DNA of 64,000 nt. It comes from Bacillota bacterium. GTDB taxonomy: Bacteria; Bacillota; Clostridia; Peptostreptococcales; Anaerovoracaceae. Below, piece after piece: positions 1 to 64,000 of this stretch. The stretch's first letter is position 1. Every line of letters starts with the position of its first letter. The stretch lies in NCBI GenBank assembly GCA_025361765.1, contig JANYJS010000008.1, positions 1-64,000 of the forward strand. Reading direction: 5' to 3'. The notes below the pieces were generated by a model. It was not told where the DNA came from and did not search any database. It saw only the letters and a list, made by a program, of their open reading frames with translations. The translations under genes were made by a program, and so were the position numbers.

Positions 1-1
1 A

Positions 2-1393
2 GCCTTTGGCGTAAATTTAATCTGCATTGAAGAAGGCATTGATTCATCTCAAACAAGCGGAAAGCTTTTAATTTCTGTTCTGTCTGCCGTTGCTGAAATA
101 GAACGCGAAAACATCATTGAGCAGACAATGAACGGACGAAAAGAAAAAGCCCGTCAGGGCGGATGGAACGGTGGTTTTGCGCCTTACGGCTACTTCCTCA
201 AAGACAAGCAGCTTTTTATTCAAGAGAATGAAGCCGAGGCCGTGCGTATTATCTTTAATAAATATCTAAATGAAAATATGGGATTTACTAAAATCGCCAA
301 CTACCTTAACTTACAAGGTATCCAGAAAATTATACGAAACAACGGTACACTCTCCCTATGGGGCACACATTTTGTCAGGATGATTATTGATAACCCCATT
401 TACTGTGGAAAAATTGCTTTTGGCAGGCGTGCCCGTGAAAAGGTAAAAGGTACTAAGAACGAATACAAGCAAGTACCGCAGGAAGATTACATCCTAGCCG
501 AAGGTCAACATGAGGCAATTATTAGCGAAGCGTTATGGAATGCAGTGCATGAAAAAAGAGAACGGACAGGCGTTAAGTCTCCTTCCAAAATAGGTCGGGA
601 CAGAGTACACTTGTTAAGCGGTATTTTAAAGTGCCCGAAATGTGGCGGCCCAATGTATACTAACAAGCATGCCTGGACAAATAAAGACGGTACATATAAA
701 GAGGTTTATTATTATCTATGCAGCAAAGCTCGAGCCGCACGTGGAAAAACATGCGATTATAAACACATGCTCAAAAAAACGGACATCGAACCCCTTGTCA
801 TAGAAGCGATCAGAGAGCTGATTAAAAATCAAGATTTTGCAGGAGAAATCAAATCACGGATAGGAAAAGAAATTGATACCACCACTTTAAACAGGGAGCT
901 GAAGAATTACGAATCCAAGCTAAGAGAGGTGGAACTGAATAAAACTCGCCTTGAAAATGAAATTGACAGTTTGCCTGAGGATACTCGTTTCAGGGAACGT
1001 AAAGTCCATGATATGACCCTCAGACTTGATGGATTATATGACATTATTGTAGAGCTTGAAGAAAAAATTGAGGATGTTTTATTACGCCGTAAAGCTGTAG
1101 AGCAAGATGCCATAACACTTGAGAACATCTATACCCTACTGGCTAACTTCGACATAGTGTTCGACAGAATCACCGATGACGAGAAAAAATCTCTGATTTC
1201 TTCGTTAATCAAAGAAATAGAGATCTTCCCACGTGAAGAGGCTGAACTGCCCCTAAAGTCTATTCTGTTCAATTTTCCTGTTTATAAAGACGGTGAAGAT
1301 GCCTGTGACTTCTTGTGGGACAAAAGCACACACGTCTCAACGTGCATCGTATGCGGGAACATGTCCACGGGCTGGGCTTCCAAAAATTCGTAG
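2..1393 (+). CDS. Large serine recombinase, 5' end outside window
   Basis: The frame is open from the window edge, so the N-terminal catalytic part (with the nucleophilic serine) is missing. What remains begins with the end of the resolvase domain (EEGIDSSQTSGKLL, then VLSAVAEIERENI), followed by the recombinase domain (from GGWNGGFAPYGY). A zinc-ribbon follows, with CPKCGGPM and later cysteines (YYYLCSKA, GKTCDYK). A coiled-coil stretch rich in Glu, Lys and Leu then leads to a C-terminal tail. This is the order of transposon and ICE large serine recombinases, which integrate and excise circular elements. The last 37 codons run antisense through the end of rlmD, so the stop codon is supplied by the target gene. 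The rest of the element should lie to the left of the window. Identity as a large serine recombinase is secure; the type of element is not visible. Confidence 0.93.
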   Translation, partial: AFGVNLICIEEGIDSSQTSGKLLISVLSAVAEIERENIIEQTMNGRKEKARQGGWNGGFAPYGYFLKDKQLFIQENEAEAVRIIFNKYLNENMGFTKIANYLNLQGIQKIIRNNGTLSLWGTHFVRMIIDNPIYCGKIAFGRRAREKVKGTKNEYKQVPQEDYILAEGQHEAIISEALWNAVHEKRERTGVKSPSKIGRDRVHLLSGILKCPKCGGPMYTNKHAWTNKDGTYKEVYYYLCSKARAARGKTCDYKHMLKKTDIEPLVIEAIRELIKNQDFAGEIKSRIGKEIDTTTLNRELKNYESKLREVELNKTRLENEIDSLPEDTRFRERKVHDMTLRLDGLYDIIVELEEKIEDVLLRRKAVEQDAITLENIYTLLANFDIVFDRITDDEKKSLISSLIKEIEIFPREEAELPLKSILFNFPVYKDGEDACDFLWDKSTHVSTCIVCGNMSTGWASKNS

Positions 1394-2652
1394 CCCAGTT
1401 CGCCGAGGATTTTGACGTCCCTGGCAAGAGTGGCCGGATTGCAGGAGATGTATACTATACGCTGGGGACCGATGTCGGCCACCGTGGCAAGAAGTCTTGG
1501 GTCGCAGCCGTTCCTTGGCGGATCCAGAATGACCACATCAGGTTTTATGCCCTTTTCAATCAGCTTCGGCAGTTCGATTTCTGCTTTGCCGTGAATGAAG
1601 TCTACGTTGACGATATTGTTGATGATGGCGTTTCTGACTGCATCGAGCACTGCGGCTTTTTCCGATTCTATGCCGTAAACCATCTTGGACCTTCCAGCGC
1701 AGTAGAGGCCAATGGTGCCCACCCCAGAGAAAAGATCAAAGATAATTTCCTCGCCTCTCAATCCGGCATATTCTACCACCATGTTATATAGCCTCTTCAT
1801 TTGAACCGGGTTGACCTGGTAGAACGATAGCGGAGAAATCTCAAACTTCAGCCCTTCAAGGGTATCTACGATTTTATCTGAGCCGTGGATTGTGATGCAT
1901 TCGCTTCCCATAACAACAGGCGTTTGTCTGGTATTGACATTGATTACTATGCTTTTAAGTCCTGGGACACCTTTAATCATCATATCGATAAACTTATCCC
2001 TATTTGGAATTTTTCTGCCGTTGATGACAAGGATGACCATGACCTGCCCTGTGTTGAAGGCGGTCTTTACCACCAGATGACGCAGCAATCCTTCCCCGGT
2101 TTTTTCATCATAACAAGTCAGATTATCACTTTTGATATAGCTTCGCAAAACGTCTGCGGCCAAATCCGCTGAGGCAGTCTGGATAATGCATTGATGGCAG
2201 TCCACAACTTCATGGCTTTTAACTTTATAAAAGCCGATTCCAGTAGCTGTGACCGGATACTGGGCTTTGTTTCTGTAGCCCAGAGGGTCCTTCATTCCCA
2301 TTGTAGTTCTCACTTTTGGATCCTTCAGATGACCAATACGCTCAAGGCTGTCCGTGACCATTTTCTTCTTGAGTTTGAGTTGCTGATCATATGCCATAGG
2401 CTGAAGAGCGCAGCCACCACATTTGCTCGCATAGGAGCAGGGGGGCTCGATTCTATTCTTGGAAGGCACAATTATTTTAACCAAACTTCCAAGAGCAAAA
2501 CTTTTTTTGACTTGATCAATAACGATTTCTGCAGTATCTCCGATAATGGTTCCATTTACAAATACTGCCATGCCATCCACCTTTGCAATGCCTTCACCAG
2601 CATGTCCCATATCAACTATTTCTGCGGTGTACTTTTCATTTATTGTCAACAT
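1282..2652 (-). CDS. rlmD: 23S rRNA (uracil-5-)-methyltransferase, RlmD/RumA type
   Basis: The 456-residue protein methylates a uracil in 23S rRNA using S-adenosylmethionine. An N-terminal TRAM domain (about residues 1-60) precedes a cysteine cluster typical of the [4Fe-4S] site (CSYASKCGGC). The methyltransferase domain follows, with FDLFSGVGTIGLY for SAM binding and DPPRNGCDP. The nucleophilic Cys lies in SCNPATLARD, and the family ending is HTMHVETCVLLS. I chose the ATG at 2652 (MLTINEK) because AAAGGAG lies six bases upstream; an upstream ATG would add 22 residues without a good site. The final dozen codons after VLLS are not conserved and may come from the inserted element, since the convergent recombinase frame overlaps the 3' end by 112 bp. 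Confidence 0.93.
   Translation of the reverse strand: MLTINEKYTAEIVDMGHAGEGIAKVDGMAVFVNGTIIGDTAEIVIDQVKKSFALGSLVKIIVPSKNRIEPPCSYASKCGGCALQPMAYDQQLKLKKKMVTDSLERIGHLKDPKVRTTMGMKDPLGYRNKAQYPVTATGIGFYKVKSHEVVDCHQCIIQTASADLAADVLRSYIKSDNLTCYDEKTGEGLLRHLVVKTAFNTGQVMVILVINGRKIPNRDKFIDMMIKGVPGLKSIVINVNTRQTPVVMGSECITIHGSDKIVDTLEGLKFEISPLSFYQVNPVQMKRLYNMVVEYAGLRGEEIIFDLFSGVGTIGLYCAGRSKMVYGIESEKAAVLDAVRNAIINNIVNVDFIHGKAEIELPKLIEKGIKPDVVILDPPRNGCDPRLLATVADIGPQRIVYISCNPATLARDVKILGELGYEFLEAQPVDMFPHTMHVETCVLLSHKKSQASSPSL
1326..1345. other. Probable attachment site (imperfect dyad in rlmD 3' end)
   Basis: Two ACGT tetramers (1332-1335 and 1340-1343) flank CTCA, with GCAC/GTGC arms at the edges. This makes an imperfect dyad exactly where the recombinase frame enters the rlmD codons for HVETC. 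Serine-integrase sites are imperfect palindromes with a short central core. The 3' end of rlmD (rumA/rum) is a known insertion site of Gram-positive ICEs. The exact crossover cannot be set without the other element end. Confidence 0.5.
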
Positions 2653-2731
2653 TTTATCTCCTTTTTGAGCCAATAGGCTCTTCTTGATTGCGATTTCTTG
2701 ACAGCCCTTACTATTCACTTGAGCTATCCCG

Positions 2732-3694
2732 CTATTTTTTGACAGCTTCTTCTATTTTAAGCTTTTCAGCAATATCTTCAATTTTCTTTAGCCTATGGTT
2801 GACCCCGGATTTTCCCACTGGTGGAATCAGCATTTCGCCCAGTTCCTTGAGGCTGGCCTCTCTTTCGGAAAGTCTCAGCTCGGCCATTTCTCTGAGCTTA
2901 TCAGGAAGGTATCCAAGTCCCCTAATACTCTGAATCAACTCTATACTGTCAAATTGTCTGCCCGAAGCATTGACGGTTTTATCCAGATTGGCGGTTTCAC
3001 AGTTGACCAGACGGTTTGTTTTATTCCTAAGTTCCTTAACAATCCGGATATTTTCAAAATCCAGCAACCTGCCGTGGGCACCAAGTATGTTGAGAAAGTC
3101 CACAATCTGCTCGCCTTCCTTAATATAGACCACATAGCTTTTTTTACGGAGCACCATTTTAGAATGCAGTCCAAAGCTGTTAATCAGCTTTTTTATGTCA
3201 TTTGCCAGGATTTCGCTATTGCAGACGATTTCCAAATGGTAACCTTTTTCGGGATCGCTTATGGATCCCGAACCTAGAAATACACCACGAAGATAGGCCC
3301 TCCTGCAGCATTTTGTTTTGATGATATCATTTGGGATACCTTCCATCAGATAATTGCAGCCTTCCTTAACGCCAAGAATCCCAGTCTCCCGAAGAATCTG
3401 TTCAGCATTCATCCCAGAGGTAATAACCAACTCATAAAAATGTCCTTTCTTGAGCAACTTTGTCTGACTGATGGTCAGCTCTGCATGGATGCCAAAATAA
3501 CTCTGGAGCATTTTAATGAACATCCTCGCCGAAGCCGGATTCTCCGTGATGAGCTTGACATTCATCCTACCACCGCCCGATAGCCTAATCGTACCGCACA
3601 TGCGCATAAATCCAGAAATCTCGGCTAGTGTGCAACACTTGCTCTCAGGCAGGGACTGAGCTAATTCATTTTTAGTGTTGGCAGAGAATGTCAT
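2732..3694 (-). CDS. whiA: DNA-binding protein WhiA
   Basis: A 320-residue WhiA homologue. It has an N-terminal region related to LAGLIDADG homing endonucleases (FMRMCGTIRLSGGGRMNV, then YLRGVFLGSGSI). It ends with a helix-turn-helix (about 255-315: LRLSEREASLKELGEML, then SGVNHRLKKIEDIAEKL). The homing-endonuclease fold has no catalytic role in this family. WhiA is linked to sporulation in Streptomyces and to division and chromosome segregation in Bacillus. It normally sits directly after rapZ and glmR. Here a Nudix gene, kce and two gene remnants separate it from glmR. The start is supported by AGGAG five bases upstream. The length is normal for the family. Confidence 0.93.
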   Translation of the reverse strand: MTFSANTKNELAQSLPESKCCTLAEISGFMRMCGTIRLSGGGRMNVKLITENPASARMFIKMLQSYFGIHAELTISQTKLLKKGHFYELVITSGMNAEQILRETGILGVKEGCNYLMEGIPNDIIKTKCCRRAYLRGVFLGSGSISDPEKGYHLEIVCNSEILANDIKKLINSFGLHSKMVLRKKSYVVYIKEGEQIVDFLNILGAHGRLLDFENIRIVKELRNKTNRLVNCETANLDKTVNASGRQFDSIELIQSIRGLGYLPDKLREMAELRLSEREASLKELGEMLIPPVGKSGVNHRLKKIEDIAEKLKIEEAVKK

Positions 3695-3722
3695 GTGTTC
3701 TCCTGTCTTTAAAAGACTACAA

Positions 3723-3751
3723 AAGACCTAGCCAGAAAGCAGGTCTTTTTT
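3723..3751. terminator. Bidirectional intrinsic terminator
   Basis: AAGACCT (3723-3729) pairs with AGGTCTT (3741-3747) around an 11-base loop, and a run of T follows on the plus strand. On the minus strand TTTTG follows the stem, so it can also end transcripts coming from the remnant region toward whiA. The rest of 3752-3848 is AT-rich with nothing recognisable. Confidence 0.6.
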
Positions 3752-3848
3752 GCGTTAATTAATAATTGATCATTAGACGCGAAAATCTCTAAGCACATTA
3801 TACTCAATAATTTTAGAAAAGTATAGAATTATCTTGTCAAATAAGACC

Positions 3849-4133
3849 CTAAGGCAATAGGACATTGGACAAATATCCGATTGTAATAATGGACACGGCC
3901 ATAATGCCGACAAATACAGCTAATAATTTTGGTTTTAAAACTTTTGTTAGAATGATTATTTCGGGAAGGCTCAGTGCCGTTACCGCAATCATGTCATAAA
4001 CTTCCTTGTTTCTAACTGAATAAATGACTTTCGCGCCATCTATTTGCCTTTTTACACTTTGGTCGGTCCTTTCGGTCGGTCCCTTCGGTCGGTCCTTTCG
4101 GTCGGTCCTTTTGGTCGGTCCCTTCTTAGCCAA
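3849..4133 (-). pseudogene. Permease C-terminal remnant fused to a 13-bp repeat
   Basis: The last 50 residues (VYDMIAVTALSLPEIIIL to the end) look like the C-terminal membrane part of a YraQ/ArsP-type permease: two hydrophobic helices separated by KVLKPKLLAVF. The first 30 residues are a charged GPTERTD-type repeat made by five 13-bp units (4061-4125) and have no counterpart in such permeases. The normal seven or more upstream transmembrane helices are absent. I read this as a deletion remnant whose open frame persists by chance, although short translation cannot be excluded. No good ribosome site was seen. Confidence 0.6.
4061..4125. repeat. 13-bp tandem repeat, five units
   Basis: Five consecutive copies of GGTCGGTCCYTTC differ at only one or two positions. 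Because 13 is not a multiple of three, the encoded peptide changes with each unit. The repeat occupies the 5' end of the permease remnant. Confidence 0.9.
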
Positions 4134-4154
4134 TTATCATAACCTCGCGAATGA

Positions 4155-4309
4155 TCAGAGATCATCGGCTTCTGAAATCCCACTGATTGCATAGAGAGGA
4201 AGATTTGTCAGCCAATCTTTTTTTCTGTAATCCGACATTGAAGTCCGGAAGGCATATTTGGGTTTGTATTTTAAGACATAACTTTTAAGACTTTGTGTGC
4301 AATTACCAC
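4155..4309 (-). pseudogene. C-terminal remnant of a DUF4143-type AAA ATPase
   Basis: Minus-strand translation gives SLKSYVLKYKPKYAFRTS, then DYRKKDWLTNLPLYAIS, ending at a TGA at 4155-4157. This resembles the C-terminus of AAA-family ATPases with DUF4143, which end in a similar KSLxVYxxKYxP...NLPLY pattern. About 350 upstream residues expected for the family are missing, and the frame is broken near an 11-bp inverted repeat. The family assignment comes from memory of the C-terminal pattern. Confidence 0.5.
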
Positions 4310-4317
4310 ACAAAGTC
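4289..4317. terminator. Strong hairpin downstream of Nudix gene
   Basis: A perfect 11-bp inverted repeat, GACTTTGTGTG and CACACAAAGTC, encloses seven bases. It lies about 40 bp past the Nudix stop on the minus strand. The T-rich side (CTTTTTGTTTTT) lies on the plus strand, so as a minus-strand terminator it is only moderate. Confidence 0.5.
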
Positions 4318-4356
4318 GGCTGACTTTTTGTTTTTATAATGTTTCTGCTTATAAAA

Positions 4357-4788
4357 TTATATTAGCGCCTCGGCCAGTTCTTTTTGGAACTCTATCTTGG
4401 CCAGATCAATCATGTTTTTTTCGTCATTATAATGAGCGAGCTCTGATGCCCGGCTGATGTGAATAAATTTTGCCTCCACAAAGCCTTCTTCACGTTGAGG
4501 CTTGCAGTCCATGTTTCTAGCTTTCATCAGGAACCAGTAAACCGTTTTTAAAGAGCTCTCTTTATCTTTTCTGTGGGAGTTCAGCGAGTAAGTGATTTCT
4601 CCAATATACTTGACGATCTCAGCTTTAACTCCACTCTCCTCAAGAACTTCACGCAACGCCGCCTTGCTGACTTCTTCATTGAATTCAACTCGGCCTTTTG
4701 GCAGCACCCAATCTCCATTATATTTTCGTAAGAGAAGTAAGGCATTTCCTACAATCACAATGCCGCCTGCACTGGTTTCCTTCTTCAT
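4357..4788 (-). CDS. Nudix hydrolase
   Basis: A 143-residue single-domain Nudix protein that should hydrolyse a nucleoside diphosphate linked to another group, using divalent metal. The Nudix box is complete: GRVEFNEE, then AALREVLEESGV at about residues 38-60 (G-x5-E-x7-REUXEExGU). An N-terminal MKKETSAGGIVI strand is typical of Ap4A or MutT-like members. The substrate cannot be told from sequence. The ATG at 4788 is preferred because GGGGAG lies seven bases upstream; a GTG five codons earlier would overlap that site. It follows kce in the same direction after a 70-bp gap. Its position between glmR and whiA is unusual. Confidence 0.88.
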   Translation of the reverse strand: MKKETSAGGIVIVGNALLLLRKYNGDWVLPKGRVEFNEEVSKAALREVLEESGVKAEIVKYIGEITYSLNSHRKDKESSLKTVYWFLMKARNMDCKPQREEGFVEAKFIHISRASELAHYNDEKNMIDLAKIEFQKELAEALI

Positions 4789-4858
4789 ATAAACACTCCC
4801 CACAAAACTTTATTCATCAATTCTAGCATAAACTTGAATTAATATCACAAAATTCAGG

Positions 4859-5674
4859 TTATAGGCCCAATATTTTTCTCGCTTCTGCTGGCGTGGCTAT
4901 TTCTCTGCCAAGAATGTTTGCAAGCTTGACCACTTTGGCTACAAGCTCTCCATTGCTCTTGGCCAGTACACCCTTCTCAATATAGAGGTTATCTTCGAAG
5001 CCCACTCTGACATGGCCGCCCATGATGATGGTGGCCGCAGCGATTTCAAAAGCACTTCTGCCAATCCCCGCTGCTGTCCATGTTGACCCGGCTGGAATGC
5101 TGCCAACCATGAAAACCAGATCCCTTAGAGTCGCTGTCATTTGAACGCCAAGTACAAAGTCAAAATGTAGAGGCTCAACTAGAAGACCTTTTTTCTTAAC
5201 CTTTAGGGCAATATCGATCATCCCTTTGTCGAAGACCTCAAGTTCAGGCTTGATGCCTCTTTCTTTCATAATTTTCGCAAAATTCATTATAGTATTGTCT
5301 GTATTGATAAAAATTTCATCGCCCCCAAAATTCAAAGTTCCGCAGTCTAGCGTTGCAAATTCTGGAGTTGGAGATACTTCTGTCGATTGTAGTCTTTCGA
5401 GGTCGCTCATGCCGACGGCTCCGCCAGTGGAGGGCTGAATGATCACATCGGGGCATTCTTTCCTTATGGCGTCAATGGCTTCCTGGAAGCGATCCCTGCT
5501 TTGCGTCGGCGTACCATCATCTTTTCGCACATGAAGGTGAATAACCGATGCCCCGGCTTCTACAGCAGATTTTGCTTCGCGCACCACCTCTGAAATGGTG
5601 TACGGCACAGCCGGATTATGCTCTTTGGTGACCTCTGCTCCTGATATAGCAGCCGTGATAATAAGTTTTTCCAT
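4859..5674 (-). CDS. kce: 3-keto-5-aminohexanoate cleavage enzyme (BKACE family)
   Basis: This 271-residue TIM-barrel protein belongs to the BKACE family (DUF849). These enzymes condense a beta-keto acid with acetyl-CoA and split it; Kce acts in lysine fermentation on 3-keto-5-aminohexanoate. The zinc-binding HLHVR motif (VIHLHVRKDDGTPTQS), QPSTGGAVGMS, EVFDKGMID and GGHVRVGFEDN are all present. The N-terminus (EKLIITAAISGAEVTKEHNP) closely resembles the lysine-pathway Kce as I remember it. The ATG at 5674 has AAAGGAG five bases upstream. It begins 11 bp after the glmR stop, so it is probably cotranscribed with an envelope cluster rather than with other lysine-degradation genes, which are absent here. 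The exact substrate remains inferred. Confidence 0.88.
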   Translation of the reverse strand: MEKLIITAAISGAEVTKEHNPAVPYTISEVVREAKSAVEAGASVIHLHVRKDDGTPTQSRDRFQEAIDAIRKECPDVIIQPSTGGAVGMSDLERLQSTEVSPTPEFATLDCGTLNFGGDEIFINTDNTIMNFAKIMKERGIKPELEVFDKGMIDIALKVKKKGLLVEPLHFDFVLGVQMTATLRDLVFMVGSIPAGSTWTAAGIGRSAFEIAAATIIMGGHVRVGFEDNLYIEKGVLAKSNGELVAKVVKLANILGREIATPAEARKILGL

Positions 5675-5685
5675 AATATCTCCTT

Positions 5686-6693
5686 TCAAACTTGAACAAG
5701 TGTTAAAATCGTGTTTGCAATGCGACGGGCGTCATGCCTGATATAGCCAAGCTTAACATCCGTAAAATTATTTTCAATGATAGCGACACCTGCAGCCAGT
5801 AGTTCTTCCCTATCCTGGTGGGTCGGAAGAAGCTGCTTCGCACCGTCTTTGGTATACCGATCAAGATAAATCTCGGAAACAGGATGATTGTTCACCAGCA
5901 CATACTGTATGACAGCTTCGCCGATATAGGCATTGGCTTTAGTAACATGATCATAAACGGAATAACCATCGGTTTCTCCAGGCTGAGTCATCACGTTGCA
6001 AATAAGAGCTTTAATGCCTTGGGCGGATGCGATGGCTTCACCGATGCCCTGAACCAGAAAATTGGCGATGATGCTGCTGTATAAACTGCCCGGTCCCATG
6101 ATGATGATATCCGCTTGCCTAATCGCTTCTATGGCCCCAGCCTCTGCCTCCGGTTTTTCAGGCATAAGAAAAACCCTCTTAATAGGGCTTTTGGCTTTAA
6201 TTGAGGCCGGCTGAATTTTCGACTCGCCGCAGATAATCTGCCCATCATAGAGCTCAGCGCAAAGGTGAATATCAGCGCCAGTGACAGGAATCACTCTCCC
6301 TTTGACTCTTAGTATATCATGAGTTTTAGCAACGGCATCCTCAAAATTTCCATAGATGCCATTAAGCGCGGCGATGAGAAGATTTCCGAAATTCTGCCCA
6401 CTCAAAACGCCTTCGGTAAAACGATACTGCAAAACCTGCTGCATATCGCTTTCTTCATCAGCAATAGCAAGAATACAGCTTCGAATATCCCCCGGCGGCA
6501 GCATGCCTAAATCTTCCCTTAAAAGGCCTGAACCGCCGCCATCATCGGCGACTGTGACTATGGCGGTCAAATTCTCCGTGATGCACTTGATGCCCCTCAG
6601 AATAACAGCCAGACCGGTACCCCCGCCAATAACCACAATTTTAGGGCCAATTCCTGTGTTAATTTTATACTTCAGCTCTGTTCCCTTGCTCAT
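5686..6693 (-). CDS. glmR: UDP-GlcNAc-binding protein GlmR/YvcK
   Basis: The 335-residue protein has the YvcK/CofD-like fold. The nucleotide-sugar site begins with VVIGGGTGLAVILRGIK (residues 19-35), and VADDGGGSGLLRED and PPGDIRSC follow. In Bacillus this protein binds UDP-GlcNAc and tunes the flow of carbon toward peptidoglycan precursors. It lies between rapZ upstream and kce downstream on the minus strand, with a 17-bp gap to rapZ. GAGG sits five bases before the ATG. The length matches family members of about 320-340 residues. The domain match is clear, and the physiological role is transferred from homologues. Confidence 0.93.
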   Translation of the reverse strand: MSKGTELKYKINTGIGPKIVVIGGGTGLAVILRGIKCITENLTAIVTVADDGGGSGLLREDLGMLPPGDIRSCILAIADEESDMQQVLQYRFTEGVLSGQNFGNLLIAALNGIYGNFEDAVAKTHDILRVKGRVIPVTGADIHLCAELYDGQIICGESKIQPASIKAKSPIKRVFLMPEKPEAEAGAIEAIRQADIIIMGPGSLYSSIIANFLVQGIGEAIASAQGIKALICNVMTQPGETDGYSVYDHVTKANAYIGEAVIQYVLVNNHPVSEIYLDRYTKDGAKQLLPTHQDREELLAAGVAIIENNFTDVKLGYIRHDARRIANTILTLVQV

Positions 6694-6710
6694 GAATGCC
6701 TCATTTTTCT

Positions 6711-7559
6711 CTATAAATCTCTGTGTACTTTTATGACCCTAATGCCCTTGCTTGCCAGAGTCTGAGCCATGGCATTGACAAGTACGACGGACCTGTGCTG
6801 TCCGCCGGTGCATCCAAAGGCAATGGACAAATGGGACTTTCCTTCTTTTGTATATAGTGGTGTGAGATATTCTACCATATCCTGAATCATTTTTAAAAAT
6901 ACCCCAGCCTCAGGAAATTTCAGGACATAGTCTTTGACCTTCTTATTGTTTCCTGTCAAATGCTTCATGCCTGCCAAGTAAAAAGGATTTGGCAAAAATC
7001 GCACATCAAAGACCATATCTGCATCAAGAGGCATACCGTTTTTATAGCCAAAGGATGAAATCGTCATAGTGACAGTATCTGAATCCTTGCCCGAAAGCAG
7101 CAAACTACCGATCTCCGTCTTAAGATTCGCCGTTCTCATGCTTGATGTATCGATGATATAGTCCGCTAAAGCTCTGATTTCAGAGAGTTTTTCTCTCTCC
7201 CTTTTTATGCCGTCAATAACACTGCCTGATCCGGTTAAAGGGTGAGTTCTTCTAGTTTCTTTAAATCTTCTGATCAAAGCTTCGTCTGAAGCCTCAAGAA
7301 ATAAAATTTTAAACTTGCTTCCAGATTTTTTCAAATCAAATAAGCTATCCTTGAAATCATCGAAAAACTCGCCGCCTCTAATGTCAACTACAAAAGCAGC
7401 TCTGTCAACCTTGATGCGATCCTGTATGCTCAGGTTGATGAAATCCTTTATTAGCGCTGGCGGCATATTGTCGATACAGTAATAGCCCATATCTTCCATG
7501 CAATCAACAGCCTGACTCTTGCCGGCGCCGGATAGTCCAGTTACAATCAATACCTGCAT
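6711..7559 (-). CDS. rapZ: RNase adapter / nucleotide-binding protein RapZ (YvcJ)
   Basis: At 282 residues this is a full-length RapZ/YvcJ protein. Its N-terminal P-loop is GLSGAGKSQAVDCMED (residues 8-23). The C-terminal domain carries the conserved SIAFGCTGGQHRSVVL. RapZ binds GlcN6P and directs small-RNA decay in E. coli; the Bacillus homologue hydrolyses GTP and ATP and affects competence. Which role applies here is not visible. It starts two bases after the PHP gene stop, with GGAGG overlapping that stop, so the two are translationally linked. Confidence 0.93.
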   Translation of the reverse strand: MQVLIVTGLSGAGKSQAVDCMEDMGYYCIDNMPPALIKDFINLSIQDRIKVDRAAFVVDIRGGEFFDDFKDSLFDLKKSGSKFKILFLEASDEALIRRFKETRRTHPLTGSGSVIDGIKREREKLSEIRALADYIIDTSSMRTANLKTEIGSLLLSGKDSDTVTMTISSFGYKNGMPLDADMVFDVRFLPNPFYLAGMKHLTGNNKKVKDYVLKFPEAGVFLKMIQDMVEYLTPLYTKEGKSHLSIAFGCTGGQHRSVVLVNAMAQTLASKGIRVIKVHRDL

Positions 7560-7560
7560 G

Positions 7561-8292
7561 TCATACCTCCAAATTCACGATGCGGCTCAAATCCAGTCCA
7601 GCTTCGATGGCGTTTTTTAGAGCCGATTCAAACTCACCGACTTTACCCGGTACATGAGCATCACTCCCAATGATAAACTTGACCTCAGTTTTGGCCGCAA
7701 TCTTGATGCCGGAAACGGATAAAAAGTGATGACTATTATTGATTTCCATAAGGGTTCCCTGATCAGAGCAGGCTTTAGCGACTTCGTCCAAATAAAGGTC
7801 CTCTTTGGCCCCTGGATGCGTCAAAACCCTAATCGAGTTCTCGTAGATGGCCTTGACCATCAATTCAGTATTTAAAGATTTCGTCTTTTTTGTGGTTTGT
7901 TTCCTGACCTCGCCAAGCAAATTAGCAACATGTACTCCCGCCGAAAAAAGAAGATTTTCCCCAAATACGCCGTAATGATAGCCCGCATTGATATAATCGA
8001 ACTGTTTGGCTTCTTCCTCTGTCAAATCAAGCCGTCCGGAGAGGTTTATAATATTGGCTTCAGCGCCAAGCAGCAGCAGAATCTCGGGATACAGTTTCTG
8101 CAGCCTTAGGATTTCAGCCCTCATGACGGGAATATCAGATCTTTTGATGCCAAAAGTTACATGCCCCGGGCCATGGTCAGAAATGCCCAATGTATCAAGT
8201 CCAACAGCGATTCCTGCTTTGACATTGTCTTCCATCGTGCCCTTTCCGTGGGAAAAAACCGTATGGGTATGTAAATCAAACTTCAGTTTCAT
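7561..8292 (-). CDS. PHP-domain phosphoesterase
   Basis: A 243-residue PHP protein of the YcdX-like group. Metal-binding signatures are visible in order: DLHTHTVFSHG (residues 6-16), ISDHGPGH, the glutamate of GAEANI, then YHYG, LTHPGAKE and GSDAHVPG near the end. These assemble the trinuclear metal site of PHP phosphatases. The substrate is unknown. The gene is a frequent member of the murB-rapZ-glmR cluster in Clostridia and ends two bases before rapZ. AGGAG lies upstream of the ATG. It starts 75 bp after the murB stop. Confidence 0.9.
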   Translation of the reverse strand: MKLKFDLHTHTVFSHGKGTMEDNVKAGIAVGLDTLGISDHGPGHVTFGIKRSDIPVMRAEILRLQKLYPEILLLLGAEANIINLSGRLDLTEEEAKQFDYINAGYHYGVFGENLLFSAGVHVANLLGEVRKQTTKKTKSLNTELMVKAIYENSIRVLTHPGAKEDLYLDEVAKACSDQGTLMEINNSHHFLSVSGIKIAAKTEVKFIIGSDAHVPGKVGEFESALKNAIEAGLDLSRIVNLEV

Positions 8293-8367
8293 AAAGTCTC
8301 CTATTTAATGGATTTTTTGCACCTTGTCTGGCTATTCGCTACTTTTCATTTGGGCATATTTTCCGGG

Positions 8368-9276
8368 CTAACCTAAAATTTTGATCTCCTCTTCAAGCAT
8401 TATACCAGAATGATCGAAAACAGTAAGTTTAACCAGTTTAATCAGGTCCAATAGATCTTTTGCTGTTGCGTTATTGCTATTGATAATAAAACCCGCATGA
8501 AGCGGCGATACCTGGGCGCCACCCAGAATCAATCCCTTGAGTCCCGCTTCTTCAATCAACTTGGCCGCAAAGCTTCCCACCGGTCTTTTAAATGTGCTGC
8601 CGCCGCATGGGAAAGTGACTGGTTGGCGCTCATTTCTTTTTTTTGCGAGTTCCTGCATGGTTGATTTTATTTTAGTAGCATCCCCTGGCGTAAGACTCAA
8701 GGTAGCGGAAGTGATTATTGTACCGTTTTCCTGCATGGCGCTATGTCTATAGGTCAGAATTAAATCGTCATTTGTCAAGTTGACTTGGTTTCCCTCACGA
8801 GTGACACCAGTAGCACAAATAACGCTGTCTTTCATTTCCCAGCCATAAGCTCCCGCGTTCATGACAAGGCAGCCGCCGATGCTGCCCGGAATGCCCGATC
8901 CGCCTTCCATGCCAGTAAGCCCCGTTTGCGCCGCTATCTGTGCAACCGACGTCAGCAAGGCACCCGCCTGAGCAGTAATTTGATTATCCGACACTTCAAC
9001 TCTGCTGAATTCTTCCCCAAACTTAATAATCAAACCCTCATATCCAGAATCTCTGACTAAAAGATTGCTGCCGTTTCCCATAACATAATAGGGAAATCCT
9101 TGATTCACGCAGCATCTGATGCAGTGCTGAATATCTTCGGCGGATTCGGGAAGAGCCATGAGGCTTGCGTCTCCGCCAGCCTTAAAAGTGGTATGCCTGC
9201 TCATCTGAACCTTTTCGAGAATCTGATTTTTTTTGAGTTTTAATGACAAAGCCTCGATTATTGATGGTGTTTCCAC
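8368..9276 (-). CDS. murB: UDP-N-acetylenolpyruvoylglucosamine reductase
   Basis: MurB (302 residues) reduces UDP-GlcNAc-enolpyruvate to UDP-MurNAc with NADPH and bound FAD in the cytoplasm. FAD-binding signatures are present: RHTTFKAGG (residues 27-35), YVMGNGSNLLV, and GMEGGSGIPGSIGG. The catalytic serine region is PCGGSTFKRP, and the glycine-rich LILGGAQVSPLHAGFI segment follows, as in type II MurB. The start codon is GTG at 9276, with AGGAG six bases upstream; no alternative fits better. It is the promoter-proximal gene of the minus-strand cluster. Its upstream region is filled with 13-bp repeats. Confidence 0.94.
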   Translation of the reverse strand: METPSIIEALSLKLKKNQILEKVQMSRHTTFKAGGDASLMALPESAEDIQHCIRCCVNQGFPYYVMGNGSNLLVRDSGYEGLIIKFGEEFSRVEVSDNQITAQAGALLTSVAQIAAQTGLTGMEGGSGIPGSIGGCLVMNAGAYGWEMKDSVICATGVTREGNQVNLTNDDLILTYRHSAMQENGTIITSATLSLTPGDATKIKSTMQELAKKRNERQPVTFPCGGSTFKRPVGSFAAKLIEEAGLKGLILGGAQVSPLHAGFIINSNNATAKDLLDLIKLVKLTVFDHSGIMLEEEIKILG

Positions 9277-9341
9277 GTCTTTCTCCTGTTCATCATTGAT
9301 ATGATGTTGCCGTATTCCTTATTTTGTAATAATCTATAGCT

Positions 9342-9432
9342 TTATCTTTATGGTACAGATTTATTGTACATCTTTATGGTACAGATTTATTGCACAGATT
9401 TATTGCACGGATTTATTGCACAGATTTATTGT
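9342..9432. repeat. 13-bp tandem repeat, about seven units
   Basis: Units of ACAGATTTATTGY (9355-9367, 9381-9393, 9394-9406, 9407-9419, 9420-9432) alternate with ACATCTTTATGGT (9368-9380 and a partial copy before 9355). The run fills the space between the divergent murB and argG genes. Outside it, 9277-9341 and 9433-9540 show nothing recognisable. Confidence 0.88.
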
Positions 9433-9546
9433 TTTTATTACATTTCAATTATACCATTTTTCTCATTGAATACAATCCCTGTGCCAAATGCAGAAAGCCT
9501 TCTGAAATAGGCCCTTTCAGATGTTTCAGACTTTATTTATATACAA

Positions 9547-9580
9547 TTTGCATAATTATAAATATATTTGCATATTTATC
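9547..9580. promoter_or_regulatory. Possible ArgR-type operator (direct repeats)
   Basis: TTTGCATAATTATAAA and TTTGCATATTTATCAA are repeated exactly 20 bp apart, just upstream of the argG -35. The minus-strand argB promoter region has a related TTGCATAAATATTAATT. AT-rich 18-bp boxes with TGMAT ends resemble ArgR sites, so shared control by arginine repressor is plausible but inferred. Confidence 0.35.
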
Positions 9581-9590
9581 AAAATTTCTC

Positions 9591-9619
9591 TTGAAATCCC
9601 ATTTCTCGTATGCTATACT
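9591..9619 (+). promoter_or_regulatory. Sigma-A promoter of argGH
   Basis: TTGAAA (9591-9596) and TATACT (9614-9619) are spaced by 17 bp, predicting a start near 9626 and a leader of about 70 bases. AGGAGG lies seven bases before the argG ATG. Confidence 0.75.
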
Positions 9620-9696
9620 CTCGTTTATAAGTTAAAACCCATTGAATAAATAAGAGTTTTACCGCGGTGAGGCTTAAAAAATAGGAGGAATTTATA

Positions 9697-10965
9697 ATGG
9701 TAAAAGAAAAAGTCATATTAGCCTATTCGGGAGGACTGGATACTTCCGTTATCATGACCTGGCTCAAAGAGCAATACGATTACGATGTCATAGCTGCCTG
9801 CGTTGACGTAGGTCAGGAAGATGATTTTGAAGCAGTCAAGAAAAAGGCCATCGACACCGGCGCCTCCAAATGCTACGTCGTTGATGTCAAAGAAGAATTT
9901 ATTACAGATTTTATCTGGCCGACACTTAAAGCCGGCGCTGTATATGAAGGCGATTACCTTCTCGGTACATCCTTCGCTCGTCCACTGATTGCAAAAGAAT
10001 TGGTTAAAATTGCCGAAATGGAAGGCGCTTATCTGATTGCTCACGGCTGCACGGGCAAGGGCAACGATCAGGTGCGTTTTGAAGCAACTATCAAAGCCAT
10101 GAGCCCCTCCATCAAAATCTTAGCGCCTTGGCGCATCTGGGACATGACCTCGAGGGAAGACCTTATTGACTATGCCCACGAGCGCAATATTCCTATTGCC
10201 CAGAGCGTAGAAAAAATATATAGCCGCGACCAGAATATCTGGCACATCAGCCACGAAGGCGGCAATCTTGAAGATCCCTGGAACGAGCACCTTGAGGACA
10301 TCCATGTCATGAGTGTTACGCCGGAAAATGCCAAAGACAGCGTGACCTATGTTGAAATCGGTTTTGACAAGGGCATCCCTGTGTCTGTTGACGGTGAAAA
10401 ATCTGGTCCTCTTGAACTGCTAAGCAAGTTAAATAAACTTGGGGGAGAGAATGGTATCGGCACCATCGACATCATTGAAAATCGACTTGTAGGCATGAAA
10501 TCAAGGGGCGTCTATGAGACCCCCGGCGGCACCCTGCTTTATAAAGCCCACAGCGCCATGGAAAAGCTCATCCTAGACAGGGACACCATGGCCTATAAAT
10601 ACATTGTTGCTCAAAAATATGCTCAGCTCGTCTACGATGGTTTATGGTATACTCCTCTTAGAGAGGCTCTCGCAGCATTTGTCGATTCTACCCAGGAGTA
10701 CGTGACCGGCGTTGTACGTCTTAAGCTTTACAAAGGCAACTGCCTGCCCGTGGCTTCCAAATCCCAATATTCTCTTTACAGTGAAGAGTTCGCAACTTTC
10801 AGCAAGGATGAAGTTTACAACCAGAAGGATGCGGAAGGATTTATCAATTTGTTTGCTCTACCGCTAAAAATCAGAGCAATCCTGAAACAAAAAAACAGCG
10901 AAGGAAGTGAAGTAAATGAAGCTTTGGGGAGGAAGGTTCTCAAAGGAGGAGAGTTTGTCGGCTGA
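9697..10965 (+). CDS. argG: Argininosuccinate synthase
   Basis: ArgG joins citrulline and aspartate with ATP to form argininosuccinate. The N-terminal ATP pyrophosphatase loop is clear ([12 protein letters not shown], residues 8-19), as is [15 protein letters not shown] (about 111-125). The protein has 422 residues, roughly 20 more than usual. The extra tail ([16 protein letters not shown]) is translated from the start of argH in another frame. A TAA lies in the +1 frame exactly before the argH ATG, so the long tail may reflect a small indel that removed the ancestral stop. ArgG activity should not depend on this tail. It is the first gene of a two-gene plus-strand operon and is flanked by a strong promoter and terminator. 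Confidence 0.96.
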
Positions 10966-12283
10966 TGCCTTCAACGCATCCATTGAATTCGACCAAAAAC
11001 TTTATAAACAGGATATAAGAGGCAGTATTGCCCATGCCAAAATGCTTGGTAGGCAAGGCATCATCACAGAAGATGAAACTGCTTTGATTATAAAGAATTT
11101 AGACATCATATTGGCTGATATTGAAGCAGGCCATATCGAATTTACCATAGAAAACGAAGACATTCATATGAGCATCGAAAGCCTTCTGACTCAGCGGATT
11201 GGGCCAGCGGGCAAAAAGCTTCACACTGCCCGCAGCAGAAATGATCAGGTTGCAGTGGATTTAAGGCTTTATCTCAAAGAGGAAATCGGCGAAATCGTCG
11301 AACTAGCAAGAGAACTTTCCCGTTCCCTAATTTCTCTTGCCAAGGTCAACCAGGATACGGTGATGCCGGGCTATACCCACCTTCAAAGAGCTCAGCCCGT
11401 GACACTGGCTTTTCATCTTATGGCCTATTATCAGATGTTTAAAAGAGACCTCGGCAGATATCAGGACTGTTATAAAAGGACCGACGTCCTGCCTCTCGGA
11501 AGCGGCGCCCTGGCAGGCACCACTTATGACACGGACAGGATTTTTCTGGCTCGGGAACTGGGTTTTGCCGGCATCAGCGAAAACGCCATGGATGCCGTCA
11601 GCGATAGGGATTTCGCCATCGAATTTCTCAGCGCCTGTTCAATCACCATGATGCACCTTAGCCGGTTTTGCGAAGAGCTAATTATCTGGAGCTCTTCGGA
11701 ATTTTCTTTTGTCGAAATGGATGATGCCTACAGCACTGGCAGCAGCATCATGCCCCAAAAGAAAAACCCGGATATGGCAGAGCTGATCCGGGGCAAAACC
11801 GGCAGCGTCTACGGCAATCTACTCACCCTTCTCACCATTATGAAGGGCCTGCCCCTTGCCTATAACAAGGACATGCAGGAAGACAAACCTCCGGTTTTCG
11901 CCGCAGGAGACACAGTCAAAAAATCCCTGGCCATTTTCACCGACATGTTAAATACCTTGCATGTCAAAAAAGAAAATATGGCCCAAGCCGCCAAAAAAGG
12001 CTACATGAATGCTACAGATGCCGCTGACTATCTGGTGGGAAAAGGCCTGGCCTTCAGAGACTGCCATGAGGTTATCGGACGCATGGTGCTTCATTGCATT
12101 CACGAGAACAAAGCCATAGAAGACCTGACTTTGGTCGAATTAAAAAACTTCTCCGAAAAATTCGAAGAAGATGTCTATAACAAAATCAGCGTTACGGCCT
12201 GCATTGAAGCAAAAAAGTCCCTAGGCGGCGCGTCCTTTGACAGCGTGGCCAAGATGATTGAAAAAGCAGAACAGGAGAATTGA
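10916..12283 (+). CDS. argH: Argininosuccinate lyase
   Basis: ArgH (455 residues) splits argininosuccinate into arginine and fumarate, completing the pathway begun by argG. The fumarase/aspartase-superfamily signature [12 protein letters not shown] occurs at about residues 276-287. TARSRNDQ and the [11 protein letters not shown] segment with the catalytic region are intact. The ATG is preceded by GAAGGAAGTG and lies inside argG, giving a 50-bp overlap in different frames. Only this start gives the conserved N-terminus [10 protein letters not shown]. An intrinsic terminator follows directly after the stop. Confidence 0.96.
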
Positions 12284-12286
12284 CAT

Positions 12287-12322
12287 AAAGCTGCATCTTT
12301 ACGAGAGGTGCAGCTTTTCTCA
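12287..12322 (+). terminator. argGH intrinsic terminator
   Basis: AAAGCTGCA pairs with TGCAGCTTT, extended inward by further pairs, and TTTTCT follows. It begins four bases after the argH stop. Confidence 0.85.
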
Positions 12323-12349
12323 TTGCCAATGAAAAACCACCGCTGAAGG

Positions 12350-12577
12350 CTAAACAATGCTATGCTTTTTCAGCTCCTCATAGACCTGTCTGCTCTCTTT
12401 CACTTGAACTCCGCACTCCTCAGCCAGGCGGCAAAGTGTTCCGCTTAAGAGCTCCAGTTCCGATTTTCTGCCTGCTTCAACGTCCCTTTTCATAGAACTG
12501 GTTCCTTCCGGCAGCATAGCTTTCTTAGGCCAAACTTCACGGCCTGCCTTTACGGTGGCTAAGGGCCGATTTTGCCA
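12350..12577 (-). pseudogene. 2-dehydropantoate 2-reductase (panE) C-terminal remnant
   Basis: Reading the minus strand gives KKAMLPEGTSSMKRDVEAGR, then SELELLSGTLCRLAEE, CGVQVKESRQVYEELK and a TAG at 12350-12352. This is the C-terminal substrate-binding end of ketopantoate reductase (pattern SSMxxDxExGRxTExexlnG). Upstream, the frame meets a TAG within about 75 codons. The NADP-binding half is absent, replaced directly by the end of the Fic-like gene. It is therefore a broken gene. Confidence 0.75.
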
Positions 12578-12607
12578 TAGTTCAGGCTAAAGGCTGATTG
12601 CCATTGT

Positions 12608-13321
12608 TCAGGCAGTGAGTTGCAACAGCACTTCCAGCTTATTGAAAACGCTTCTTAGAAGACTATCATAAAGCGGCATCGTATCCTCTGTTTTCAGATA
12701 TTTGATGATTGCCATATTGTATTCCTGCTCCGACATCTGTAGCAGAACGGGTGGAAATCCATTTCTGATGAGTTCGTACTGCAGAACCATTCTCGCCATG
12801 CTCCCGGAATAATGCTCAAAGGGATATATTTCCATCAGCTTATTATGAAGCTGGGCTGCTTTCATGACCGGATTGCTGTCCAAATTTTCGGTATTCAGCC
12901 ACTTGATCATCAGCTCCATTTGCTCATCGATATCATTGAAATGCGGCGGGATATAGTCAATTTCTCTTAACACAGGATTGCTGCGCCTGTATTGCAAAAC
13001 GTCTGGTTTAGCAAGAGCCTGGTAGAGTTTGAAAATATAGGTCACGCTGAGTTCGACTCCCATCTCGCTCATATCCTCGGCCAATTTGAGTGCATCGCAA
13101 TAGTTTCTCACCTGCAAATGGTCAGCGATGCTGCATTCTACGACAAACTCCCCTTTCATAATCCTTTGTATATTCTCCTTACTCATTGTCATGCCATCGA
13201 GTCTGATTGAAGAACTGATCCAGTCCAAGGTGTTTAGTTCAGAAATATAAGCGGCGATCTCCCGCTTGTAAGGCTTTCTATTGTCCAGAATCAGTCTCTT
13301 CTTTTTGATTTCTCTAAACAT
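12608..13321 (-). CDS. Fic/DOC-fold protein with degenerate active-site motif
   Basis: A 237-residue protein with the layout of Fic proteins. A SSSIRLDG segment near residue 36 sits where many Fic proteins have the inhibitory SSxIEG motif. A helical core follows, and the Fic loop lies at residues 166-177. The loop reads [12 protein letters not shown] instead of HPFxxGNGRxxR. The catalytic histidine is Tyr, and the GNGR phosphate-binding part is YSGS; only Pro, Phe, one Gly and the final Arg remain. AMP transfer by the standard mechanism is therefore unlikely. It may be a pseudoenzyme, a binding protein or an early pseudogene, though the frame is intact. AAGGTG precedes the ATG. It follows a 43-codon glycine-rich repeat frame. 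Confidence 0.7.
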
Positions 13322-13353
13322 CTCACAGCACCTTCTTTTAAATTATTTGGATC

Positions 13354-13485
13354 CTAATGCCCGCTCCAATAGCCATGACCTGTGCCGATCGCCATGCCTT
13401 CCACGATCGTCATGCCTTCCCCGATCGCCATGCCTACTCCGATCGCCATGCCTACTCCGATCGCCATGCCTTCCCCGATCGTCAT
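13354..13485 (-). other. Short open frame of GMAIGV-type hexapeptide repeats
   Basis: The 18-bp minisatellite reads on the minus strand as a 43-codon frame: MTIGEG, then [12 protein letters not shown] units, ending in GHGYWSGH. It lies between argC and the Fic-like gene, whose start is 32 bp further on. The upstream AAAGTGAGC is only a weak ribosome site. No homologue is recognised. It may be a chance frame kept open by the multiple-of-three period. Confidence 0.3.
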
Positions 13486-13491
13486 GCTCAC
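13386..13491. repeat. 18-bp tandem repeat, six units
   Basis: Units of CGATCGYCATGCCTWCYC run from 13386 in register (13386, 13404, 13422, 13440, 13458, 13476 partial). Each carries the palindrome CGATCG. Both strands stay open in frame because 18 is a multiple of three. Confidence 0.92.
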
Positions 13492-13537
13492 TTTAAAGCC
13501 TTGGCCCTTCTAAATCAGTATTTTCAAGAATACTTCT

Positions 13538-14599
13538 CTACGGAATAAGCGGCATCTGATCCATCAGCCCCGCCGTCTCTTCAAAGCCAAACATGATGTT
13601 CATATTCTGTACTGCCTGCCCAGCAGCGCCTTTCATCAGATTATCAATCGCCGAGGTGATGATAATGCGTCTCGCCCGCAAATCCACCTTTATGCTGATA
13701 TCGCAGAAATTGGTGTGGCTCACATATCTCGTTTCTAGTGGCTCTCTTCTGATTCTCATGAAAGGAAATCTGCCGTAAAAGCGTTCATAAATGTCGTAAA
13801 TATCATCATCTGTGCAGAAAGTCACAGCATTGATATAACAAGTGGCTAGAATACCCCTCTTCATGGGCATCAGATGAGGGGTAAAGGTGACATTCAGTTT
13901 ATCTCCATAGACCTTGGAAATCTCCTGCTCTATTTCAGGAGTATGCCTATGCATGCCTATATTATAAGCCTTTACAGATTCACTGGCTTCGGCAAGCAGC
14001 AGGGAGATTTCCTCTTTTCTGCCGGCTCCCGTCACTCCGGATTTGGCATCTATAATCACAGAAAAGGGATCCACCAAATCATCATTTCTCAGAATTGGCG
14101 CAAGAGCAAGAATACTGGCTGTACTATAACAGCCAGGGTTGGCAACAATCCGGGCCTCTTTGATTTCATCCCGCCATAGCTCCGGAAGTCCATAGACAGC
14201 AAGCGGAAGAAGTTCCTCTGCCCCATGGGAAAGTTTATACCAAAACTCAAAGGACGATTTATCTTTGAGTCTAAAATCTGCGCTAAGGTCAATCAGTCTA
14301 ATGCCAGAAGACATAGCGGCAGTCGCCACCCGAAACACCTCACCGCTAGGCAATGCGGCAAAGACCAGATCCACTTGATCCATTCGCCCCATAGCCTCAT
14401 CCATACTAATCAGTTTATCGGAAATGAGCTTTGTATAATGCGGGTATACCTGATCAAAAGAAAGTCCTGCATAGCTATTTGACGATATAAAGTCAATCTC
14501 TATGTTGGGATGCCTCATAAGTAAGGAAACCAGCTGCTGCCCAGCATATCCGGTCGCGCCCATAATGCCTATTTTAATTTTATTTGCTGTCATATCCAT
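13538..14599 (-). CDS. argC: N-acetyl-gamma-glutamyl-phosphate reductase
   Basis: ArgC (353 residues) reduces N-acetylglutamyl phosphate with NADPH to the semialdehyde, the third step of arginine synthesis. The Rossmann motif GIMGATGYAGQQL is at residues 11-23. The catalytic cysteine lies in VANPGCYSTAS (about 150-160), and the conserved histidine region follows with MHRHTPEIEQE. GGGTGG precedes the ATG. Unlike the usual argCJB order, argC stands alone here, with malQ upstream. argJ and argB are 6 kb away on the same strand. Its promoter region contains two 25-bp tandem repeats. Confidence 0.95.
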   Translation of the reverse strand: MDMTANKIKIGIMGATGYAGQQLVSLLMRHPNIEIDFISSNSYAGLSFDQVYPHYTKLISDKLISMDEAMGRMDQVDLVFAALPSGEVFRVATAAMSSGIRLIDLSADFRLKDKSSFEFWYKLSHGAEELLPLAVYGLPELWRDEIKEARIVANPGCYSTASILALAPILRNDDLVDPFSVIIDAKSGVTGAGRKEEISLLLAEASESVKAYNIGMHRHTPEIEQEISKVYGDKLNVTFTPHLMPMKRGILATCYINAVTFCTDDDIYDIYERFYGRFPFMRIRREPLETRYVSHTNFCDISIKVDLRARRIIITSAIDNLMKGAAGQAVQNMNIMFGFEETAGLMDQMPLIP

Positions 14600-14638
14600 T
14601 TTCCACCCTTCACTGCTCAGCTAATCATTAATTTCCAT

Positions 14639-14697
14639 CTCTGATCTGATTTATAATAACGTTCTCTGATCTGATTTATAATAACTTTCTCTGATTT
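14639..14697. repeat. 25-bp tandem duplication between malQ and argC
   Basis: CTCTGATCTGATTTATAATAACGTT-like units at 14639-14663 and 14664-14688 differ at one position, and a nine-base partial third copy follows. They lie 40-100 bp upstream of argC and 20-78 bp after the malQ stop. Confidence 0.9.
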
Positions 14698-14716
14698 CAT
14701 GCACAATTTTCATTTA

Positions 14717-16195
14717 TTATCTGTCGTAAATTTTTGTCATTTTCATTATTTTATGGCATAATTCTTCACTAAAAAGGCCTGCCGTAAGTCGCCATTGCCA
14801 GTTGCCCGAAAGCGTAGAGGGCGTGTTCATTCTGGCGCTTCTGCCAAGACCCAGAAAATCCTGAATTGGCGCTATGGCCAGATTAGCCACGCTTTCCCAG
14901 GCTCCCCTGATCAGTCCCCAATAATAGCCCTCCTCACAGGTTAGTCCCAAATATTCCCTGGCATAGTTCAAAACATCTGGCTCCGCATCCGAAAACCATT
15001 CTACGGATGTGGCATTGTCGTGGGTGCCTGTATAAACCACACAATTTTTTTGATAAGTATGGGGCAAATGCTCACTTTGCTCACCAGGGTCAAAGGCGAA
15101 CTGTAAAACCTTCATGCCTGGGAAGCCACTGTTTGCAAGCAAAATTTTAACATCCGGCGATAAGATTCCCAAATCCTCCGCAATAATAGGAGGCCTTCCA
15201 ATTTTATCCTCTATGGCTTTAAAGAAGCTTATTCCCGGCCCCTCTTTCCAAACGCCGAACTTAGCCGTGTCCTGACCCCATGGGATTTCATAATAGGATG
15301 CAAATCCCCTGAAATGGTCAATTCTAATCACGTCGAAAAGAGCCAGACTTGCTTTGATTCTTGCCGTCCACCAGCTATAATCGGTCTTTTTATGTTGCGC
15401 CCAGTCATAAATCGGGTTGCCCCAAAGCTGTCCATCCTCGGAAAAATAATCCGGCGGGCAGCCGGCCATCACGACTGGATCGCACTGTTCTTTAAGCAAA
15501 AAAAGTTCTCTGTTTGCCCAAGCATCTACGCTGTCTAATGCCACGTAGATTGGTATATCTCCAATGATCCGTATGCAAAGTCCCTTGACATATTTTTTTA
15601 ATGCCTGCCACTGTTTAAAAAATAAAAACTGGCAATAAATCCAAAAATTAATACGATCCTCCAGCTTTTTCTTATATGATTCAAGACTCTCTGCCAATCG
15701 ATATTTTATACCCTCATCGGGCCAGTCTATCCAGGGCTTCATGTCAAACTCCTGCTTTAATGCCATGAATAAAGCGTAGTCCAGCAGCCAGCCCTTGTGT
15801 TTTTCTATAAAATCCTCTACCTGATCTCTATCCCGTTCAAAGCCATTCATAAAGGCGATTTCAAGCATTCTAAAGCGGTTTTGATACACGGCTGCATAAT
15901 CCACTCTGGCAGCTGATCCCCCCCAATTAATCCTGCTGATTTCCTCTTTTGAGAGCAAATGATCTTCGCACAATAAATCCAAATCTATGAAATAAGGATT
16001 GCCCGCGAAAGTAGAAAAAGACTGATACGGAGAGTCCCCGTAGCTGGTTGGCCCAAGCGGCAGAACCTGCCAGTATTTTTGGCCGGCGCTTTTCAGCAAG
16101 TCTGCAAAGTCATAAGCCGCTCTGCCAAAGGTGCCAATGCCATAATTCGAAGGGAGTGCGCTGATGGGCATTAAAATTCCACTGCTTCTTTCCAT
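14717..16195 (-). CDS. malQ: 4-alpha-glucanotransferase (amylomaltase)
   Basis: MalQ (492 residues, GH77) moves alpha-1,4-glucan segments between maltodextrins. Conserved catalytic pieces are visible: the nucleophile Asp in VIRIDHFRGF, the acid/base Glu in IIAEDLG, and the transition-state Asp in YTGTHDNATS. The N-terminal LMPISALPSNYGIGTFG is characteristic. The length matches bacterial amylomaltases. AGGAAG precedes the ATG. No other glycogen or maltose genes are in the window, so its partner enzymes must be elsewhere. It is isolated between argC and the TudS-like remnant, which is divergent. Confidence 0.94.
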   Translation of the reverse strand: MERSSGILMPISALPSNYGIGTFGRAAYDFADLLKSAGQKYWQVLPLGPTSYGDSPYQSFSTFAGNPYFIDLDLLCEDHLLSKEEISRINWGGSAARVDYAAVYQNRFRMLEIAFMNGFERDRDQVEDFIEKHKGWLLDYALFMALKQEFDMKPWIDWPDEGIKYRLAESLESYKKKLEDRINFWIYCQFLFFKQWQALKKYVKGLCIRIIGDIPIYVALDSVDAWANRELFLLKEQCDPVVMAGCPPDYFSEDGQLWGNPIYDWAQHKKTDYSWWTARIKASLALFDVIRIDHFRGFASYYEIPWGQDTAKFGVWKEGPGISFFKAIEDKIGRPPIIAEDLGILSPDVKILLANSGFPGMKVLQFAFDPGEQSEHLPHTYQKNCVVYTGTHDNATSVEWFSDAEPDVLNYAREYLGLTCEEGYYWGLIRGAWESVANLAIAPIQDFLGLGRSARMNTPSTLSGNWQWRLTAGLFSEELCHKIMKMTKIYDR

Positions 16196-16282
16196 AATGC
16201 TTCCTTTTCTGCCGAGCCTTGACCCGACTGGCTTTATGATGGTATTTTAACATTTATAGACCAGTGTCGCAACGACATTTAA

Positions 16283-16801
16283 AATGCCAATAATAAAGTC
16301 AAGGAGCTGGCGAGATATCCCGGATTATGCAAGGATGTCCTAGATACTTTGCACAAATACGACTTGGGTATTCAGCAAATGGCCTGCCCTGAAACCCTGT
16401 ATTTAGGCGTACAGCGTTGGTGGCATACCAAAAATCTCTATGACAATGTCGGCTTTCGCAATTTCTGTCGTGATTTGGCAAAGCAAGTGGCGGATTATAT
16501 GGAAAACTACGAGAAGGTAGGTTATGAGACCGTGGCAGTGCTCAGCAGCAATGGCTCACCCACCTGCGGCGTAACTCTGACCAGCTTCGATGAAGATTGG
16601 GGTGGACGTCCAAAAGACCTTGATTATAACAAGTCCCTCGCGGTAGGCACCGGTGTCTACATTGAGGAGCTCCAGAGGGAAATCACTGCAAGAGGTCTTA
16701 AGATGCCGCCGTTTTACGGTCTAGACTTAGACGATGTCTCAAAGCCTATGGAGCAAATCCTGAAGGAATTCGAGGATTTTATCAAGGGATTGTTCAAGTA
16801 A
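16283..16801 (+). pseudogene. TudS-related putative desulfidase, 5'-truncated
   Basis: The plus-strand frame from 16283 reads NANNKVKELARYPGLCKDVL, then GIQQMACPETLYLGV and SSNGSPTCGVT. This pattern fits thiouracil desulfurase (TudS)-related proteins, which use cysteines to hold a [4Fe-4S] cluster. The usual first dozen residues, with the first cysteine (ISHCxLNxN), are lacking. A TAA sits directly upstream in frame, and no ATG or GTG start precedes the conserved block; the first possible start is a TTG at 16349 with no ribosome site. The gene is thus probably inactive by loss of its 5' end, 88 bp from the malQ start. The family name is given from pattern memory. Confidence 0.62.
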
Positions 16802-16818
16802 GATTGAGGCAGATACTT

Positions 16819-17139
16819 CTACTTTATCAAATCTTCAAGATTCATCTTTGAGTAGATGACCCTGTGTATTTCGATTTCTCGTTCGACCATAGTATAAAAA
16901 ACAAGGTAACTGTTTACCTGTATGACTCTATACTCAATAGTGAATTTATGGATGGACTGATATATCTTGCCCATGTATGGGAACTTTTGCAATTGGGAAA
17001 TTGAGGCGTCAAAGTCATACGTTAAGTCCTTTGCAGCTTTAGGATTTTTAAGATTATCGGCGATATAAAGGATAATATTTTCTAAATCCTTTGATGCCAG
17101 AGGAAGGTATCGAATTTTATTCACCTGATCCATCCTCAT
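16819..17139 (-). CDS. RelE/ParE-family toxin
   Basis: A 106-residue RelE/ParE-fold protein with typical features. These are IRYLPLASKDLENIILYIAD near the N-terminus, the FPYMGKIY middle, a central EYRVIQVNSYLVFYTMV strand pair and a short C-terminal helix. Members either cut ribosome-bound mRNA or inhibit gyrase; sequence alone does not decide. The gene overlaps the end of the antitoxin gene by 23 bp in another frame, the usual sign of coupled translation. The ATG at 17139 may be replaced in vivo by a GTG 12 bp downstream, which has GAGGAT upstream and gives VNKIRYL. Confidence 0.85.
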   Translation of the reverse strand: MRMDQVNKIRYLPLASKDLENIILYIADNLKNPKAAKDLTYDFDASISQLQKFPYMGKIYQSIHKFTIEYRVIQVNSYLVFYTMVEREIEIHRVIYSKMNLEDLIK

Positions 17140-17401
17140 GTATCAGGTTTTTTCTTAATTTGGAAAAAACCTCTTCATGAGTATAGCGAAAATCCGTTGA
17201 CTTCGCTTCGACTTCAGCCTCTTTTAGCTTGATGTAGATTTCATTTACTAACATCTTGCGCTCATAAGCTTCAATGCTCATCACAACAATATCACCGTAT
17301 CCATTCTTAGTTAAGAAAATAGGTTCACCCGTCTCATGGACAACTTTGGAAATCTCAGCAAAATGATTTCGCAAATCTGAAATAGGTCTAATTTGTGGCA
17401 T
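17117..17401 (-). CDS. Phd/YefM-family antitoxin
   Basis: The 94-residue antitoxin has the Phd/YefM fold. IRPISDLRNHFAEISKVV forms the DNA-binding N-terminal part, EPIFLTKNGYGDIVVMS follows, and a charged C-terminal helix should wrap the toxin. GGAGGTGAGGGC precedes the ATG at 17401, so this start is better than one seven codons upstream. A perfect inverted repeat covers the promoter, which suggests that the antitoxin (and its complex with the toxin) represses its own operon. Confidence 0.87.
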   Translation of the reverse strand: MPQIRPISDLRNHFAEISKVVHETGEPIFLTKNGYGDIVVMSIEAYERKMLVNEIYIKLKEAEVEAKSTDFRYTHEEVFSKLRKNLIHEDGSGE

Positions 17402-17427
17402 GCCCTCACCTCCAATAATCATATCAC

Positions 17428-17457
17428 AATATTATCATAATCATGATAATATTTCAA
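17428..17457 (-). promoter_or_regulatory. Toxin-antitoxin promoter with overlapping operator
   Basis: On the minus strand TTGAAA (17457-17452) and TAATAT (17434-17429) are 17 bp apart. A perfect 11-bp inverted repeat, AATATTATCAT/ATGATAATATT (17428-17453, four-base spacer), fills the space between them. Binding there would block RNA polymerase directly. Confidence 0.8.
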
Positions 17458-17535
17458 CAAAAATCGTAAAACTATTGTCAGGCGATTGAGCAGGAAGCCT
17501 ATTCAATTTTTAACATTAGCATAGCCTATCAAATA

Positions 17536-17571
17536 GAGAGACAAATAATTTCGAGGAAATATTTGTCTCTC
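17536..17571 (-). terminator. Hairpin after the DUF2007 gene
   Basis: GAGAGACAAATA pairs with TATTTGTCTCTC around a 12-base loop, about 30 bp past the stop of the minus-strand gene at 17602. The T tract is weak (TATTTG), so it may be a transcript-end stabiliser as well as a terminator. Confidence 0.6.
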
Positions 17572-17601
17572 CTTTAATTTAGGCTACTTTGCTAATCTTA
17601 T

Positions 17602-17928
17602 CTAATCTTCTTTTGTCTCAGTATCGTCTTCGATCGCGTCCTGCTCCTCTTCGTCAAAATCCTCATCCAGAGGAACCGCCACGATGATATTTCGGGCATC
17701 TTCTATGCTGCTTGATGGCACGTAGAGATCAACCGGGCTCGTATTATTCGTCCCCATGATGATTTCCATGGCATTGCCCGCACCGCTATATCTTTTCATG
17801 ACAGGAATGCCTTCCGAAAGCAGCTTTGACTCCAGGATATCCGCCTCAATAGAATTATTCACAGTCGTTAAAAAAGTACCATCTCGCCAGCTTTCCTTGT
17901 CTTTTTTTCTAAACAGGTTTTCAAACAT
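17602..17928 (-). CDS. Small DUF2007-type protein (putative signal-transducing)
   Basis: A 108-residue soluble protein. The middle (SIEADILESKLLSEGIPVMKR, then the hydrophobic strand DLYVPSSSIEDARNII) matches DUF2007. This small ferredoxin-like fold is sometimes annotated as a putative signal transducer, but its biochemical role is unknown. The C-terminus is strongly acidic (DEDFDEEEQDAIEDD). The ATG at 17928 gives MFENLFRKKD, with AAAGGA ten bases upstream. It lies 23 bp after the oxaloacetate decarboxylase alpha stop and is probably cotranscribed with it. Confidence 0.7.
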   Translation of the reverse strand: MFENLFRKKDKESWRDGTFLTTVNNSIEADILESKLLSEGIPVMKRYSGAGNAMEIIMGTNNTSPVDLYVPSSSIEDARNIIVAVPLDEDFDEEEQDAIEDDTETKED

Positions 17929-17950
17929 AGTGGTCACATCCTTTCATGGA

Positions 17951-19348
17951 TTAGACTGGATAGACCCTGTCCTCTTCATTCAGAAGATTCGAATCAATTT
18001 GATACCGTTTTGCGTTGCGATATTTGAAGAATTCAATAGCAGGCTGGGGAAGCATGGCGTAGGATAAAACGTCTTCATCCTGCTCTATATATTGCGCAAT
18101 TTCTTTTTTTGTTTTTTCCAGTTCCGGTTCGATCAGGTCAGCAGGTCTTACAGTGACAACAGGCTCATCTCCGATAATTTTTTTGATGATGTCTGCTTTA
18201 ATTGGCACCGTTGTTTTCCCGTACATGCCTTTGACCAGCATCTTGACTTCATTTGGAATCATCTTATACCGCTCGCCCATCACAACGTTCAGTACAGCTT
18301 GAGTTCCCACAATCTGGCTGGTCGGGGTGACAAGAGGCGGAAAGCCCAAGTCTTCTCTGACTCTTGGGACTTCTTTAAGAACCTCTTCAAATTTATCCAT
18401 AGCATTCTGGGCCTTTAATTGGGACACCAGGTTGGACAGCATGCCGCCCGGTACCTGATAAATTAAAGTGTTGATATCAACGCCCATAACTTTGGGATCC
18501 ATAAGTCCGGATTCGATGGCCTTTTCGCGCAGCGGTCTGAAATATTCCGTCACCTTGTCCAGCTTCATGAGATCAAGTCCGGTGTCGTATTCGGTGCCCT
18601 TGAAGGCCGCAACCATAGGCTCAGTTGGTGGCTGTGACGTACCTTCTGCGAAGGGGGAGATGGCCGTATCGATGATGTCCACGCCGGCTTCTGCTGCTTT
18701 AAGATAAGTCATGCTCCCAAGACCGCTGGTGGCATGGGTGTGCAGCTCGATAGGCACTTTGATGGTTTTCTTCATCTCTTTGATCAATGCATAGGTATTG
18801 TAGGGGTCAAGAAGTCCCGCCATATCCTTGATACAGATGGAATCCGCTCCCATATTGACCAGCTCTTTGGCTAGATCCACAAAGACCTGATTCGTATGAA
18901 CTGGGCTTAGTGTGTAAGAGATGGCCGCCTGAGCATGTCCACCATACTTTTTTGTGGCTTCGATAGACTTCCAGAGATTTCTGGTGTCATTCAGCGCATC
19001 AAATATTCTGATGATGTCGATACCGTTTGACAGGGATTTATTGACAAACTCTTCTACCAGGTCGTCGGCATAATGCTTGTAGCCCAGCAGGTTTTGTCCT
19101 CTCAGCAGCATCTGCAGCTTGGTGTTCTTAATATTTTTTCTAATGACTCTGAGTCTCTCCCAAGGATCTTCATTCAAATATCTCAGGCAGGAATCATAAG
19201 TCGCTCCGCCCCACATTTCAAGGGCATGATAGCCTATGCCGTCAAGTGTTTCAAGGATTGGCAGCATGTCCTCAGTCTTCATGCGCGTAGCAATCAGGGA
19301 CTGATGCGCATCTCTTAGAATCGTTTCCATTATTTTTATCTTTGCCAT
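17951..19348 (-). CDS. Oxaloacetate decarboxylase alpha / pyruvate carboxylase subunit B
   Basis: This 465-residue protein is a biotin-dependent carboxyltransferase-domain enzyme. It has METILRDAHQSLIATRM (residues 7-23), the metal-site HTHATSGLGSMTY, ICIKDMAGLLDP and the C-terminal conserved PV.TPTSQIVGTQA segment. The biotinyl domain found at the end of many OadA proteins is absent, so a separate biotin carrier must exist elsewhere. It could work in sodium-pumping oxaloacetate decarboxylase, two-subunit pyruvate carboxylase or methylmalonyl-CoA-linked transcarboxylation. None of the partner subunits is in the window, so the symbol is left open. It has its own sigma-A promoter. Confidence 0.88.
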   Translation of the reverse strand: MAKIKIMETILRDAHQSLIATRMKTEDMLPILETLDGIGYHALEMWGGATYDSCLRYLNEDPWERLRVIRKNIKNTKLQMLLRGQNLLGYKHYADDLVEEFVNKSLSNGIDIIRIFDALNDTRNLWKSIEATKKYGGHAQAAISYTLSPVHTNQVFVDLAKELVNMGADSICIKDMAGLLDPYNTYALIKEMKKTIKVPIELHTHATSGLGSMTYLKAAEAGVDIIDTAISPFAEGTSQPPTEPMVAAFKGTEYDTGLDLMKLDKVTEYFRPLREKAIESGLMDPKVMGVDINTLIYQVPGGMLSNLVSQLKAQNAMDKFEEVLKEVPRVREDLGFPPLVTPTSQIVGTQAVLNVVMGERYKMIPNEVKMLVKGMYGKTTVPIKADIIKKIIGDEPVVTVRPADLIEPELEKTKKEIAQYIEQDEDVLSYAMLPQPAIEFFKYRNAKRYQIDSNLLNEEDRVYPV

Positions 19349-19472
19349 GTGATACCCCTCAATTTAATAAATTTCGCTTATAACTACTTTTAATAATAAA
19401 CTCTTTTTACGCTATTCAATTAAGCATTTTTTCACTTATGCTTTAATTAAACCTTCGGTGACTAATACTCTA

Positions 19473-19500
19473 ATTATATCCATAAAATTAAGATTATCAA
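19473..19500 (-). promoter_or_regulatory. Sigma-A promoter of the oxaloacetate decarboxylase gene
   Basis: The minus strand has TTGATA (19500-19495), a 16-bp spacer and TATAAT (19478-19473). The leader would be about 115 bases. A 12-bp perfect palindrome CATGTATACATG (19510-19521) lies just upstream of the -35 and could be an operator. Confidence 0.75.
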
Positions 19501-19522
19501 GGCTTTTTACATGTATACATGA

Positions 19523-19550
19523 ACCGCAAAAAGGACGGCATCGTCCTTTT
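19523..19550 (-). terminator. argBJ intrinsic terminator
   Basis: AAAAGGACG and CGTCCTTTT pair around GCAT. On the minus strand the stem is followed by TTTTTGCGG, about 55 bp after the argJ stop. Confidence 0.85.
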
Positions 19551-19603
19551 CAAGTCTTTGTTCATGCTTTATTTGCTTTTATTCAAAGCCAGTGGGCTCG
19601 CTT

Positions 19604-20821
19604 CTAGGACCTATAACTGCCGTTAAATTTTACATATTCAGGGCTGAGGTCGCAGCCCCAGGCTTTGGCTTCAAAGTCACCATCATAAAGATTGATTAAA
19701 ATGGTGACCACTTCTTGTTTGAGGATTTGGCAAGCCTGTTCCTCATCAAAGATCGCCGGCATGCCGCCGCTGAAAACCGTGATTTCGCCTGCCCAGCTTT
19801 TAAATGAAACCTCCGCCTTAGCCGGATCGAATCCACCGCCCGAATAGCCCATGGCACAGAGTACCCTGCCCCAATTGGCATCAGAGCCGTGCATGGCAGC
19901 CTTCACCAGATTCGAAGAAATGATCCCTCGTGCGCAAAGTCTTGCATCGGCAAGACTGACGGCGCCTTTCAGGTCGACTTCCACAAGCTTAGTGGCACCT
20001 TCGCCATCAGAAGCGATTTTCTTTGCCAAGAAGACATTGATAAAGTCTATTGCTTCCTTTAGCTGGTCATAATCCTGATTTTTGGAGTCAATCAGCGGAT
20101 TTTCTGCGCAGCCGTTAGCAACTATGGTCGCCGTGTCATTTGTGCTGGTATCCCCATCTATAGAAATCATATTATAACTGCCATCAACGCTGGTTTTATG
20201 CATTTCAGTCAAAAGCGCCTTTGTTATAGCCGCATCCGTCACAATATAGCTCAGCATAGTAGCCATATTCGGATGAATCATCCCCGATCCCTTTGCCATT
20301 CCGGCAATCGAGACCGTTTTTTCAGATAATACGACTTCAACAAAAATGGATTTTATGATATTGTCCGTGGTCATGATGGCCTCTGCCGCATGATCATCCG
20401 CTTCATGGACCAGCTGACTTGCACAGGTTTTTATTCCCGCCTTAACGATATCAATGGGCAGTTGAACCCCGATGATCCCAGTTGAATACACAAGGACTTC
20501 CGAAGACTTGATAGCCAAAGCAGAAGCTGTCTCCTCAGCCATGGTCACTGCATTCTGGTATCCTTCTTCGCCTGTACAGGCATTGGCATTACCGCTGTTT
20601 ATAACCAGAGCCCTAACGTGATCCTGCTTTATTTGCTGCATGTCGATGAGCACCGGCGCAGCTTTTACGATATTGGTCGTAAAGGTTGCGGCAGCCACTG
20701 CCGGTTTTTCGCTATAGATGAGACAAAGATCCATTGATCCGGATTTCTTGATTCCTGCCTTTATTCCGATTGCAGAAAATCCCTTCACCCAGGAAATTCC
20801 CTTACCTTCTATTATTCTCAC
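19604..20821 (-). CDS. argJ: Bifunctional glutamate N-acetyltransferase/ornithine acetyltransferase
   Basis: ArgJ recycles the acetyl group from N-acetylornithine to glutamate and in many bacteria also makes N-acetylglutamate from acetyl-CoA. The precursor self-cleaves before the threonine of GMIHPNMATMLS (about residues 185-196), and that motif is intact. Other conserved parts are VINSGNANACTG, SIDGDTSTNDT and the terminal WGCDLSPEYVKFNGSYRS. I favour the GTG at 20821, with AGGTGAT six bases upstream; a GTG six codons earlier would extend the N-terminus. It follows argB after about 115 bp containing degenerate short repeats. Confidence 0.95.
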   Translation of the reverse strand: MRIIEGKGISWVKGFSAIGIKAGIKKSGSMDLCLIYSEKPAVAAATFTTNIVKAAPVLIDMQQIKQDHVRALVINSGNANACTGEEGYQNAVTMAEETASALAIKSSEVLVYSTGIIGVQLPIDIVKAGIKTCASQLVHEADDHAAEAIMTTDNIIKSIFVEVVLSEKTVSIAGMAKGSGMIHPNMATMLSYIVTDAAITKALLTEMHKTSVDGSYNMISIDGDTSTNDTATIVANGCAENPLIDSKNQDYDQLKEAIDFINVFLAKKIASDGEGATKLVEVDLKGAVSLADARLCARGIISSNLVKAAMHGSDANWGRVLCAMGYSGGGFDPAKAEVSFKSWAGEITVFSGGMPAIFDEEQACQILKQEVVTILINLYDGDFEAKAWGCDLSPEYVKFNGSYRS

Positions 20822-20849
20822 TGTTATATCACCTACCACATCTGAATGA

Positions 20850-20930
20850 TCTACTGCTTAAAATTTATCTACTGCTTGCAAATTATCTTTTGCTTCTTCA
20901 TATCCGTTTGCTTCTAAATATTCACTTCTA
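20850..20930. repeat. Degenerate short repeats between argB and argJ
   Basis: ATCTACTGCTT occurs twice 18 bp apart, followed by looser copies of TTGCTTCT. These look like eroded tandem duplications. No promoter or stem-loop is evident. Confidence 0.5.
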
Positions 20931-20936
20931 AACCGA

Positions 20937-21803
20937 CTACCGTTTGATCATGGTGCCGTTCCCGGCATTGGTAAAAATTTCAATGAGCAGGCTATGGGTC
21001 ACCCTGCCGTCAATGAGATGCACATCCTTGGTTCCTTCTTCGATCGCCTTAATGCAGCAGTCCATTTTGGGGATCATCCCGCCATCAATTGCGCCCTGTT
21101 CGATGAGTTTTCTGACTTCGTCCACTTTTATGGATGAAATAAAGGTAGCTTCATCCTTCACATCTTTATAAAGACCCTTGATGTCAGAAAGGAGAATAAG
21201 TTTTTCAGCCTTGATTGAGGAGCTGATGGATTCTGCCACATAGTCCGCATTCACGTTGTACACATTTCCTGCATCATCCTCCGCAACCGGGGATACGACC
21301 GGTACATAACCGTCATCAATCAGATTGTTAATCAGCTCCTTGTTGACGCTTGTGATTTCACCCACAAATCCGATGTCCACCTTTTGGTCGCCATCAATGG
21401 CGTAAACCTTCTTCGCTTTTAGCAGGCTGCCATCTCTGCCGCTGATTCCTATGGCGCTGAGCCCATGCTTGCAAAGCTCTCCAGTGATTTCCTTGTTGAT
21501 TTTTCCCGAAAGCACCATTTCTACGATTTCAGCTGTAGCCTTGTCCGTTACTCTAAGGCCATTTTTGAATGCAACGGGAATATTCATTACGGCCAGCATT
21601 TCACTGATTTTCTTTCCGCCGCCATGGACAATAACCACGTTGATTCCCACAAGCTTGAGAAGCGCTACATCTTCAATAAACGCCAGCTTACTCTTTTCAT
21701 TTTCCATGATGCTTCCGCCATATTTGATCACGAAAGTCTTGCCGGCAAACTTTTTAATATAGGGCAAGGCTTCGATTAATACTTCTACTTTATTCACTGT
21801 CAT
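20937..21803 (-). CDS. argB: Acetylglutamate kinase
   Basis: ArgB (288 residues) phosphorylates N-acetylglutamate, the second and often arginine-inhibited step. The amino-acid-kinase signatures are present: FVIKYGGSIM (residues 24-33), VIVHGGGKKISEML, VNADYVAE and LLSDIKGLY. The N-terminal helix found in arginine-sensitive kinases is only partly present (VEVLIEALPYIKKF), so feedback control is uncertain. The ATG at 21803 has AAGGAG only two bases away; a GTG two codons later has better spacing and may be the real start. It leads a two-gene argBJ unit with its own promoter. Confidence 0.95.
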   Translation of the reverse strand: MTVNKVEVLIEALPYIKKFAGKTFVIKYGGSIMENEKSKLAFIEDVALLKLVGINVVIVHGGGKKISEMLAVMNIPVAFKNGLRVTDKATAEIVEMVLSGKINKEITGELCKHGLSAIGISGRDGSLLKAKKVYAIDGDQKVDIGFVGEITSVNKELINNLIDDGYVPVVSPVAEDDAGNVYNVNADYVAESISSSIKAEKLILLSDIKGLYKDVKDEATFISSIKVDEVRKLIEQGAIDGGMIPKMDCCIKAIEEGTKDVHLIDGRVTHSLLIEIFTNAGNGTMIKR

Positions 21804-21827
21804 CTCTCCTTCTCGCGATATTTTATG

Positions 21828-21872
21828 ATTATACAGTTTAATTAATATTTATGCAATATTAAATTTAATATT
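21828..21872 (-). promoter_or_regulatory. argBJ promoter with adjacent palindrome
   Basis: TTGCAT (21856-21851) and TATAAT (21833-21828) on the minus strand are 17 bp apart. A perfect 18-bp palindrome AATATTAAATTTAATATT (21855-21872) overlaps the upstream edge of the -35. The TTGCATAAATATT stretch resembles the repeats before argG, consistent with common regulation. Confidence 0.65.
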
Positions 21873-21897
21873 TCCGTAAAACTGATTACAGTACTGA

Positions 21898-22794
21898 TTA
21901 CAGTTCTTCAAAAGCTTTTTGAGCTTTTGCATCATGATAGTTGTAGTAAATCAACCCTAAAATGGTCACAATTCCTCCAACAAGTTGCCATGGCGTCGGA
22001 ATCTCAGCAAAGATCAGAGCCGCAAGAATTGTTGCGCCTATTGCTTCGCCTGTTTCGATGGTAGAGATATAAAGCGGAGAGACATAGCCCAGGCTCCAGT
22101 TGAATACCGCATGGGCACCAATTTGGCAAACCATGGCGATTGCAAACATATAGGCGAAGTCCGATGTCGAATAAGATAAGAACGAGGTCCTTGTTGCCAG
22201 CATGCCAATGCCAAAGGTCAACCAGCAAGCCCCGAAAACCAGAAATATATAGACGGCTGCATTGAGTTTTTTTCGCATCCTGCGGCCTGCCAGAAAATAA
22301 AGAGCCATGAACAGTGCACCAAAAAGTGCCAGAATATCTCCAATAATGGCTCTTCCTGAAAAGCTGTAGTCCCCGCCTGAAATGATGGCGGCGCCGACTA
22401 GGGCCAGCATGACGCCAATAACCGCTTTTCTATTTGTCTTTTCTTTATAAACCAGCGTGGTAATGGCCAGGATGATGATGGGGTGAGTGGCGCAGAGCAC
22501 CACAGCACTAGCCACGGTGGTATAGGAAAGGGCTGTAAACCAGGTAAAAAAGTGGAGTGCCAGAAATACGCCAGAAAGCGTGCACACAGCCAGATCTTTT
22601 CGCGAAACAGCAAAAAGTTCCTTGCGATTCCAAACAAGGACGGCTACAGCAAAAAAAGGCAGGCTGAAACTCAAGCGGTAAAAGCCAATTGCCATTGCCG
22701 GCGCATCGATCAGTCTGATAAAAATAGCTGAAAAAGAGGCTGCTAATGCAGCCATGACGACGATTTTTTTTGCCTGTAACTGAAAGACGTTCAT
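21898..22794 (-). CDS. EamA/DMT-family transporter
   Basis: A 298-residue membrane protein with about ten predicted helices in two homologous halves, the drug/metabolite transporter plan. The first half opens with IVVMAALAASFSAIFIRLID and ends with GDYSFSGRAIIGDILALFGAL; the second ends with a LVGGIVTILGLIYY helix. The C-terminus is short and charged. The substrate is not predictable. It is the last gene of the molybdopterin operon, 12 bp after the MOSC gene. This hints at a link to cofactor or substrate traffic, but many DMT proteins are passengers. GGGAG precedes the ATG. Confidence 0.85.
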   Translation of the reverse strand: MNVFQLQAKKIVVMAALAASFSAIFIRLIDAPAMAIGFYRLSFSLPFFAVAVLVWNRKELFAVSRKDLAVCTLSGVFLALHFFTWFTALSYTTVASAVVLCATHPIIILAITTLVYKEKTNRKAVIGVMLALVGAAIISGGDYSFSGRAIIGDILALFGALFMALYFLAGRRMRKKLNAAVYIFLVFGACWLTFGIGMLATRTSFLSYSTSDFAYMFAIAMVCQIGAHAVFNWSLGYVSPLYISTIETGEAIGATILAALIFAEIPTPWQLVGGIVTILGLIYYNYHDAKAQKAFEEL

Positions 22795-22806
22795 TCCTTG
22801 TGCTCC

Positions 22807-23238
22807 CTATTTAACAACTGCAATTGGATCCCCAGGATAGACTGTGCCGCCTTTGATCACAATGGTAAAGATGCCTTCTGTCGGCATAACGCAGGTTCCT
22901 GTTTTCTGCTTGATGGCACAGCCGTGATGGCAGGTCTTGCCAATCTGAGACACCTCCTGAATAGTCTCGCCGATGGCGAGTCTGGTACCGATGGGAAGTG
23001 TATTCAGAATTATGCCTTCAGTAGTGATATTTTCGGCAAAAGCGCCAGCTTCCAGTGCAAGGCCCATGGCCCGCATTTTATCCACACTTTCATTGGCTAA
23101 CAAACTGACCTGCTTGATCTCCGAGAGGCCGCAGTGGGCGTCTCCTTTGATTCCCCCAGATATGAATTCAGCCTGAGAGACCGGATGCTTGATAACTCCA
23201 GTTTTGTCGCTGATATTGATTGCCAGTACTACTGCCAT
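22807..23238 (-). CDS. MOSC-domain protein
   Basis: The 143-residue protein is a stand-alone MOSC domain (named after Moco sulfurase C-terminus), with IKGDAHCG near residue 30, QVSLLANES and a conserved C-terminal cysteine region (GKTCHHGCAIKQKTGTC). MOSC proteins are thought to carry sulfur or hand over molybdenum cofactor. The CHHGC stretch offers candidate sulfur carriers. Its ATG lies one base after the moaC stop, and its ribosome site GAGGAAG is inside moaC. The two genes are therefore translationally coupled. Confidence 0.88.
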   Translation of the reverse strand: MAVVLAINISDKTGVIKHPVSQAEFISGGIKGDAHCGLSEIKQVSLLANESVDKMRAMGLALEAGAFAENITTEGIILNTLPIGTRLAIGETIQEVSQIGKTCHHGCAIKQKTGTCVMPTEGIFTIVIKGGTVYPGDPIAVVK

Positions 23239-23239
23239 T

Positions 23240-23737
23240 TTAATCTTCCTCTCTACTATAGACGCCGGATTTTCCGCCTTCTTTATAGACCAGTCTGATG
23301 TCTGAAATCACCATGCCTCGGTCAATCGCCTTGCACATATCATAGATGGTGAGCGCCGCTATGGAAACCGCATGCAAGGATTCCATTTCGATACCTGTTT
23401 TTCCGATGGTACTGGCTCTAGCACTGATATGAACCGCTGATTTTTCACTGTCCAGTTCGAAATCCATTTCAATTCCGGTGATAAAAATATTATGGCACAT
23501 GGGAATAGCCGACGACGTGTTCTTAGCCGCCAGGATTCCCGCGGTCTGGGCAACGGAGAGCACATCCCCCTTGCCGATTCTGCCTTCCCTTATTCTTTCC
23601 AAGGTTTCAGGCTTCATGGCGATGCTGGCTTTGGCCACAGCCAGTCTACTGCTGTCTTCCTTGTTCCCAACATCCACCATTTTAGGTCTGCCATTCTCAT
23701 CCATATGCGTCAGATTTTCATGCGTATCAAAATCCAT
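23240..23737 (-). CDS. moaC: Cyclic pyranopterin monophosphate synthase
   Basis: MoaC (165 residues) converts the MoaA product to cyclic pyranopterin monophosphate. GRPKMVDVG near residue 17, KGDVLSVAQTAGILAAKNTS, the PMCHNI histidine motif and the MCKAIDRGM region are all conserved. I prefer the ATG at 23737, since CGGAG lies six bases upstream. A GTG 36 bp earlier overlaps the moaA stop and would add 12 atypical residues. The gene overlaps or abuts moaA depending on this choice. Its place between moaA and MOSC supports a single operon. Confidence 0.94.
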   Translation of the reverse strand: MDFDTHENLTHMDENGRPKMVDVGNKEDSSRLAVAKASIAMKPETLERIREGRIGKGDVLSVAQTAGILAAKNTSSAIPMCHNIFITGIEMDFELDSEKSAVHISARASTIGKTGIEMESLHAVSIAALTIYDMCKAIDRGMVISDIRLVYKEGGKSGVYSREED

Positions 23738-23769
23738 ATCAAACTCCGTTTCTAATCGAGGCGATTGGC

Positions 23770-24729
23770 TCACCCGCCGATTTTATTCATATCTCTGTCG
23801 ATGGGCTCTGCGCCCTCGTTGAGATGATGTTTTTCTTCTTTATTAAAAATCGCCTGGCTTATAGCTTCTCTCAGCGCCTCGTCATCTCCTGTTTTGAGAA
23901 TCGGGCTCAGATCCAGCTCTTCATTGGTGTGTAGACAAGGCTTCAGCTTGCCATCTGCCGTAAGTCTGATTTTATTGCAGCTGCCGCAGAAATGATCGCT
24001 CATCGGGCTGATGAAACCGATTCTGCCCACGGCATCCGGATACTTATAATACTGGGCAACCGAGTCCTTAGATGAAACAGGGACAAGCCCGGGCAGCCGA
24101 TCCTTGATTTCTGAATTTGGCACATACCCGTACCGCCAGTCATTTTCCGCATGACCGATGGGCATAAGCTCAATAAATCTCACATCAAAGGCTTCATTCA
24201 GCGTAAGCTGTGCAAAACTCAAAATCTCATCGTCATTAAAGCCTCGCATAATGACCGCATTGAATCTGATCCTCGCAAACCCGGCAGCAACGGCCGCATC
24301 AAGGCCATCCATGACTTCATTGATATCTCCGCCCCGGGTGATCTCCCGATATTTTTCCTCATAAAAGGTGTCCATACTGATATTGAGCCTGGACAGTCCA
24401 GCTTTTTTTAGGTCAGCCGCATAATCCTTTAAAAGTGCTCCATTGGTCGTCATTGCCAGGTCGTGGACACCTTCGATTTGTGCCAATTTCTCTACAAGCC
24501 CCACGATACCTTTTCTCACAAGGGGCTCACCACCGGTCAGTCTGAATTTATGAATGCCAAGGTTCACCGCTGCGCGAACGATGCGCTCAATGGATTCAAA
24601 GCTTAAAATCTTGTCGTGTCCTAAATTTTCCACGCCGCTTTCGGGCATGCAGTATTTGCATCTGAAATTGCACCGGTCTGTCACCGATATGCGCATATAG
24701 TTGATTTCTCTGTCAAATTGATCCTTCAT
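23770..24729 (-). CDS. moaA: GTP 3',8-cyclase (radical SAM)
   Basis: MoaA (319 residues) is a radical SAM enzyme that rearranges GTP in the first step of molybdopterin synthesis. The N-terminal cluster motif CNFRCKYC (about residues 17-24) binds the SAM cluster. The second cluster is held by CGSCNKIRLTADGKLKPC near residue 250. The protein ends with the GG tail (DMNKIGG) needed for activity in this family. RLTGGEPLVR is also conserved. AGGAGG four bases before the ATG at 24729 fixes the start against an upstream in-frame codon. Confidence 0.95.
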   Translation of the reverse strand: MKDQFDREINYMRISVTDRCNFRCKYCMPESGVENLGHDKILSFESIERIVRAAVNLGIHKFRLTGGEPLVRKGIVGLVEKLAQIEGVHDLAMTTNGALLKDYAADLKKAGLSRLNISMDTFYEEKYREITRGGDINEVMDGLDAAVAAGFARIRFNAVIMRGFNDDEILSFAQLTLNEAFDVRFIELMPIGHAENDWRYGYVPNSEIKDRLPGLVPVSSKDSVAQYYKYPDAVGRIGFISPMSDHFCGSCNKIRLTADGKLKPCLHTNEELDLSPILKTGDDEALREAISQAIFNKEEKHHLNEGAEPIDRDMNKIGG

Positions 24730-24748
24730 AGTTCCTCCTATGTGTAGC

Positions 24749-26647
24749 CTAAATCCCGTAGCCGCCAAGCTCCTTCATAATGTCAATAAGCTCTTCACTC
24801 CTCAGCACGTCGATAAATTCTGACACCAGTTCTGTGTCGTAATTAGCCTTGGACACAGCAAAGTCATAGTCTTCAAAGCCAATGGATATAAAGTCGAGGC
24901 CCATGGCTTTTGCGGCTGAATACACCCCGATCCCAGCATCAGCGGTTCCGCTCTCGACGGCCGCCGCCACAGCCATATGAGTGGTCATTTCCCTATCATA
25001 ACCCTTAATAAGCTTATTTTCAAGATTTTCCTTCCTGAGCAAATAGTCTGTCAGAATCCTGGTTCCGGAGCCCTTTTGCCTGTTGACGAAGGCGACATCT
25101 TTTCTCGCCAAATCCCCGACAGATAGAATCCCTTTCGGGTTTCCTGGCAGAGTCATGATGCCCTGTTCTCTGCGCACGCCTTTGATTAAGGTGAAATCCT
25201 CTCCAAGATATCTGGCAATATAAGAGCGATTATACGCTCCCGTTTCCTCATCCAAAAGATGAATCGGAGCAATATGGGCTTCTCCTCTTTTTAAGGCCAT
25301 GATGCCCCCCATGCTCCCCACGTGGGCAGAGGATAAATACCTTGTATGCTTTGAAATTAGCTGAGTTTTTTTAGCCATGATATTGCCGATGAGATCCATA
25401 ATCAGATCATGACTGCCTATGGATACCAGCGTATTTTCGATGACTGACATGTCAGAGGTCAGCTCAACCTTTACCTCTTCTCCGGCGTCAAACCCTTCGC
25501 TGTTTTTCGGAATAATCATCAGGCCGTCTGCCTTGACGATGGCCATAGTCACGCCAGCACCGCGGGAAAGTGGCGTTGCTATCAATTCGTCCCCGACCTT
25601 GCCCAGCTTAACCCGGACATAGTCCCTATATTTTAAGGACGACACCACGCGTCTTGAAAGAATCGCGGAAACTTTGGGTGCCCGCTCTACCATGATTTTC
25701 TGCATTTTTTGGATGACAGGCAGAACGATTTCCTCAAAGACAAGAAAAGCGGAGCCAGGATATCCGGGTACGCCGATGACCGGTTTATTGGAAACAATGC
25801 CTAAAATGGTTGGTTTTCCTGGTTTGATGGCGATACCATGAAGCACAACCTCCCCCAGATCGGCAATAATATCTGCGGCATAATCTTTTGTGCCTGCTGA
25901 GGATCCCGCGTTGACCACAACAATATGATTTCTCGCTGCTAAATCTATCAAAGCCGCTTTTAATTTATCATAATCGTCAGCAACAGGGCTGATTCTTTCT
26001 GCCAAGCCGCCGTGATTCTCCACAATCGCCTTGAAAGTCCAGGAATTCGTATCAAATATTTTACCTTTTTCCAGATTATCATAATGGTCAGAAATCTCAT
26101 TTCCCGTCGGCATAATGCCGACCCTAACCTTCTCATAGACCTGTATTTCCTTGACGCCGCCGCTTAAAATGGCTCCAATATCCATCGGCTTGATCACATG
26201 GTTTTCAGGCAGAATCATCTCTCCAGCCACGATGTCTTCTCCAATGGGCCTGACATGCTGCCAGGGGGATGCGGGATCAATTATGCGCACTTCGCCGGGA
26301 GCGATCTCCACAAGATCTTCAATCATGATGACTGCATCATAAGGGTCCATAATAATGTTGCCCGTATTTACATAGGCAAAATCTAGCCCTTCTTTAAGCA
26401 GAACAGGCGTCGTTTCACTTGCTGCATAGGTATGTTCCGAAATGACCATGATCCCGTCCATGGCAGATGCGTTGTGATTGGGTGAAGAAATCTTGGCGAA
26501 TATTGGGCTGCCTGTCATGCGGCCTCTAGCCTCCCAAGCAGGAATCATTTCCTTATTAAGAGAAGGCAATATCACATCCAGCTTAGCCAGATAAACCGAC
26601 AGGGCTTCTTCTAAATCCGTGTTGGATAAATAAATTTTTCTGCTCAT
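24749..26647 (-). CDS. MoeA-type molybdopterin molybdotransferase fused to a substrate-binding-like domain
   Basis: This 632-residue fusion has a MoeA part in residues 1-405, with NHNASAMDGI, PTGNEI, NAGSSAGTKD and GIAIKPGKPT followed by VPGYPGS. A periplasmic-binding-protein-like domain (PF12727 type) covers about 410-632, with HVGSMGGIMALKRGEAHIAP, then VNRQKGSGTR and ESGTADAGIGVYSAAKAMGL. The first half should insert molybdate or tungstate into the adenylylated pterin. The second half, cytoplasmic here because no signal peptide exists, probably senses or holds the oxyanion or another ligand. The architecture is common in Clostridia and archaea. It lies between moeA and moaA with small gaps. 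Confidence 0.9.
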   Translation of the reverse strand: MSRKIYLSNTDLEEALSVYLAKLDVILPSLNKEMIPAWEARGRMTGSPIFAKISSPNHNASAMDGIMVISEHTYAASETTPVLLKEGLDFAYVNTGNIIMDPYDAVIMIEDLVEIAPGEVRIIDPASPWQHVRPIGEDIVAGEMILPENHVIKPMDIGAILSGGVKEIQVYEKVRVGIMPTGNEISDHYDNLEKGKIFDTNSWTFKAIVENHGGLAERISPVADDYDKLKAALIDLAARNHIVVVNAGSSAGTKDYAADIIADLGEVVLHGIAIKPGKPTILGIVSNKPVIGVPGYPGSAFLVFEEIVLPVIQKMQKIMVERAPKVSAILSRRVVSSLKYRDYVRVKLGKVGDELIATPLSRGAGVTMAIVKADGLMIIPKNSEGFDAGEEVKVELTSDMSVIENTLVSIGSHDLIMDLIGNIMAKKTQLISKHTRYLSSAHVGSMGGIMALKRGEAHIAPIHLLDEETGAYNRSYIARYLGEDFTLIKGVRREQGIMTLPGNPKGILSVGDLARKDVAFVNRQKGSGTRILTDYLLRKENLENKLIKGYDREMTTHMAVAAAVESGTADAGIGVYSAAKAMGLDFISIGFEDYDFAVSKANYDTELVSEFIDVLRSEELIDIMKELGGYGI

Positions 26648-26668
26648 GAGGTTCTCCTTCCCATTATC

Positions 26669-26734
26669 TGGCTCTATGATTTTAGTTGAATAGAGTAAAA
26701 TGAATTGGCTCTATGGATTATAGTTGAGCAGAGT
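26669..26734. repeat. Tandem duplication of the moeA 3' end
   Basis: A 28-29 bp block starting TGGCTCTATG occurs at 26669 and again at 26706. The second copy contains the last codons and TAG of moeA; the first, 37 bp further downstream on the minus strand, is a diverged copy. Confidence 0.8.
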
Positions 26735-27973
26735 GACCAGAACCTGGTTCCCTGCATATACGCCTTCAGTAAGGGAATCAATTCTGACATAGCCATCCGC
26801 TTTCATCAATTGAGAAATGGAGCCTGACTTCGCCCGTATTGGGACAGCCGTATAACCCTCTTTGCCCCTGAGAAGTGACACCAGCTGAAACTGGGTGCGA
26901 CCTTCGCCGGCGTGGATGTTTTCAGATATGGCCGCTAAAATCTGAAATGGTTCTTCTTCGTTGCCAAAGAAGGTTTTTCGGATGAAAGCCTCCACAACGA
27001 CCTTAAATACGATGATCGCAGACATGGGATGCCCCGGCAGTCCGACGATGGGTTTACCCAGCGCTTCGCCTATAATAGTGGGCTTGCCGGGTTTTATAGC
27101 CAGTCCATGGGTGAATACACCGGGTTTTCCAAAGGAGTTGATGATATCTGCGGTAAAATCCTTGTTTCCGGCACTGCTGCCGCCCGAGATGATGACAAGA
27201 TCACTCTTATTGAGGGCACTTTCTATAGTTGTTCTGAATTTATCAAAGTCGTCATGGACGATCTTAATCTCATTAATCATGGCTCCGGCCGCTTCAGCAA
27301 AAGCACTGATGGTATAGGAATTCAGATCTCTGATTTGGCCAGGCCCAGGCACTTCATTGACATCGATAAGCTCATCGCCGGTTGAAATAATAGAAATAGC
27401 CGGTTTTTGATACACCAGCACCTTGCTTTTTCCTAAAATAGCCAGAACACCAATATCCCTGACAGATAGACGATGTCCCTTGCCAAAAAACTGTGCGTTC
27501 TCATTAAAATCGTCGCCTATATTCATAAAACCCGAATTGGGCGCCGCCGCCCTATTAACAGCGATGGTTCTTTCGTCCAGATGATCCACGTATTCGATCA
27601 TAACCATAGCATCAGCGCCCTTAGGAATCATGCCTCCTGTCGGTACATAAACAGCCTCGCCAGCGGACACATCAATCCCTGCTGCAGCGCCCATCTCTAC
27701 GGCTCCGGTGACAGTAAGAAGTACCGGCACACTGTCGCTGACGCAAAAGGTATCCTTAGCCTGAACCGCATAGCCATCTACGACGGCGCGCCTGAACTCT
27801 GGCATGGCCATTTCAGCCTTAATTTCTTCGGCACAGTAGCGCCCAAGAGCCTCCCTGATGCCGACATACTCAGTCTTCTTTTCCATTTTTCCAAAATATG
27901 TGCCAAATTTAACAGCAACTTCATCGATGGTATCCACATTCAGCAATTTTATCTTTTTCTCCATAAAAACCAT
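26711..27973 (-). CDS. moeA: Molybdopterin molybdenumtransferase
   Basis: A 420-residue MoeA, the first gene of the cofactor operon. Recognisable pieces are MPEFRRAVVDGYAVQAKD (the PxFxxSxxDGYA motif with Arg in place of Asn/Ser), VPTGGMIPKGADA, IISTGDELI, ISGGSSAGNKDF and GLAIKPGKPT followed by GLPGHPMSA. The enzyme ligates molybdate, or tungstate, to adenylylated molybdopterin. The second MoeA in the operon carries an extra domain, so the two may handle different metals. I chose the ATG at 27973 because GGGAG lies six bases upstream. Expression is under the riboswitch directly upstream. Confidence 0.93.
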   Translation of the reverse strand: MVFMEKKIKLLNVDTIDEVAVKFGTYFGKMEKKTEYVGIREALGRYCAEEIKAEMAMPEFRRAVVDGYAVQAKDTFCVSDSVPVLLTVTGAVEMGAAAGIDVSAGEAVYVPTGGMIPKGADAMVMIEYVDHLDERTIAVNRAAAPNSGFMNIGDDFNENAQFFGKGHRLSVRDIGVLAILGKSKVLVYQKPAISIISTGDELIDVNEVPGPGQIRDLNSYTISAFAEAAGAMINEIKIVHDDFDKFRTTIESALNKSDLVIISGGSSAGNKDFTADIINSFGKPGVFTHGLAIKPGKPTIIGEALGKPIVGLPGHPMSAIIVFKVVVEAFIRKTFFGNEEEPFQILAAISENIHAGEGRTQFQLVSLLRGKEGYTAVPIRAKSGSISQLMKADGYVRIDSLTEGVYAGNQVLVTLLNYNP

Positions 27974-27995
27974 TTTCATCTCCCAAAATAAGCGC

Positions 27996-28026
27996 AAAAA
28001 AATTCTTTCCCCAAAAGGAAAAGAAT
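27996..28026 (-). terminator. Riboswitch expression-platform terminator
   Basis: On the minus strand a 10-bp stem (ATTCTTTTCC with GGGAAAGAAT, one G-U pair) has a five-base loop and is followed by seven T. It ends about 20 bases before the moeA start, so transcription of the whole operon can be cut here. Confidence 0.85.
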
Positions 28027-28128
28027 CCTAAACGGTATTTTCCTTTCCAAACGGGAGGCTCATACATTTCTCTATGAACCTGTCGGTCAAGCCGCCATAA
28101 CAAATCGTCTTAGGCAGGTTAACTCGGA
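28027..28128 (-). promoter_or_regulatory. Moco-type (molybdenum/tungsten cofactor) riboswitch
   Basis: The minus-strand leader contains GCCTCCCGTTTGGAAAGG (28041-28058), the hallmark of the Moco RNA motif. AACCTG (28120-28115) pairs with CAGGTT (28082-28077), and a short TCATA/TATGA helix follows before the conserved block. It precedes moeA, the expected regulon, and is followed by an intrinsic terminator. TATAAT boxes at 28136-28149 would start transcription right at its 5' edge. Assignment is from the conserved sequence, and whether it prefers Moco or the tungsten form is not decidable here. Confidence 0.82.
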
Positions 28129-28309
28129 AAATATTATTATACTATTATAGGAAACAGTTTATCAGTTGACCCAATTCGTGTCAATCAAATATGGGATTAC
28201 TCATGTTTTAAGAGGTGTCCCGCCTCTGAAATTTAAAACATTTATAGAATGCACAATTTGCTATGATACTTAATACTCTTGTTTTGCATAAGTATCTAAG
28301 AGCATTAAA

Positions 28310-28471
28310 TCAGTTGATATCATAATCACTCCTTTTATATGTACCAGCAATATTACTGAAGCTTAGCTTTCCAGGGCTCTGAACTTTAACGCTTGCACCA
28401 AGTTCTGAAGCCATGGAGACTAAATTGTGTCTTTGGATCACTTCATCTTCAACAATCAATATGTTAAACAT
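28310..28471 (-). pseudogene. Truncated response-regulator receiver domain
   Basis: A 53-codon minus-strand frame starts MFNILIVEDEVIQRHNLV, the first strand and acidic pocket of a receiver domain, with GGAGG upstream. After SELGASVKV the sequence becomes unrelated and stops. The phosphoacceptor aspartate and the other 70 residues of the domain are missing. The ribosome site and start survive, so a short peptide may still be made. The rest of 28129-28309 holds the riboswitch promoter, a small AGAGG/CCTCT hairpin near 28210 and nothing else recognised. Confidence 0.7.
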
Positions 28472-28490
28472 AGGCCACCCTCCAAACAAT

Positions 28491-28922
28491 CTATTTCCCC
28501 CGAATTTCCTCGCTGTTGACCACGTTGATGCCGTTTGCCGTCAGAATCTCCACGGCTTTTTCCAGCTTGTCCACTTTAAAAGCAATATAAGGGAGTTCAT
28601 GCAGTCTCATGACAAAGGAATAGATATAATCGATGTTGATGTCGTGCTCACTTAAAATATTGAAGATTTTATTGAGACTGCCAGGGGCGTCCTCCGGCTC
28701 AATGGCGATAACCCGGCTCAGTTTGGCGATGAAGCCTTCTTTTTTAAGCACCTCGAGGGCCTTGTCCGGATTATCGACGACCAGCCTGACAATGCCAAAC
28801 TCATTGGTGTCAAATACAGCGATTGCCCTAATATCCAGATTATTTTTAACCAGTGCACCTGTCAGATTCGCTAGCGTGCCTTTTTTGTTTTCGATAAATA
28901 CGGATAACTGTTTGATTAACAT
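28491..28922 (-). CDS. Tandem ACT-domain protein paired with PaaK
   Basis: The 143-residue protein consists of two ACT domains: residues 1-70 (IKQLSVFIENKKGTLANLTGAL) and 71-143 (DAPGSLNKIFNILSEHDINIDYIYSF). ACT domains bind amino acids and usually regulate a partner. Its ATG follows the paaK stop directly (TAAATG), so the pair is cotranslated. A paralogous pair lies on the other strand at 61.8-63.6 kb. Such ACT proteins occur next to PaaK in anaerobes that oxidise aromatic amino acids. The ligand here is inferred to be an aromatic amino or keto acid. Confidence 0.85.
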   Translation of the reverse strand: MLIKQLSVFIENKKGTLANLTGALVKNNLDIRAIAVFDTNEFGIVRLVVDNPDKALEVLKKEGFIAKLSRVIAIEPEDAPGSLNKIFNILSEHDINIDYIYSFVMRLHELPYIAFKVDKLEKAVEILTANGINVVNSEEIRGK

Positions 28923-30224
28923 TTATTTACCCTCCCTTAAATCAATAACTCTTTTAGCCTTTCCTTCTGACCTGGCTAAGGTCCTCGGTTCATGGAGATT
29001 GACTTTGGCATCTATGCCAAGAACTGTCCTGAGCTTTCCCCGAATAGTCTGATTCAAATTTTCCAGAAGCGTGAAGGAATCCAGAAAATCTTCATCAATC
29101 AGCTCTACGTCTATTTCAATCCGATCCAGATAGCCCTTTTTATAGACTTTGATCTGATAATGCGGTCCAATGCCCTCGATATTGAAAAGCACCTCTTCAA
29201 TTTGAGATGGGAATACGTTAACCCCGCCGAGTATCAACATGTCATCAGTTCTGCCATGAATCTTGGCCATACGCACCGTAGTCCTGCCGCACTCGCATTT
29301 TTCATAATGCAGGGATGTAATATCCTTTGTCCTGTATCTTAAGAGAGGCAGAGCCTCTTTTGTGATTGGCGTAATGATCAGTTCTCCCGATTCTCCAGGG
29401 CCGAGCACCTTTCCAGTATCCGGGTTTATGATCTCCGGAATGAAATGATCCTCAAAAATATGCATCCCGTTGAGACATTGGCATTCTCCAGATACGCCCG
29501 GTCCAATCAGCTCGCTCATGCCATAATTTTCAGTGGCGAAAAGGCCCCAGGCATCGTTGAGCTCTCTTCTCATGGCTTCCGTAGACCCCTCTCCGCCAAA
29601 CAAACCCAGTCTAACCTTTAAATCCTTCTTAGGATCAATGCCCATCTCTCTAGCAACCTCAGCCATATGCAGTCCATAGGAAGGCGTGCCGATCAGGGCA
29701 GTAGTGCCGAAATCTTTCATAATCATAATCTGTTTTTCCGTATTGCCGCTGGACATGGGTATGACTGCGGCCCCCACATGCTCCAGACCCTGATGAAGGC
29801 CAAATGCTCCGGTAAAAAGTCCATAGCCAAAAGAGACCTGAGCAATATCATGAGCCGTCACGCCGGCCATGGTGACCATTCTGGCGATCAGCTCTGTCCA
29901 GGTTGTTATGTCGTTTTTGGTATAGCCAACGACAGTGGGTTTTCCTGTTGTTCCTGAGGACGCATGATATCTGACCACGTCCTTTTGAGGCACCGCAAAA
30001 AGACCAAAAGGATAATTCGCCCTCAGATCATCTTTAACAGTGAAGGGAAGCTTCGCCAGATCATCTAGCGTCCTGATATCGGATGGCTCTAGCCCTGCTT
30101 CCTGAAGTTTGCTTTTGTAATGCGGGACATTGTGATACGCGCTATGCACGGTTTCTGAAAGTCGTTTTTCCTGAATTTTTGTGAATTGATCCCGGGAAAG
30201 TGTTTCGTCCTTGCTCCAAATCAT
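28923..30224 (-). CDS. paaK: Phenylacetate-CoA ligase family protein
   Basis: This 433-residue protein belongs to the adenylate-forming PaaK family and should activate phenylacetate or a related aryl acid to its CoA ester via an acyl-[21 protein letters not shown] is the nucleotide-binding loop (about residues 83-100). YGMSELIGPGVSGEC follows, then the YRTKDI segment, with [16 protein letters not shown] near the C-terminus. Two pairs of cysteines (CQC, CEC) are in the middle. In anaerobes this enzyme can also run toward ATP formation from arylacetyl-CoA. It is followed by an ACT gene and closely resembles the second copy at 61.8 kb. Confidence 0.9.
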   Translation of the reverse strand: MIWSKDETLSRDQFTKIQEKRLSETVHSAYHNVPHYKSKLQEAGLEPSDIRTLDDLAKLPFTVKDDLRANYPFGLFAVPQKDVVRYHASSGTTGKPTVVGYTKNDITTWTELIARMVTMAGVTAHDIAQVSFGYGLFTGAFGLHQGLEHVGAAVIPMSSGNTEKQIMIMKDFGTTALIGTPSYGLHMAEVAREMGIDPKKDLKVRLGLFGGEGSTEAMRRELNDAWGLFATENYGMSELIGPGVSGECQCLNGMHIFEDHFIPEIINPDTGKVLGPGESGELIITPITKEALPLLRYRTKDITSLHYEKCECGRTTVRMAKIHGRTDDMLILGGVNVFPSQIEEVLFNIEGIGPHYQIKVYKKGYLDRIEIDVELIDEDFLDSFTLLENLNQTIRGKLRTVLGIDAKVNLHEPRTLARSEGKAKRVIDLREGK

Positions 30225-30274
30225 TTTTCCTACCTGCCTTCGTTTTTCTTTTCCTACGTATTTTATGATTCTAT

Positions 30275-30302
30275 AAAAAAAAACCCTTGCGGGTTTTTTT
30301 TA
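30275..30302. terminator. Bidirectional intrinsic terminator
   Basis: Nine A, CCC, TTGC, GGG and eight T form a compact symmetrical hairpin. It ends the DUF1292 transcript on the minus strand. Confidence 0.9.
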
Positions 30303-30617
30303 TTCTTCTTCGACTGTCATTTTTTCGAATTCTTCGACTACTCGTTCAAACTCCGCATCATCCTCGATATCTATCAATTCAAATTCTTCATCATTTATCT
30401 CTTTGTACCCGTAGATGAAAACATCATCTGATCCATCTGTCGGGATAAGAGCGATATATTCTTTTTCTTCAAAGTCGAATACGCCCATGACTTCACATTC
30501 TACTGATTCTCCGTCATCAAACTCAAGTGTTATGATTTCGGCATCTTCATCATCTTCATCTGTCTCACAGCAACAGTCATCGCTGCATCCGCCTGGCGTG
30601 CATTTTTCATCTCCCAT
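30300..30617 (-). CDS. DUF1292-family protein with cysteine-rich N-terminus
   Basis: The 105-residue protein contains the DUF1292 (YrzB-like) core: ITLEFDDGESVECEVMGVFDFEEKEY and LIPTDGSDDVFIYGYKE. A very acidic C-terminus follows. An unusual N-terminal stretch, KCTPGGCSDDCCCETDED, has five cysteines and could bind metal. The function of the family is unknown. AAAGGAGG lies seven bases before the ATG. It follows uvrC by 42 bp and ends at a strong terminator. Confidence 0.82.
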   Translation of the reverse strand: MGDEKCTPGGCSDDCCCETDEDDEDAEIITLEFDDGESVECEVMGVFDFEEKEYIALIPTDGSDDVFIYGYKEINDEEFELIDIEDDAEFERVVEEFEKMTVEEE

Positions 30618-30659
30618 AGTAATTACCTCCTTTTTCTAAGTATAAAATACTATAACATC

Positions 30660-32525
30660 TTATAGTTTATTTTTCAAACAAATTATTTTTTCCGCCACCC
30701 TTTTGTTCATCCCTGGCACCTGGCATAATTCTTCCATGCTGGCCTCCCTGATTTTTTCAATACTTCCGAAATGAGTGAGCAAGGCGTTCCGGCGCTTTAC
30801 GCCGATACCCTCAATATCATCAAGACTTGATTTTTGTATGGTTTTCATGCGCAGACCCCGATGATAGCCGATGGCAAACCTGTGAACTTCTTCCTGCACC
30901 TTAGCGATAAAGTTAAAGAGTATGGGCTGTTCTTTTAGCACCAGCTCCACCCCTTCATAGACCAGCCCTCTGGTTCTGTGGCGATCATCCTTGACCATTC
31001 CGGCAACAGGGATGGAAAGATTCATAGCAGCCAGGACCTGTTTTACAACAGAAACCTGGTTCTCACCGCCGTCAATCAGCAGCAAATCCGGCATAGCAGA
31101 AAATCCGCCGTCTCCTGCGAGTCCCCTTTTAAACCTTCTGTAAACAACCTCCTGCAGGCTGCCATAATCGTTGGGGCCCTCGATAGTTTTAATCCTAAAC
31201 CGGCGATAATCCTTAGGCTTTGATTTTCCCTCTTCAAAAACCACCATGACGCCAACGGAATCAACGCCACTGGTATTTGATATGTCGTAGGCCTCAATCC
31301 GTCTGATTGCATTATGTTCAACGCGAATAAAATCGGCTAGGGCTCTTGTGATGGCGCCCACCCTTTCGTTTTGATGGGACACCCGCTCATCAAGGGATTT
31401 CGTCAGCTCCACCACATTCTTTTTTGCCATTTCAAGCAAGGCTTTCTTCTCTCCTCTCTGAGGCACCAAAATTTTCACCTGGCTGCCCTTGAGTTCCGAA
31501 AGCCAGGCTTCCAGAAGCGCTTTATCCGAAATATCTTCAGCCACAAGAATTTCCCTGGGTACAAAATTCATATCAGAATAGTATTGCTCAATAAAAGCAG
31601 TCAGTATTTTTTCAGGCGCTTCATCAAGAATGCTTTGCAGCTGATAATTTTCTCTGCCGCTGAGCTTGCCCTGCCTGACAAAGAAAATAACGCCGTGGGC
31701 CATTACGCTGAGCTCCTCCTGGTTGTCTTTGGGAAGCGGCATGATCTCTCTTCGGGTGGTCAGAATGACGTCGATATCAAGTTCGGTGCTCAGAACCACT
31801 TTTTGCTTTTCGGAAATAGCATGGACCGCCTGGATATAGTCTCTATATTCTGCCGCCTTCTCGAAATTCATAGCCGCTGCCTCTTCTGCCATATGGGCAT
31901 TGAGACTTGCCAGAATTTTGCCGTTTCTTCCCTGGAGAAAATCCGTCATTTCTTCGACGATCGCGGAATACGCCTGCTTGTTTACCTCTCCCGTGCAAAT
32001 CCCCATACATTGACCGATATGATAATTCAAGCAGGGCTTGAACTCTTTGGGAAACCTGAGGGCTGAACATTTTTTGAGGGGATAGATGCGGTTTAAAAGG
32101 TCGATGATTTGATTCACTGCGCCAACATCGGTATATGGGCCAAAATATCTGCAGCCGTCGTGATAAACTTTTCTGGTTTTAATCAGTCTCGGATAAGCTT
32201 CGTTAAGCGTAATTTTGATATAGGGGAAAGTCTTATCATCCCTAAGGAGGACATTAAATCTTGGCATATATTTCTTAATGAGATTGCATTCCAAAATCAA
32301 GGCTTCCATCTCAGAATCCGTGATGATGTAATCGAATAAATCAATATGAGACACCAGGGCTCTTACTTTTGGGCCTAAGGATGAAGAAGATTGGAAATAC
32401 TGACGCACTCTGTTCTTTAAGGATATGGCTTTACCCACATAGATGACTTCGCCAAACTGATCCCTATAAATATAAACTCCGGGCTTGTCCGGAAGCTTTT
32501 TGAGATTTTCTCTGATATCGAACAT
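30660..32525 (-). CDS. uvrC: Excinuclease ABC subunit C
   Basis: UvrC (621 residues) makes the two incisions in nucleotide excision repair. The GIY-YIG domain is at the start (GVYIYRDQFGEVIYVGKA, residues 16-33). The UVR motif follows near 200 (the MNFEKAAEYRDYI block), and the RNase H-like half carries YDISNTSGVDSVGVMVVF and LLIDGGENQV. A tandem helix-hairpin-helix closes the protein (LDDIEGIGVKRRNALL, LCQVPGMNKRVAEKI). The length is typical. Its ATG overlaps the hisC stop by one base (TAATG), so it is translated downstream of hisC. Confidence 0.95.
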   Translation of the reverse strand: MFDIRENLKKLPDKPGVYIYRDQFGEVIYVGKAISLKNRVRQYFQSSSSLGPKVRALVSHIDLFDYIITDSEMEALILECNLIKKYMPRFNVLLRDDKTFPYIKITLNEAYPRLIKTRKVYHDGCRYFGPYTDVGAVNQIIDLLNRIYPLKKCSALRFPKEFKPCLNYHIGQCMGICTGEVNKQAYSAIVEEMTDFLQGRNGKILASLNAHMAEEAAAMNFEKAAEYRDYIQAVHAISEKQKVVLSTELDIDVILTTRREIMPLPKDNQEELSVMAHGVIFFVRQGKLSGRENYQLQSILDEAPEKILTAFIEQYYSDMNFVPREILVAEDISDKALLEAWLSELKGSQVKILVPQRGEKKALLEMAKKNVVELTKSLDERVSHQNERVGAITRALADFIRVEHNAIRRIEAYDISNTSGVDSVGVMVVFEEGKSKPKDYRRFRIKTIEGPNDYGSLQEVVYRRFKRGLAGDGGFSAMPDLLLIDGGENQVSVVKQVLAAMNLSIPVAGMVKDDRHRTRGLVYEGVELVLKEQPILFNFIAKVQEEVHRFAIGYHRGLRMKTIQKSSLDDIEGIGVKRRNALLTHFGSIEKIREASMEELCQVPGMNKRVAEKIICLKNKL

Positions 32526-33649
32526 TAGTCCGTCAACTCCCCGTTTATTCTGTCCGGTTGTTCATCGTTTGTAAAGCCAGCAAGCTCCCCTATAACCCCG
32601 ATGAAGGTTTCCATCTCCGACTCCGTGCCTATGGTAATTCTTAAAAACTCATCGATGAGCGGTTTATTAAAGTAGCGCACGAGAATCCCCCGATCCCTGA
32701 GGCCGTTAAACAGGTCCAGCGCCGCTTTTTTATGATGGCTCACGAACAGGAAATTGGCCTTGGAGGGGATGACGTGAAATCCCATAGCTTCAAGTTTTGC
32801 AGCCACAGTCTCCCGGGTTTTTATAATCTTATGCCTGGTTTCCTGAAAATACGCTTCGTCCTCGATGGCGAAGATGGCGCCTGCCATAGCCAGCCTATCA
32901 ATGGTATAGGAGTTAAAGGAATTTTTTATCCTTGTAAGTCCCTCAATCAAATGTGATTTTCCAAGGGCAAAACCAACCCGAAGGCCAGCTAATGAACGAG
33001 ATTTTGACAGAGTCATAACCACCAGCAAGTTATCATAAGTATTTATGAGGCTGGCGGCCGATTCTCCGCCAAAATCCACATAGGCTTCGTCCACCAAGAC
33101 TACGGTTTCGGGATTGGCCAAAATGATTTTTTCCAATTCGCCTAGGGACATATATCTGCCTGTCGGCGCATTGGGATTAGCGATCAGTATGCCGGAAGGA
33201 TATTTAGTCTCCCCGCTTCTGTTTTCGGGGAAATAATCCGAAGCTTCCAGTACAAAATTTTTTTTTAGGGGCACTTCCTGATAGGCTGTCGCGAACAATC
33301 CTGCGAAAACCGGGTAGAAACTATAGGTAATATCCGGAAACAAAACTGTCCCTCCAGAAAAAAAGGCCGGGAAGGCAAAAGCAAGCACTTCGTCTGAGCC
33401 ATTGCCAATAAAAACTTGATCGGCCTTTAACCCATAATACTTGGCCAAGGATTCTCTGAGGGCTGTGGCTTCAGGATCCGGATATAGTCTCAAATCCTCT
33501 GTCTCAAATTCAATAGCCTTACCCACTAATTTTGATGGCGGATAGGGGTTTTCGTTGGTATTCAATTTGATATATTTTTTATCCTTTGGCTGCTCGCCAG
33601 GGGTATAGGGTTCAAGTCCCAGGGCCAGTTCTGAAAGATAATTCCTCAT
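32525..33649 (-). CDS. hisC: Histidinol-phosphate aminotransferase family protein
   Basis: A 374-residue class I/II PLP aminotransferase of the HisC type. KLNTNENPYPPS (about residues 28-39), FIGNGSDEVLAFAFPAF and VLVDEAYVDFGG are present. The PLP lysine lies in TLSKSRSLAGLRVGFALG, with the distal arginine in FLRITIGTESEM. It should convert imidazole-acetol phosphate with glutamate in histidine synthesis. Close homologues also act on aromatic keto acids, and no other his gene is nearby. The start overlaps the asparaginase stop (ATGA). Confidence 0.88.
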   Translation of the reverse strand: MRNYLSELALGLEPYTPGEQPKDKKYIKLNTNENPYPPSKLVGKAIEFETEDLRLYPDPEATALRESLAKYYGLKADQVFIGNGSDEVLAFAFPAFFSGGTVLFPDITYSFYPVFAGLFATAYQEVPLKKNFVLEASDYFPENRSGETKYPSGILIANPNAPTGRYMSLGELEKIILANPETVVLVDEAYVDFGGESAASLINTYDNLLVVMTLSKSRSLAGLRVGFALGKSHLIEGLTRIKNSFNSYTIDRLAMAGAIFAIEDEAYFQETRHKIIKTRETVAAKLEAMGFHVIPSKANFLFVSHHKKAALDLFNGLRDRGILVRYFNKPLIDEFLRITIGTESEMETFIGVIGELAGFTNDEQPDRINGELTD

Positions 33650-34737
33650 ATGTTCACCTCTGCACTTTTGATTTCTTCAAGAAGGTCCGTCTTTCTTCTC
33701 CTTATTTCTCCTACAGAATCCGACTTCCCTCTGGTTATTTCTCCGCGCAAATCTGTCTGCATCAGTTCTCTGATTTGACTGCTGTCATAACCCTTGCTGA
33801 GTAAATAATAGAGTTTTGCCACTGCTGCCTCAACAGTCATGTCGTAGCCGCTGATGGCACCTGCATCGGCAAGGCCTTTGCTGGCTTCGTATTCTCCTAT
33901 CACCGCTCCGCCTCTTAAACATTGAGTACAGACGACGATGACTGTGCCATTGTCTGCCGCTCTTTTAAAAATTTCCTGAAGTCTGCCATCAGTACTGGGA
34001 ATATTCCCCGATCCAAAGGCCTCAATCACAAGACCTTTAAGCTTTGTCGTGATGATGTTGTCAAAGATCTCCGGTTGAATCCCGGGGAAAATTTTAAGAA
34101 CTGCAATCTGCTGCTCTGTGAATTCAAAAAGCTTGAGGGTAGATTCTTCGCATGCAAAAGCCCTAGCTTTGTCTACTATAATATCAACACCGGCTGTCCC
34201 CAGGGGCTGATCATTAGGAGATTCAAAGGCCGAAAGCCCGCTGGCGCTGACTTTGGTGCTGCGGTTTCCCCGTAGCAGCGTCGTCCCGAAAAAAAGGCAG
34301 ACCTCTTTAATGTCATAATTGCCGGCCAGAAGAAGGGCCGTGATCAGATTATCTCTGGCATCATTTCGAATTTCACATAGCGGGATCTGAGACCCTGTAA
34401 GGATCACCGGCTTTGCCAATCCCTCAAGCATGAAGGAGAGCGCCGAAGCTGTATAGGCCATGGTATCTGTGCCATGCAGGATAACAAATCCATCATAATC
34501 CTCATAATGATCTCTGATATCTCTGGCAATCTTGATCCATTCTCTCACTGAGATGTTTGACGAATCCAGCAGAGGTTCATATTCATTCAAAGTATAGTGA
34601 GGCATTTCACTGGATGACAGGGCTTTGATATCCGCCATCTCCTGCTGAAGGAAGCCTTTTTTTGGCGCATAGCCATTCACTGTATTAGTCATGCCAATAG
34701 TTCCGCCTGTATAAATCAGATAAACCTTCTTTTTCAT
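33646..34737 (-). CDS. ansA: Type I (cytoplasmic) L-asparaginase
   Basis: The 363-residue protein hydrolyses asparagine to aspartate and ammonia. The first catalytic threonine is in IYTGGTIGMT (residues 7-16); the second is in ILHGTDTMAYTASAL (about 80-94). ILTGSQIPLCEIRNDARDNL is also conserved. No signal peptide exists, which fits a type I enzyme. The C-terminal 20 residues are charged and repetitive (EITRGKSDSVGEIRRRKTD), unlike most homologues. GAGG lies five bases before the ATG at 34737. It leads the asparaginase-hisC-uvrC chain, where each junction overlaps by one to four bases. Confidence 0.9.
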   Translation of the reverse strand: MKKKVYLIYTGGTIGMTNTVNGYAPKKGFLQQEMADIKALSSSEMPHYTLNEYEPLLDSSNISVREWIKIARDIRDHYEDYDGFVILHGTDTMAYTASALSFMLEGLAKPVILTGSQIPLCEIRNDARDNLITALLLAGNYDIKEVCLFFGTTLLRGNRSTKVSASGLSAFESPNDQPLGTAGVDIIVDKARAFACEESTLKLFEFTEQQIAVLKIFPGIQPEIFDNIITTKLKGLVIEAFGSGNIPSTDGRLQEIFKRAADNGTVIVVCTQCLRGGAVIGEYEASKGLADAGAISGYDMTVEAAVAKLYYLLSKGYDSSQIRELMQTDLRGEITRGKSDSVGEIRRRKTDLLEEIKSAEVNI

Positions 34738-35187
34738 TTTAACCTCATTTGGCCGCATTAGACCTAAACAGCGTTCCCCAGCCATAACAGAACACATTAG
34801 GACTTAGCCGCGCTTTATCAAATTTCAATTGGGATGAGTTTTATCGGACTAATTATACTATCAATGACAAAATCAGACAAGTGGGGATGCCATTCTTGTC
34901 TACACTGTTTGCATTCCACTGTTTGCATTCCACTGTTTGCATTCTTGTCTGCACAGCCTGGCATTTTTGCCTTCTCAGTTTTATATTCTTGCATTTTCTG
35001 AATATTGGCGCTTTTTACTCAATTTCGTTATAATATTAACGTTATATTATTGCCAATATACGCCCCAACGAAACCCTGCCTCCCCCTTGATTTTCCAATG
35101 AAATCCAACTTTTTCTTCTTTTAATGCATACAATATACGATTTGGTAAACGTTTTCATAAATCCCCTCATTACTTGTATTTTAAGTA
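34738..35187. other. Long intergenic region, mostly featureless
   Basis: This 450-bp AT-rich stretch separates the divergent asparaginase and hydrogenase operons. Apart from a 14-bp repeat (34904-34945) no gene, tRNA or stem-loop leader was recognised. A direct repeat of ATATTA-like sequence near 35030-35060 is too simple to interpret. Confidence 0.5.
34904..34945. repeat. 14-bp tandem repeat, three units
   Basis: ACTGTTTGCATTCC is repeated at 34904, 34918 and 34932, the last ending in T instead of C. Partial copies flank it. Confidence 0.92.
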
Positions 35188-35215
35188 TTGACATTATTCA
35201 GTGATTTTATATATT
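35188..35215 (+). promoter_or_regulatory. Sigma-A promoter of the hydrogenase operon
   Basis: TTGACA (35188-35193) is a perfect -35. TATATT (35210-35215) lies 16 bp on, with an overlapping TATAAT at 35217. The transcript would start near 35222-35228. Confidence 0.72.
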
Positions 35216-35286
35216 ATATAATCTAGTACGATATCCTTGTTTTTAAGTAGAACTACAAGGAAAATTTTTCGGAAGGAGCTATGTTA

Positions 35287-35790
35287 ATGAGCAGTGTAAA
35301 TGCGACAACATTTGAAGTCCTAAACAAAGAATTAGCAGCTAAGATTGACACAATTATCACAAACAACGCCAACAATTCAACTAAGCTCGTGGGTATCCTT
35401 TTGGAGGTTCAGGCTATTGTCCCTAAACAGTATCTTCCATTAGAGATTGCTGCATATATCAGCCAAAAAATGAACATCCCACTGAGCAGAATTTATGATG
35501 TTATTTCCTTTTACGCAGCCCTTTCCGATGTACCAAGAGCTGATTGCGTGATCCAGCTCTGCGACAGCGTTGTCTGCAAGGTCACGGGAAACACGGTTCT
35601 AAAAGAATCCTTACAAGAACTGCTTGGCATCAAAGTCAATGAGATTACCGCTGATGGCAAATATGCTCTAGAGCCTACTGCCTGTTTTGGCGCCTGCGAC
35701 ATCGCCCCAGCTATTCGCGTCAACGGAAGAGTCTTCGGGCATCTCACATCTAAAGAAAAAGTCAAGAAGGTTCTTGATAATTATAAATAA
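35287..35790 (+). CDS. NuoE-like subunit of NAD-linked [FeFe] hydrogenase (HydC/HndA type)
   Basis: A 167-residue thioredoxin-fold [2Fe-2S] protein of the NuoE family. Its cluster cysteines are in IQLCDSVVCK (about residues 81-90) and PTACFGACDIAP. A helical N-terminal half precedes this (LVGILLEVQAIVPKQYLPLEIAAYIS). It passes electrons between the flavin subunit and the hydrogenase subunit. ATG at 35287 has AAGGAG eight bases upstream; another ATG two codons earlier is too close to that site. It is the first gene of a tight three-gene operon and matches the smallest subunit of trimeric hydrogenases. Confidence 0.92.
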   Translation: MSSVNATTFEVLNKELAAKIDTIITNNANNSTKLVGILLEVQAIVPKQYLPLEIAAYISQKMNIPLSRIYDVISFYAALSDVPRADCVIQLCDSVVCKVTGNTVLKESLQELLGIKVNEITADGKYALEPTACFGACDIAPAIRVNGRVFGHLTSKEKVKKVLDNYK

Positions 35791-35805
35791 AGGAGGATGG
35801 TCAAT

Positions 35806-37062
35806 ATGTTAAAAACAGTGAGTTTTATCACAGAGAATTTCGGAAAATATGATCCAAAATCAATCGACTCCTATTTGTCAATTGGCGGATTCACAGCCGT
35901 TAAAAGAGCCTTGACCATGTCTTCTAATGAAATTATAGATATGGCTAAAGCCGCTTCCATAAAAGGTCGAGGCGGTGCTGCTTATGATACTGGAAGAAAA
36001 TGGAGCCAGGCGGCTTCTGTCCCTGGTCTGAATAAAGTCGTCATCTGCAATGCAGACGAAGGCGAGCCTTGTACGTTTAAAGACCGTGCCATCATTGAGA
36101 ACGACCCTTTCAGACTGCTTGAGGGCATGATTATTGCCGGTTATACCGTTGGCGCACAGAATGGTTACATTTACTTGAGAGAAGAATACAGCCACCTAAG
36201 GCCCCTTCTCATAAACGCAATTGCTGAGTCCAAAGCTAAGGGTTTTCTGGGTCAGAATATTTTAGGTTCAGGCTTCAGTTTTGAAATCCATCTTTATTCC
36301 GGCGCAGGCGCCTATGTCTGCGGCGAAGGATCAACCTTGATCGAGTCCATCGAAGGCAAGAGTGGCCGTCCAAGGATCAAGCCCCCATTCATCAAGGAAT
36401 GTGGTCTGTTCCAGCTTCCCACTCTGGTCAACAATGTTGAAACCCTAGCCATTGCTGCCGCTGCTCTAACCCATGGCATCGATGATTATATCGCTTTTGG
36501 TACTGAAAAATCCCCAGGTTCTAAAATCATCAGCCTTGCCGGCAATGTTAAAAAACCCGGCACATATGAAATTCCTTTTGGTTTAACTATTAGAGAAATT
36601 ATTTATGACATCGGCGGTGGGATCACAGACGACAATGAACTTAAGTTCTTTCAGCTTGGCGGCGCTTCAGGCAGCATAGGTCCTGCATCAATTGTTGACA
36701 CACCTTACACTTATGAAGATTTGGGTAAAGTAGGTCTGACTGTGGGCTCCGGCGGCGTTCTCGTTGTTGATGATCGCACAAGAGTTATCGATTTTGTCAA
36801 ATCAATTCAGGACTTTTTTATTCACGAAAGCTGCGGCAAATGTACACCATGCCGTGAAGGAAACCGTCAAATTCTTAGAATAGTAGACAGATTTGTAGAC
36901 GGTGCCCAGAATCCTCGTGACCTCGAAACAGCAGAACGTTTTGCCCATATCATGAGCAACTGCGCTTTCTGTGGTCTTGGAGAGACTGCCCAAAGCACTT
37001 TACTTTCTGCTATCAAATACTTCCCAGAAGAATTTGAAGTCAAAGGAGGAAAATTAGAATGA
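35806..37062 (+). CDS. NuoF-like flavin subunit of NAD-linked [FeFe] hydrogenase (HydB/HndC type)
   Basis: This 418-residue subunit holds FMN and the NAD(H) site. SIKGRGGAAYDTGRKW (about residues 49-64) and YSGAGAYVCGEGSTLIESIEGK are the nucleotide motifs. One [4Fe-4S] site is ESCGKCTPCREG with a later cysteine (CAFCG). The extra N-terminal [2Fe-2S] and C-terminal ferredoxin domains that lengthen bifurcating HydB proteins are absent. It therefore resembles a minimal NuoF. AGGAGG stands nine bases before the ATG at 35806; an ATG at 35797 abuts the site. It overlaps hydA by four bases. Confidence 0.92.
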   Translation: MLKTVSFITENFGKYDPKSIDSYLSIGGFTAVKRALTMSSNEIIDMAKAASIKGRGGAAYDTGRKWSQAASVPGLNKVVICNADEGEPCTFKDRAIIENDPFRLLEGMIIAGYTVGAQNGYIYLREEYSHLRPLLINAIAESKAKGFLGQNILGSGFSFEIHLYSGAGAYVCGEGSTLIESIEGKSGRPRIKPPFIKECGLFQLPTLVNNVETLAIAAAALTHGIDDYIAFGTEKSPGSKIISLAGNVKKPGTYEIPFGLTIREIIYDIGGGITDDNELKFFQLGGASGSIGPASIVDTPYTYEDLGKVGLTVGSGGVLVVDDRTRVIDFVKSIQDFFIHESCGKCTPCREGNRQILRIVDRFVDGAQNPRDLETAERFAHIMSNCAFCGLGETAQSTLLSAIKYFPEEFEVKGGKLE

Positions 37063-38807
37063 AGAATGTTAAAATTATTATAGATAACAAGGATTTGGTC
37101 GTTCCAGAAGGCACAACCATTCTTGAAGCAGCAAAAAAAGTGAATATCAATATTCCCCATCTTTGCTACCATCCTGATCAGGCTATTAAAGCAAACTGCA
37201 GACTTTGCGTCGTAGAAGTAGCGGGAAGCAAAAAGCTGACTCCTGCATGCTCATCTTTCGTCTTCGAAGGAATGGAAATCAGAACCAACACCAAGAAAGT
37301 CAGAGACATGCAGACCGGCGTTCTTGAACTCATATTAGCAAACCATGATCAGAACTGTCTTCAGTGTCTAAGAAACGGAACCTGTGAACTTCAGGATCTT
37401 TGCAGAAGATTCAATATTTCAAAAACAAATCTGGAAGACACCGTTGAGGCGCTTCCTCTTGATGATACCAATCCGTCTCTCGTCAGAGATTCGTCAAAAT
37501 GCGTCAAGTGCAACCGCTGCGTTGAAGCATGCCAAAAGACTCAGGAAGTCCATGTACTGACACATTCCCACAGATCCGTCCACTATAATATCACACCGGC
37601 CTATGAAATGCCTCTTGAAGACACGCTTTGCGTATTCTGCGGCCAGTGCGCAGCAGTATGCCCAACGGGAGCCATCGTTGAGAAGGACGAAACTCAAAAA
37701 GTATGGGATGCCATTTATGATCCCCGCAAGCATGTTATTGTTCAAGTTGCGCCTGCCGTCCGTGTTGCCCTTGGTGATTCCTTTAATCTGCCAAAAGGTG
37801 ATATTGTTACAGGCAAAATGGTTGCAGCTCTTAGAAGGCTTGGTATCGAACAGGTCTTCGACACCAACTTCACCGCAGATTTAACCATACTGGAAGAAGC
37901 CAACGAGCTGATCAAAAGAATCACCGAAGGCGGAACCCTTCCTCTAATCACTTCCTGTTCCCCAGGATGGGTTAATTTCATCGAAGGCAGATATGATCAT
38001 CTTCTTGATCATCTGTCCACTTGTAAATCTCCTCAGCAAATGTTTGGCTCCTTATCCAAAACTTATTATGCAGACCTCATCGGTCTTGATCCAAAAGATA
38101 TATTCACCGTTTCGATCATGCCTTGTACAGCTAAAAAATACGAAGCGCAAAGGCCTGAGTTTGAAAAGGACGGTGTTAGAGATGTGGATGTAGCCTTGAC
38201 GACAAGAGAACTGGCCAGGATGATTCAGGCCTCAGGTATTGAGTTTACAGATCTTGAAGAAGACCAGTTTGACAATCCTTTCGGCATCGGCACAGGCGCA
38301 GGCGCAATATTTGGAGCCTCCGGCGGAGTAACGGAAGCCGCTCTCAGAACGGCTTATGAAGTCATCACCGGCAAGGGTCTTCCAAACCTGAATTTCCTTC
38401 AGGTGCGTGGACTCGAAGGTATTAAGGAAGCCACTATTGACCTTGATGGCCTTGAACTTAAAGTGGCTGTGGCACAGGGCCTTTCCAATGCTAAAGTCCT
38501 GCTGAAGCAAATTCAAAACGGAACCTCCCCTTATGCCTTCATCGAAATCATGGGTTGCCCAGGCGGCTGCATCGGCGGCGGCGGTCAGCCAATAAAATCC
38601 ACCCTCGAAGTCAAAGCCAAGAGAATGAAAGCGCTTTATAAAATTGACGCGGATCTGCCTCTGCGCAAATCCCACAAAAATCCTGATATCATCAAGCTTT
38701 ATGATGAGTATCTGGGGGCACCGCTTGGCGAGAAATCCCACGAGTTGCTGCATACGCATTATCATTCCAGAAACAAGAAATACGATTTCAGCAGCCTCAA
38801 AAAATAA
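37059..38807 (+). CDS. [FeFe] hydrogenase catalytic subunit (HydA/HndD type)
   Basis: The 582-residue catalytic subunit reduces protons or oxidises H2 at an H-cluster. Domains in order are an N-terminal [2Fe-2S] ferredoxin (CYHPDQ, CRLCVVEV), the His-Cys [4Fe-4S] site (HDQNCLQCLRNGTCELQDLC), and two [4Fe-4S] sites (CVKCNRCVEAC, CVFCGQCAAVCP). The H-domain follows, with L1 TSCSPGW, L2 MPCTAKKYE and L3 EIMGCPGGCIGGGGQP, then the small-subunit segment (YDEYLGAPLGEKSHELLHTHY). The L1 motif has Ser where TSCCP has its second Cys. Maturases HydEFG are not in the window. The start overlaps the flavin subunit stop, and a large terminator hairpin follows. Confidence 0.95.
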   Translation: MKNVKIIIDNKDLVVPEGTTILEAAKKVNINIPHLCYHPDQAIKANCRLCVVEVAGSKKLTPACSSFVFEGMEIRTNTKKVRDMQTGVLELILANHDQNCLQCLRNGTCELQDLCRRFNISKTNLEDTVEALPLDDTNPSLVRDSSKCVKCNRCVEACQKTQEVHVLTHSHRSVHYNITPAYEMPLEDTLCVFCGQCAAVCPTGAIVEKDETQKVWDAIYDPRKHVIVQVAPAVRVALGDSFNLPKGDIVTGKMVAALRRLGIEQVFDTNFTADLTILEEANELIKRITEGGTLPLITSCSPGWVNFIEGRYDHLLDHLSTCKSPQQMFGSLSKTYYADLIGLDPKDIFTVSIMPCTAKKYEAQRPEFEKDGVRDVDVALTTRELARMIQASGIEFTDLEEDQFDNPFGIGTGAGAIFGASGGVTEAALRTAYEVITGKGLPNLNFLQVRGLEGIKEATIDLDGLELKVAVAQGLSNAKVLLKQIQNGTSPYAFIEIMGCPGGCIGGGGQPIKSTLEVKAKRMKALYKIDADLPLRKSHKNPDIIKLYDEYLGAPLGEKSHELLHTHYHSRNKKYDFSSLKK

Positions 38808-38818
38808 ACCACTAGTGC

Positions 38819-38917
38819 AAAACTCTCTGAATTTCTCTTTGAAAACCCAACGTGACGCGGCATTCGCCGCAATTCGCAGTCGCGATGGTTTCCTCAAAGA
38901 AATTCAGAGAGTTTTTT
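38819..38917 (+). terminator. Large terminator hairpin of the hydrogenase operon
   Basis: AACTCTCTGAATTTCT (from 38821) with CTTTGA pairs with TCAAAGA and AATTCAGAGAGTT (38894-38913), about 20 bp with a two-base bulge. Seven T follow. The 51-base loop is unusually long and GC-rich. Confidence 0.78.
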
Positions 38918-39138
38918 TGTTTTTGGTTTAATGCTCTTTCCTCCGCTGAAGTTGTCTTTTCGGAGGGAAAATCGCGTGGCGTTGGGTTTTTGAACAAATG
39001 AAACGAGTCTCCTCCGCGTCGCACTAGCTTTTTGAGGGAATATTCGTATGCCTCTGCACATATTCTTTTCATTCTACCGTTTTTCTTTTATTTTAAGCGG
39101 CAAATCATGCCCATTCTCCATCATATCAAGAGGCTCCG
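38918..39138. other. Structured non-coding stretch between hydrogenase and D,D-carboxypeptidase
   Basis: CCTCCG pairs with CGGAGG across 38940-38966. GCGTTGGGTTTT (38978-38990) is nearly complementary to AAAACCCAACGTGACGC inside the preceding terminator loop. No convincing gene is present: the minus-strand frame through it lacks a ribosome site. Confidence 0.4.
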
Positions 39139-40434
39139 TTATTTTTGTTGAATATGCTTTCGCAGCTTGCGCCGTTTTACCCGGCGGCGTTTAAAGTGGA
39201 TGCGAAGGCCAATCAGGAGAAGTCCTAGGACGATTAGTGCGATGGCCAGATATTTCAAATATACAACAGCTCCTAATGCCAGAGTCGGCAAATTCATCCA
39301 CATGCTCGCTGCCACATCAGTTTCGGCTACCAGATCGGACTCACCCATCAATTGATCCGCTTCGAAAATCTTTATGCTGCCCAGCTTTTGGCCCTTTGTA
39401 ATTGGCGCCATCAGCTGTTTAGGCAAGCCTATTTCCGTTCTGAGAATATCCGGAGAGATCTCAAGTGGCAGAGTCGCCATGGCGCTTCTATTTGTGATGG
39501 CTTTTACCGAAGTGGTCTTTCCACCTTTTATAGTCACTTCTCCCATAGATGTTCCCTGAGAAACCATCTCTACGCTTTTAAAGTTGGAAAATCCGTAGTC
39601 TAAAAGCTTCATGTCGTCAAGGAATTGATTGGCCGGGTCGGATTGAAGAACAACAGCAATTAACTCAGTGCCGTTTCTTTTGGCAGAAGCAATCAGGCAG
39701 TTTCCAGCTACATTGGTGTATCCGGTTTTGACGCCGGTAATGCCCTCATATTTAATGGGAATCTGCATACCATTCATAAGCACTTTAGAATTGGTGTCCC
39801 AAAGGAGCCTGTTGCCATTGTAAAGATATCTTTCCGGCTGCTTATTTGTAGCAGGAAACGTATATTGATAAGTAGTCACTATTTTCCGAAATTCCGGATA
39901 GGTCATGGCTTGCCTTGCAATCATAGCCAAATCATAGGCTGTGGTCAGATGAGCCTCATCCGGAAGCCCATTTGGGTTGTTGAAAGTGGTATTCTTGGCA
40001 CCCAATTCTTTGGCCCTTTGATTCATAAGTTTTGTAAAGTCCGGGATGTTTCCAGAAATCTGAATAGCCAGAGCCACAGCAGCGTCGTTTGCCGATTCAA
40101 TCAGCATAGCATTTAGTAGCTGCTCAACTGTGACCTCTTCCCCCTCAATCAGATAAATGCGGCTGCCATTTGTGAAAGGTGTCTCTGAATCGATAATCAC
40201 CTTTTGATCCAGTTTCAAATTCTCTAAAACAAGCAAGGCCGTCATGACTTTTGTTGTGCTTGTTGGAAATTTTTGTTTATCCATCTGTTTATCAAATAAG
40301 ACCTGGCCTGTAGCAGCATCGATCAATACTGCGGAGTCTGCTGCTATTTGAAGCGGCGGTGAGGTTGCGAAGGCAAAGCTGATTGAGCCCATGGCCAGCA
40401 CGAGTCCCAATAATAAGGTCAATAATTTTTTCAT
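39139..40434 (-). CDS. D-alanyl-D-alanine carboxypeptidase (PBP5/DacF-like)
   Basis: A 431-residue low-molecular-weight penicillin-binding protein that trims the terminal D-Ala from peptidoglycan stem peptides. A signal peptide (MKKLLTLLLGLVLAMGSISFAFA) precedes the catalytic domain. The active-site motifs are STTK (about residues 58-61), SAN in IESANDAAVAL, and KTG in GVKTGYTN. A beta-rich C-terminal domain is followed by a transmembrane helix (YLKYLAIALIVLGLLLIGL) and a very basic cytoplasmic end (RIHFKRRRVKRRKLRK). A membrane-spanning C-terminus is different from the amphipathic anchor of classical PBP5. It starts two bases after the phosphoglycerate mutase stop. Confidence 0.93.
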   Translation of the reverse strand: MKKLLTLLLGLVLAMGSISFAFATSPPLQIAADSAVLIDAATGQVLFDKQMDKQKFPTSTTKVMTALLVLENLKLDQKVIIDSETPFTNGSRIYLIEGEEVTVEQLLNAMLIESANDAAVALAIQISGNIPDFTKLMNQRAKELGAKNTTFNNPNGLPDEAHLTTAYDLAMIARQAMTYPEFRKIVTTYQYTFPATNKQPERYLYNGNRLLWDTNSKVLMNGMQIPIKYEGITGVKTGYTNVAGNCLIASAKRNGTELIAVVLQSDPANQFLDDMKLLDYGFSNFKSVEMVSQGTSMGEVTIKGGKTTSVKAITNRSAMATLPLEISPDILRTEIGLPKQLMAPITKGQKLGSIKIFEADQLMGESDLVAETDVAASMWMNLPTLALGAVVYLKYLAIALIVLGLLLIGLRIHFKRRRVKRRKLRKHIQQK

Positions 40435-40436
40435 TT

Positions 40437-41651
40437 TTATCCTCGTTTTCTGAAAAAATAATCCGTCAATTCATAGCCATTGGCAAAAAATCTGCCTCCT
40501 GCTCCTGATTCTTCAGTAAAAGCGTTATCCGGTTTTCCCTGTTTTATTGCGCTATCATAGAGCACAAAAGGTACTGGATTTGAGGTGTGGGTTCTTAAAG
40601 CCATCGGCGTTGGATGGTCCGGGAGAATCAGCATGCGATAGGCTTCTTTAGTGCCAGCCAAATAATCCGAAAGAGGCCCGACTATTTTCTCATCAATTTC
40701 CTCAATGGATTTTATCTTGCCTTCCAAATCTCCCTGGTGGGAGCATTCATCCGGAGCTTCTATATGAATATAAATAAAATCTGCGCCAGCTTGAAATGCC
40801 TCTATTGCTGCTTCTGCCTTGCCTTTGTAGTTTGTATGCAAGGTGCCTGTAGCGCCGGGCACGTCGATAGAAGAGAGACCCGCGCAAAGACCAATGCCCT
40901 TAATCAGATCCACCGCAGAAATGACGGCGCCCTTTACCCCATACTTATCATAAAAAGAGCTGAGGCTTGGCTTTCGTCCCTGGCCCCAGATCCATATGGA
41001 ATTGGCCTGACGGAGTCCCATTTTTTTTCTGTTGATATTAACCGGATGACTTGCGAGAATCTCATAGCTTTCAGTCATCATTTTTTTAATGAGTTCAGTT
41101 CCGCTTCCCTTGGGTAGGTGGGGCTCAATAACTTGGGTAAGAACGTCATGGGGCGGAATCAGGTTGAAATCTGTTGATCCCTCATGAACAATCATAGCAT
41201 GTCGATAGCTTATACCCGGGTAAAACTGAAGCGTCTCAGTCCCAAATGCTTCATTTATTGTTCGAATCAGCCCTTTTGCCTCCTCGCTGGAAATGTCACC
41301 TGCGCTATGATCCAGTATGATTTTTTTATCATAGGATTCTTCCTCACTCAGCGTGACTAGATTGCAGCGAAAAGCCACATCCGTATCCGAGAGTTCAAGT
41401 CCCATACTGACCGCTTCAAGGGGAGACCTGCCGGTATGGTACACCGCTGGGTCATAACCCATAACTGAAAGGTTAGCGGTATCACTGCCTGGTGATATGC
41501 CTTTAGGTATGGTACTGACTAGTCCCACCTCGCCTTGACGGGCAAGTAGGTTTATATTGGGCATATTGGCTACATCGAGGGGGGTCCTGTTCCCCAGGCT
41601 CTCAATTTTTTCGTCGGAAGCGCCATCAACCAGAACAATTAAATACTTCAT
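40437..41651 (-). CDS. apgM: Cofactor-independent phosphoglycerate mutase, ApgM type
   Basis: The 404-residue protein belongs to the archaeal-type, 2,3-bisphosphoglycerate-independent mutase family of the alkaline phosphatase superfamily. The N-terminal metal site and nucleophile region are LVDGASDEKIESLGN (residues 6-20) and SPGSDTANLSVMGYDP (about 56-71), where the serine is the nucleophile. C-terminal metal ligands appear in HIEAPDECSHQGD and LPDHPTPMALRTHTSNPVPF. It interconverts 3- and 2-phosphoglycerate. Some relatives are homoserine kinases (ThrH-like), so the activity is inferred. AGGAG lies six bases before the ATG at 41651, which removes 35 atypical residues. Confidence 0.86.
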   Translation of the reverse strand: MKYLIVLVDGASDEKIESLGNRTPLDVANMPNINLLARQGEVGLVSTIPKGISPGSDTANLSVMGYDPAVYHTGRSPLEAVSMGLELSDTDVAFRCNLVTLSEEESYDKKIILDHSAGDISSEEAKGLIRTINEAFGTETLQFYPGISYRHAMIVHEGSTDFNLIPPHDVLTQVIEPHLPKGSGTELIKKMMTESYEILASHPVNINRKKMGLRQANSIWIWGQGRKPSLSSFYDKYGVKGAVISAVDLIKGIGLCAGLSSIDVPGATGTLHTNYKGKAEAAIEAFQAGADFIYIHIEAPDECSHQGDLEGKIKSIEEIDEKIVGPLSDYLAGTKEAYRMLILPDHPTPMALRTHTSNPVPFVLYDSAIKQGKPDNAFTEESGAGGRFFANGYELTDYFFRKRG

Positions 41652-41756
41652 TTTCCGCTCCTTTCTCTTTAAAACGCAAGAGAAAATGTTTGGCAAACCT
41701 ACAGTATTCTTGACAAACAATCCATCTGAGCAAAGAGATATTGATAATTTTTTCAC

Positions 41757-41785
41757 TTTACCATTCTAACACAAGGTGCTATAAT
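41757..41785 (+). promoter_or_regulatory. Promoter of serCA
   Basis: TATAAT (41780-41785) follows TTTACC (41757-41762) after 17 bp. The -10 is perfect and the -35 weak. Confidence 0.55.
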
Positions 41786-41820
41786 TGTGTACAATAAAAA
41801 TCAGAAGTGAGGTGAATTTC

Positions 41821-42924
41821 ATGGAACGAATCTATAATTTTTCAGCTGGTCCATCTATGCTTCCTTTGGAGGTCATGGAAGAGGCTGCAAAAGAACTAAC
41901 GAACTACAAAGGTTGCGGCATGTCAGTGATGGAGCTTTCCCATCGCGGAGAAGAATTCGAAGGAATTATTGCAGATGCCGAGTCAACATTAAGAGAGATT
42001 ATGGCTATTCCGGCCAATTATAAGGTGCTGTTTCTCCAAGGCGGTGCATCACTGCAGTTTTCCATGATTCCTCTGAATCTTTTCAGAGGCTCAAACAAAG
42101 CCGATTATATAATTACAGGCATGTGGGCAAAAAAAGCTGCCGCAGAAGCAAAAAAATTCGGTCACGTTCATATCGTGGCATCTTCAGAAGACAGCATGTT
42201 TTCATTTGTTCCAAATGTAGACCCTTCGGAGTTTTCAAAGGACGCTGATTATTTTCACATTACCACCAACAACACCATCTACGGTTCACGCTTCCCTTAT
42301 ATTCCCGACACTGGCAGCGTGCCTCTAGTCGCTGATATGTCCTCAAACATTCTTTCCGAGGTTATAGACGTCTCTAAATTCGGCTTGATTTATGCTGGGG
42401 CGCAAAAAAATATCGGTCCTGCAGGGCTTACAGTTGTCATCATCCGGGATGATCTGATTGGTCACGCCAGCTCCGATATACCTACCATGCTGGATTATAA
42501 GATTCACGCTGATAATAGCTCCATGTATAACACGCCTCCTACCTTTGCCATCTATATCGCTAAGCTTGTCTTTGAACATATCAAAAGACTTGGTGGCGTT
42601 GCCGAAGTACAAAAAAACAATGAGCTTAAGGCGAAAATACTCTATGAGGCCATTGACTGCAGTATGATGTTCAGCTGTCCTGTAGAAGAGCAGGATCGTT
42701 CAATCATGAACGTGGTATTTGTTACCGGCAAAGCCGAACTTGACAAAAGCTTTATTGCTGAAGCTGCTGCTCGCGGCCTTGTTAATCTGGGAGGCCACCG
42801 CTCAGTCGGCGGCATGCGCGCTAGTATTTACAACGCTATGCCTATCGAAGGCGTTACAGCACTCGTGACCTTTATGAAAGAATTTGAGGAGAAGAATCAT
42901 GTACACAATAACTGCGCTAAATAA
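41821..42924 (+). CDS. serC: Phosphoserine aminotransferase
   Basis: SerC (367 residues) is a class V PLP aminotransferase that makes phosphoserine from phosphohydroxypyruvate and glutamate. The N-terminal NFSAGPSMLP is diagnostic. LFLQGGASLQFSMIPLN and ADMSSNILSE are conserved, and the PLP lysine is in YAGAQKNIGPAGLT (about residues 190-203). The C-terminal GGHRSVGGMRASIYNAMP contains the phosphate-binding arginine. GAGGTG lies six bases before the ATG at 41821, so the 12-codon upstream extension is excluded. It overlaps serA by 26 bp. Confidence 0.96.
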   Translation: MERIYNFSAGPSMLPLEVMEEAAKELTNYKGCGMSVMELSHRGEEFEGIIADAESTLREIMAIPANYKVLFLQGGASLQFSMIPLNLFRGSNKADYIITGMWAKKAAAEAKKFGHVHIVASSEDSMFSFVPNVDPSEFSKDADYFHITTNNTIYGSRFPYIPDTGSVPLVADMSSNILSEVIDVSKFGLIYAGAQKNIGPAGLTVVIIRDDLIGHASSDIPTMLDYKIHADNSSMYNTPPTFAIYIAKLVFEHIKRLGGVAEVQKNNELKAKILYEAIDCSMMFSCPVEEQDRSIMNVVFVTGKAELDKSFIAEAAARGLVNLGGHRSVGGMRASIYNAMPIEGVTALVTFMKEFEEKNHVHNNCAK

Positions 42925-44056
42925 AATAGCCGTAATAGGCACTTCATTATTTTCCGATCAGTATGTCATGAGCGATGATGCGAGCCAGGCCGATGCCATA
43001 CTTGTGCGTAGTCAGGATATGCAGGAGATGGCTCTTTCTTCAAAACTCCTCGCAATAGGCAGAGCTGGGGCAGGTGTCAATAATATCCCCGTTGAAAAGT
43101 GTTCGGGTCTTGGCATCGTCGTGTTCAACACCCCTGGCGCCAATGCCAATGCTGTAAAGGAAATTGCCCTTGCGGGTCTTCTGCTCTCATCAAGAGATAT
43201 CGTTAGCGGCGTGACTTGGGCTAAATCCCTCACAGAAGATATCCCAAAAACTGTCGAAAGTGGTAAAAGCAAATTTTCCGGCAGCGAAATCAAAGGCAAA
43301 ACCCTTGGCGTTATTGGTCTAGGGGCTATCGGAGTTATGGTTGCTAACGCTGCTTCAGCTCTAGGCATGAAGGTCATCGGCTACGATCCTTTCATATCAG
43401 TCAAAGCGGCCCTTGATCTCTCAAGAAAAATTAATCTATCGGAGACTCTTGATATTCTTCTCGCTTCAAGCGACTATATCACGCTGCACATCCCCTATAT
43501 GAAAGAAACAAAAAACTTCATCTCAGAAGCCCAGATAAGCCTCATGAAGGATGGCGTTTGTCTGCTTAATTTCTCAAGAGATGCCATCGTCAACGAGCAG
43601 GATCTGATTAAGGCTCTTGACAGCGGCAAGGTTCATCGGTACGTGACGGATTTCCCCAACGACCAAATCACAGGCCACGGCAAAGTTATCAGCATTCCTC
43701 ATCTAGGCGCTTCAACGGAAGAATCCGAAGAAAACTGCGCCGTCATGGCTGTCGAAGAGCTGATAGATTATCTCGAAAACGGCAACATCACTAATTCCGT
43801 CAATTATCCCAACTGTTCTATGGGTGTCTGCCGCACGGCGGGAAGAATTTCCGTGCTACATAAAAACATTCCGTCCATGATCGGTCAGATCACCAGCATA
43901 ATGGCTGATAAATCCATCAATATCGGCGATATGACCAATCGAAGCAAGGGCGAATTCCAATATACCCTGCTCGACGTAGATTCAAAAGTTAGCGCTAAAG
44001 ATCTGGACGCGCTTAGAAGCATTGATGGCATCATCACAGTGCGTGTCATCAAATAG
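42899..44056 (+). CDS. serA: D-3-phosphoglycerate dehydrogenase with ACT domain
   Basis: SerA (385 residues) oxidises 3-phosphoglycerate, the first step to serine. The NAD motif is LGVIGLGAIGVMVANAA (about residues 137-153). Catalytic Arg, Glu and His lie in NFSRDAIVNEQD, DFPNDQITGHGKV and PHLGASTEESEENCA. A single C-terminal ACT domain (MIGQITSIMADKSINIGDM) may give serine feedback. GGAG seven bases before the ATG inside serC fixes the start. The serCA order is a common clostridial arrangement. The end lies one base from the convergent YihY gene. Confidence 0.95.
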   Translation: MYTITALNKIAVIGTSLFSDQYVMSDDASQADAILVRSQDMQEMALSSKLLAIGRAGAGVNNIPVEKCSGLGIVVFNTPGANANAVKEIALAGLLLSSRDIVSGVTWAKSLTEDIPKTVESGKSKFSGSEIKGKTLGVIGLGAIGVMVANAASALGMKVIGYDPFISVKAALDLSRKINLSETLDILLASSDYITLHIPYMKETKNFISEAQISLMKDGVCLLNFSRDAIVNEQDLIKALDSGKVHRYVTDFPNDQITGHGKVISIPHLGASTEESEENCAVMAVEELIDYLENGNITNSVNYPNCSMGVCRTAGRISVLHKNIPSMIGQITSIMADKSINIGDMTNRSKGEFQYTLLDVDSKVSAKDLDALRSIDGIITVRVIK

Positions 44057-44057
44057 T

Positions 44058-44885
44058 TCAGTCTACGACCTCCCGCCAGGCGATATTCAGATGAATACCT
44101 ATAACCAGTATAAACCCGACGACATAAAACCAAAAAAGCAGAAATACGATGGTAGTAAGGCTCCCATACAAAACTCCCGCGCCTCTGAACCCTACCGCAT
44201 AGGTGGAATAGATGATGGATGACCCCAGAATCATGAGCGATGAAAATACAGATCCTGGAACGACATGTCTAAATGTGAGTTTTTCTGCGGGCAAAACCAG
44301 ATAAGTATAGCTGATCATGAGAAAGAAAACCGCCAAGGCAAAGGGCCATCTCAGTATCAGCCAGAAGTTGCGCACTGTAAAAGCGATGCTGAAGGTCTGA
44401 TTGAAATAAATTGCGACAACCCTAAGAATGGATTCCCCATAAATAAGAATGATCAAGCTAAAAGTAATCATGAAAAGTGTCAGAACTACAGTTTTAGAAG
44501 CCCGGATTCTTTCATGGAAATAACTGTAGCTGATTCCGCCGTGTTCATAAGCATAATTGGAGATGCGAATCAGAGAGTACTGCCCCCTCGACGACGCCCA
44601 AACTGCCAAAAGCAAAAAAGCCAAATTCATGGAGTTTGAAGGGTGGTAGTTTAGGTAAGGCCTTAATGCCGACGCTACATCAGGAGAGGCATATTGGCCT
44701 AAAATGGTGTAAATCCAATTAATAGAAATGGAAAACACACCAAGAAACTCACCTAGGACTATGGTAAGCGGGACCATGGACAGCAGAAAGAAAAAGGCCA
44801 ATTCAGCCGGTGCTCCAGCATAATAAGGATCCCTCATTTTCCTCATAATATATAAGACCAAATGTAATGCTCTTCTACCCGTCAT
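44058..44885 (-). CDS. YihY/BrkB-family membrane protein
   Basis: A 275-residue integral membrane protein with about six helices. The N-terminal DPYYAGAPAELAFFFLLSMVPLTIVLGEFLGVF and the final FLLFWFYVVGFILVIGIHLN segment are the family hallmarks. The family was once called RNase BN in error; its role is unknown, possibly transport. It begins four bases after the rdgB stop, whose final codons contain its AGGGTG ribosome site, so it is the tail of the rph-rdgB operon. It converges with serA with a one-base gap and no terminator between them. Confidence 0.87.
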   Translation of the reverse strand: MTGRRALHLVLYIMRKMRDPYYAGAPAELAFFFLLSMVPLTIVLGEFLGVFSISINWIYTILGQYASPDVASALRPYLNYHPSNSMNLAFLLLAVWASSRGQYSLIRISNYAYEHGGISYSYFHERIRASKTVVLTLFMITFSLIILIYGESILRVVAIYFNQTFSIAFTVRNFWLILRWPFALAVFFLMISYTYLVLPAEKLTFRHVVPGSVFSSLMILGSSIIYSTYAVGFRGAGVLYGSLTTIVFLLFWFYVVGFILVIGIHLNIAWREVVD

Positions 44886-44889
44886 TTCT

Positions 44890-45486
44890 TCACCCTGCTA
44901 TTTCTCCCAATTGCAATCGTAGTTTCTGCAGAGCCAATGCTCTATGGCTGATTTGATTTTTTTCATCGCTGGTTAATTCGGCAAATGTCTTAGTAAAACC
45001 TTCCGGCACAAATAGTGGATCATACCCAAATCCGCCGTTTCCATGAGGCTCTCTTATGATATGGCCAAAACATTCTCCACGGGCGACAATTGTCCTTCCC
45101 TCAGGGTAAACCATGGTGATGACCGACACGAATTTGGCGCCTCGCTCATCTTCAGGCACGTCCTTTAGCAAATCAAGCAGCTTGGCGTTGTTCATCTGAT
45201 CCGTAGCGCCTTCCCCGGAAAATCTGGCCGATATGACCCCTGGGGCCCCAGAAAGCGCATCCACCATCAGCCCTGAATCGTCGGCGATAGAAATCCTGCC
45301 GCAAAGCTTCATGATTTCCGCGGCCTTTTTATAGGAATTCTCTTCAAAAGTCTCCCCATCCTCTGAAATCTCGACATCCGGCACGCCGGCATCGCCTCTT
45401 GACACTATTTCAAAACCGAAAAGCCTGGTAATGCTTTCTATTTCTTGTATTTTATGCTTATTTTGAGTGGCTGCTACAACAATCAT
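44890..45486 (-). CDS. rdgB: XTP/dITP diphosphatase (Ham1/RdgB family)
   Basis: The 198-residue enzyme removes non-canonical purine triphosphates such as dITP and XTP. VVAATQNKHKIQEIES is the substrate-binding N-terminus. ISIADDSGLMVDALSGAPGVISARFSG holds the catalytic aspartates. GFGYDPLFVPEG and KNQISHRALAL complete the family pattern. GGAGG lies four bases before the ATG at 45486, excluding 16 upstream codons that come from the repeat array. It follows rph, as in many Bacillota, but a 38-bp tandem repeat has expanded the gap to about 160 bp. Confidence 0.94.
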   Translation of the reverse strand: MIVVAATQNKHKIQEIESITRLFGFEIVSRGDAGVPDVEISEDGETFEENSYKKAAEIMKLCGRISIADDSGLMVDALSGAPGVISARFSGEGATDQMNNAKLLDLLKDVPEDERGAKFVSVITMVYPEGRTIVARGECFGHIIREPHGNGGFGYDPLFVPEGFTKTFAELTSDEKNQISHRALALQKLRLQLGEIAG

Positions 45487-45509
45487 ATTTCCTCCATTAG
45501 TATGAATTT

Positions 45510-45661
45510 CCGGCAATTGGCCTTTGCGCTTCAATTAAATTAAATCTCCGGCAATTGGCCTTTGCGCTTCAATTAAATTAAATCTCCGACAATTGGCCTT
45601 TGCGCTTCAATTAAATTAAATCTCCGGCAATTGGCCTTTACGCTTCGATTAAATTAAATCT
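45510..45661. repeat. 38-bp tandem repeat, four units, from the rph 3' end
   Basis: Copies starting CCGGCAATTGGCCTT begin at 45510, 45548, 45586 and 45624, with a fifth partial start at 45662 inside rph. The repeated block includes the GGAGATTTAATTTAA that encodes the last rph codons and stop on the minus strand. It has no spacers, so it is not a CRISPR array. Confidence 0.95.
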
Positions 45662-46380
45662 CCGATAATTTGCTTCTGTGCCTCCATGAGTTCCTTGCAG
45701 CCTTTTTCAGCTAAAGCAAGCATTGCCGAAAGCTCTGATGCCTTAAATGGCGCATCTTCTCCAGTTCCTTGAAGCTCAATATATTCGCCCTGATCCGTCA
45801 TCACCACATTCATATCAACTTGCGCTCTGGAATCCTCTTCATAGCAAAGGTCCAGCAATATTTCATCCGATACCTTGCCGATACTGATGGCTGACACATA
45901 GTTTTTTACAGGTATTTCAGCAATAGTTCCTGCTTCCTTGAGTTTTCTAAAGGCCTCGAGCATGGCAACGAAAGCGCCGGTTATAGATGCTGTTCGCGTT
46001 CCCCCATCTGCCTGAATCACATCACAGTCTATCCAGATTGTTCGCTCTCCCATCTTTTCCATATCAACTACAGATCGCAAAGCTCTGCCAATAAGTCTCT
46101 GTATTTCCATGGTTCTGCCGTCCACTTTTCCTCGCGTTGAATCCCGCATCTTTCTTGTGCCTGTCGATCTTGGGAGCATGCCATACTCAGCCGTAACCCA
46201 TCCTTTTCCACTGCCCCTTAGGTGCTGGGCTGTCTTTTCCTCTACCGATGCTGTACAGATGACTTTCGTCAGACCCATTTCGATCAATACCGAGCCTTCC
46301 GCATGAATCAAATAATTATTCGTCATTTTGACCGCTCTTATTTGATCCACATTTCTTCCGTCAAATCTTTGCTTGCTCAT
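45649..46380 (-). CDS. rph: Ribonuclease PH
   Basis: RNase PH (243 residues) trims tRNA 3' ends by phosphorolysis. The N-terminal [19 protein letters not shown], the phosphate-binding [22 protein letters not shown] (about residues 57-78) and [18 protein letters not shown] are intact, as is the conserved C-terminal half. Its last codons lie in a tandem repeat unit, so the stop codon has been copied several times downstream. It is the first gene of the rph-rdgB-yihY run. A short upstream region separates it from the sigma-54 activator gene, which reads in the same direction. Confidence 0.96.
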
Positions 46381-46463
46381 TATACTTTACTCCTTATTGT
46401 TATTCATTCTTCCTTTTCATTTGTCACTCTTGCCTTTTACTTATTTCTTAAAGTTTAATCTGT

Positions 46464-48251
46464 TCAAAGAATTTTCATATCTTTAATGTTTAGCTCCCGA
46501 ATTCTCCTATACAAGGTAGACTCACTGATCTTGAGCATTCTGGCAGCTTTGATTTTTCCCTCTAAAGAGTGTCCCGTTTCAGTCAGGCACTCGGTGATCA
46601 GCTGTTTTTGATAGTGATCCAATTTTTCCTTAAACCCCAGCTTTTCATCCAACGTATCCGGCATGACTCTTTGAATTTTATCCGGAAGATTTGAAAGAGA
46701 AATGGCACTTCCGTTTTCCATGTTCACTGCATATTCTACCACATTTTCTAGCTCTCTGACATTCCCCGGCCAGTTATAACGTAGCAGGGCATGAAGGGCT
46801 TCCTGAGAAAAGCTTTTAATATTTTTCTGGAGGAGACCCGTAAATTTTTTCAGTCCATAATCCAGCAAAAGCCTCACATCGCCAGTTCTGGCTCTAAGTG
46901 GGGGTATAACTAGCGGAATGACATTCAATCTGAAAAAAAGATCTTCCCGAAATTGCTTTTGATTAATCATCTCCTCCAGGTTCTTATTGGTGGCTGCAAT
47001 AATTCTCACATCCACATCGATGGGCACGAGCCCGCCAATTCGGTCTATTTGTCTATTTTGTATGGCGTGGAGCAGCTTGACCTGAAGATGTAGGGGTAGA
47101 TCTCCGATTTCGTCAAGAAAGATTGTCCCTTTATGGGCAATTTCAAACTTCCCAGGCTTTCCGCTCTTGTCAGCCCCAGTGAAGGCTCCTTTTTCGTAGC
47201 CAAAAAGCTCGCTCTCAAGGAGCATATCTGGTATGGCGCCGCAGTTGATGGAAACAAAGGCATTGTCCGCGCGGGAGCTGGCATAATGAATGGCTCTTGC
47301 AAAGAGTTCCTTTCCTGTTCCGCTCTCACCAGTAATCAGAACCGTTGAGTCGCTGGTCGCCACCTGAAGCGCTCGTCTTTTAGCACTGATAAGCGTTTCG
47401 CTTTCCCCTATAATATCATCGAATAAAGTATTCTTGCCAACTCCGGCAATTTTATAAATTCGCTCTCTGGCATCGGAAATATCCTGAAACAGAATCATGG
47501 CGCCTTGAATTGGACTGTCCTGCTCGCCTTCAGTCATCTCGTTGATGGGTACAATGGTGGATAGAAAGCGTTTTTCCTTGCCTTTTGCCGGCCTATAGAC
47601 CACTTCCCTGTCTCTGATTGACAGGCCATTATCCAAAGTCATTTGAATGTCATCATTATCCCACACCTCAGATAATTCTCTTGTTTCGATTTTATTCCTG
47701 GGCACGCCCAATAATTCCTCACATTTGGTGTTACAAGAAACAATCCTGTTGTCCTGATCGACAGCGATCAATCCTTCGTGCATAGATTCCACTATGGCCT
47801 TTAGTTGATTGCTGTCCTGAGTCTGTGCCAGTTTGCTGGCCAGGAGTTCAGCCATTCTCTTTAAAAACAAGGTTAGGGTCTCGCAGTTTTTAGCAATCTT
47901 TTCTCTTTGGGTTTCGTTGAAAGCAACCAGCCCTATAAGCCCGATGACATAGCCTTCAAGTTTTATTGGGCAGCAAATTTCTGCCATTTCACCTTCTTCT
48001 GGCTTGTAGTCAGCATCTCCCGAAGGATCTGTACAGCTATAGTTCTCTCCTGATTTGAGCAGTTTGCTATAAATCAGGCCACAGTTCAGGTCTCCACCTT
48101 CTTCGTAGTTACCGATCTTTGAGGCATAACGGCCCGTACCACCGATAATTTTCAGTTTGTCATCGATGATTTCCGTCTCAATTTCCAGGGCCGCCGTAAT
48201 GGCAGAAGCCACCTGCATAACCGTGTCTCGAATGGTCGATAGTCCAAGCAT
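46464..48251 (-). CDS. Sigma-54-dependent transcriptional activator with GAF-like and PAS sensor domains
   Basis: A 595-residue enhancer-binding protein. Residues 1-135 are a GAF-like sensory part ([21 protein letters not shown]), and 150-265 form a PAS domain ([19 protein letters not shown]). The AAA+ domain has Walker A GESGTGKE (308-315), the sigma-54 contact GAFTGA (355-360) and Walker [12 protein letters not shown] Fis-type HTH ends the protein ([17 protein letters not shown]). It should remodel sigma-54 RNA polymerase in response to a metabolite. The divergent aminotransferase operon carries a sigma-54 promoter and is its obvious target. AGGAG lies seven bases before the ATG. The layout resembles PrdR-like regulators of amino-acid fermentation, by inference. 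Confidence 0.93.
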
Positions 48252-48311
48252 CTCTGATCTCCTGCATAATGGGGAATTTCGACTTTGCTTACCTATAAGA
48301 TTACTTTTTTG

Positions 48312-48347
48312 AAATTATAGTTGGCACTTTAGAAATTATAGTTGGCT
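48312..48347. promoter_or_regulatory. Candidate upstream activator sites (direct repeats)
   Basis: GAAATTATAGTTGGC is present twice (48312-48326 and 48333-48347) with a 21-bp period, two helical turns. It lies about 170-200 bp upstream of the sigma-54 promoter, the usual distance for enhancer sites. It could also be a chance tandem duplication like others here. Confidence 0.4.
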
Positions 48348-48515
48348 TTTACTTATCTACATTTTACCTTTTATTTTCATAATTGACAACTGTATTTCAA
48401 TAATGACAATTTTTGGGCTACCCTAATTTTTTTTAATTGGCCGCGCCTTGTGTCCCATGCATGCTAAATGCTGATATTTCAACGAAATTTATTATTATCA
48501 TCTATGCTGAGATTT

Positions 48516-48530
48516 TGGCATTACAATTGC
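48516..48530 (+). promoter_or_regulatory. Sigma-54 (-24/-12) promoter
   Basis: TGGCATTACAATTGC matches the TGGCAC-N5-TTGC consensus with the exact GG-to-GC spacing. The predicted start is near 48541, about 145 bases before the aminotransferase. An activator of the right class is encoded divergently. Between 48252 and 48515 only the direct repeats at 48312 and weaker AATTGACA-like repeats near 48381-48410 were seen. Confidence 0.85.
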
Positions 48531-48543
48531 GTATGTATATAGT

Positions 48544-48610
48544 GCTGGGTATATGAATATCTTGCTGGGTATATGAATATCTTGCTTGGTATATGAATAT
48601 CTTGCTGGAT
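48544..48610. repeat. 20-bp tandem repeat, three units, in the 5' leader
   Basis: GCTGGGTATATGAATATCTT is found at 48544, 48564 and, with one change, 48584, followed by a partial copy. It begins only a few bases after the predicted sigma-54 transcription start, so all copies are in the leader. Confidence 0.9.
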
Positions 48611-48684
48611 AAAGAACTTCTATTCCAATCCCAGATTAGAAACAAGACCATAAGCAAATTTTAAATAGTAACGGAGGATACGTC

Positions 48685-50037
48685 ATGATCAACAGAGAAA
48701 AACTCAAAGAGCAATATGCCAATGAAATGAAAATATTCGAGGAAAAGCATCCAAAGTCAAAGGAAATTTTCGAACGTGCCAAGGGAAGCTTGCTTCAGGG
48801 CGTTCCTATGAACTGGATGGTGAAATGGGCCGGCAGCTATCCTGTTTGTGTTGCCAATGCCAAAGGGGCACATTTTCAAGATGTCGATGGCAATGACTAT
48901 CTTGATTTATGTCTTGGCGATACAGGCTCTATGATTGGGCATGCACCAGAAGCTGCCGTAAAAGCCATCACTGAGTACGTTAAACAAGGCGTCACATTCA
49001 TGCTGCCAACAGAAGATGCGGCTTGGAATGGCGAAGAGCTTCAGAGAAGATTCGGCATGAAATACTGGCAGTTTGCTACAAGTGCTACAGATGCCAACAG
49101 ATTCGTACTCAGACTGGCAAGGCAGGTTACAAAAAGGCCCCTCATCGTTGCCTACAACTGGTGTTATCATGGAACCGTGGATGAAACCGTTGCTGTCATG
49201 GATGAACATACAGGAAAGACCATCGCAAAACCTGGTAATCTGGGTCCTCAAGTTGATCCCGGCTTAACCACCAGAATTATCGAATGGAATGACATTCCCG
49301 CCCTTGAAGAAGCCCTTAAAGACGGTCTGGTGGCTGCAGTGCTGGCAGAACCCGTTATGACCAATTGCGGCATCGTTCACCCTGAACCAGGTTATCATGA
49401 TGCTCTAAGGACTCTGACCAAAAAATATGGCACTCTGCTGATTATTGACGAAACTCACACCATTTGCACCGGCGTAGGCGGATGCACGAAAGCTTATAAC
49501 CTTCAGCCTGATATGGTCGTCGTCGGCAAAACCATCGCAGCCGGCATCCCTGCTGCTGCCTATGGCTTCACTGAAGAATTAGGCCAAAGAGTCGTTGCTG
49601 AGATTCCTAAAGAAGTCTGCGATATCGGCGGCATCGGCGGCACACTGGCAGCAAATGCTTTGACCATGCACGCTATGAAAGCTACCCTATCAGAAGTCCT
49701 TACCGAAGACTTTTATGCCAGAAATATTCCTCTTGCAACCAGATTCAATGAAGGCATTCAAAGTGTCATAAGCGAATTCAACCTGCCATGGAATACCACC
49801 CAGCTAGGCTGCAGGACCGAATACTGGTTTAGAAAAGAGCCAGCTAAAAATGGCGGTGAGGCCGAAGCTGCTGTCGATTTCGAACTTGATCAATACATGC
49901 ATCTTGCTTCTCTAAATAGAGGCGTTCTGATGACTCCATTCCATAACATGGCTCTCATCACCGCAGCCACTACGGAAGCAGATATTGATAGACATACAGA
50001 GATTTTCAGAGAAATCGTGAAGAATATTTTAGACTAA
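48685..50037 (+). CDS. Class III PLP-dependent aminotransferase
   Basis: A 450-residue fold-type I aminotransferase of the glutamate-1-semialdehyde mutase/omega-transaminase branch. FQDVDGNDYLDLCLGD is the N-terminal signature. YNWCYHGTVDE contributes the PLP-stacking aromatic, and LLIIDETHT the aspartate. The lysine is in MVVVGKTIAAGIPAAAYGF (about residue 275). It is not HemL: the surrounding motifs differ and no haem genes are present. The substrate is unknown; the context with dehydrogenases and sigma-54 control suggests catabolism of an amino acid or amine. AACGGAGG precedes the ATG. Confidence 0.86.
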   Translation: MINREKLKEQYANEMKIFEEKHPKSKEIFERAKGSLLQGVPMNWMVKWAGSYPVCVANAKGAHFQDVDGNDYLDLCLGDTGSMIGHAPEAAVKAITEYVKQGVTFMLPTEDAAWNGEELQRRFGMKYWQFATSATDANRFVLRLARQVTKRPLIVAYNWCYHGTVDETVAVMDEHTGKTIAKPGNLGPQVDPGLTTRIIEWNDIPALEEALKDGLVAAVLAEPVMTNCGIVHPEPGYHDALRTLTKKYGTLLIIDETHTICTGVGGCTKAYNLQPDMVVVGKTIAAGIPAAAYGFTEELGQRVVAEIPKEVCDIGGIGGTLAANALTMHAMKATLSEVLTEDFYARNIPLATRFNEGIQSVISEFNLPWNTTQLGCRTEYWFRKEPAKNGGEAEAAVDFELDQYMHLASLNRGVLMTPFHNMALITAATTEADIDRHTEIFREIVKNILD

Positions 50038-50094
50038 TTCAGACCATCTGCAGAAATCGCGAAGAATATTTTAGACTAATTCAAACCATCTGCT
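50011..50094. repeat. 42-bp tandem duplication of the aminotransferase 3' end
   Basis: GAAATCGTGAAGAATATTTT and the following 22 bases, including the stop TAA, are repeated at 50053 with three differences. The second copy is non-coding. A TTATGAGA/TCTCATAA hairpin follows at 50109-50142. Confidence 0.92.
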
Positions 50095-50173
50095 GGTTTT
50101 GGGTTGTTTATGAGACGGGCGCTACTACTGTCTCTTCTCATAAGCAATCCTTTTTTCTTTTAAAGGAGTATAC

Positions 50174-50971
50174 ATGCATCAATTTATGAATTTTAAGGAT
50201 CAGGTATGTCTGATCACCGGTGCTGGAAGCGCTGCTGGCATTGGTTTCGCCACTGCCGAAATACTAGGCAGCCTAGGTGCCAAAGTTGCATTAGTGGCTA
50301 CCACAAAACGGATTTATGAAAGAGCCTCTGAACTTCAAATAAAAGGTATATCTGCAAAAGGCTACATTGCCGATCTAATGAATAGAGATCAGGTATCTAA
50401 GGTCGTGTCTGATGTGCTGGCCAATTTTGGCAAAATTGATGTTCTGATTAATAATGCGGGCATGGCTCAGGTTGGGCAGGAAGAGGATTTTACGGCTTTT
50501 GCAGACCTCAGCGATGAGTCGTGGGACATCTCAATAGACAGAAACCTAACCCTCTGTTTCAATGTCACAAGAAAAGTGCTGCCTCATATGATCAGCAGCA
50601 ATTATGGCCGCATAGTGAATGTGTCTTCTGTCACCGGGCCGGTTGTCAGCAATCCTGGGGAAGCTGCCTACAGCGCGGCCAAAGCGGCGGTCATCGGTAT
50701 GAGCCGCTCCATCGCTATTGAAGTCGCCAAAAATAATATTATGATCAACAATGTGCTTCCTGGCTGGATTGCAACCGCTTCTCAGACAGAATCCGAAGCC
50801 GCCGGCGGTCTTAACACGCCTGTTGGCAGAGGCGGATCATCAAGGGAAGTGGCGAATATGATTGTATTTTTGGCATCAGAAGAAGCCTCTTATATCACAG
50901 GCCAGGCTTTCATTGTAGATGGTGGGAATACCATACAGGAATACAAAGGACCATCAGAATATTATTATTAG
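50174..50971 (+). CDS. Short-chain dehydrogenase/reductase (FabG-like)
   Basis: A classical SDR of 265 residues. The cofactor motif is TGAGSAAGIGFA (about residues 14-25), then LINNAGMAQVG. The catalytic Ser, Tyr and Lys are in VNVSSVTGP and AYSAAKAAVIGMS. The C-terminal SEEASYITGQAFIVDGGN is typical. NAD or NADP choice is not clear. As second gene of the sigma-54 operon, it probably reduces or oxidises a product of the aminotransferase reaction, such as a hydroxy/keto pair. AAAGGAG lies six bases before the ATG. Confidence 0.9.
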   Translation: MHQFMNFKDQVCLITGAGSAAGIGFATAEILGSLGAKVALVATTKRIYERASELQIKGISAKGYIADLMNRDQVSKVVSDVLANFGKIDVLINNAGMAQVGQEEDFTAFADLSDESWDISIDRNLTLCFNVTRKVLPHMISSNYGRIVNVSSVTGPVVSNPGEAAYSAAKAAVIGMSRSIAIEVAKNNIMINNVLPGWIATASQTESEAAGGLNTPVGRGGSSREVANMIVFLASEEASYITGQAFIVDGGNTIQEYKGPSEYYY

Positions 50972-50980
50972 GAGGTCGTT

Positions 50981-51094
50981 ATGGAGATGTCATGTTTTTC
51001 ATTGAAAGATAAGGTCGCCATCGTCACTCGTGGCGGATTAAAGGCTGGACCAAGCAATCAAATGGTTGAAAACATCCTTAAAAGCCTAGCTTAA
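50981..51094 (+). pseudogene. SDR N-terminal remnant
   Basis: A 37-codon frame with GGAGG upstream begins MEMSCFSLKDKVAIVTRGG, the first strand of another short-chain dehydrogenase. It then jumps to KAGPSNQMVENILKSLA and stops. Almost the whole Rossmann domain is deleted, and the TGGG cofactor motif is altered to TRGG. It shows that the operon once carried a second dehydrogenase. The frame overlaps the convergent AIR-synthase-like gene by nine bases. Confidence 0.65.
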
Positions 51095-52072
51095 TATTTT
51101 ATAAAGTTCGTCGCTATCTGGAGGAAGAATGTTGATTCTGTGTTGGTTTGAGATCAGAATCCGTTCTTTCTCTTTTATTTTTCCAATTTCGGAAACCGGG
51201 ATTTGCGCAGCTGTTATTGCAGCGATCAAGTTTTCCTTGTTTTCGGCTGGGGAGATTATGAGCATGCAGCCACTGGAAATAAGCCTGAGATGGTCAATCT
51301 TAAAGTGTTCGCATATTTTTCTCGTTACAGCTAGCACTGGTATTGCCTCTTCATATAGTTCGACGCCGCTTCCCGCAATTTCACACATTTCCCAAACGGC
51401 GCCGAGTACGCCGCCTTCTGTGATATCGTGCATGGCCAGAACGCCGATCTCTCCGGCGATCTTGCCTTCGGAAACCACGCTGATCTGATTCAGCAGCCCT
51501 TTGGCTTCGCTAAGCTCCGCCGGATTCAGCACGTCCAGTAGCGTGTTTTCATAGTCCGATGCAATGATTCCCGTACCTTCAAGTCCGGCATATTTTGTCA
51601 TGAGGATGCTATCTCCCGGCTTTATAGACCTTGGCTGACCCCCTCCAGTTTTTTTTCTTCTCCCAATTGCCGTGGATACAATGACCGGTTTGACCACGGC
51701 ACTCGTAATCTCAGTATGTCCTCCGATTATTTCGATATTGAGCTCTGCGGCTGCTTGTCCCGCCTGCTTCATAAGATCTTCAATCTGCTTCTCAGTCGTG
51801 TTTTCTGGCAGCATAACCGCCAGCATGATTCCGAGAGGCTCGATGCCACAGGTTGCTATGTCATTACAGGAAATATGCACCGCCAGCCGACCAATTTCGT
51901 TCATAGCGGCGGTTATTGGGTCTGTGGACATGATGCAGTCATAATTCCCAAAATCAATAATAGCGCAGTCTTTCCCGATGCCAGGCCGCTCCAAGACTTC
52001 AGGCCTTTTATGGGTAATATTTTTAAAGACCAGATCTTCCAAAAGTTTGCTGTCCAGTTTTCCAATCTTCAT
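51086..52072 (-). CDS. AIR-synthase-related protein (HypE/ThiL-like fold)
   Basis: The 328-residue protein has the PurM fold shared by AIR synthase, HypE, ThiL and SelD. GIGKDCAIIDFGN (residues 32-44) and IMSTDPITAAMNEIGRLAVHISCNDIA (47-73) form the ATP site, and IIGGHTEITSAV and MHDITEGGVLGAVWEMCE are conserved. HypE ends with a cysteine that carries the cyanide precursor; this protein ends ELYKILS and lacks it. It is therefore not a [NiFe] hydrogenase maturase of the standard kind. The function is unknown. Its ATG overlaps the stop of the His-tailed transporter (ATGA), indicating coupled translation. Confidence 0.82.
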   Translation of the reverse strand: MKIGKLDSKLLEDLVFKNITHKRPEVLERPGIGKDCAIIDFGNYDCIMSTDPITAAMNEIGRLAVHISCNDIATCGIEPLGIMLAVMLPENTTEKQIEDLMKQAGQAAAELNIEIIGGHTEITSAVVKPVIVSTAIGRRKKTGGGQPRSIKPGDSILMTKYAGLEGTGIIASDYENTLLDVLNPAELSEAKGLLNQISVVSEGKIAGEIGVLAMHDITEGGVLGAVWEMCEIAGSGVELYEEAIPVLAVTRKICEHFKIDHLRLISSGCMLIISPAENKENLIAAITAAQIPVSEIGKIKEKERILISNQHRINILPPDSDELYKILS

Positions 52073-53214
52073 AAACTTTCTCTCCCTTTTTCGGTGTGGC
52101 TATGCTCATGATTTGAGTCTTGTTCATGGGTGTGCGTCGATTCCTCATGGGTGTGCGTCGATTCCTCATGGTCGTGCTTGTGGTGAAGGTCCGGTGTATG
52201 AGCATGGCTGTGGGCTAAAGGTTCATGGATATGCTCATGACTATGTTCCTTGATAACTTCCGCCTCATGCTTATGATTATGATGCCCCTCATTATGAGCA
52301 TGCCGATGCTCGTGTACCGTGAACTCATGGGGATGCTTGTGCTTATGCTTTTCAACAGCTGCAAGATAGGCACCAATAACCATAATCACTAAAGCTACAA
52401 AAAAGGAAATGGCGTAGTCCTGCTTAAACATCAAGACCGATAAGCCAACACCAATAAAGGGTGCCGCAGCATAATAAGCGCTTGTTCTTGCCGCGCCCAG
52501 CTCCCTTTGTGCGCGAACATAAAGGTAAATACCCAGTCCATAGGCAAAGAACCCTAGGATTAAAGCTATGATGATGTAGACAAGATCAAAAGAAAACTCT
52601 TTAAGTGCAAGGGCAATAATCAAGGAGCCTAGACCGGATCCAAAACCCTTAATGATGACAATTTGCATGGGGTCTTTTATGGAAAGCATGCGCGTGCAGT
52701 TGTTCTCAAGCCCCCAGCAGACGCTGGCCAGCAGCACCAATAGGGAGCCCGTGGAAAAGGAAAAGCTGCCGAGGTCCTTAACTGACAACACGATACTGGA
52801 TAGAGTGATCAGACCGATTGCCATCCAAAGACGAGGCCCGATATTTTCTCTAAAGATCAGCATAGCGATGATGGCCGTCGCTACGATTTCAAAGTTGCCC
52901 AGCAAGGCGACGTTTGAGGCGGCCGACATGCGAAGGCCGACCATCAAAAAAATAGGCGCTGCAATATCAAGGAAAATCATGCCCACGACAAATTTACTTT
53001 CGTGCCTTGTGATCCTTGCTTCATTGACTTCACCCTTTCCTGCGCCTCTTATGATATAAATCACCAGCATGCCTAAGGCCGCTCCCAAATATAAAAGTGC
53101 AGCCATAAGAACAGGGGGTATTTTGTCCAGCAGTAATTTCGACACAGGCGTACTCATTCCAAATAGGGCTGCCGCCAAGATTGCCTGAAAAACTGCAGTA
53201 TTTCGTTTTGACAT
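52069..53214 (-). CDS. EamA/DMT transporter with long histidine-rich C-terminal tail
   Basis: The 381-residue protein has ten predicted helices in two EamA repeats over residues 1-285 (AILAAALFGMSTPVSKLLL at the start). A hydrophilic tail of about 95 residues follows with roughly 30 histidines in HxH and HEES-THTH patterns, some of it produced by a 21-bp repeat near 52126-52168. Such tails bind Ni, Zn or Co and are common on metal transporters and chaperones. Metal export or import is inferred; the transporter core alone would suggest a metabolite. It is downstream of ligA by 15 bp and overlaps the AIR-synthase gene. Confidence 0.85.
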   Translation of the reverse strand: MSKRNTAVFQAILAAALFGMSTPVSKLLLDKIPPVLMAALLYLGAALGMLVIYIIRGAGKGEVNEARITRHESKFVVGMIFLDIAAPIFLMVGLRMSAASNVALLGNFEIVATAIIAMLIFRENIGPRLWMAIGLITLSSIVLSVKDLGSFSFSTGSLLVLLASVCWGLENNCTRMLSIKDPMQIVIIKGFGSGLGSLIIALALKEFSFDLVYIIIALILGFFAYGLGIYLYVRAQRELGAARTSAYYAAAPFIGVGLSVLMFKQDYAISFFVALVIMVIGAYLAAVEKHKHKHPHEFTVHEHRHAHNEGHHNHKHEAEVIKEHSHEHIHEPLAHSHAHTPDLHHKHDHEESTHTHEESTHTHEQDSNHEHSHTEKGRESL

Positions 53215-53229
53215 GATTTTCTCTCCTAG

Positions 53230-55206
53230 TTAGGCCTTTGGTCCGATTCCGCTATTTAGCCACATCACAAGCTGGTCCTCTGTGATTATCTCAACGCCCA
53301 GTTCTTTTGCTTTTTTATTTTTAGACGAGCTGGATAAGCTATCATTATTAATCAAGTAATTCGTCTTAAACGTTACGGAATCTGTTGTTTTTCCGCCTCT
53401 ATCCTCTATTGCCGTCTTCAGGGCATCTCTATTTTCAAATTGCTCCACTGCGCCAGTAATGACAAAAATAATACCTTCAAATATCTGGTCGACGGCCTTT
53501 GTTTTGGCCTCTTCAAATTCAACTTCTTCAAGGATATCCTTGATAATAGCCTGATTTTTTTCGTTTCCGAAAAACTTGACATAGGCCTCAGCCATAACTT
53601 CGCCTACCCCATTGATGTCGAGGAGCTGGCGGCTTGAAGCTTGCTGAATCTTTAGCCAGTCGTAGCTAAAATATTTACAGATTGTTTTAGCGTTGGTCAG
53701 TCCAATAGTCGGTATGCCTAAACTATACAGCAGTCTGACCACAGTGATTTTTCTGGCATTATTGACGGAAGCCACTAAATTATTAAAGGATTTTTCGCCG
53801 AACCCTTCCATCACGATAATGTCTTCTTTATGCTGCTCTACCTTGAAAATATCTGCAGGTTCTTTGATCAATCCTTTGTCAACCAGCTTTTCGATGGTTG
53901 CCTCTGACAAGCCATCGATCCCTATAGCATTTCTGCTGACAAAATGAGTGAGGGATTGAATATGTTTGGCCAAGCAGTCCTCATTTCTACAGTATAGAAA
54001 CTTCACATCGCTTTCCTGACTGATTTCAGTCTTCTCGGAGCAAACCGGACAAACTATAGGAATAGGAATGCCGCCGCTTCTGGTCATATTCTCTGCAATT
54101 TGCGGAATAATCATATTTGCTTTATAGACACCGATGGTATCGCCGATGCCAAGGGCCAGTTCTTCCATGATGCTGATATTATGGACACTTGCTCTGCTTA
54201 CTGTAGTCCCTTCTAGTTCAACAGGCTCAAAGATGGCAATTGGGTTAATCAGTCCAGTCCGCGAGGCGCTCCACTCGATTGCAAGCAGCGTCGTCTCTTT
54301 GATTTCGTCGCGCCATTTGAAGGCGATGGCATCCTTGAAAAATTTGGCAGTGCGGCCTAGCGAATCCCCATAAGCAAGATTGTCATAGGTCAAAACCAGA
54401 CCATCGGAAGGAAAGTCATTTTGATCAATGTGTTCAGAAAACCAGGCAACTGTTTCTTCGATGTTTGATGAATCGACAATTTTATAATCCACTACGTCAA
54501 ATCCCATCCCAGCAAGCCATTCCATTTGGCGAGCCTTTGAGTTATTGAAATTCACGCCTTCAGCTTTGACCAGCGAGAAAGCCATAAAGCGAACATTTCT
54601 CTCGGAAGTAACCTTGCTCGCAAGCTGCCTCACGGAGCCGCTAACAAGATTTCTCGGGTTTTTATATTTGGCGGCCGTATCCGCTATGCCACTGTTAATC
54701 TTCTCAAAATCCGAATAGCGAATAATCGCTTCGCCCCTTAAAATCAGTTCCTCTTTAAATGAAATGGCTAACGGCACATTAGCAAAGACTTTGGCATTAT
54801 TGGTCACGACTTCGCCAATAATACCGTTTCCCCTCGTTACTGCTTTTGCTAATTTTCCTTCTGAATAGGTAAGTACCAGGGTTATTCCATCCAGCTTCCA
54901 CGAAAGAAGGCCTGTTTCATTCCCTAGCCACTCTTTAAGTGCTGCCTTATCCTTGGTTTTATCAAGAGACAGCATGGGCTTCTCATGGGCTTCCTTGGGC
55001 AGATCCGTGGCAAGTTCAAAGCCAACATGAATGGTGGGGCTATTGGAAAGTATAACACCGGTCCTAGCCTCCAATTCAAGAAGTTCATCATAGAGTTTAT
55101 CATATTCAATGTTTGGCATGATCTCGCGATTTTCAAGATAATAGGCCATGGCTGCCTCGCGCAGAATTTTAACCTTTTCTTTCATCAATTGAAGAGTGTC
55201 TTCCAT
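53230..55206 (-). CDS. ligA: NAD-dependent DNA ligase
   Basis: LigA (658 residues) seals nicks using NAD. The adenylated lysine is in LLSWKLDGITLVL (KxDG, about residue 107). VTRGNGIIGEVVTNN, the OB-fold, the zinc finger (CPVCSEKT, CRNEDC), four helix-hairpin-helix motifs and a C-terminal BRCT domain are present. The MLSLDKTKD sequence replaces the commoner MLSLDNAFS, marking a clostridial subgroup. The ATG at 55206 is preferred since a GGAG lies upstream and the N-terminus matches the Ia domain (YDKLYDELLELE). It follows pcrA, a widely conserved pair. Confidence 0.93.
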   Translation of the reverse strand: MEDTLQLMKEKVKILREAAMAYYLENREIMPNIEYDKLYDELLELEARTGVILSNSPTIHVGFELATDLPKEAHEKPMLSLDKTKDKAALKEWLGNETGLLSWKLDGITLVLTYSEGKLAKAVTRGNGIIGEVVTNNAKVFANVPLAISFKEELILRGEAIIRYSDFEKINSGIADTAAKYKNPRNLVSGSVRQLASKVTSERNVRFMAFSLVKAEGVNFNNSKARQMEWLAGMGFDVVDYKIVDSSNIEETVAWFSEHIDQNDFPSDGLVLTYDNLAYGDSLGRTAKFFKDAIAFKWRDEIKETTLLAIEWSASRTGLINPIAIFEPVELEGTTVSRASVHNISIMEELALGIGDTIGVYKANMIIPQIAENMTRSGGIPIPIVCPVCSEKTEISQESDVKFLYCRNEDCLAKHIQSLTHFVSRNAIGIDGLSEATIEKLVDKGLIKEPADIFKVEQHKEDIIVMEGFGEKSFNNLVASVNNARKITVVRLLYSLGIPTIGLTNAKTICKYFSYDWLKIQQASSRQLLDINGVGEVMAEAYVKFFGNEKNQAIIKDILEEVEFEEAKTKAVDQIFEGIIFVITGAVEQFENRDALKTAIEDRGGKTTDSVTFKTNYLINNDSLSSSSKNKKAKELGVEIITEDQLVMWLNSGIGPKA

Positions 55207-55286
55207 ATCAGCATTTCTCCATATATTCAAATGAAATCACAAATTTTACAATCTGTCATTGCTCGTGCATCTCGATTTAATACACT

Positions 55287-57497
55287 TTAAATCTTCTCAA
55301 GGGGCGCAATATCCAGGGCTAATTGTTTTATGCCAACTGAGTCAAAGGCTATCGTGGCCGTTTTGTTACCGTTCTTGTCTTGAACTGAGATGACAAGTCC
55401 TTCGCCAAATTTAGCATGCTTAACCCGAACGCCGTCGCTGATATCACCGCTGTCTCTAGTCACTTTGGCTGCTGCCTGAGCTTCTTTGATGTATCTTAAT
55501 TGTTCGAAAGGCTTGAATACCGTCGAACTTCCTCTCGCCTCAGCTTCTGAAGGACTGGGACCCCGGGTTCTTTTGATGCCGGAGGATTCCAACAAATCTT
55601 TATTGATTTCCTTGATAAATTGAGATTCTCTGGTATAATCCGTTCGGCCATAGAGCGTCCTTTGTTCTGCACTGGTGAGAATTAGCCTTTCTTTAGCTCT
55701 GGTCATGCCAACATAGCAGAGTCTTCTCTCCTCTTCAATGCCATCAGGTTTATCAAAGCTCCGCCAGCCGGGAAAAAGTCCGTCTTCCATGCCAGGCATA
55801 AATACCACTGGAAATTCAAGACCTTTCGCACTGTGGAGAGTCATTAGAGTCACCGCATTTTCATCCGCATCATGATTATCAATATCTGACATCAGAGCTA
55901 CACGCTCAAGGAATTCGGTCAGTGTCAGCAGTGGATTTTCATGCTCATAATCATAAATAACCGACTTGAATTCAAGAAGATTTTCAATTCTTCCCTCGGC
56001 TTCAATGGTGTTCTGCTCGGAAAGTCCTTTCAAATATCCGGTTCTGACCAGTAGGCCATCGTAAATATCTGAGACTTTCATATTTTCCTTCTCTGCGCTG
56101 AATTCCCGAATCGCCTTCACCATTTCCCTGATGCCTGCGGTCGCTTTTGCCGGAAGGCTTTCCACGATTTCATCGTCGACCAGTACGTCAAAAATGCTGA
56201 CGTTTCTAACCGTAGCCAAGGTTGACAATTTTTCTAAAGTTTTCTCTCCGATACCTCTCTTTGGCTCATTGATTACCCTATTTAAGCTCACATTATCCCA
56301 GGTGTTTTGAACAAGCCTCATATAAGACACAATGTCCTTCACTTCTTTTCGGTCGTAATATCTGGTGCCTCCCAGCACGCGATAGGGGATATCCCTGGCA
56401 ATCAGACTGTCCTCAAAGGTTCTGGACTGGGCGTTTGTTCTATACAAAATGGCAAAATCCGAGTATTTGAGACTTTTAGTCTTTAGTCTTTCGATTTCTC
56501 CAGAAATATAACGAGCCTCATCCTTTTCATCTGAAGCGCGGTAATAATTGATTTTTTCTCCCTTTTCCTTATCCGTCCAAAGCTTCTTTTGCTTTCTGCC
56601 TCTATTATTGGCAATCACCGAATGGGCCGCATCAAGAATATTGCCGTGGGATCTATAATTTTGTTCCAGTTTGACTACCTTGGCCTGCTTGAAATCTTTT
56701 TCGAAATCCAGAATATTTTTAATATCGGCTCCCCGCCACTGATAAATACACTGATCATCATCTCCCACAACGCATAAATTCTGGTGCTTTTCGGCCAGTA
56801 GCCTCACAAAACGGTACTGCAGAAAATTGGTGTCTTGATATTCATCTACCATGAGGTACTGAAATTTTTCCTGATAAAAAGCCAGCACCTCTGGATATCT
56901 TTCAAAAATCTGGACTGTTCTTAAAATAAGATCGTCAAAATCCATGGCGTTGTTTTTTTTAAGGATCTGCTCATAGGCCGCGTATAAACTGCCTGCTATT
57001 TTTTCCCTAAAATCATAACCGTATTTCTCACCATAACGCTCCGGGCTTATGGCCTTTTCTTTGGCATCGCTGATTCTGCTTAAAACATACTGAACCGAAA
57101 AGCTTTTCTCATCAACATTCTGCTCTTTAATGCAGGCCCTAACCACAGTCTTCTGGTCCGTGGGATCATAGACAGTAAAGTCGTTGCTATATCCAAGAAG
57201 GTTTGCGTTAAGGCGCAGGATGCGAAGGCAAGCCGCATGGAAAGTTAGAATCCACATATTTATGTTTCCACCAATCAGTTCCTGCACTCTCTCACGCATC
57301 TCGCCTGCTGCCTTATTTGTAAAAGTCACCGCCAGAATTTTCTGGGGTGATATTTTTTGTTCTCTTATTAAATAGGCAATCCGATGGGTCATGGTGCTCG
57401 TTTTTCCGCTACCAGCCCCAGCCAAAATCAATAAAGGGCCTTCAGTATATAAGGCTGCGTCCCTTTGTTCATTGTTTAATTTATTCAAGTAATCCAT
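55287..57497 (-). CDS. pcrA: ATP-dependent DNA helicase PcrA/UvrD
   Basis: A 736-residue superfamily 1A helicase that unwinds DNA 3' to 5' in repair and rolling-circle replication. The motifs are in order: Q motif LNNEQRDAAL, Walker A AGAGSGKTSTMTHR (residues 26-39), VTFTNKAAGEM, DEYQDTN, GDDDQCIYQWRGAD, LEQNYRS, VTLMTLHSAKGLEFPVVF and YVGMTRAKERL. The C-terminal VKHAKFGEGLVISV is the RNA polymerase-binding Tudor-like region. The ATG at 57497 has GGAG six bases upstream. It heads the minus-strand run with ligA. Confidence 0.95.
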   Translation of the reverse strand: MDYLNKLNNEQRDAALYTEGPLLILAGAGSGKTSTMTHRIAYLIREQKISPQKILAVTFTNKAAGEMRERVQELIGGNINMWILTFHAACLRILRLNANLLGYSNDFTVYDPTDQKTVVRACIKEQNVDEKSFSVQYVLSRISDAKEKAISPERYGEKYGYDFREKIAGSLYAAYEQILKKNNAMDFDDLILRTVQIFERYPEVLAFYQEKFQYLMVDEYQDTNFLQYRFVRLLAEKHQNLCVVGDDDQCIYQWRGADIKNILDFEKDFKQAKVVKLEQNYRSHGNILDAAHSVIANNRGRKQKKLWTDKEKGEKINYYRASDEKDEARYISGEIERLKTKSLKYSDFAILYRTNAQSRTFEDSLIARDIPYRVLGGTRYYDRKEVKDIVSYMRLVQNTWDNVSLNRVINEPKRGIGEKTLEKLSTLATVRNVSIFDVLVDDEIVESLPAKATAGIREMVKAIREFSAEKENMKVSDIYDGLLVRTGYLKGLSEQNTIEAEGRIENLLEFKSVIYDYEHENPLLTLTEFLERVALMSDIDNHDADENAVTLMTLHSAKGLEFPVVFMPGMEDGLFPGWRSFDKPDGIEEERRLCYVGMTRAKERLILTSAEQRTLYGRTDYTRESQFIKEINKDLLESSGIKRTRGPSPSEAEARGSSTVFKPFEQLRYIKEAQAAAKVTRDSGDISDGVRVKHAKFGEGLVISVQDKNGNKTATIAFDSVGIKQLALDIAPLEKI

Positions 57498-57650
57498 TAT
57501 ATGCTCCATTCATGCCAGCTTTTGATCGTTCTAATCTATGGCTCATTATACAACAAATTCGAGGCTGCTTCAAGCAAACTGGGAGGTCGTTTTCGACAAT
57601 TATCGAGAAAACATGAATACGCACAAAAATTAATGCGTTCTTAGATTTAA

Positions 57651-57679
57651 TTGTTATTTACTGGCAAAAACGATATAAT
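57651..57679 (+). promoter_or_regulatory. Sigma-A promoter of the XRE gene
   Basis: TTGTTA (57651-57656) and TATAAT (57674-57679) are spaced by 17 bp. GGGAGGTG precedes the ATG at 57709. Confidence 0.7.
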
Positions 57680-57708
57680 TTGAATATATTTGCGGGAGGT
57701 GCGAAACC

Positions 57709-57930
57709 ATGACAATAAGCTACAACAAGCTTTGGAAGTTACTTATTGATAAGAAAATGAAAAAGAAAGATCTGCAGCAACTATCGGGGGTCAGTTCGGC
57801 TACTATCAGTAAGCTTGGCAGGGATGAAAATGTAAATACGGAAATACTACAAAAAATATGTACAGCATTAAACTGCGATATTTGTGATGTCATGGAGTTT
57901 GTACCAAATACAGATAAAGAGGAGAATTGA
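57709..57930 (+). CDS. XRE-family (Cro/CI-like) regulator
   Basis: A 73-residue helix-turn-helix protein: LWKLLIDKKMKKKDLQQLSGVSSATISKLGRDENV, followed by EILQKICTALNCDICDVMEF. This small single-domain type is very often encoded directly before type I restriction-modification genes in Bacillota. Indeed an hsdM remnant starts four bases after its stop, so it was probably the controller of that lost system. It keeps an intact promoter and ribosome site and may now act only on itself. Confidence 0.9.
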   Translation: MTISYNKLWKLLIDKKMKKKDLQQLSGVSSATISKLGRDENVNTEILQKICTALNCDICDVMEFVPNTDKEEN

Positions 57931-57933
57931 AAA

Positions 57934-58023
57934 ATGAATGATAACAGAAAAGAACAGGAACGTGCTGAATTGCATCGTACTATTTGGAATATTGCCAATG
58001 ATCTTAGAGTTAGTACAACTTAA
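57934..58023 (+). pseudogene. hsdM N-terminal remnant (type I restriction-modification)
   Basis: The 29-codon frame MNDNRKEQERAELHRTIW, then NIANDLRVSTT, matches the first residues of type I methyltransferase subunits (LHKTIWxIADDLRGSVDGW). It stops exactly where the conserved RGSVDGWDFK should continue. GAGGAG at the end of the XRE gene serves as ribosome site. About 480 codons of hsdM, and all of hsdS and hsdR, are gone. A terminator follows. Confidence 0.8.
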
Positions 58024-58047
58024 TACATGATAGAACACGCTAGACAA

Positions 58048-58085
58048 AAAACCGCCTCGAAACGCTATTCAAGGCGGTTTTTATC
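58048..58085 (+). terminator. Intrinsic terminator after the XRE/hsdM remnant
   Basis: AAAACCGCCT pairs with AGGCGGTTTT around a 14-base loop, followed by TTAT. With A's on the other side it may serve both strands. Confidence 0.85.
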
Positions 58086-58187
58086 CGTATTCAGTTTACC
58101 TTTCACCCTCAGTTCACAATTTGTCTTTATGACCCCTTGTAATTAGCGAAGAGAGCCTTTTGAATGTTAGTTAGGATGTAGGCGGTT

Positions 58188-59696
58188 CTATTTGGGTATT
58201 ACTGAATTATAATCTAGAATTTTTGCACCCGGTGGCAGAGTTAAGTCAACTTTTTCTGTAGTCTCTTTCATATCAGAAGACATGGTCATAGCCATATTCA
58301 TAATCCCTTCCATGCCTATAGAAATGGTCATATCCGTAGTTAGTGGCGTTCCCTTTATATCAAAGGCAACACTCGTCCCCGTTGCTGAATAGTTCCCTGT
58401 CATAGTATAGGATGTCATCTTTTCATTTGCAACAGAAATGACCAATTTGCCGGAAAAATTGGCTTGGTCCATCATCTTTGTGGCCTCAGCAACATCGCTT
58501 AGGCTCATTGCAGTTCCTTCAGTGATGGCTGTCTTTGCAATGGCGGCAGCCACTGATGCCGGAGTCAGGTTTAAAGTATAGGTGGTTGTTCCCCCAGAAG
58601 TCGATGCCACGAAAGCTTGGTCCCCCATTAGGTTTTTAAACAGAGCGTAGCCCGCTTTAACAGAGGCATAGGTATTGGCGTCAGCAGTTTGGGCCATTAG
58701 TCCATACTGGGTGAGAAGCGTTCCGATGCTGGATTTTTCTTCGCTGAGGGACATCATACTTTTGATGTCGATCCCCATATCCTGATAGGTTTTGAAGATA
58801 TCCATTTTCATCCAGGTATTTGGTTCAGCTGTTGGATCCAGAAGGCTAAACATAGGCGCATTCATATACATGACGCCATCTGTGCCGTTCATCTTCATTT
58901 TGATGGTCATGTCTTTGAACATATCAAGAGTCGTTTTGGCCGAAGCCTGCTGATCAGCCGGAAGCTGGGCAATAGCTTTTTCTGCGTCGACTGCGATCTT
59001 CATCACCATGTCAGCGTTTGTTTTAAGCTGAATGGCATCAATCGAACCACTCATGCCAAACTCCATTGGCTTAGCTGCTGGATCTGTTGCAAGAGCAGGC
59101 GTGCTGAACTGTGCACTAAAATTGCCCGTCGTATGATAGGTCTTTTCCAAATCGATTTCTGACGTAATCAGCCTATTTAGAATTGTAAAATCCTTATCCG
59201 CATTGGCAAAAAGCTTTTCATAATCTGAAATGACTACCACTTTAGAGACGTTATCCCAGCCAACACCGTAGCCAAGGCTCTCAGCCATAAATCTGGCAGA
59301 TACGTAAGTCCTGTTTGAATATCTGTCCAGATATGGGACTACATCCATCTTTTTAACAGAAGTAATTCCGTTTTCTTTTATGGCAATGTCACTCCCACCA
59401 ATGACGAAGGAAAACTCGGTAGTCCCCTTCTTCGCCAAAACGGTTTGCGTGGCGTTGTCAAAGGTAACGATGGTCCCCATGTCTTCAAGAATTTGTCTAA
59501 ATGGCACCATAGTTCTGCCGTTGATTATTTTGGGCGCCGCATCCTTAAAGGCAATATAATTGCCATCGTACATGACCTTAATGCCAGACGCGGGAGTAGA
59601 AGCCGCCGCTGCGCCAAAGGACGTCAGCGTTCCGCTGAACACCAAAGCAACAACAAGGGCTGTAATTAGTAAAATGTTTCCTCTTCGTTTCATCAT
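58188..59696 (-). CDS. Secreted protein with copper-amine-oxidase N-terminal-like (stalk) domain
   Basis: This 502-residue protein has a signal peptide (KRRGNILLITALVVALVFSG, then an alanine-rich cleavage region). Residues 35-160 are a copper amine oxidase N-terminal-like domain: VMYDGNYIAFKDAAPKIINGRTMVPFRQILEDMG, then RTYVSARFMAESLGYGVGWD. This is a common extracellular stalk domain in Clostridia and does not imply an oxidase. Residues 160-500 resemble an outer-surface or lipoprotein-like beta domain with repeated MKM and FSGKL strands, without a recognised family. AGGAG lies seven bases before the ATG. No cell-wall anchor motif is seen. The function is unknown. Confidence 0.75.
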   Translation of the reverse strand: MMKRRGNILLITALVVALVFSGTLTSFGAAAASTPASGIKVMYDGNYIAFKDAAPKIINGRTMVPFRQILEDMGTIVTFDNATQTVLAKKGTTEFSFVIGGSDIAIKENGITSVKKMDVVPYLDRYSNRTYVSARFMAESLGYGVGWDNVSKVVVISDYEKLFANADKDFTILNRLITSEIDLEKTYHTTGNFSAQFSTPALATDPAAKPMEFGMSGSIDAIQLKTNADMVMKIAVDAEKAIAQLPADQQASAKTTLDMFKDMTIKMKMNGTDGVMYMNAPMFSLLDPTAEPNTWMKMDIFKTYQDMGIDIKSMMSLSEEKSSIGTLLTQYGLMAQTADANTYASVKAGYALFKNLMGDQAFVASTSGGTTTYTLNLTPASVAAAIAKTAITEGTAMSLSDVAEATKMMDQANFSGKLVISVANEKMTSYTMTGNYSATGTSVAFDIKGTPLTTDMTISIGMEGIMNMAMTMSSDMKETTEKVDLTLPPGAKILDYNSVIPK

Positions 59697-59711
59697 TTTC
59701 TCTCTCCTTAT

Positions 59712-59907
59712 ACATAAAATTCGTTCATATTTAAAAAAAGCTTATAGATTAAAATCGTTCATGTTAAATAAACTTATTGATTAAATGGGCTCATACTGAA
59801 AAGAACTATTTGTGGGTTATTGTTATCTATTCTACAATCAAATGTTACACCAAGTCTCAGACATTTTCAATCAATTTATGATCCGCGTGTGATTTATGAT
59901 CCGCGAT
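59712..59907. repeat. Imperfect short repeats between the uridine kinase and stalk-protein genes
   Basis: Blocks of AAAATTCGTTCAT and AAAATCGTTCATG recur with a period near 35 (59717-59785). ATTTATGATCCGCG is duplicated with an 18-bp period at 59874 and 59892. The interval holds no gene. Confidence 0.6.
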
Positions 59908-59914
59908 GATAAAA

Positions 59915-61546
59915 TCAGTCTACAAATATGCTGCCTCCGATAAACTCTCTAAGCACCGAATTGTTGACAATAATAGAATCATCCTCAATGGAATCAAAAT
60001 GCCTAATAAACCTGAGCATCCTGACCGCCTCGCTGAATTCCGGCTCTTCCTGCGTAATAGATGACAGCAACGGGTAAGCATATTTTTTCAGCACTGCCAG
60101 CTCATAGATATGGGCCGTATTCATAAGCACATCCGCCTCTTGGCTATAGGGAAAAATGTTTTTATCCTCACCTATTCTCACTAATGGCCAGGCTGAGATG
60201 GTTCTTTGCGCCGAATATCCACGGAAATTATGATCCCGTACAATACGGCGAAGCATTCTGGCATCCGTCGTCGGAATTCTGTTGTGCTCATCAATATTAA
60301 TTTGCGTGAAGGGTCCAACATAAATTTTAAATTTTTCTTCATCAGGAATAGACTCTGTCAGCCTTTTATTCAGGCCATGAATCCCTTCAATGACAATTGG
60401 CTGGTCTTTTTGTGCAGTAATGATTCTTTTGCCAAATACCTTGACGCCCAGCTTAAAGTCGTAGACGGGCAAATCCACCTCTTCACCTTTTAAAAGAGCG
60501 TTCATATGGCTATTAAAAAGATCCAGATCAATGCCAGTAATGTCCTCGAAATTCATGTTTCCATTCGCATCGAGAGGTGTATTGACCCGGTCGACAAAAT
60601 AATCGTCGGTTCCCAGATAAATCGGATGCATCCCATTAACCCGAAGCTGAATGCATAATCTGTTGGCAAAGGTCGTCTTGCCTGAGGAGGATGCCCCGGA
60701 AATAAGGATAATTCTTTTGCCTTTTTTGGCAATTCGATCGGCAATCTGGGCGACTTTCTTTTCGTGAAGCGCTTCAGAAATTTGAATGATCTGCTTATAT
60801 TCTCCACTGGCAATTTTTCCGTTCAGATCCGACACCACAGAAATACCCATTAAATCCCCCCACTCAGACGCCTCCTTAAAGGCGTCATAAAGCTTTTTGT
60901 CATCCCGGTATTCTGGCATCCTATCCGGTGATTTTGTATCCGGAAATCTCAAAATGACTCCATCTCCATATTTTCTAAGTTCAAACAACTTGACATATCC
61001 CGTAGAAGGCACCACTGGTCCCACATAAGAGGATCTGGTTTCGCCGCAGGAATACATGGTCGTAGCTAGGCCTCCATTTTCCGATGTGCCTTCTCTGGCG
61101 TGCACCTCTAATATAAAAGGAATGTCCTGTATCACCAGCTCTTTCATTCGCTTTTCTATGGCGGAAACCAGCTTTTGAGGTACCTTTTGGTAGTCCATTA
61201 ATTCCATGTAAAGCCCTTGATTCAAAGAGTTCTCAACATGCACGCTGCAGTTTTGTAGGATTTCAGAAACCGCCTTAATGAATATGAGCGTTGCACTTCT
61301 TTGGTAAACATAGTTAGTGGCATTATCCCGCATGTCCAAAAGCTGAATTTCTGAAAATCCATGTATTTTTCGATTAAGATCCTCCATCTTATTATTGACC
61401 TTAGCCGCCAAAATCGTGTAGGGCAAGTCTGCCTGATAATTTTGGACAATATCTTTAAGGCTGGTGTCTTTATCCACTTCAAGTTTAACGGTGCTAACCC
61501 CTGTATTTAGGTGAATCATGATCTTTTCTGTGCCGCTGTCATTCAT
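59915..61546 (-). CDS. Uridine kinase-like protein with TGS-type N-terminal domain
   Basis: A 543-residue fusion. Residues 8-70 are a TGS-like domain (STVKLEVDKDTSLKDIV), and 75-250 resemble the second additional domain of threonyl-tRNA synthetase. Residues 285-480 are a phosphoribulokinase/uridine kinase domain with Walker A LISGASSSGKTTFANRL and GTDDYFVDRVNTP. The same architecture is widespread in Clostridia and Thermotoga and is annotated as a nucleoside kinase; the substrate is not established. AAGGAGG lies seven bases before the ATG. Its minus-strand TATAAT (61581-61586) faces the paaK promoter. Confidence 0.87.
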   Translation of the reverse strand: MNDSGTEKIMIHLNTGVSTVKLEVDKDTSLKDIVQNYQADLPYTILAAKVNNKMEDLNRKIHGFSEIQLLDMRDNATNYVYQRSATLIFIKAVSEILQNCSVHVENSLNQGLYMELMDYQKVPQKLVSAIEKRMKELVIQDIPFILEVHAREGTSENGGLATTMYSCGETRSSYVGPVVPSTGYVKLFELRKYGDGVILRFPDTKSPDRMPEYRDDKKLYDAFKEASEWGDLMGISVVSDLNGKIASGEYKQIIQISEALHEKKVAQIADRIAKKGKRIILISGASSSGKTTFANRLCIQLRVNGMHPIYLGTDDYFVDRVNTPLDANGNMNFEDITGIDLDLFNSHMNALLKGEEVDLPVYDFKLGVKVFGKRIITAQKDQPIVIEGIHGLNKRLTESIPDEEKFKIYVGPFTQINIDEHNRIPTTDARMLRRIVRDHNFRGYSAQRTISAWPLVRIGEDKNIFPYSQEADVLMNTAHIYELAVLKKYAYPLLSSITQEEPEFSEAVRMLRFIRHFDSIEDDSIIVNNSVLREFIGGSIFVD

Positions 61547-61600
61547 AGATAAACCTCCTTGTTTTTGCTGTCTCTTTATGATTATAGCACAATTTTTTTA

Positions 61601-61629
61601 TTGACAAAATATAATGCGAAGGATATATT
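61601..61629 (+). promoter_or_regulatory. Sigma-A promoter of the second paaK-ACT pair
   Basis: TTGACA (61601-61606), a 17-bp spacer and TATATT (61624-61629) form a strong promoter. Its -35 overlaps that of the divergent uridine-kinase-like gene. Confidence 0.78.
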
Positions 61630-61636
61630 CTTTAAA

Positions 61637-61732
61637 TAAAGACATCTCAAAACTGTTAAGAATCAAGCTGTCTATAGACTGCAAAGAGTCGGTGCCACGG
61701 GTTTCCCGTCTCCATTGAGATTGGGATTTTTT
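61637..61732 (+). promoter_or_regulatory. Structured leader with terminator (possible attenuator or short T-box-like element)
   Basis: The leader can form CCCGTCTC/GAGATTGGG followed by seven T, an intrinsic terminator. ATCTCAA (61644-61650) is complementary to TTGAGAT (61715-61721), a competing pairing that would break it. GACT/AGTC and ACGGG/CCCGT hairpins lie between. AGAGTCGGTGCCACGGG resembles the T-box antiterminator sequence, but the leader has no room for a normal stem I. I call it an attenuator of unknown ligand. Confidence 0.5.
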
Positions 61733-61773
61733 TATATAATTTAATAATATTTAATCATGAAAGGGTGATGATG

Positions 61774-63072
61774 ATGATATGGAATGAACCACAGGAATGC
61801 ATGAGCAGAGACAATATGCACAGTTTGCAGAGCCGTCGTCTGCAGGATATGGTCAGCAGAGTTTATCACAACGTAGCTTTTTATCGAAAAAAAATGCAGG
61901 AATTAGGCCTTGAACCTGGCGACATTAAGCTTATCGATGATTTGCCAAAACTTCCTTTTACGACTAAGACGGATCTTCGAGACAACTATCCTTTTGGTCT
62001 CTTTGCTGTACCAAAAAGTGAAATCGTCCGGGTACACGCATCTTCAGGCACCACTGGCAAGCCAACAGTTGTTGGCTATACCAGAAGAGATGTGGATATG
62101 TTCTCTGAAGTCGTTGCCAGATCCCTATGTTCAGCCGGCGCAAGCCGCCATGATATCATACAGATTGCCTATGGCTACGGACTCTTTACCGGTGGCCTCG
62201 GTCTGCATTATGGTTCAGAGAAAATCGGCGCCACAGTCGTGCCCATAAGCGGCGGCAATACAGCTAAGCAGCTTCAGCTTCTTCAGGATTTCGGCAGCAC
62301 TGTGCTAGCCTGCACGCCTTCCTATGCCTTATACCTGGCAGAATCCATGAAGGAAGCCGGCATTGATCCACAAGAGCTTCCCTTGAGGCTTGGGATTTTC
62401 GGCGCCGAGCCCTGGACGGAAGAAATGCGAAAAGCCATCGAAGAAGCCCTATCCATAAAGGCCATCGATATCTTCGGTCTTTCCGAAATTATCGGGCCGG
62501 GCGTCTCCTGTGAATGCGAAAACCAAAACGGCCTCCATATTGCGGAGGATCATTTTGTTCCTGAAATTATAGATCCAAGCAGTCTTGACCCTATTACTAA
62601 GGAAAATACTGGTGAACTGGTCTTCACAACGGTCACCAAAGAGGCTCTTCCCCTGCTCCGCTACCGCACCAGAGATTTGACCAGCCTGAATTATGAAGCC
62701 TGCTCCTGCGGCAGAACCACGGTTCGCATGCACAAATGCACTGGCAGGTCGGATGACATGCTAATCATCAGAGGCGTCAACGTTTTCCCGTCTCAAGTCG
62801 AAAGCGTACTTCTTGAATTAAGAGAAACCATGCCTCATTATCTGCTGATCGTGGATCGGGTCGGCGCTCTTGATACGCTTGAGGTTCAAGTAGAGGTAGA
62901 CGATCAGTATTTCTCCGACGAAATGACCAAGCTTGAAGCTTTGAGCAGAAAAATCAAACATGCTGTCGAAAGCGTCCTTGGGGTCAGCGTCAAGATTAAG
63001 CTGGTCGAGCACAAAACCATCCAAAGAAGCGAAGGCAAGGCTCAGCGCATTATAGATAAAAGGAAGCTATAA
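61774..63072 (+). CDS. paaK: Phenylacetate-CoA ligase family protein (second copy)
   Basis: A 432-residue paralogue of the protein at 28.9-30.2 kb. [18 protein letters not shown] (nucleotide loop), [38 protein letters not shown] and [20 protein letters not shown] are shared nearly word for word. It should form an aryl-acyl-CoA via an adenylate. Several start codons are stacked (GTG, then three ATG). I chose the last ATG at 61774 because it gives MIW, as in the paralogue, with AAAGGG at a good distance. It is followed by its own ACT gene after 93 bp. Confidence 0.9.
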
Positions 63073-63165
63073 GATTAAGAATCATAAATGCAGATAAAAG
63101 AATGTTATAGGACTTTAAGACTTATAATTGAAGATGTAGAAATGAACTAAAGGAGGAATACAACG

Positions 63166-63588
63166 ATGATTATTAAACAATTATCTGTTTTTTTAGAAAA
63201 CGAATCTGGAAGACTGACCGAATTGACTAAAATACTCCATGAAAATAACATCAATATCTCCGCTTTAAGTATTGCAGAGACTGAGCAGTACGGCATTATG
63301 CGCATGATCGTAGATAAGCCAGACCAGGCGATTGCTGCTTTAAAAAAAGAAGATTTTTCGGTTCATACAACGGATGTCATTTGCATCGTCACACCGGACA
63401 GCCCAGGTTCCTTAAATGCTGCTTTAACTTACTTATCAGAAGCAAGCATCAATGTGGCTTATATGTATGGCTACTCCAGCTGCGGCAAGGCGCCTATCAT
63501 CATGAAGGTCAGCGACCCGGCAAAAGCTGTGGCTATTTTGACTGAAAAAAACGTATCTTTGATACCTGCGAGCGAGTTTTATAAATAA
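63166..63588 (+). CDS. Tandem ACT-domain protein (second copy)
   Basis: At 140 residues, this is two ACT domains: IIKQLSVFLENESGRLTEL (residues 2-20) and DSPGSLNAALTYLSEASINVAYMYGYS (about 73-99). It is paralogous to the ACT protein at 28.5 kb. AAAGGAGG precedes the ATG. The pairing with PaaK in both places makes regulation of, or ligand delivery to, the ligase the simplest role. The gap of 93 bp to paaK contains only degenerate TTAAGA/ATAA repeats and no terminator, so cotranscription is likely. Confidence 0.86.
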   Translation: MIIKQLSVFLENESGRLTELTKILHENNINISALSIAETEQYGIMRMIVDKPDQAIAALKKEDFSVHTTDVICIVTPDSPGSLNAALTYLSEASINVAYMYGYSSCGKAPIIMKVSDPAKAVAILTEKNVSLIPASEFYK

Positions 63589-63628
63589 TCTTTACAGACC
63601 CTGCATAAATTTGAGACCCTCGCTCTTG

Positions 63629-64000
63629 CTACTCACGCGGCGCTGCGCTGATCTTTTGAAAAAGCTCTTCTCTGTCAAAACTACGATCGACAAGAGGAAT
63701 ACGGGGGCTTTTTCTTTTGGGATCAAGGAGATTGACACCATCAGACTTGATTTTAAATTCAATTCCTGATGCATATAAAATAGTGGGTGAAAGGTCGAGA
63801 AAGGATGCTACTTCTTTATCTTCCATGCGAATTTGATGATCCGGCGTTACTATGAACAGGGGCACGAATTCAAAGTACTGGTCTCCTTCCATAAAAGAAG
63901 CCTGTTTATATTCATCTGTATTGATATCCGGCGTATGATCGCCCACAATAATGATATAGGTGTTGGGAAAGTTTTTATTGATATTATCGACGAAACTTCT
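63629..64000 (-). CDS. Sulfatase/alkaline-phosphatase-superfamily protein, C-terminal part
   Basis: The minus-strand frame is open to the window edge, so the start lies outside. The visible 123 residues include NTYIIIVGDHTPDIN, which supplies the GDH metal ligands of the C-terminal sulfatase fold, then FVPLFIVTP and SFLDLSPTILYASGI. This matches LTA-synthase-like phosphoglycerol transferases and related sulfatases. The protein continues to SAAPRE at its end, with a charged tail. Substrate and membrane part cannot be judged. It converges with the ACT gene. Confidence 0.78.
   Translation of the reverse strand, partial: RSFVDNINKNFPNTYIIIVGDHTPDINTDEYKQASFMEGDQYFEFVPLFIVTPDHQIRMEDKEVASFLDLSPTILYASGIEFKIKSDGVNLLDPKRKSPRIPLVDRSFDREELFQKISAAPRE

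Follow-up and report, generated by a model that had tools for sequence, protein, structure and literature searches.

Stem I has been described as obligate for T-box function (PMC7583486), and the UGGN bulge of the antiterminator is the contact for the acceptor end of the tRNA (PMC7583486, PMC7778990). A reduced 5′ domain is a feature of the ultrashort Stem I T-boxes of Actinobacteria, which are class II and translational; these keep the specifier loop, the K-turn and Stem II. The leader of paaK described here is likewise reduced in its 5′ domain but has none of these elements. It lies in the window (the whole 64,000-nt stretch of DNA analysed), and its counterpart in the closest relative, genome G035 (locus L008), is a complete class I T-box with a phenylalanine specifier. 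We consider it highly probable that the window leader is the 3′ remnant of such a class I, Phe-specific (UUC) T-box, now a fixed, leaky attenuator that is blind to tRNA. The features of the locus are as follows.

59915–61546, minus strand: divergent uridine kinase-type gene (PF00485), which anchors the orthologous position of the leader
61601–61629, plus strand: sigma-70-type promoter, TTGACA-17-TATATT, called on 11 of 12 consensus matches and conservation with G035
61636–61682, plus strand: replacement segment of about 47 nt that takes the place of the Stem I, Stem II, IIA/B and Stem III of relatives
61644–61650, plus strand: 5′ half of a long-range pairing, ATCTCAA, complementary to 61715–61721
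61667–61682, plus strand: small hairpin GCTGTCTATAGACTGC at the Stem III position, followed by AA and without an RRRNG purine string on its 5′ side
61686–61712, plus strand: remnant T-box antiterminator, from the alignment of 19 intact orthologous antiterminators
61689–61696, plus strand: broken T-box bulge TCGGTGCC, 8 nt against TGGTACC in relatives, from the alignment to G035
61704–61733, plus strand: intrinsic terminator with a hairpin of −9.6 kcal/mol, orthologous to the T-box terminators of relatives
61715–61721, plus strand: 3′ half of the long-range pairing, TTGAGAT, overlapping the 3′ arm of the terminator
61774–63072, plus strand: paaK, phenylacetate-CoA ligase-like, its start placed by homology at 61774, with in-frame ATGs upstream at 61768 and 61771
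63166–63588, plus strand: ACT-domain gene 3′ of paaK (PF19571, ACT_8), syntenic in nearly all orthologous loci (tblastn)

The order divergent uridine kinase-type gene, leader, paaK, ACT gene is that of the orthologous loci, and the divergent neighbour is also found in G035, G010, G300, G025, G022 and others. The promoter is a strong one, and the leader measures about 100 nt. The paaK product scores 604.6 bits against TIGR02155, under the equivalog cut-off of 646.3, matches the AMP-binding_C_2 domain and is 89% identical to the G035 protein. Between the two genes, dN is about 0.09, with synonymous sites near saturation and a reading frame that is intact and conserved. As PaaK is intact and conserved, its gene must be expressed somehow. 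The window also encodes a second PaaK paralogue (28923–30224, minus strand; 55% identical) upstream of a molybdopterin cluster, and two PaaKs occur in several relatives as well, at times in tandem (G009 and G085). A molybdenum/tungsten cofactor riboswitch (RF01055, 72.2 bits; 28024–28141, minus strand) immediately precedes two moeA-like genes, moaA and moaC.

The orthologous phenylalanine T-box

PaaK orthologues were gathered from the same family and order, giving 41 loci; closer relatives were sought by peptide patterns in GTDB contigs, which returned distant PaaKs only. A T-box scoring above the RF00230 gathering score precedes paaK in 24 of the 41 loci, and four more were recognized by motif. 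The T-box of G035, at the same syntenic place as the window leader, scores 115 bits and has the specifier UUC (Phe), as GAA-G-UUC. UUC is the specifier in the seven paaK T-boxes for which a residue-level alignment was made, and AAGTTC occurs upstream in the others. A Phe-specific T-box on paaK is found across the order, consistent with a role of PaaK in phenylalanine synthesis from phenylacetate. No published link between a T-box and paaK was found in the literature searched, outside which the main T-box surveys lie, and we do not claim the link as new.

In a PaaK tree, the window gene and that of G035 form a pair with 100% support, within a set in which T-boxes are widespread. On this tree the presence of the T-box must have changed six times or more among the genomes sampled, although some of the loci called as having none are rearranged or at contig ends. 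Because G035 carries a full T-box at the same place and 24 of the 41 orthologous loci carry one, the parsimonious reading of these sequences is that the T-box is ancestral and was lost in the lineage of the window. The ancestor would have had a Phe-specific class I T-box controlling paaK.

Two parts of the leader retain the mark of that descent. The promoter (TTGACA at 61601–61606, a 17-nt spacer and TATATT at 61624–61629) predicts a transcription start at about 61636. Its surroundings are identical to those of the G035 promoter, which lies ahead of the intact T-box, at 33 of 43 positions, and the antiterminator–terminator module matches G035 at 41 of 50; in each case 0 of 3,000 shuffles were as good. 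Synonymous divergence between the two paaK genes is greater by comparison: the sensing half is gone, whereas the promoter and the expression hairpins persist though only 65 of 174 fourfold-degenerate sites of paaK (37%) are identical.

No match to RF00230 was found in the window at the gathering threshold or in the leader at E ≤ 10, and the search of the whole genome gave nothing at the paaK leader. A covariance model was built from 19 orthologous paaK antiterminators of other genomes, the window being excluded. This model ranks 61684–61735 first in the whole 2.2-Mb genome, with 34.4 bits; the next five matches are leaders that RF00230 also recognizes, before valS, ileS, trpB, leuA and aroF. 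Synteny, conservation of promoter and module, and the first genome-wide rank together attest common descent with T-box leaders. A degraded T-box was one of two readings offered by the first-pass annotation, which had been made from the sequence and its open reading frames. That reading is upheld by the orthologous position, the conserved promoter and 3′ module, the intact UUC-specifier T-box of G035 and the covariance rank, and the promoter that it called is confirmed by the consensus matches and the conservation with G035.

The same genome has a further Phe-type T-box (GAA-G-UUC; locus L041, C124:18527–18800, minus strand) before a DAHP synthase gene, so that Phe-tRNA control persists elsewhere in it. 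Seven other T-box matches in this genome precede ileS, valS, leuA, trpB, thrS, a ketoacid oxidoreductase gene and an asparagine synthase-like gene.

Antiterminator, bulge and terminator

The window leader resembles the G035 T-box in position, promoter, helix A2, terminator and regulated gene. It differs in having no Stem I with specifier, Stem II, IIA/B or canonical Stem III, in its bulge, in the length of helix A1 and in falling under any Rfam threshold. Helix A2 (ACGGG 61697–61701 with CCCGT 61705–61709) is intact, whereas helix A1 (GAG 61686–61688 with CTC 61710–61712) has 3 bp against 4–5 bp or more in relatives. The 7-nt bulge TGGTACC is invariant in all 19 intact orthologues. In the window it is replaced by TCGGTGCC, in which a C is inserted at 61690, after the U, and an A has become G; the UGGN sequence that pairs with the tRNA NCCA end is not preserved.

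The terminator was identified by reading: its arms at 61704–61712 (TCCCGTCTC) and 61717–61726 (GAGATTGGGA) enclose the loop CATT and are followed by seven T residues at 61727–61733. A simple scanner did not list it, probably owing to a bulged T. As in T-boxes, terminator and antiterminator are mutually exclusive, CTC 61710–61712 being shared with A1. The intrinsic terminator, the T-box-like antiterminator, the changed UGGN position and the missing Stem I had all been pointed out at first pass, and each stands: the antiterminator is homologous to real T-box antiterminators, and the bulge differs by the extra C and the A-to-G change.

The leader descends from a T-box and works from parts of one, but it falls short on defining points (Stem I, UGGN and the Rfam score); it is best classed as a remnant derived from a T-box, not as a T-box that functions. 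With both Stem I and the UGGN bulge defective, paaK has very probably lost its control by Phe-tRNA: the leader would be unable to recognize the anticodon of the tRNA or to form a proper pairing with an uncharged NCCA end. A minimal T-box that senses only the acceptor end of the tRNA and works without Stem I could make use of helix A2 and of the GGU still present in the bulge, which is able to pair with the ACC of the tRNA end. We regard such a switch as extremely improbable, given that Stem I is described as obligate (PMC7583486), that C61690 interrupts the UGGN pairing, that the canonical antiterminator reaches only −6.1 kcal/mol and that the Stem III position lacks its preceding RRRNG purines.

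The inserted C makes possible a pairing of CGG 61690–61692 with CCG 61706–61708, which would give an antiterminator fold independent of tRNA, at −9.2 kcal/mol against −6.1 kcal/mol for the canonical one. The idea that the antiterminator had become dominant was dropped, as equilibrium folding of the isolated module continues to favour the terminator, with P = 0.97 where relatives have 0.99 or more. For the same reason, partial rather than absent termination is expected. Among the 23 leaders compared, that of the window has the weakest terminator (−10.8 kcal/mol like-for-like; G035, −13.1; others, from about −14 to −26.9), which would favour read-through. Transcripts starting near 61636 would then stop in part at 61727–61733, and the remainder would be read into paaK and the ACT gene. 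We infer the leakiness from these modelled structures, although termination is still the outcome favoured by their predicted energies.

That the module is so well conserved may indicate that it has kept a regulated role. Selection would then have maintained the 3′ module after loss of the sensor, as a tRNA-independent attenuator with the CGG:CCG pairing or the 7-bp long-range pairing as its new antiterminator; we judge this unlikely. It is quite unlikely, too, that the leader is a dead relic without any role and that paaK is transcribed from a newer promoter inside or after the terminator. The terminator arm has diverged from the sequence of relatives, TATAAT at 61735–61740 stands 14 nt from TTGAGA at 61715–61720 (5 of 6 −35 positions), and a 9-of-12 site lies at 61721–61748. 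A 14-nt spacer is poor, however, such matches are expected by chance in a region as AT-rich as this, and the upstream promoter is strongly conserved. The comparison with G035 shows that the window leader has kept the ancestral promoter and antiterminator/terminator module and has lost Stem I and its specifier, Stem II, IIA/B and the canonical Stem III; the fixed attenuator is what we infer from this.

The segment in place of Stem I

About 50 nt separate the predicted start from the antiterminator, and no Stem I with a specifier loop is present in them. The segment 61636–61682 is unrelated to the G035 leader (P = 0.95). The AGUA motif is absent from the leader, and no F-box (CCGUUA-like) lies between promoter and antiterminator, the only CCGT of the leader being in helix A2; Stem II and IIA/B with the F-box, optional T-box elements that are present in orthologues, are likewise missing. 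The hairpin at 61667–61682 is preceded by ATCAA and so does not conform to the RRRNG–Stem III–AA motif (PMC7778990). An ultrashort Stem I T-box was rejected for want of AGUA, an F-box or a plausible specifier loop.

A mobile or repeated element was rejected as the source of 61636–61682, which has no second copy in its own genome. The same truncated leader was not found in other species among 350 genomes of the family, the genus being represented by this genome only. Loss of about 170 nt through an assembly error seems unlikely, as the site is internal to a contig of 95 kb and the substitutions around it do not have the look of such an error.

The second reading offered at first pass, a small riboswitch class responding to an aromatic compound, found no support. 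There is no conserved aptamer, since what lies between promoter and antiterminator has no counterpart in the G035 leader or the 350 family genomes and no second copy in its own genome; no known Rfam riboswitch was detected in the leader. A PyrR binding site (RF00515) was rejected: the match has 19.4 bits (E = 1.5) where the cut-off is 54, and its 5′ arm, overlapping the −10 box, would be left out of the transcript. Attenuation by a leader peptide was discarded, as no ATG occurs from the predicted start to the terminator. On this comparison of sequences, the leader is a degraded form of a known regulator and not a new riboswitch. Elsewhere, an azaaromatic (yjdF) riboswitch lies near the paaK locus of G224 (L088, 4162–4264, plus strand).

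The first-pass annotation had also described the leader as structured RNA with a 7-bp long-range pairing that competes with the terminator. Taken whole, the leader is no more stably folded than shuffled sequence (z = −1.05; 31 of 200 shuffles as good). The pairing itself exists and would exclude the terminator but is near chance when the 5′ segment is shuffled (P = 0.02 for Watson–Crick runs, 0.27 with G–U pairs). The helices, on whose conservation among relatives the earlier proposal had been made to depend, divide accordingly: the long-range helix and the 5′ part are not conserved, A2 and the terminator are.

The leader could alternatively be a re-purposed switch, in which, once the tRNA domain was lost, the 7-bp pairing became a new antiterminator under the control of a small molecule or a protein. 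The two halves pair exactly, and snapshots of folding show this helix as the dominant one for a short span, with transcript ends at 61720–61724 (P about 0.92 at 61722), after which the terminator wins. Its closeness to chance, the unremarkable fold of the leader, the absence of the segment from every relative and the lack of an Rfam aptamer nonetheless make this very improbable.

Remnants in other lineages

Upstream of paaK in G022 (locus L020), the covariance model finds an antiterminator relic at 3006–3058 on the minus strand, with 44.8 bits. Here, as in the window, Stem I is lost, the UGGN bulge is destroyed, and the antiterminator helices and the terminator are kept. The G022 relic differs in its lineage, its intact 5-bp A1, its strong terminator (−22.5 kcal/mol) and its bulge, which is replaced by UUUUU. 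In G010 (L022), about 70 bases upstream of paaK, a sequence containing GACAGGGT resembles the 5′ strand of Stem I, although the match is short; the Stem I-like segment reads GCGACAAAGACAGGGTGAAG. A terminator-like hairpin is kept there and nothing of the antiterminator. As judged from these leader sequences, G022 shows a separate decay of the same T-box in a second lineage, and G010 probably a third.

The window leader is a natural case of a riboswitch that has decayed and whose earlier state is plain to see, in the complete switch of the sister genome G035, and together with those of G022 and G010 it forms a small series for asking in which order the parts of a T-box are lost. If the 3′ module was indeed kept by selection, the relics of G022 and probably G010 would be parallel riboswitches reduced to terminators that set expression.

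Inspection by eye showed a small ORF on the reverse strand, preceded by a ribosome-binding site of its own, between the T-box terminator and paaK in L009, L010, L011, L016, L020, L021 and L026. Where the T-box is intact, one may ask how it can control paaK across this ORF. The ORF encodes a short peptide (...DDSLLFFFLLL...), and some of these loci have intact T-boxes and others a remnant.
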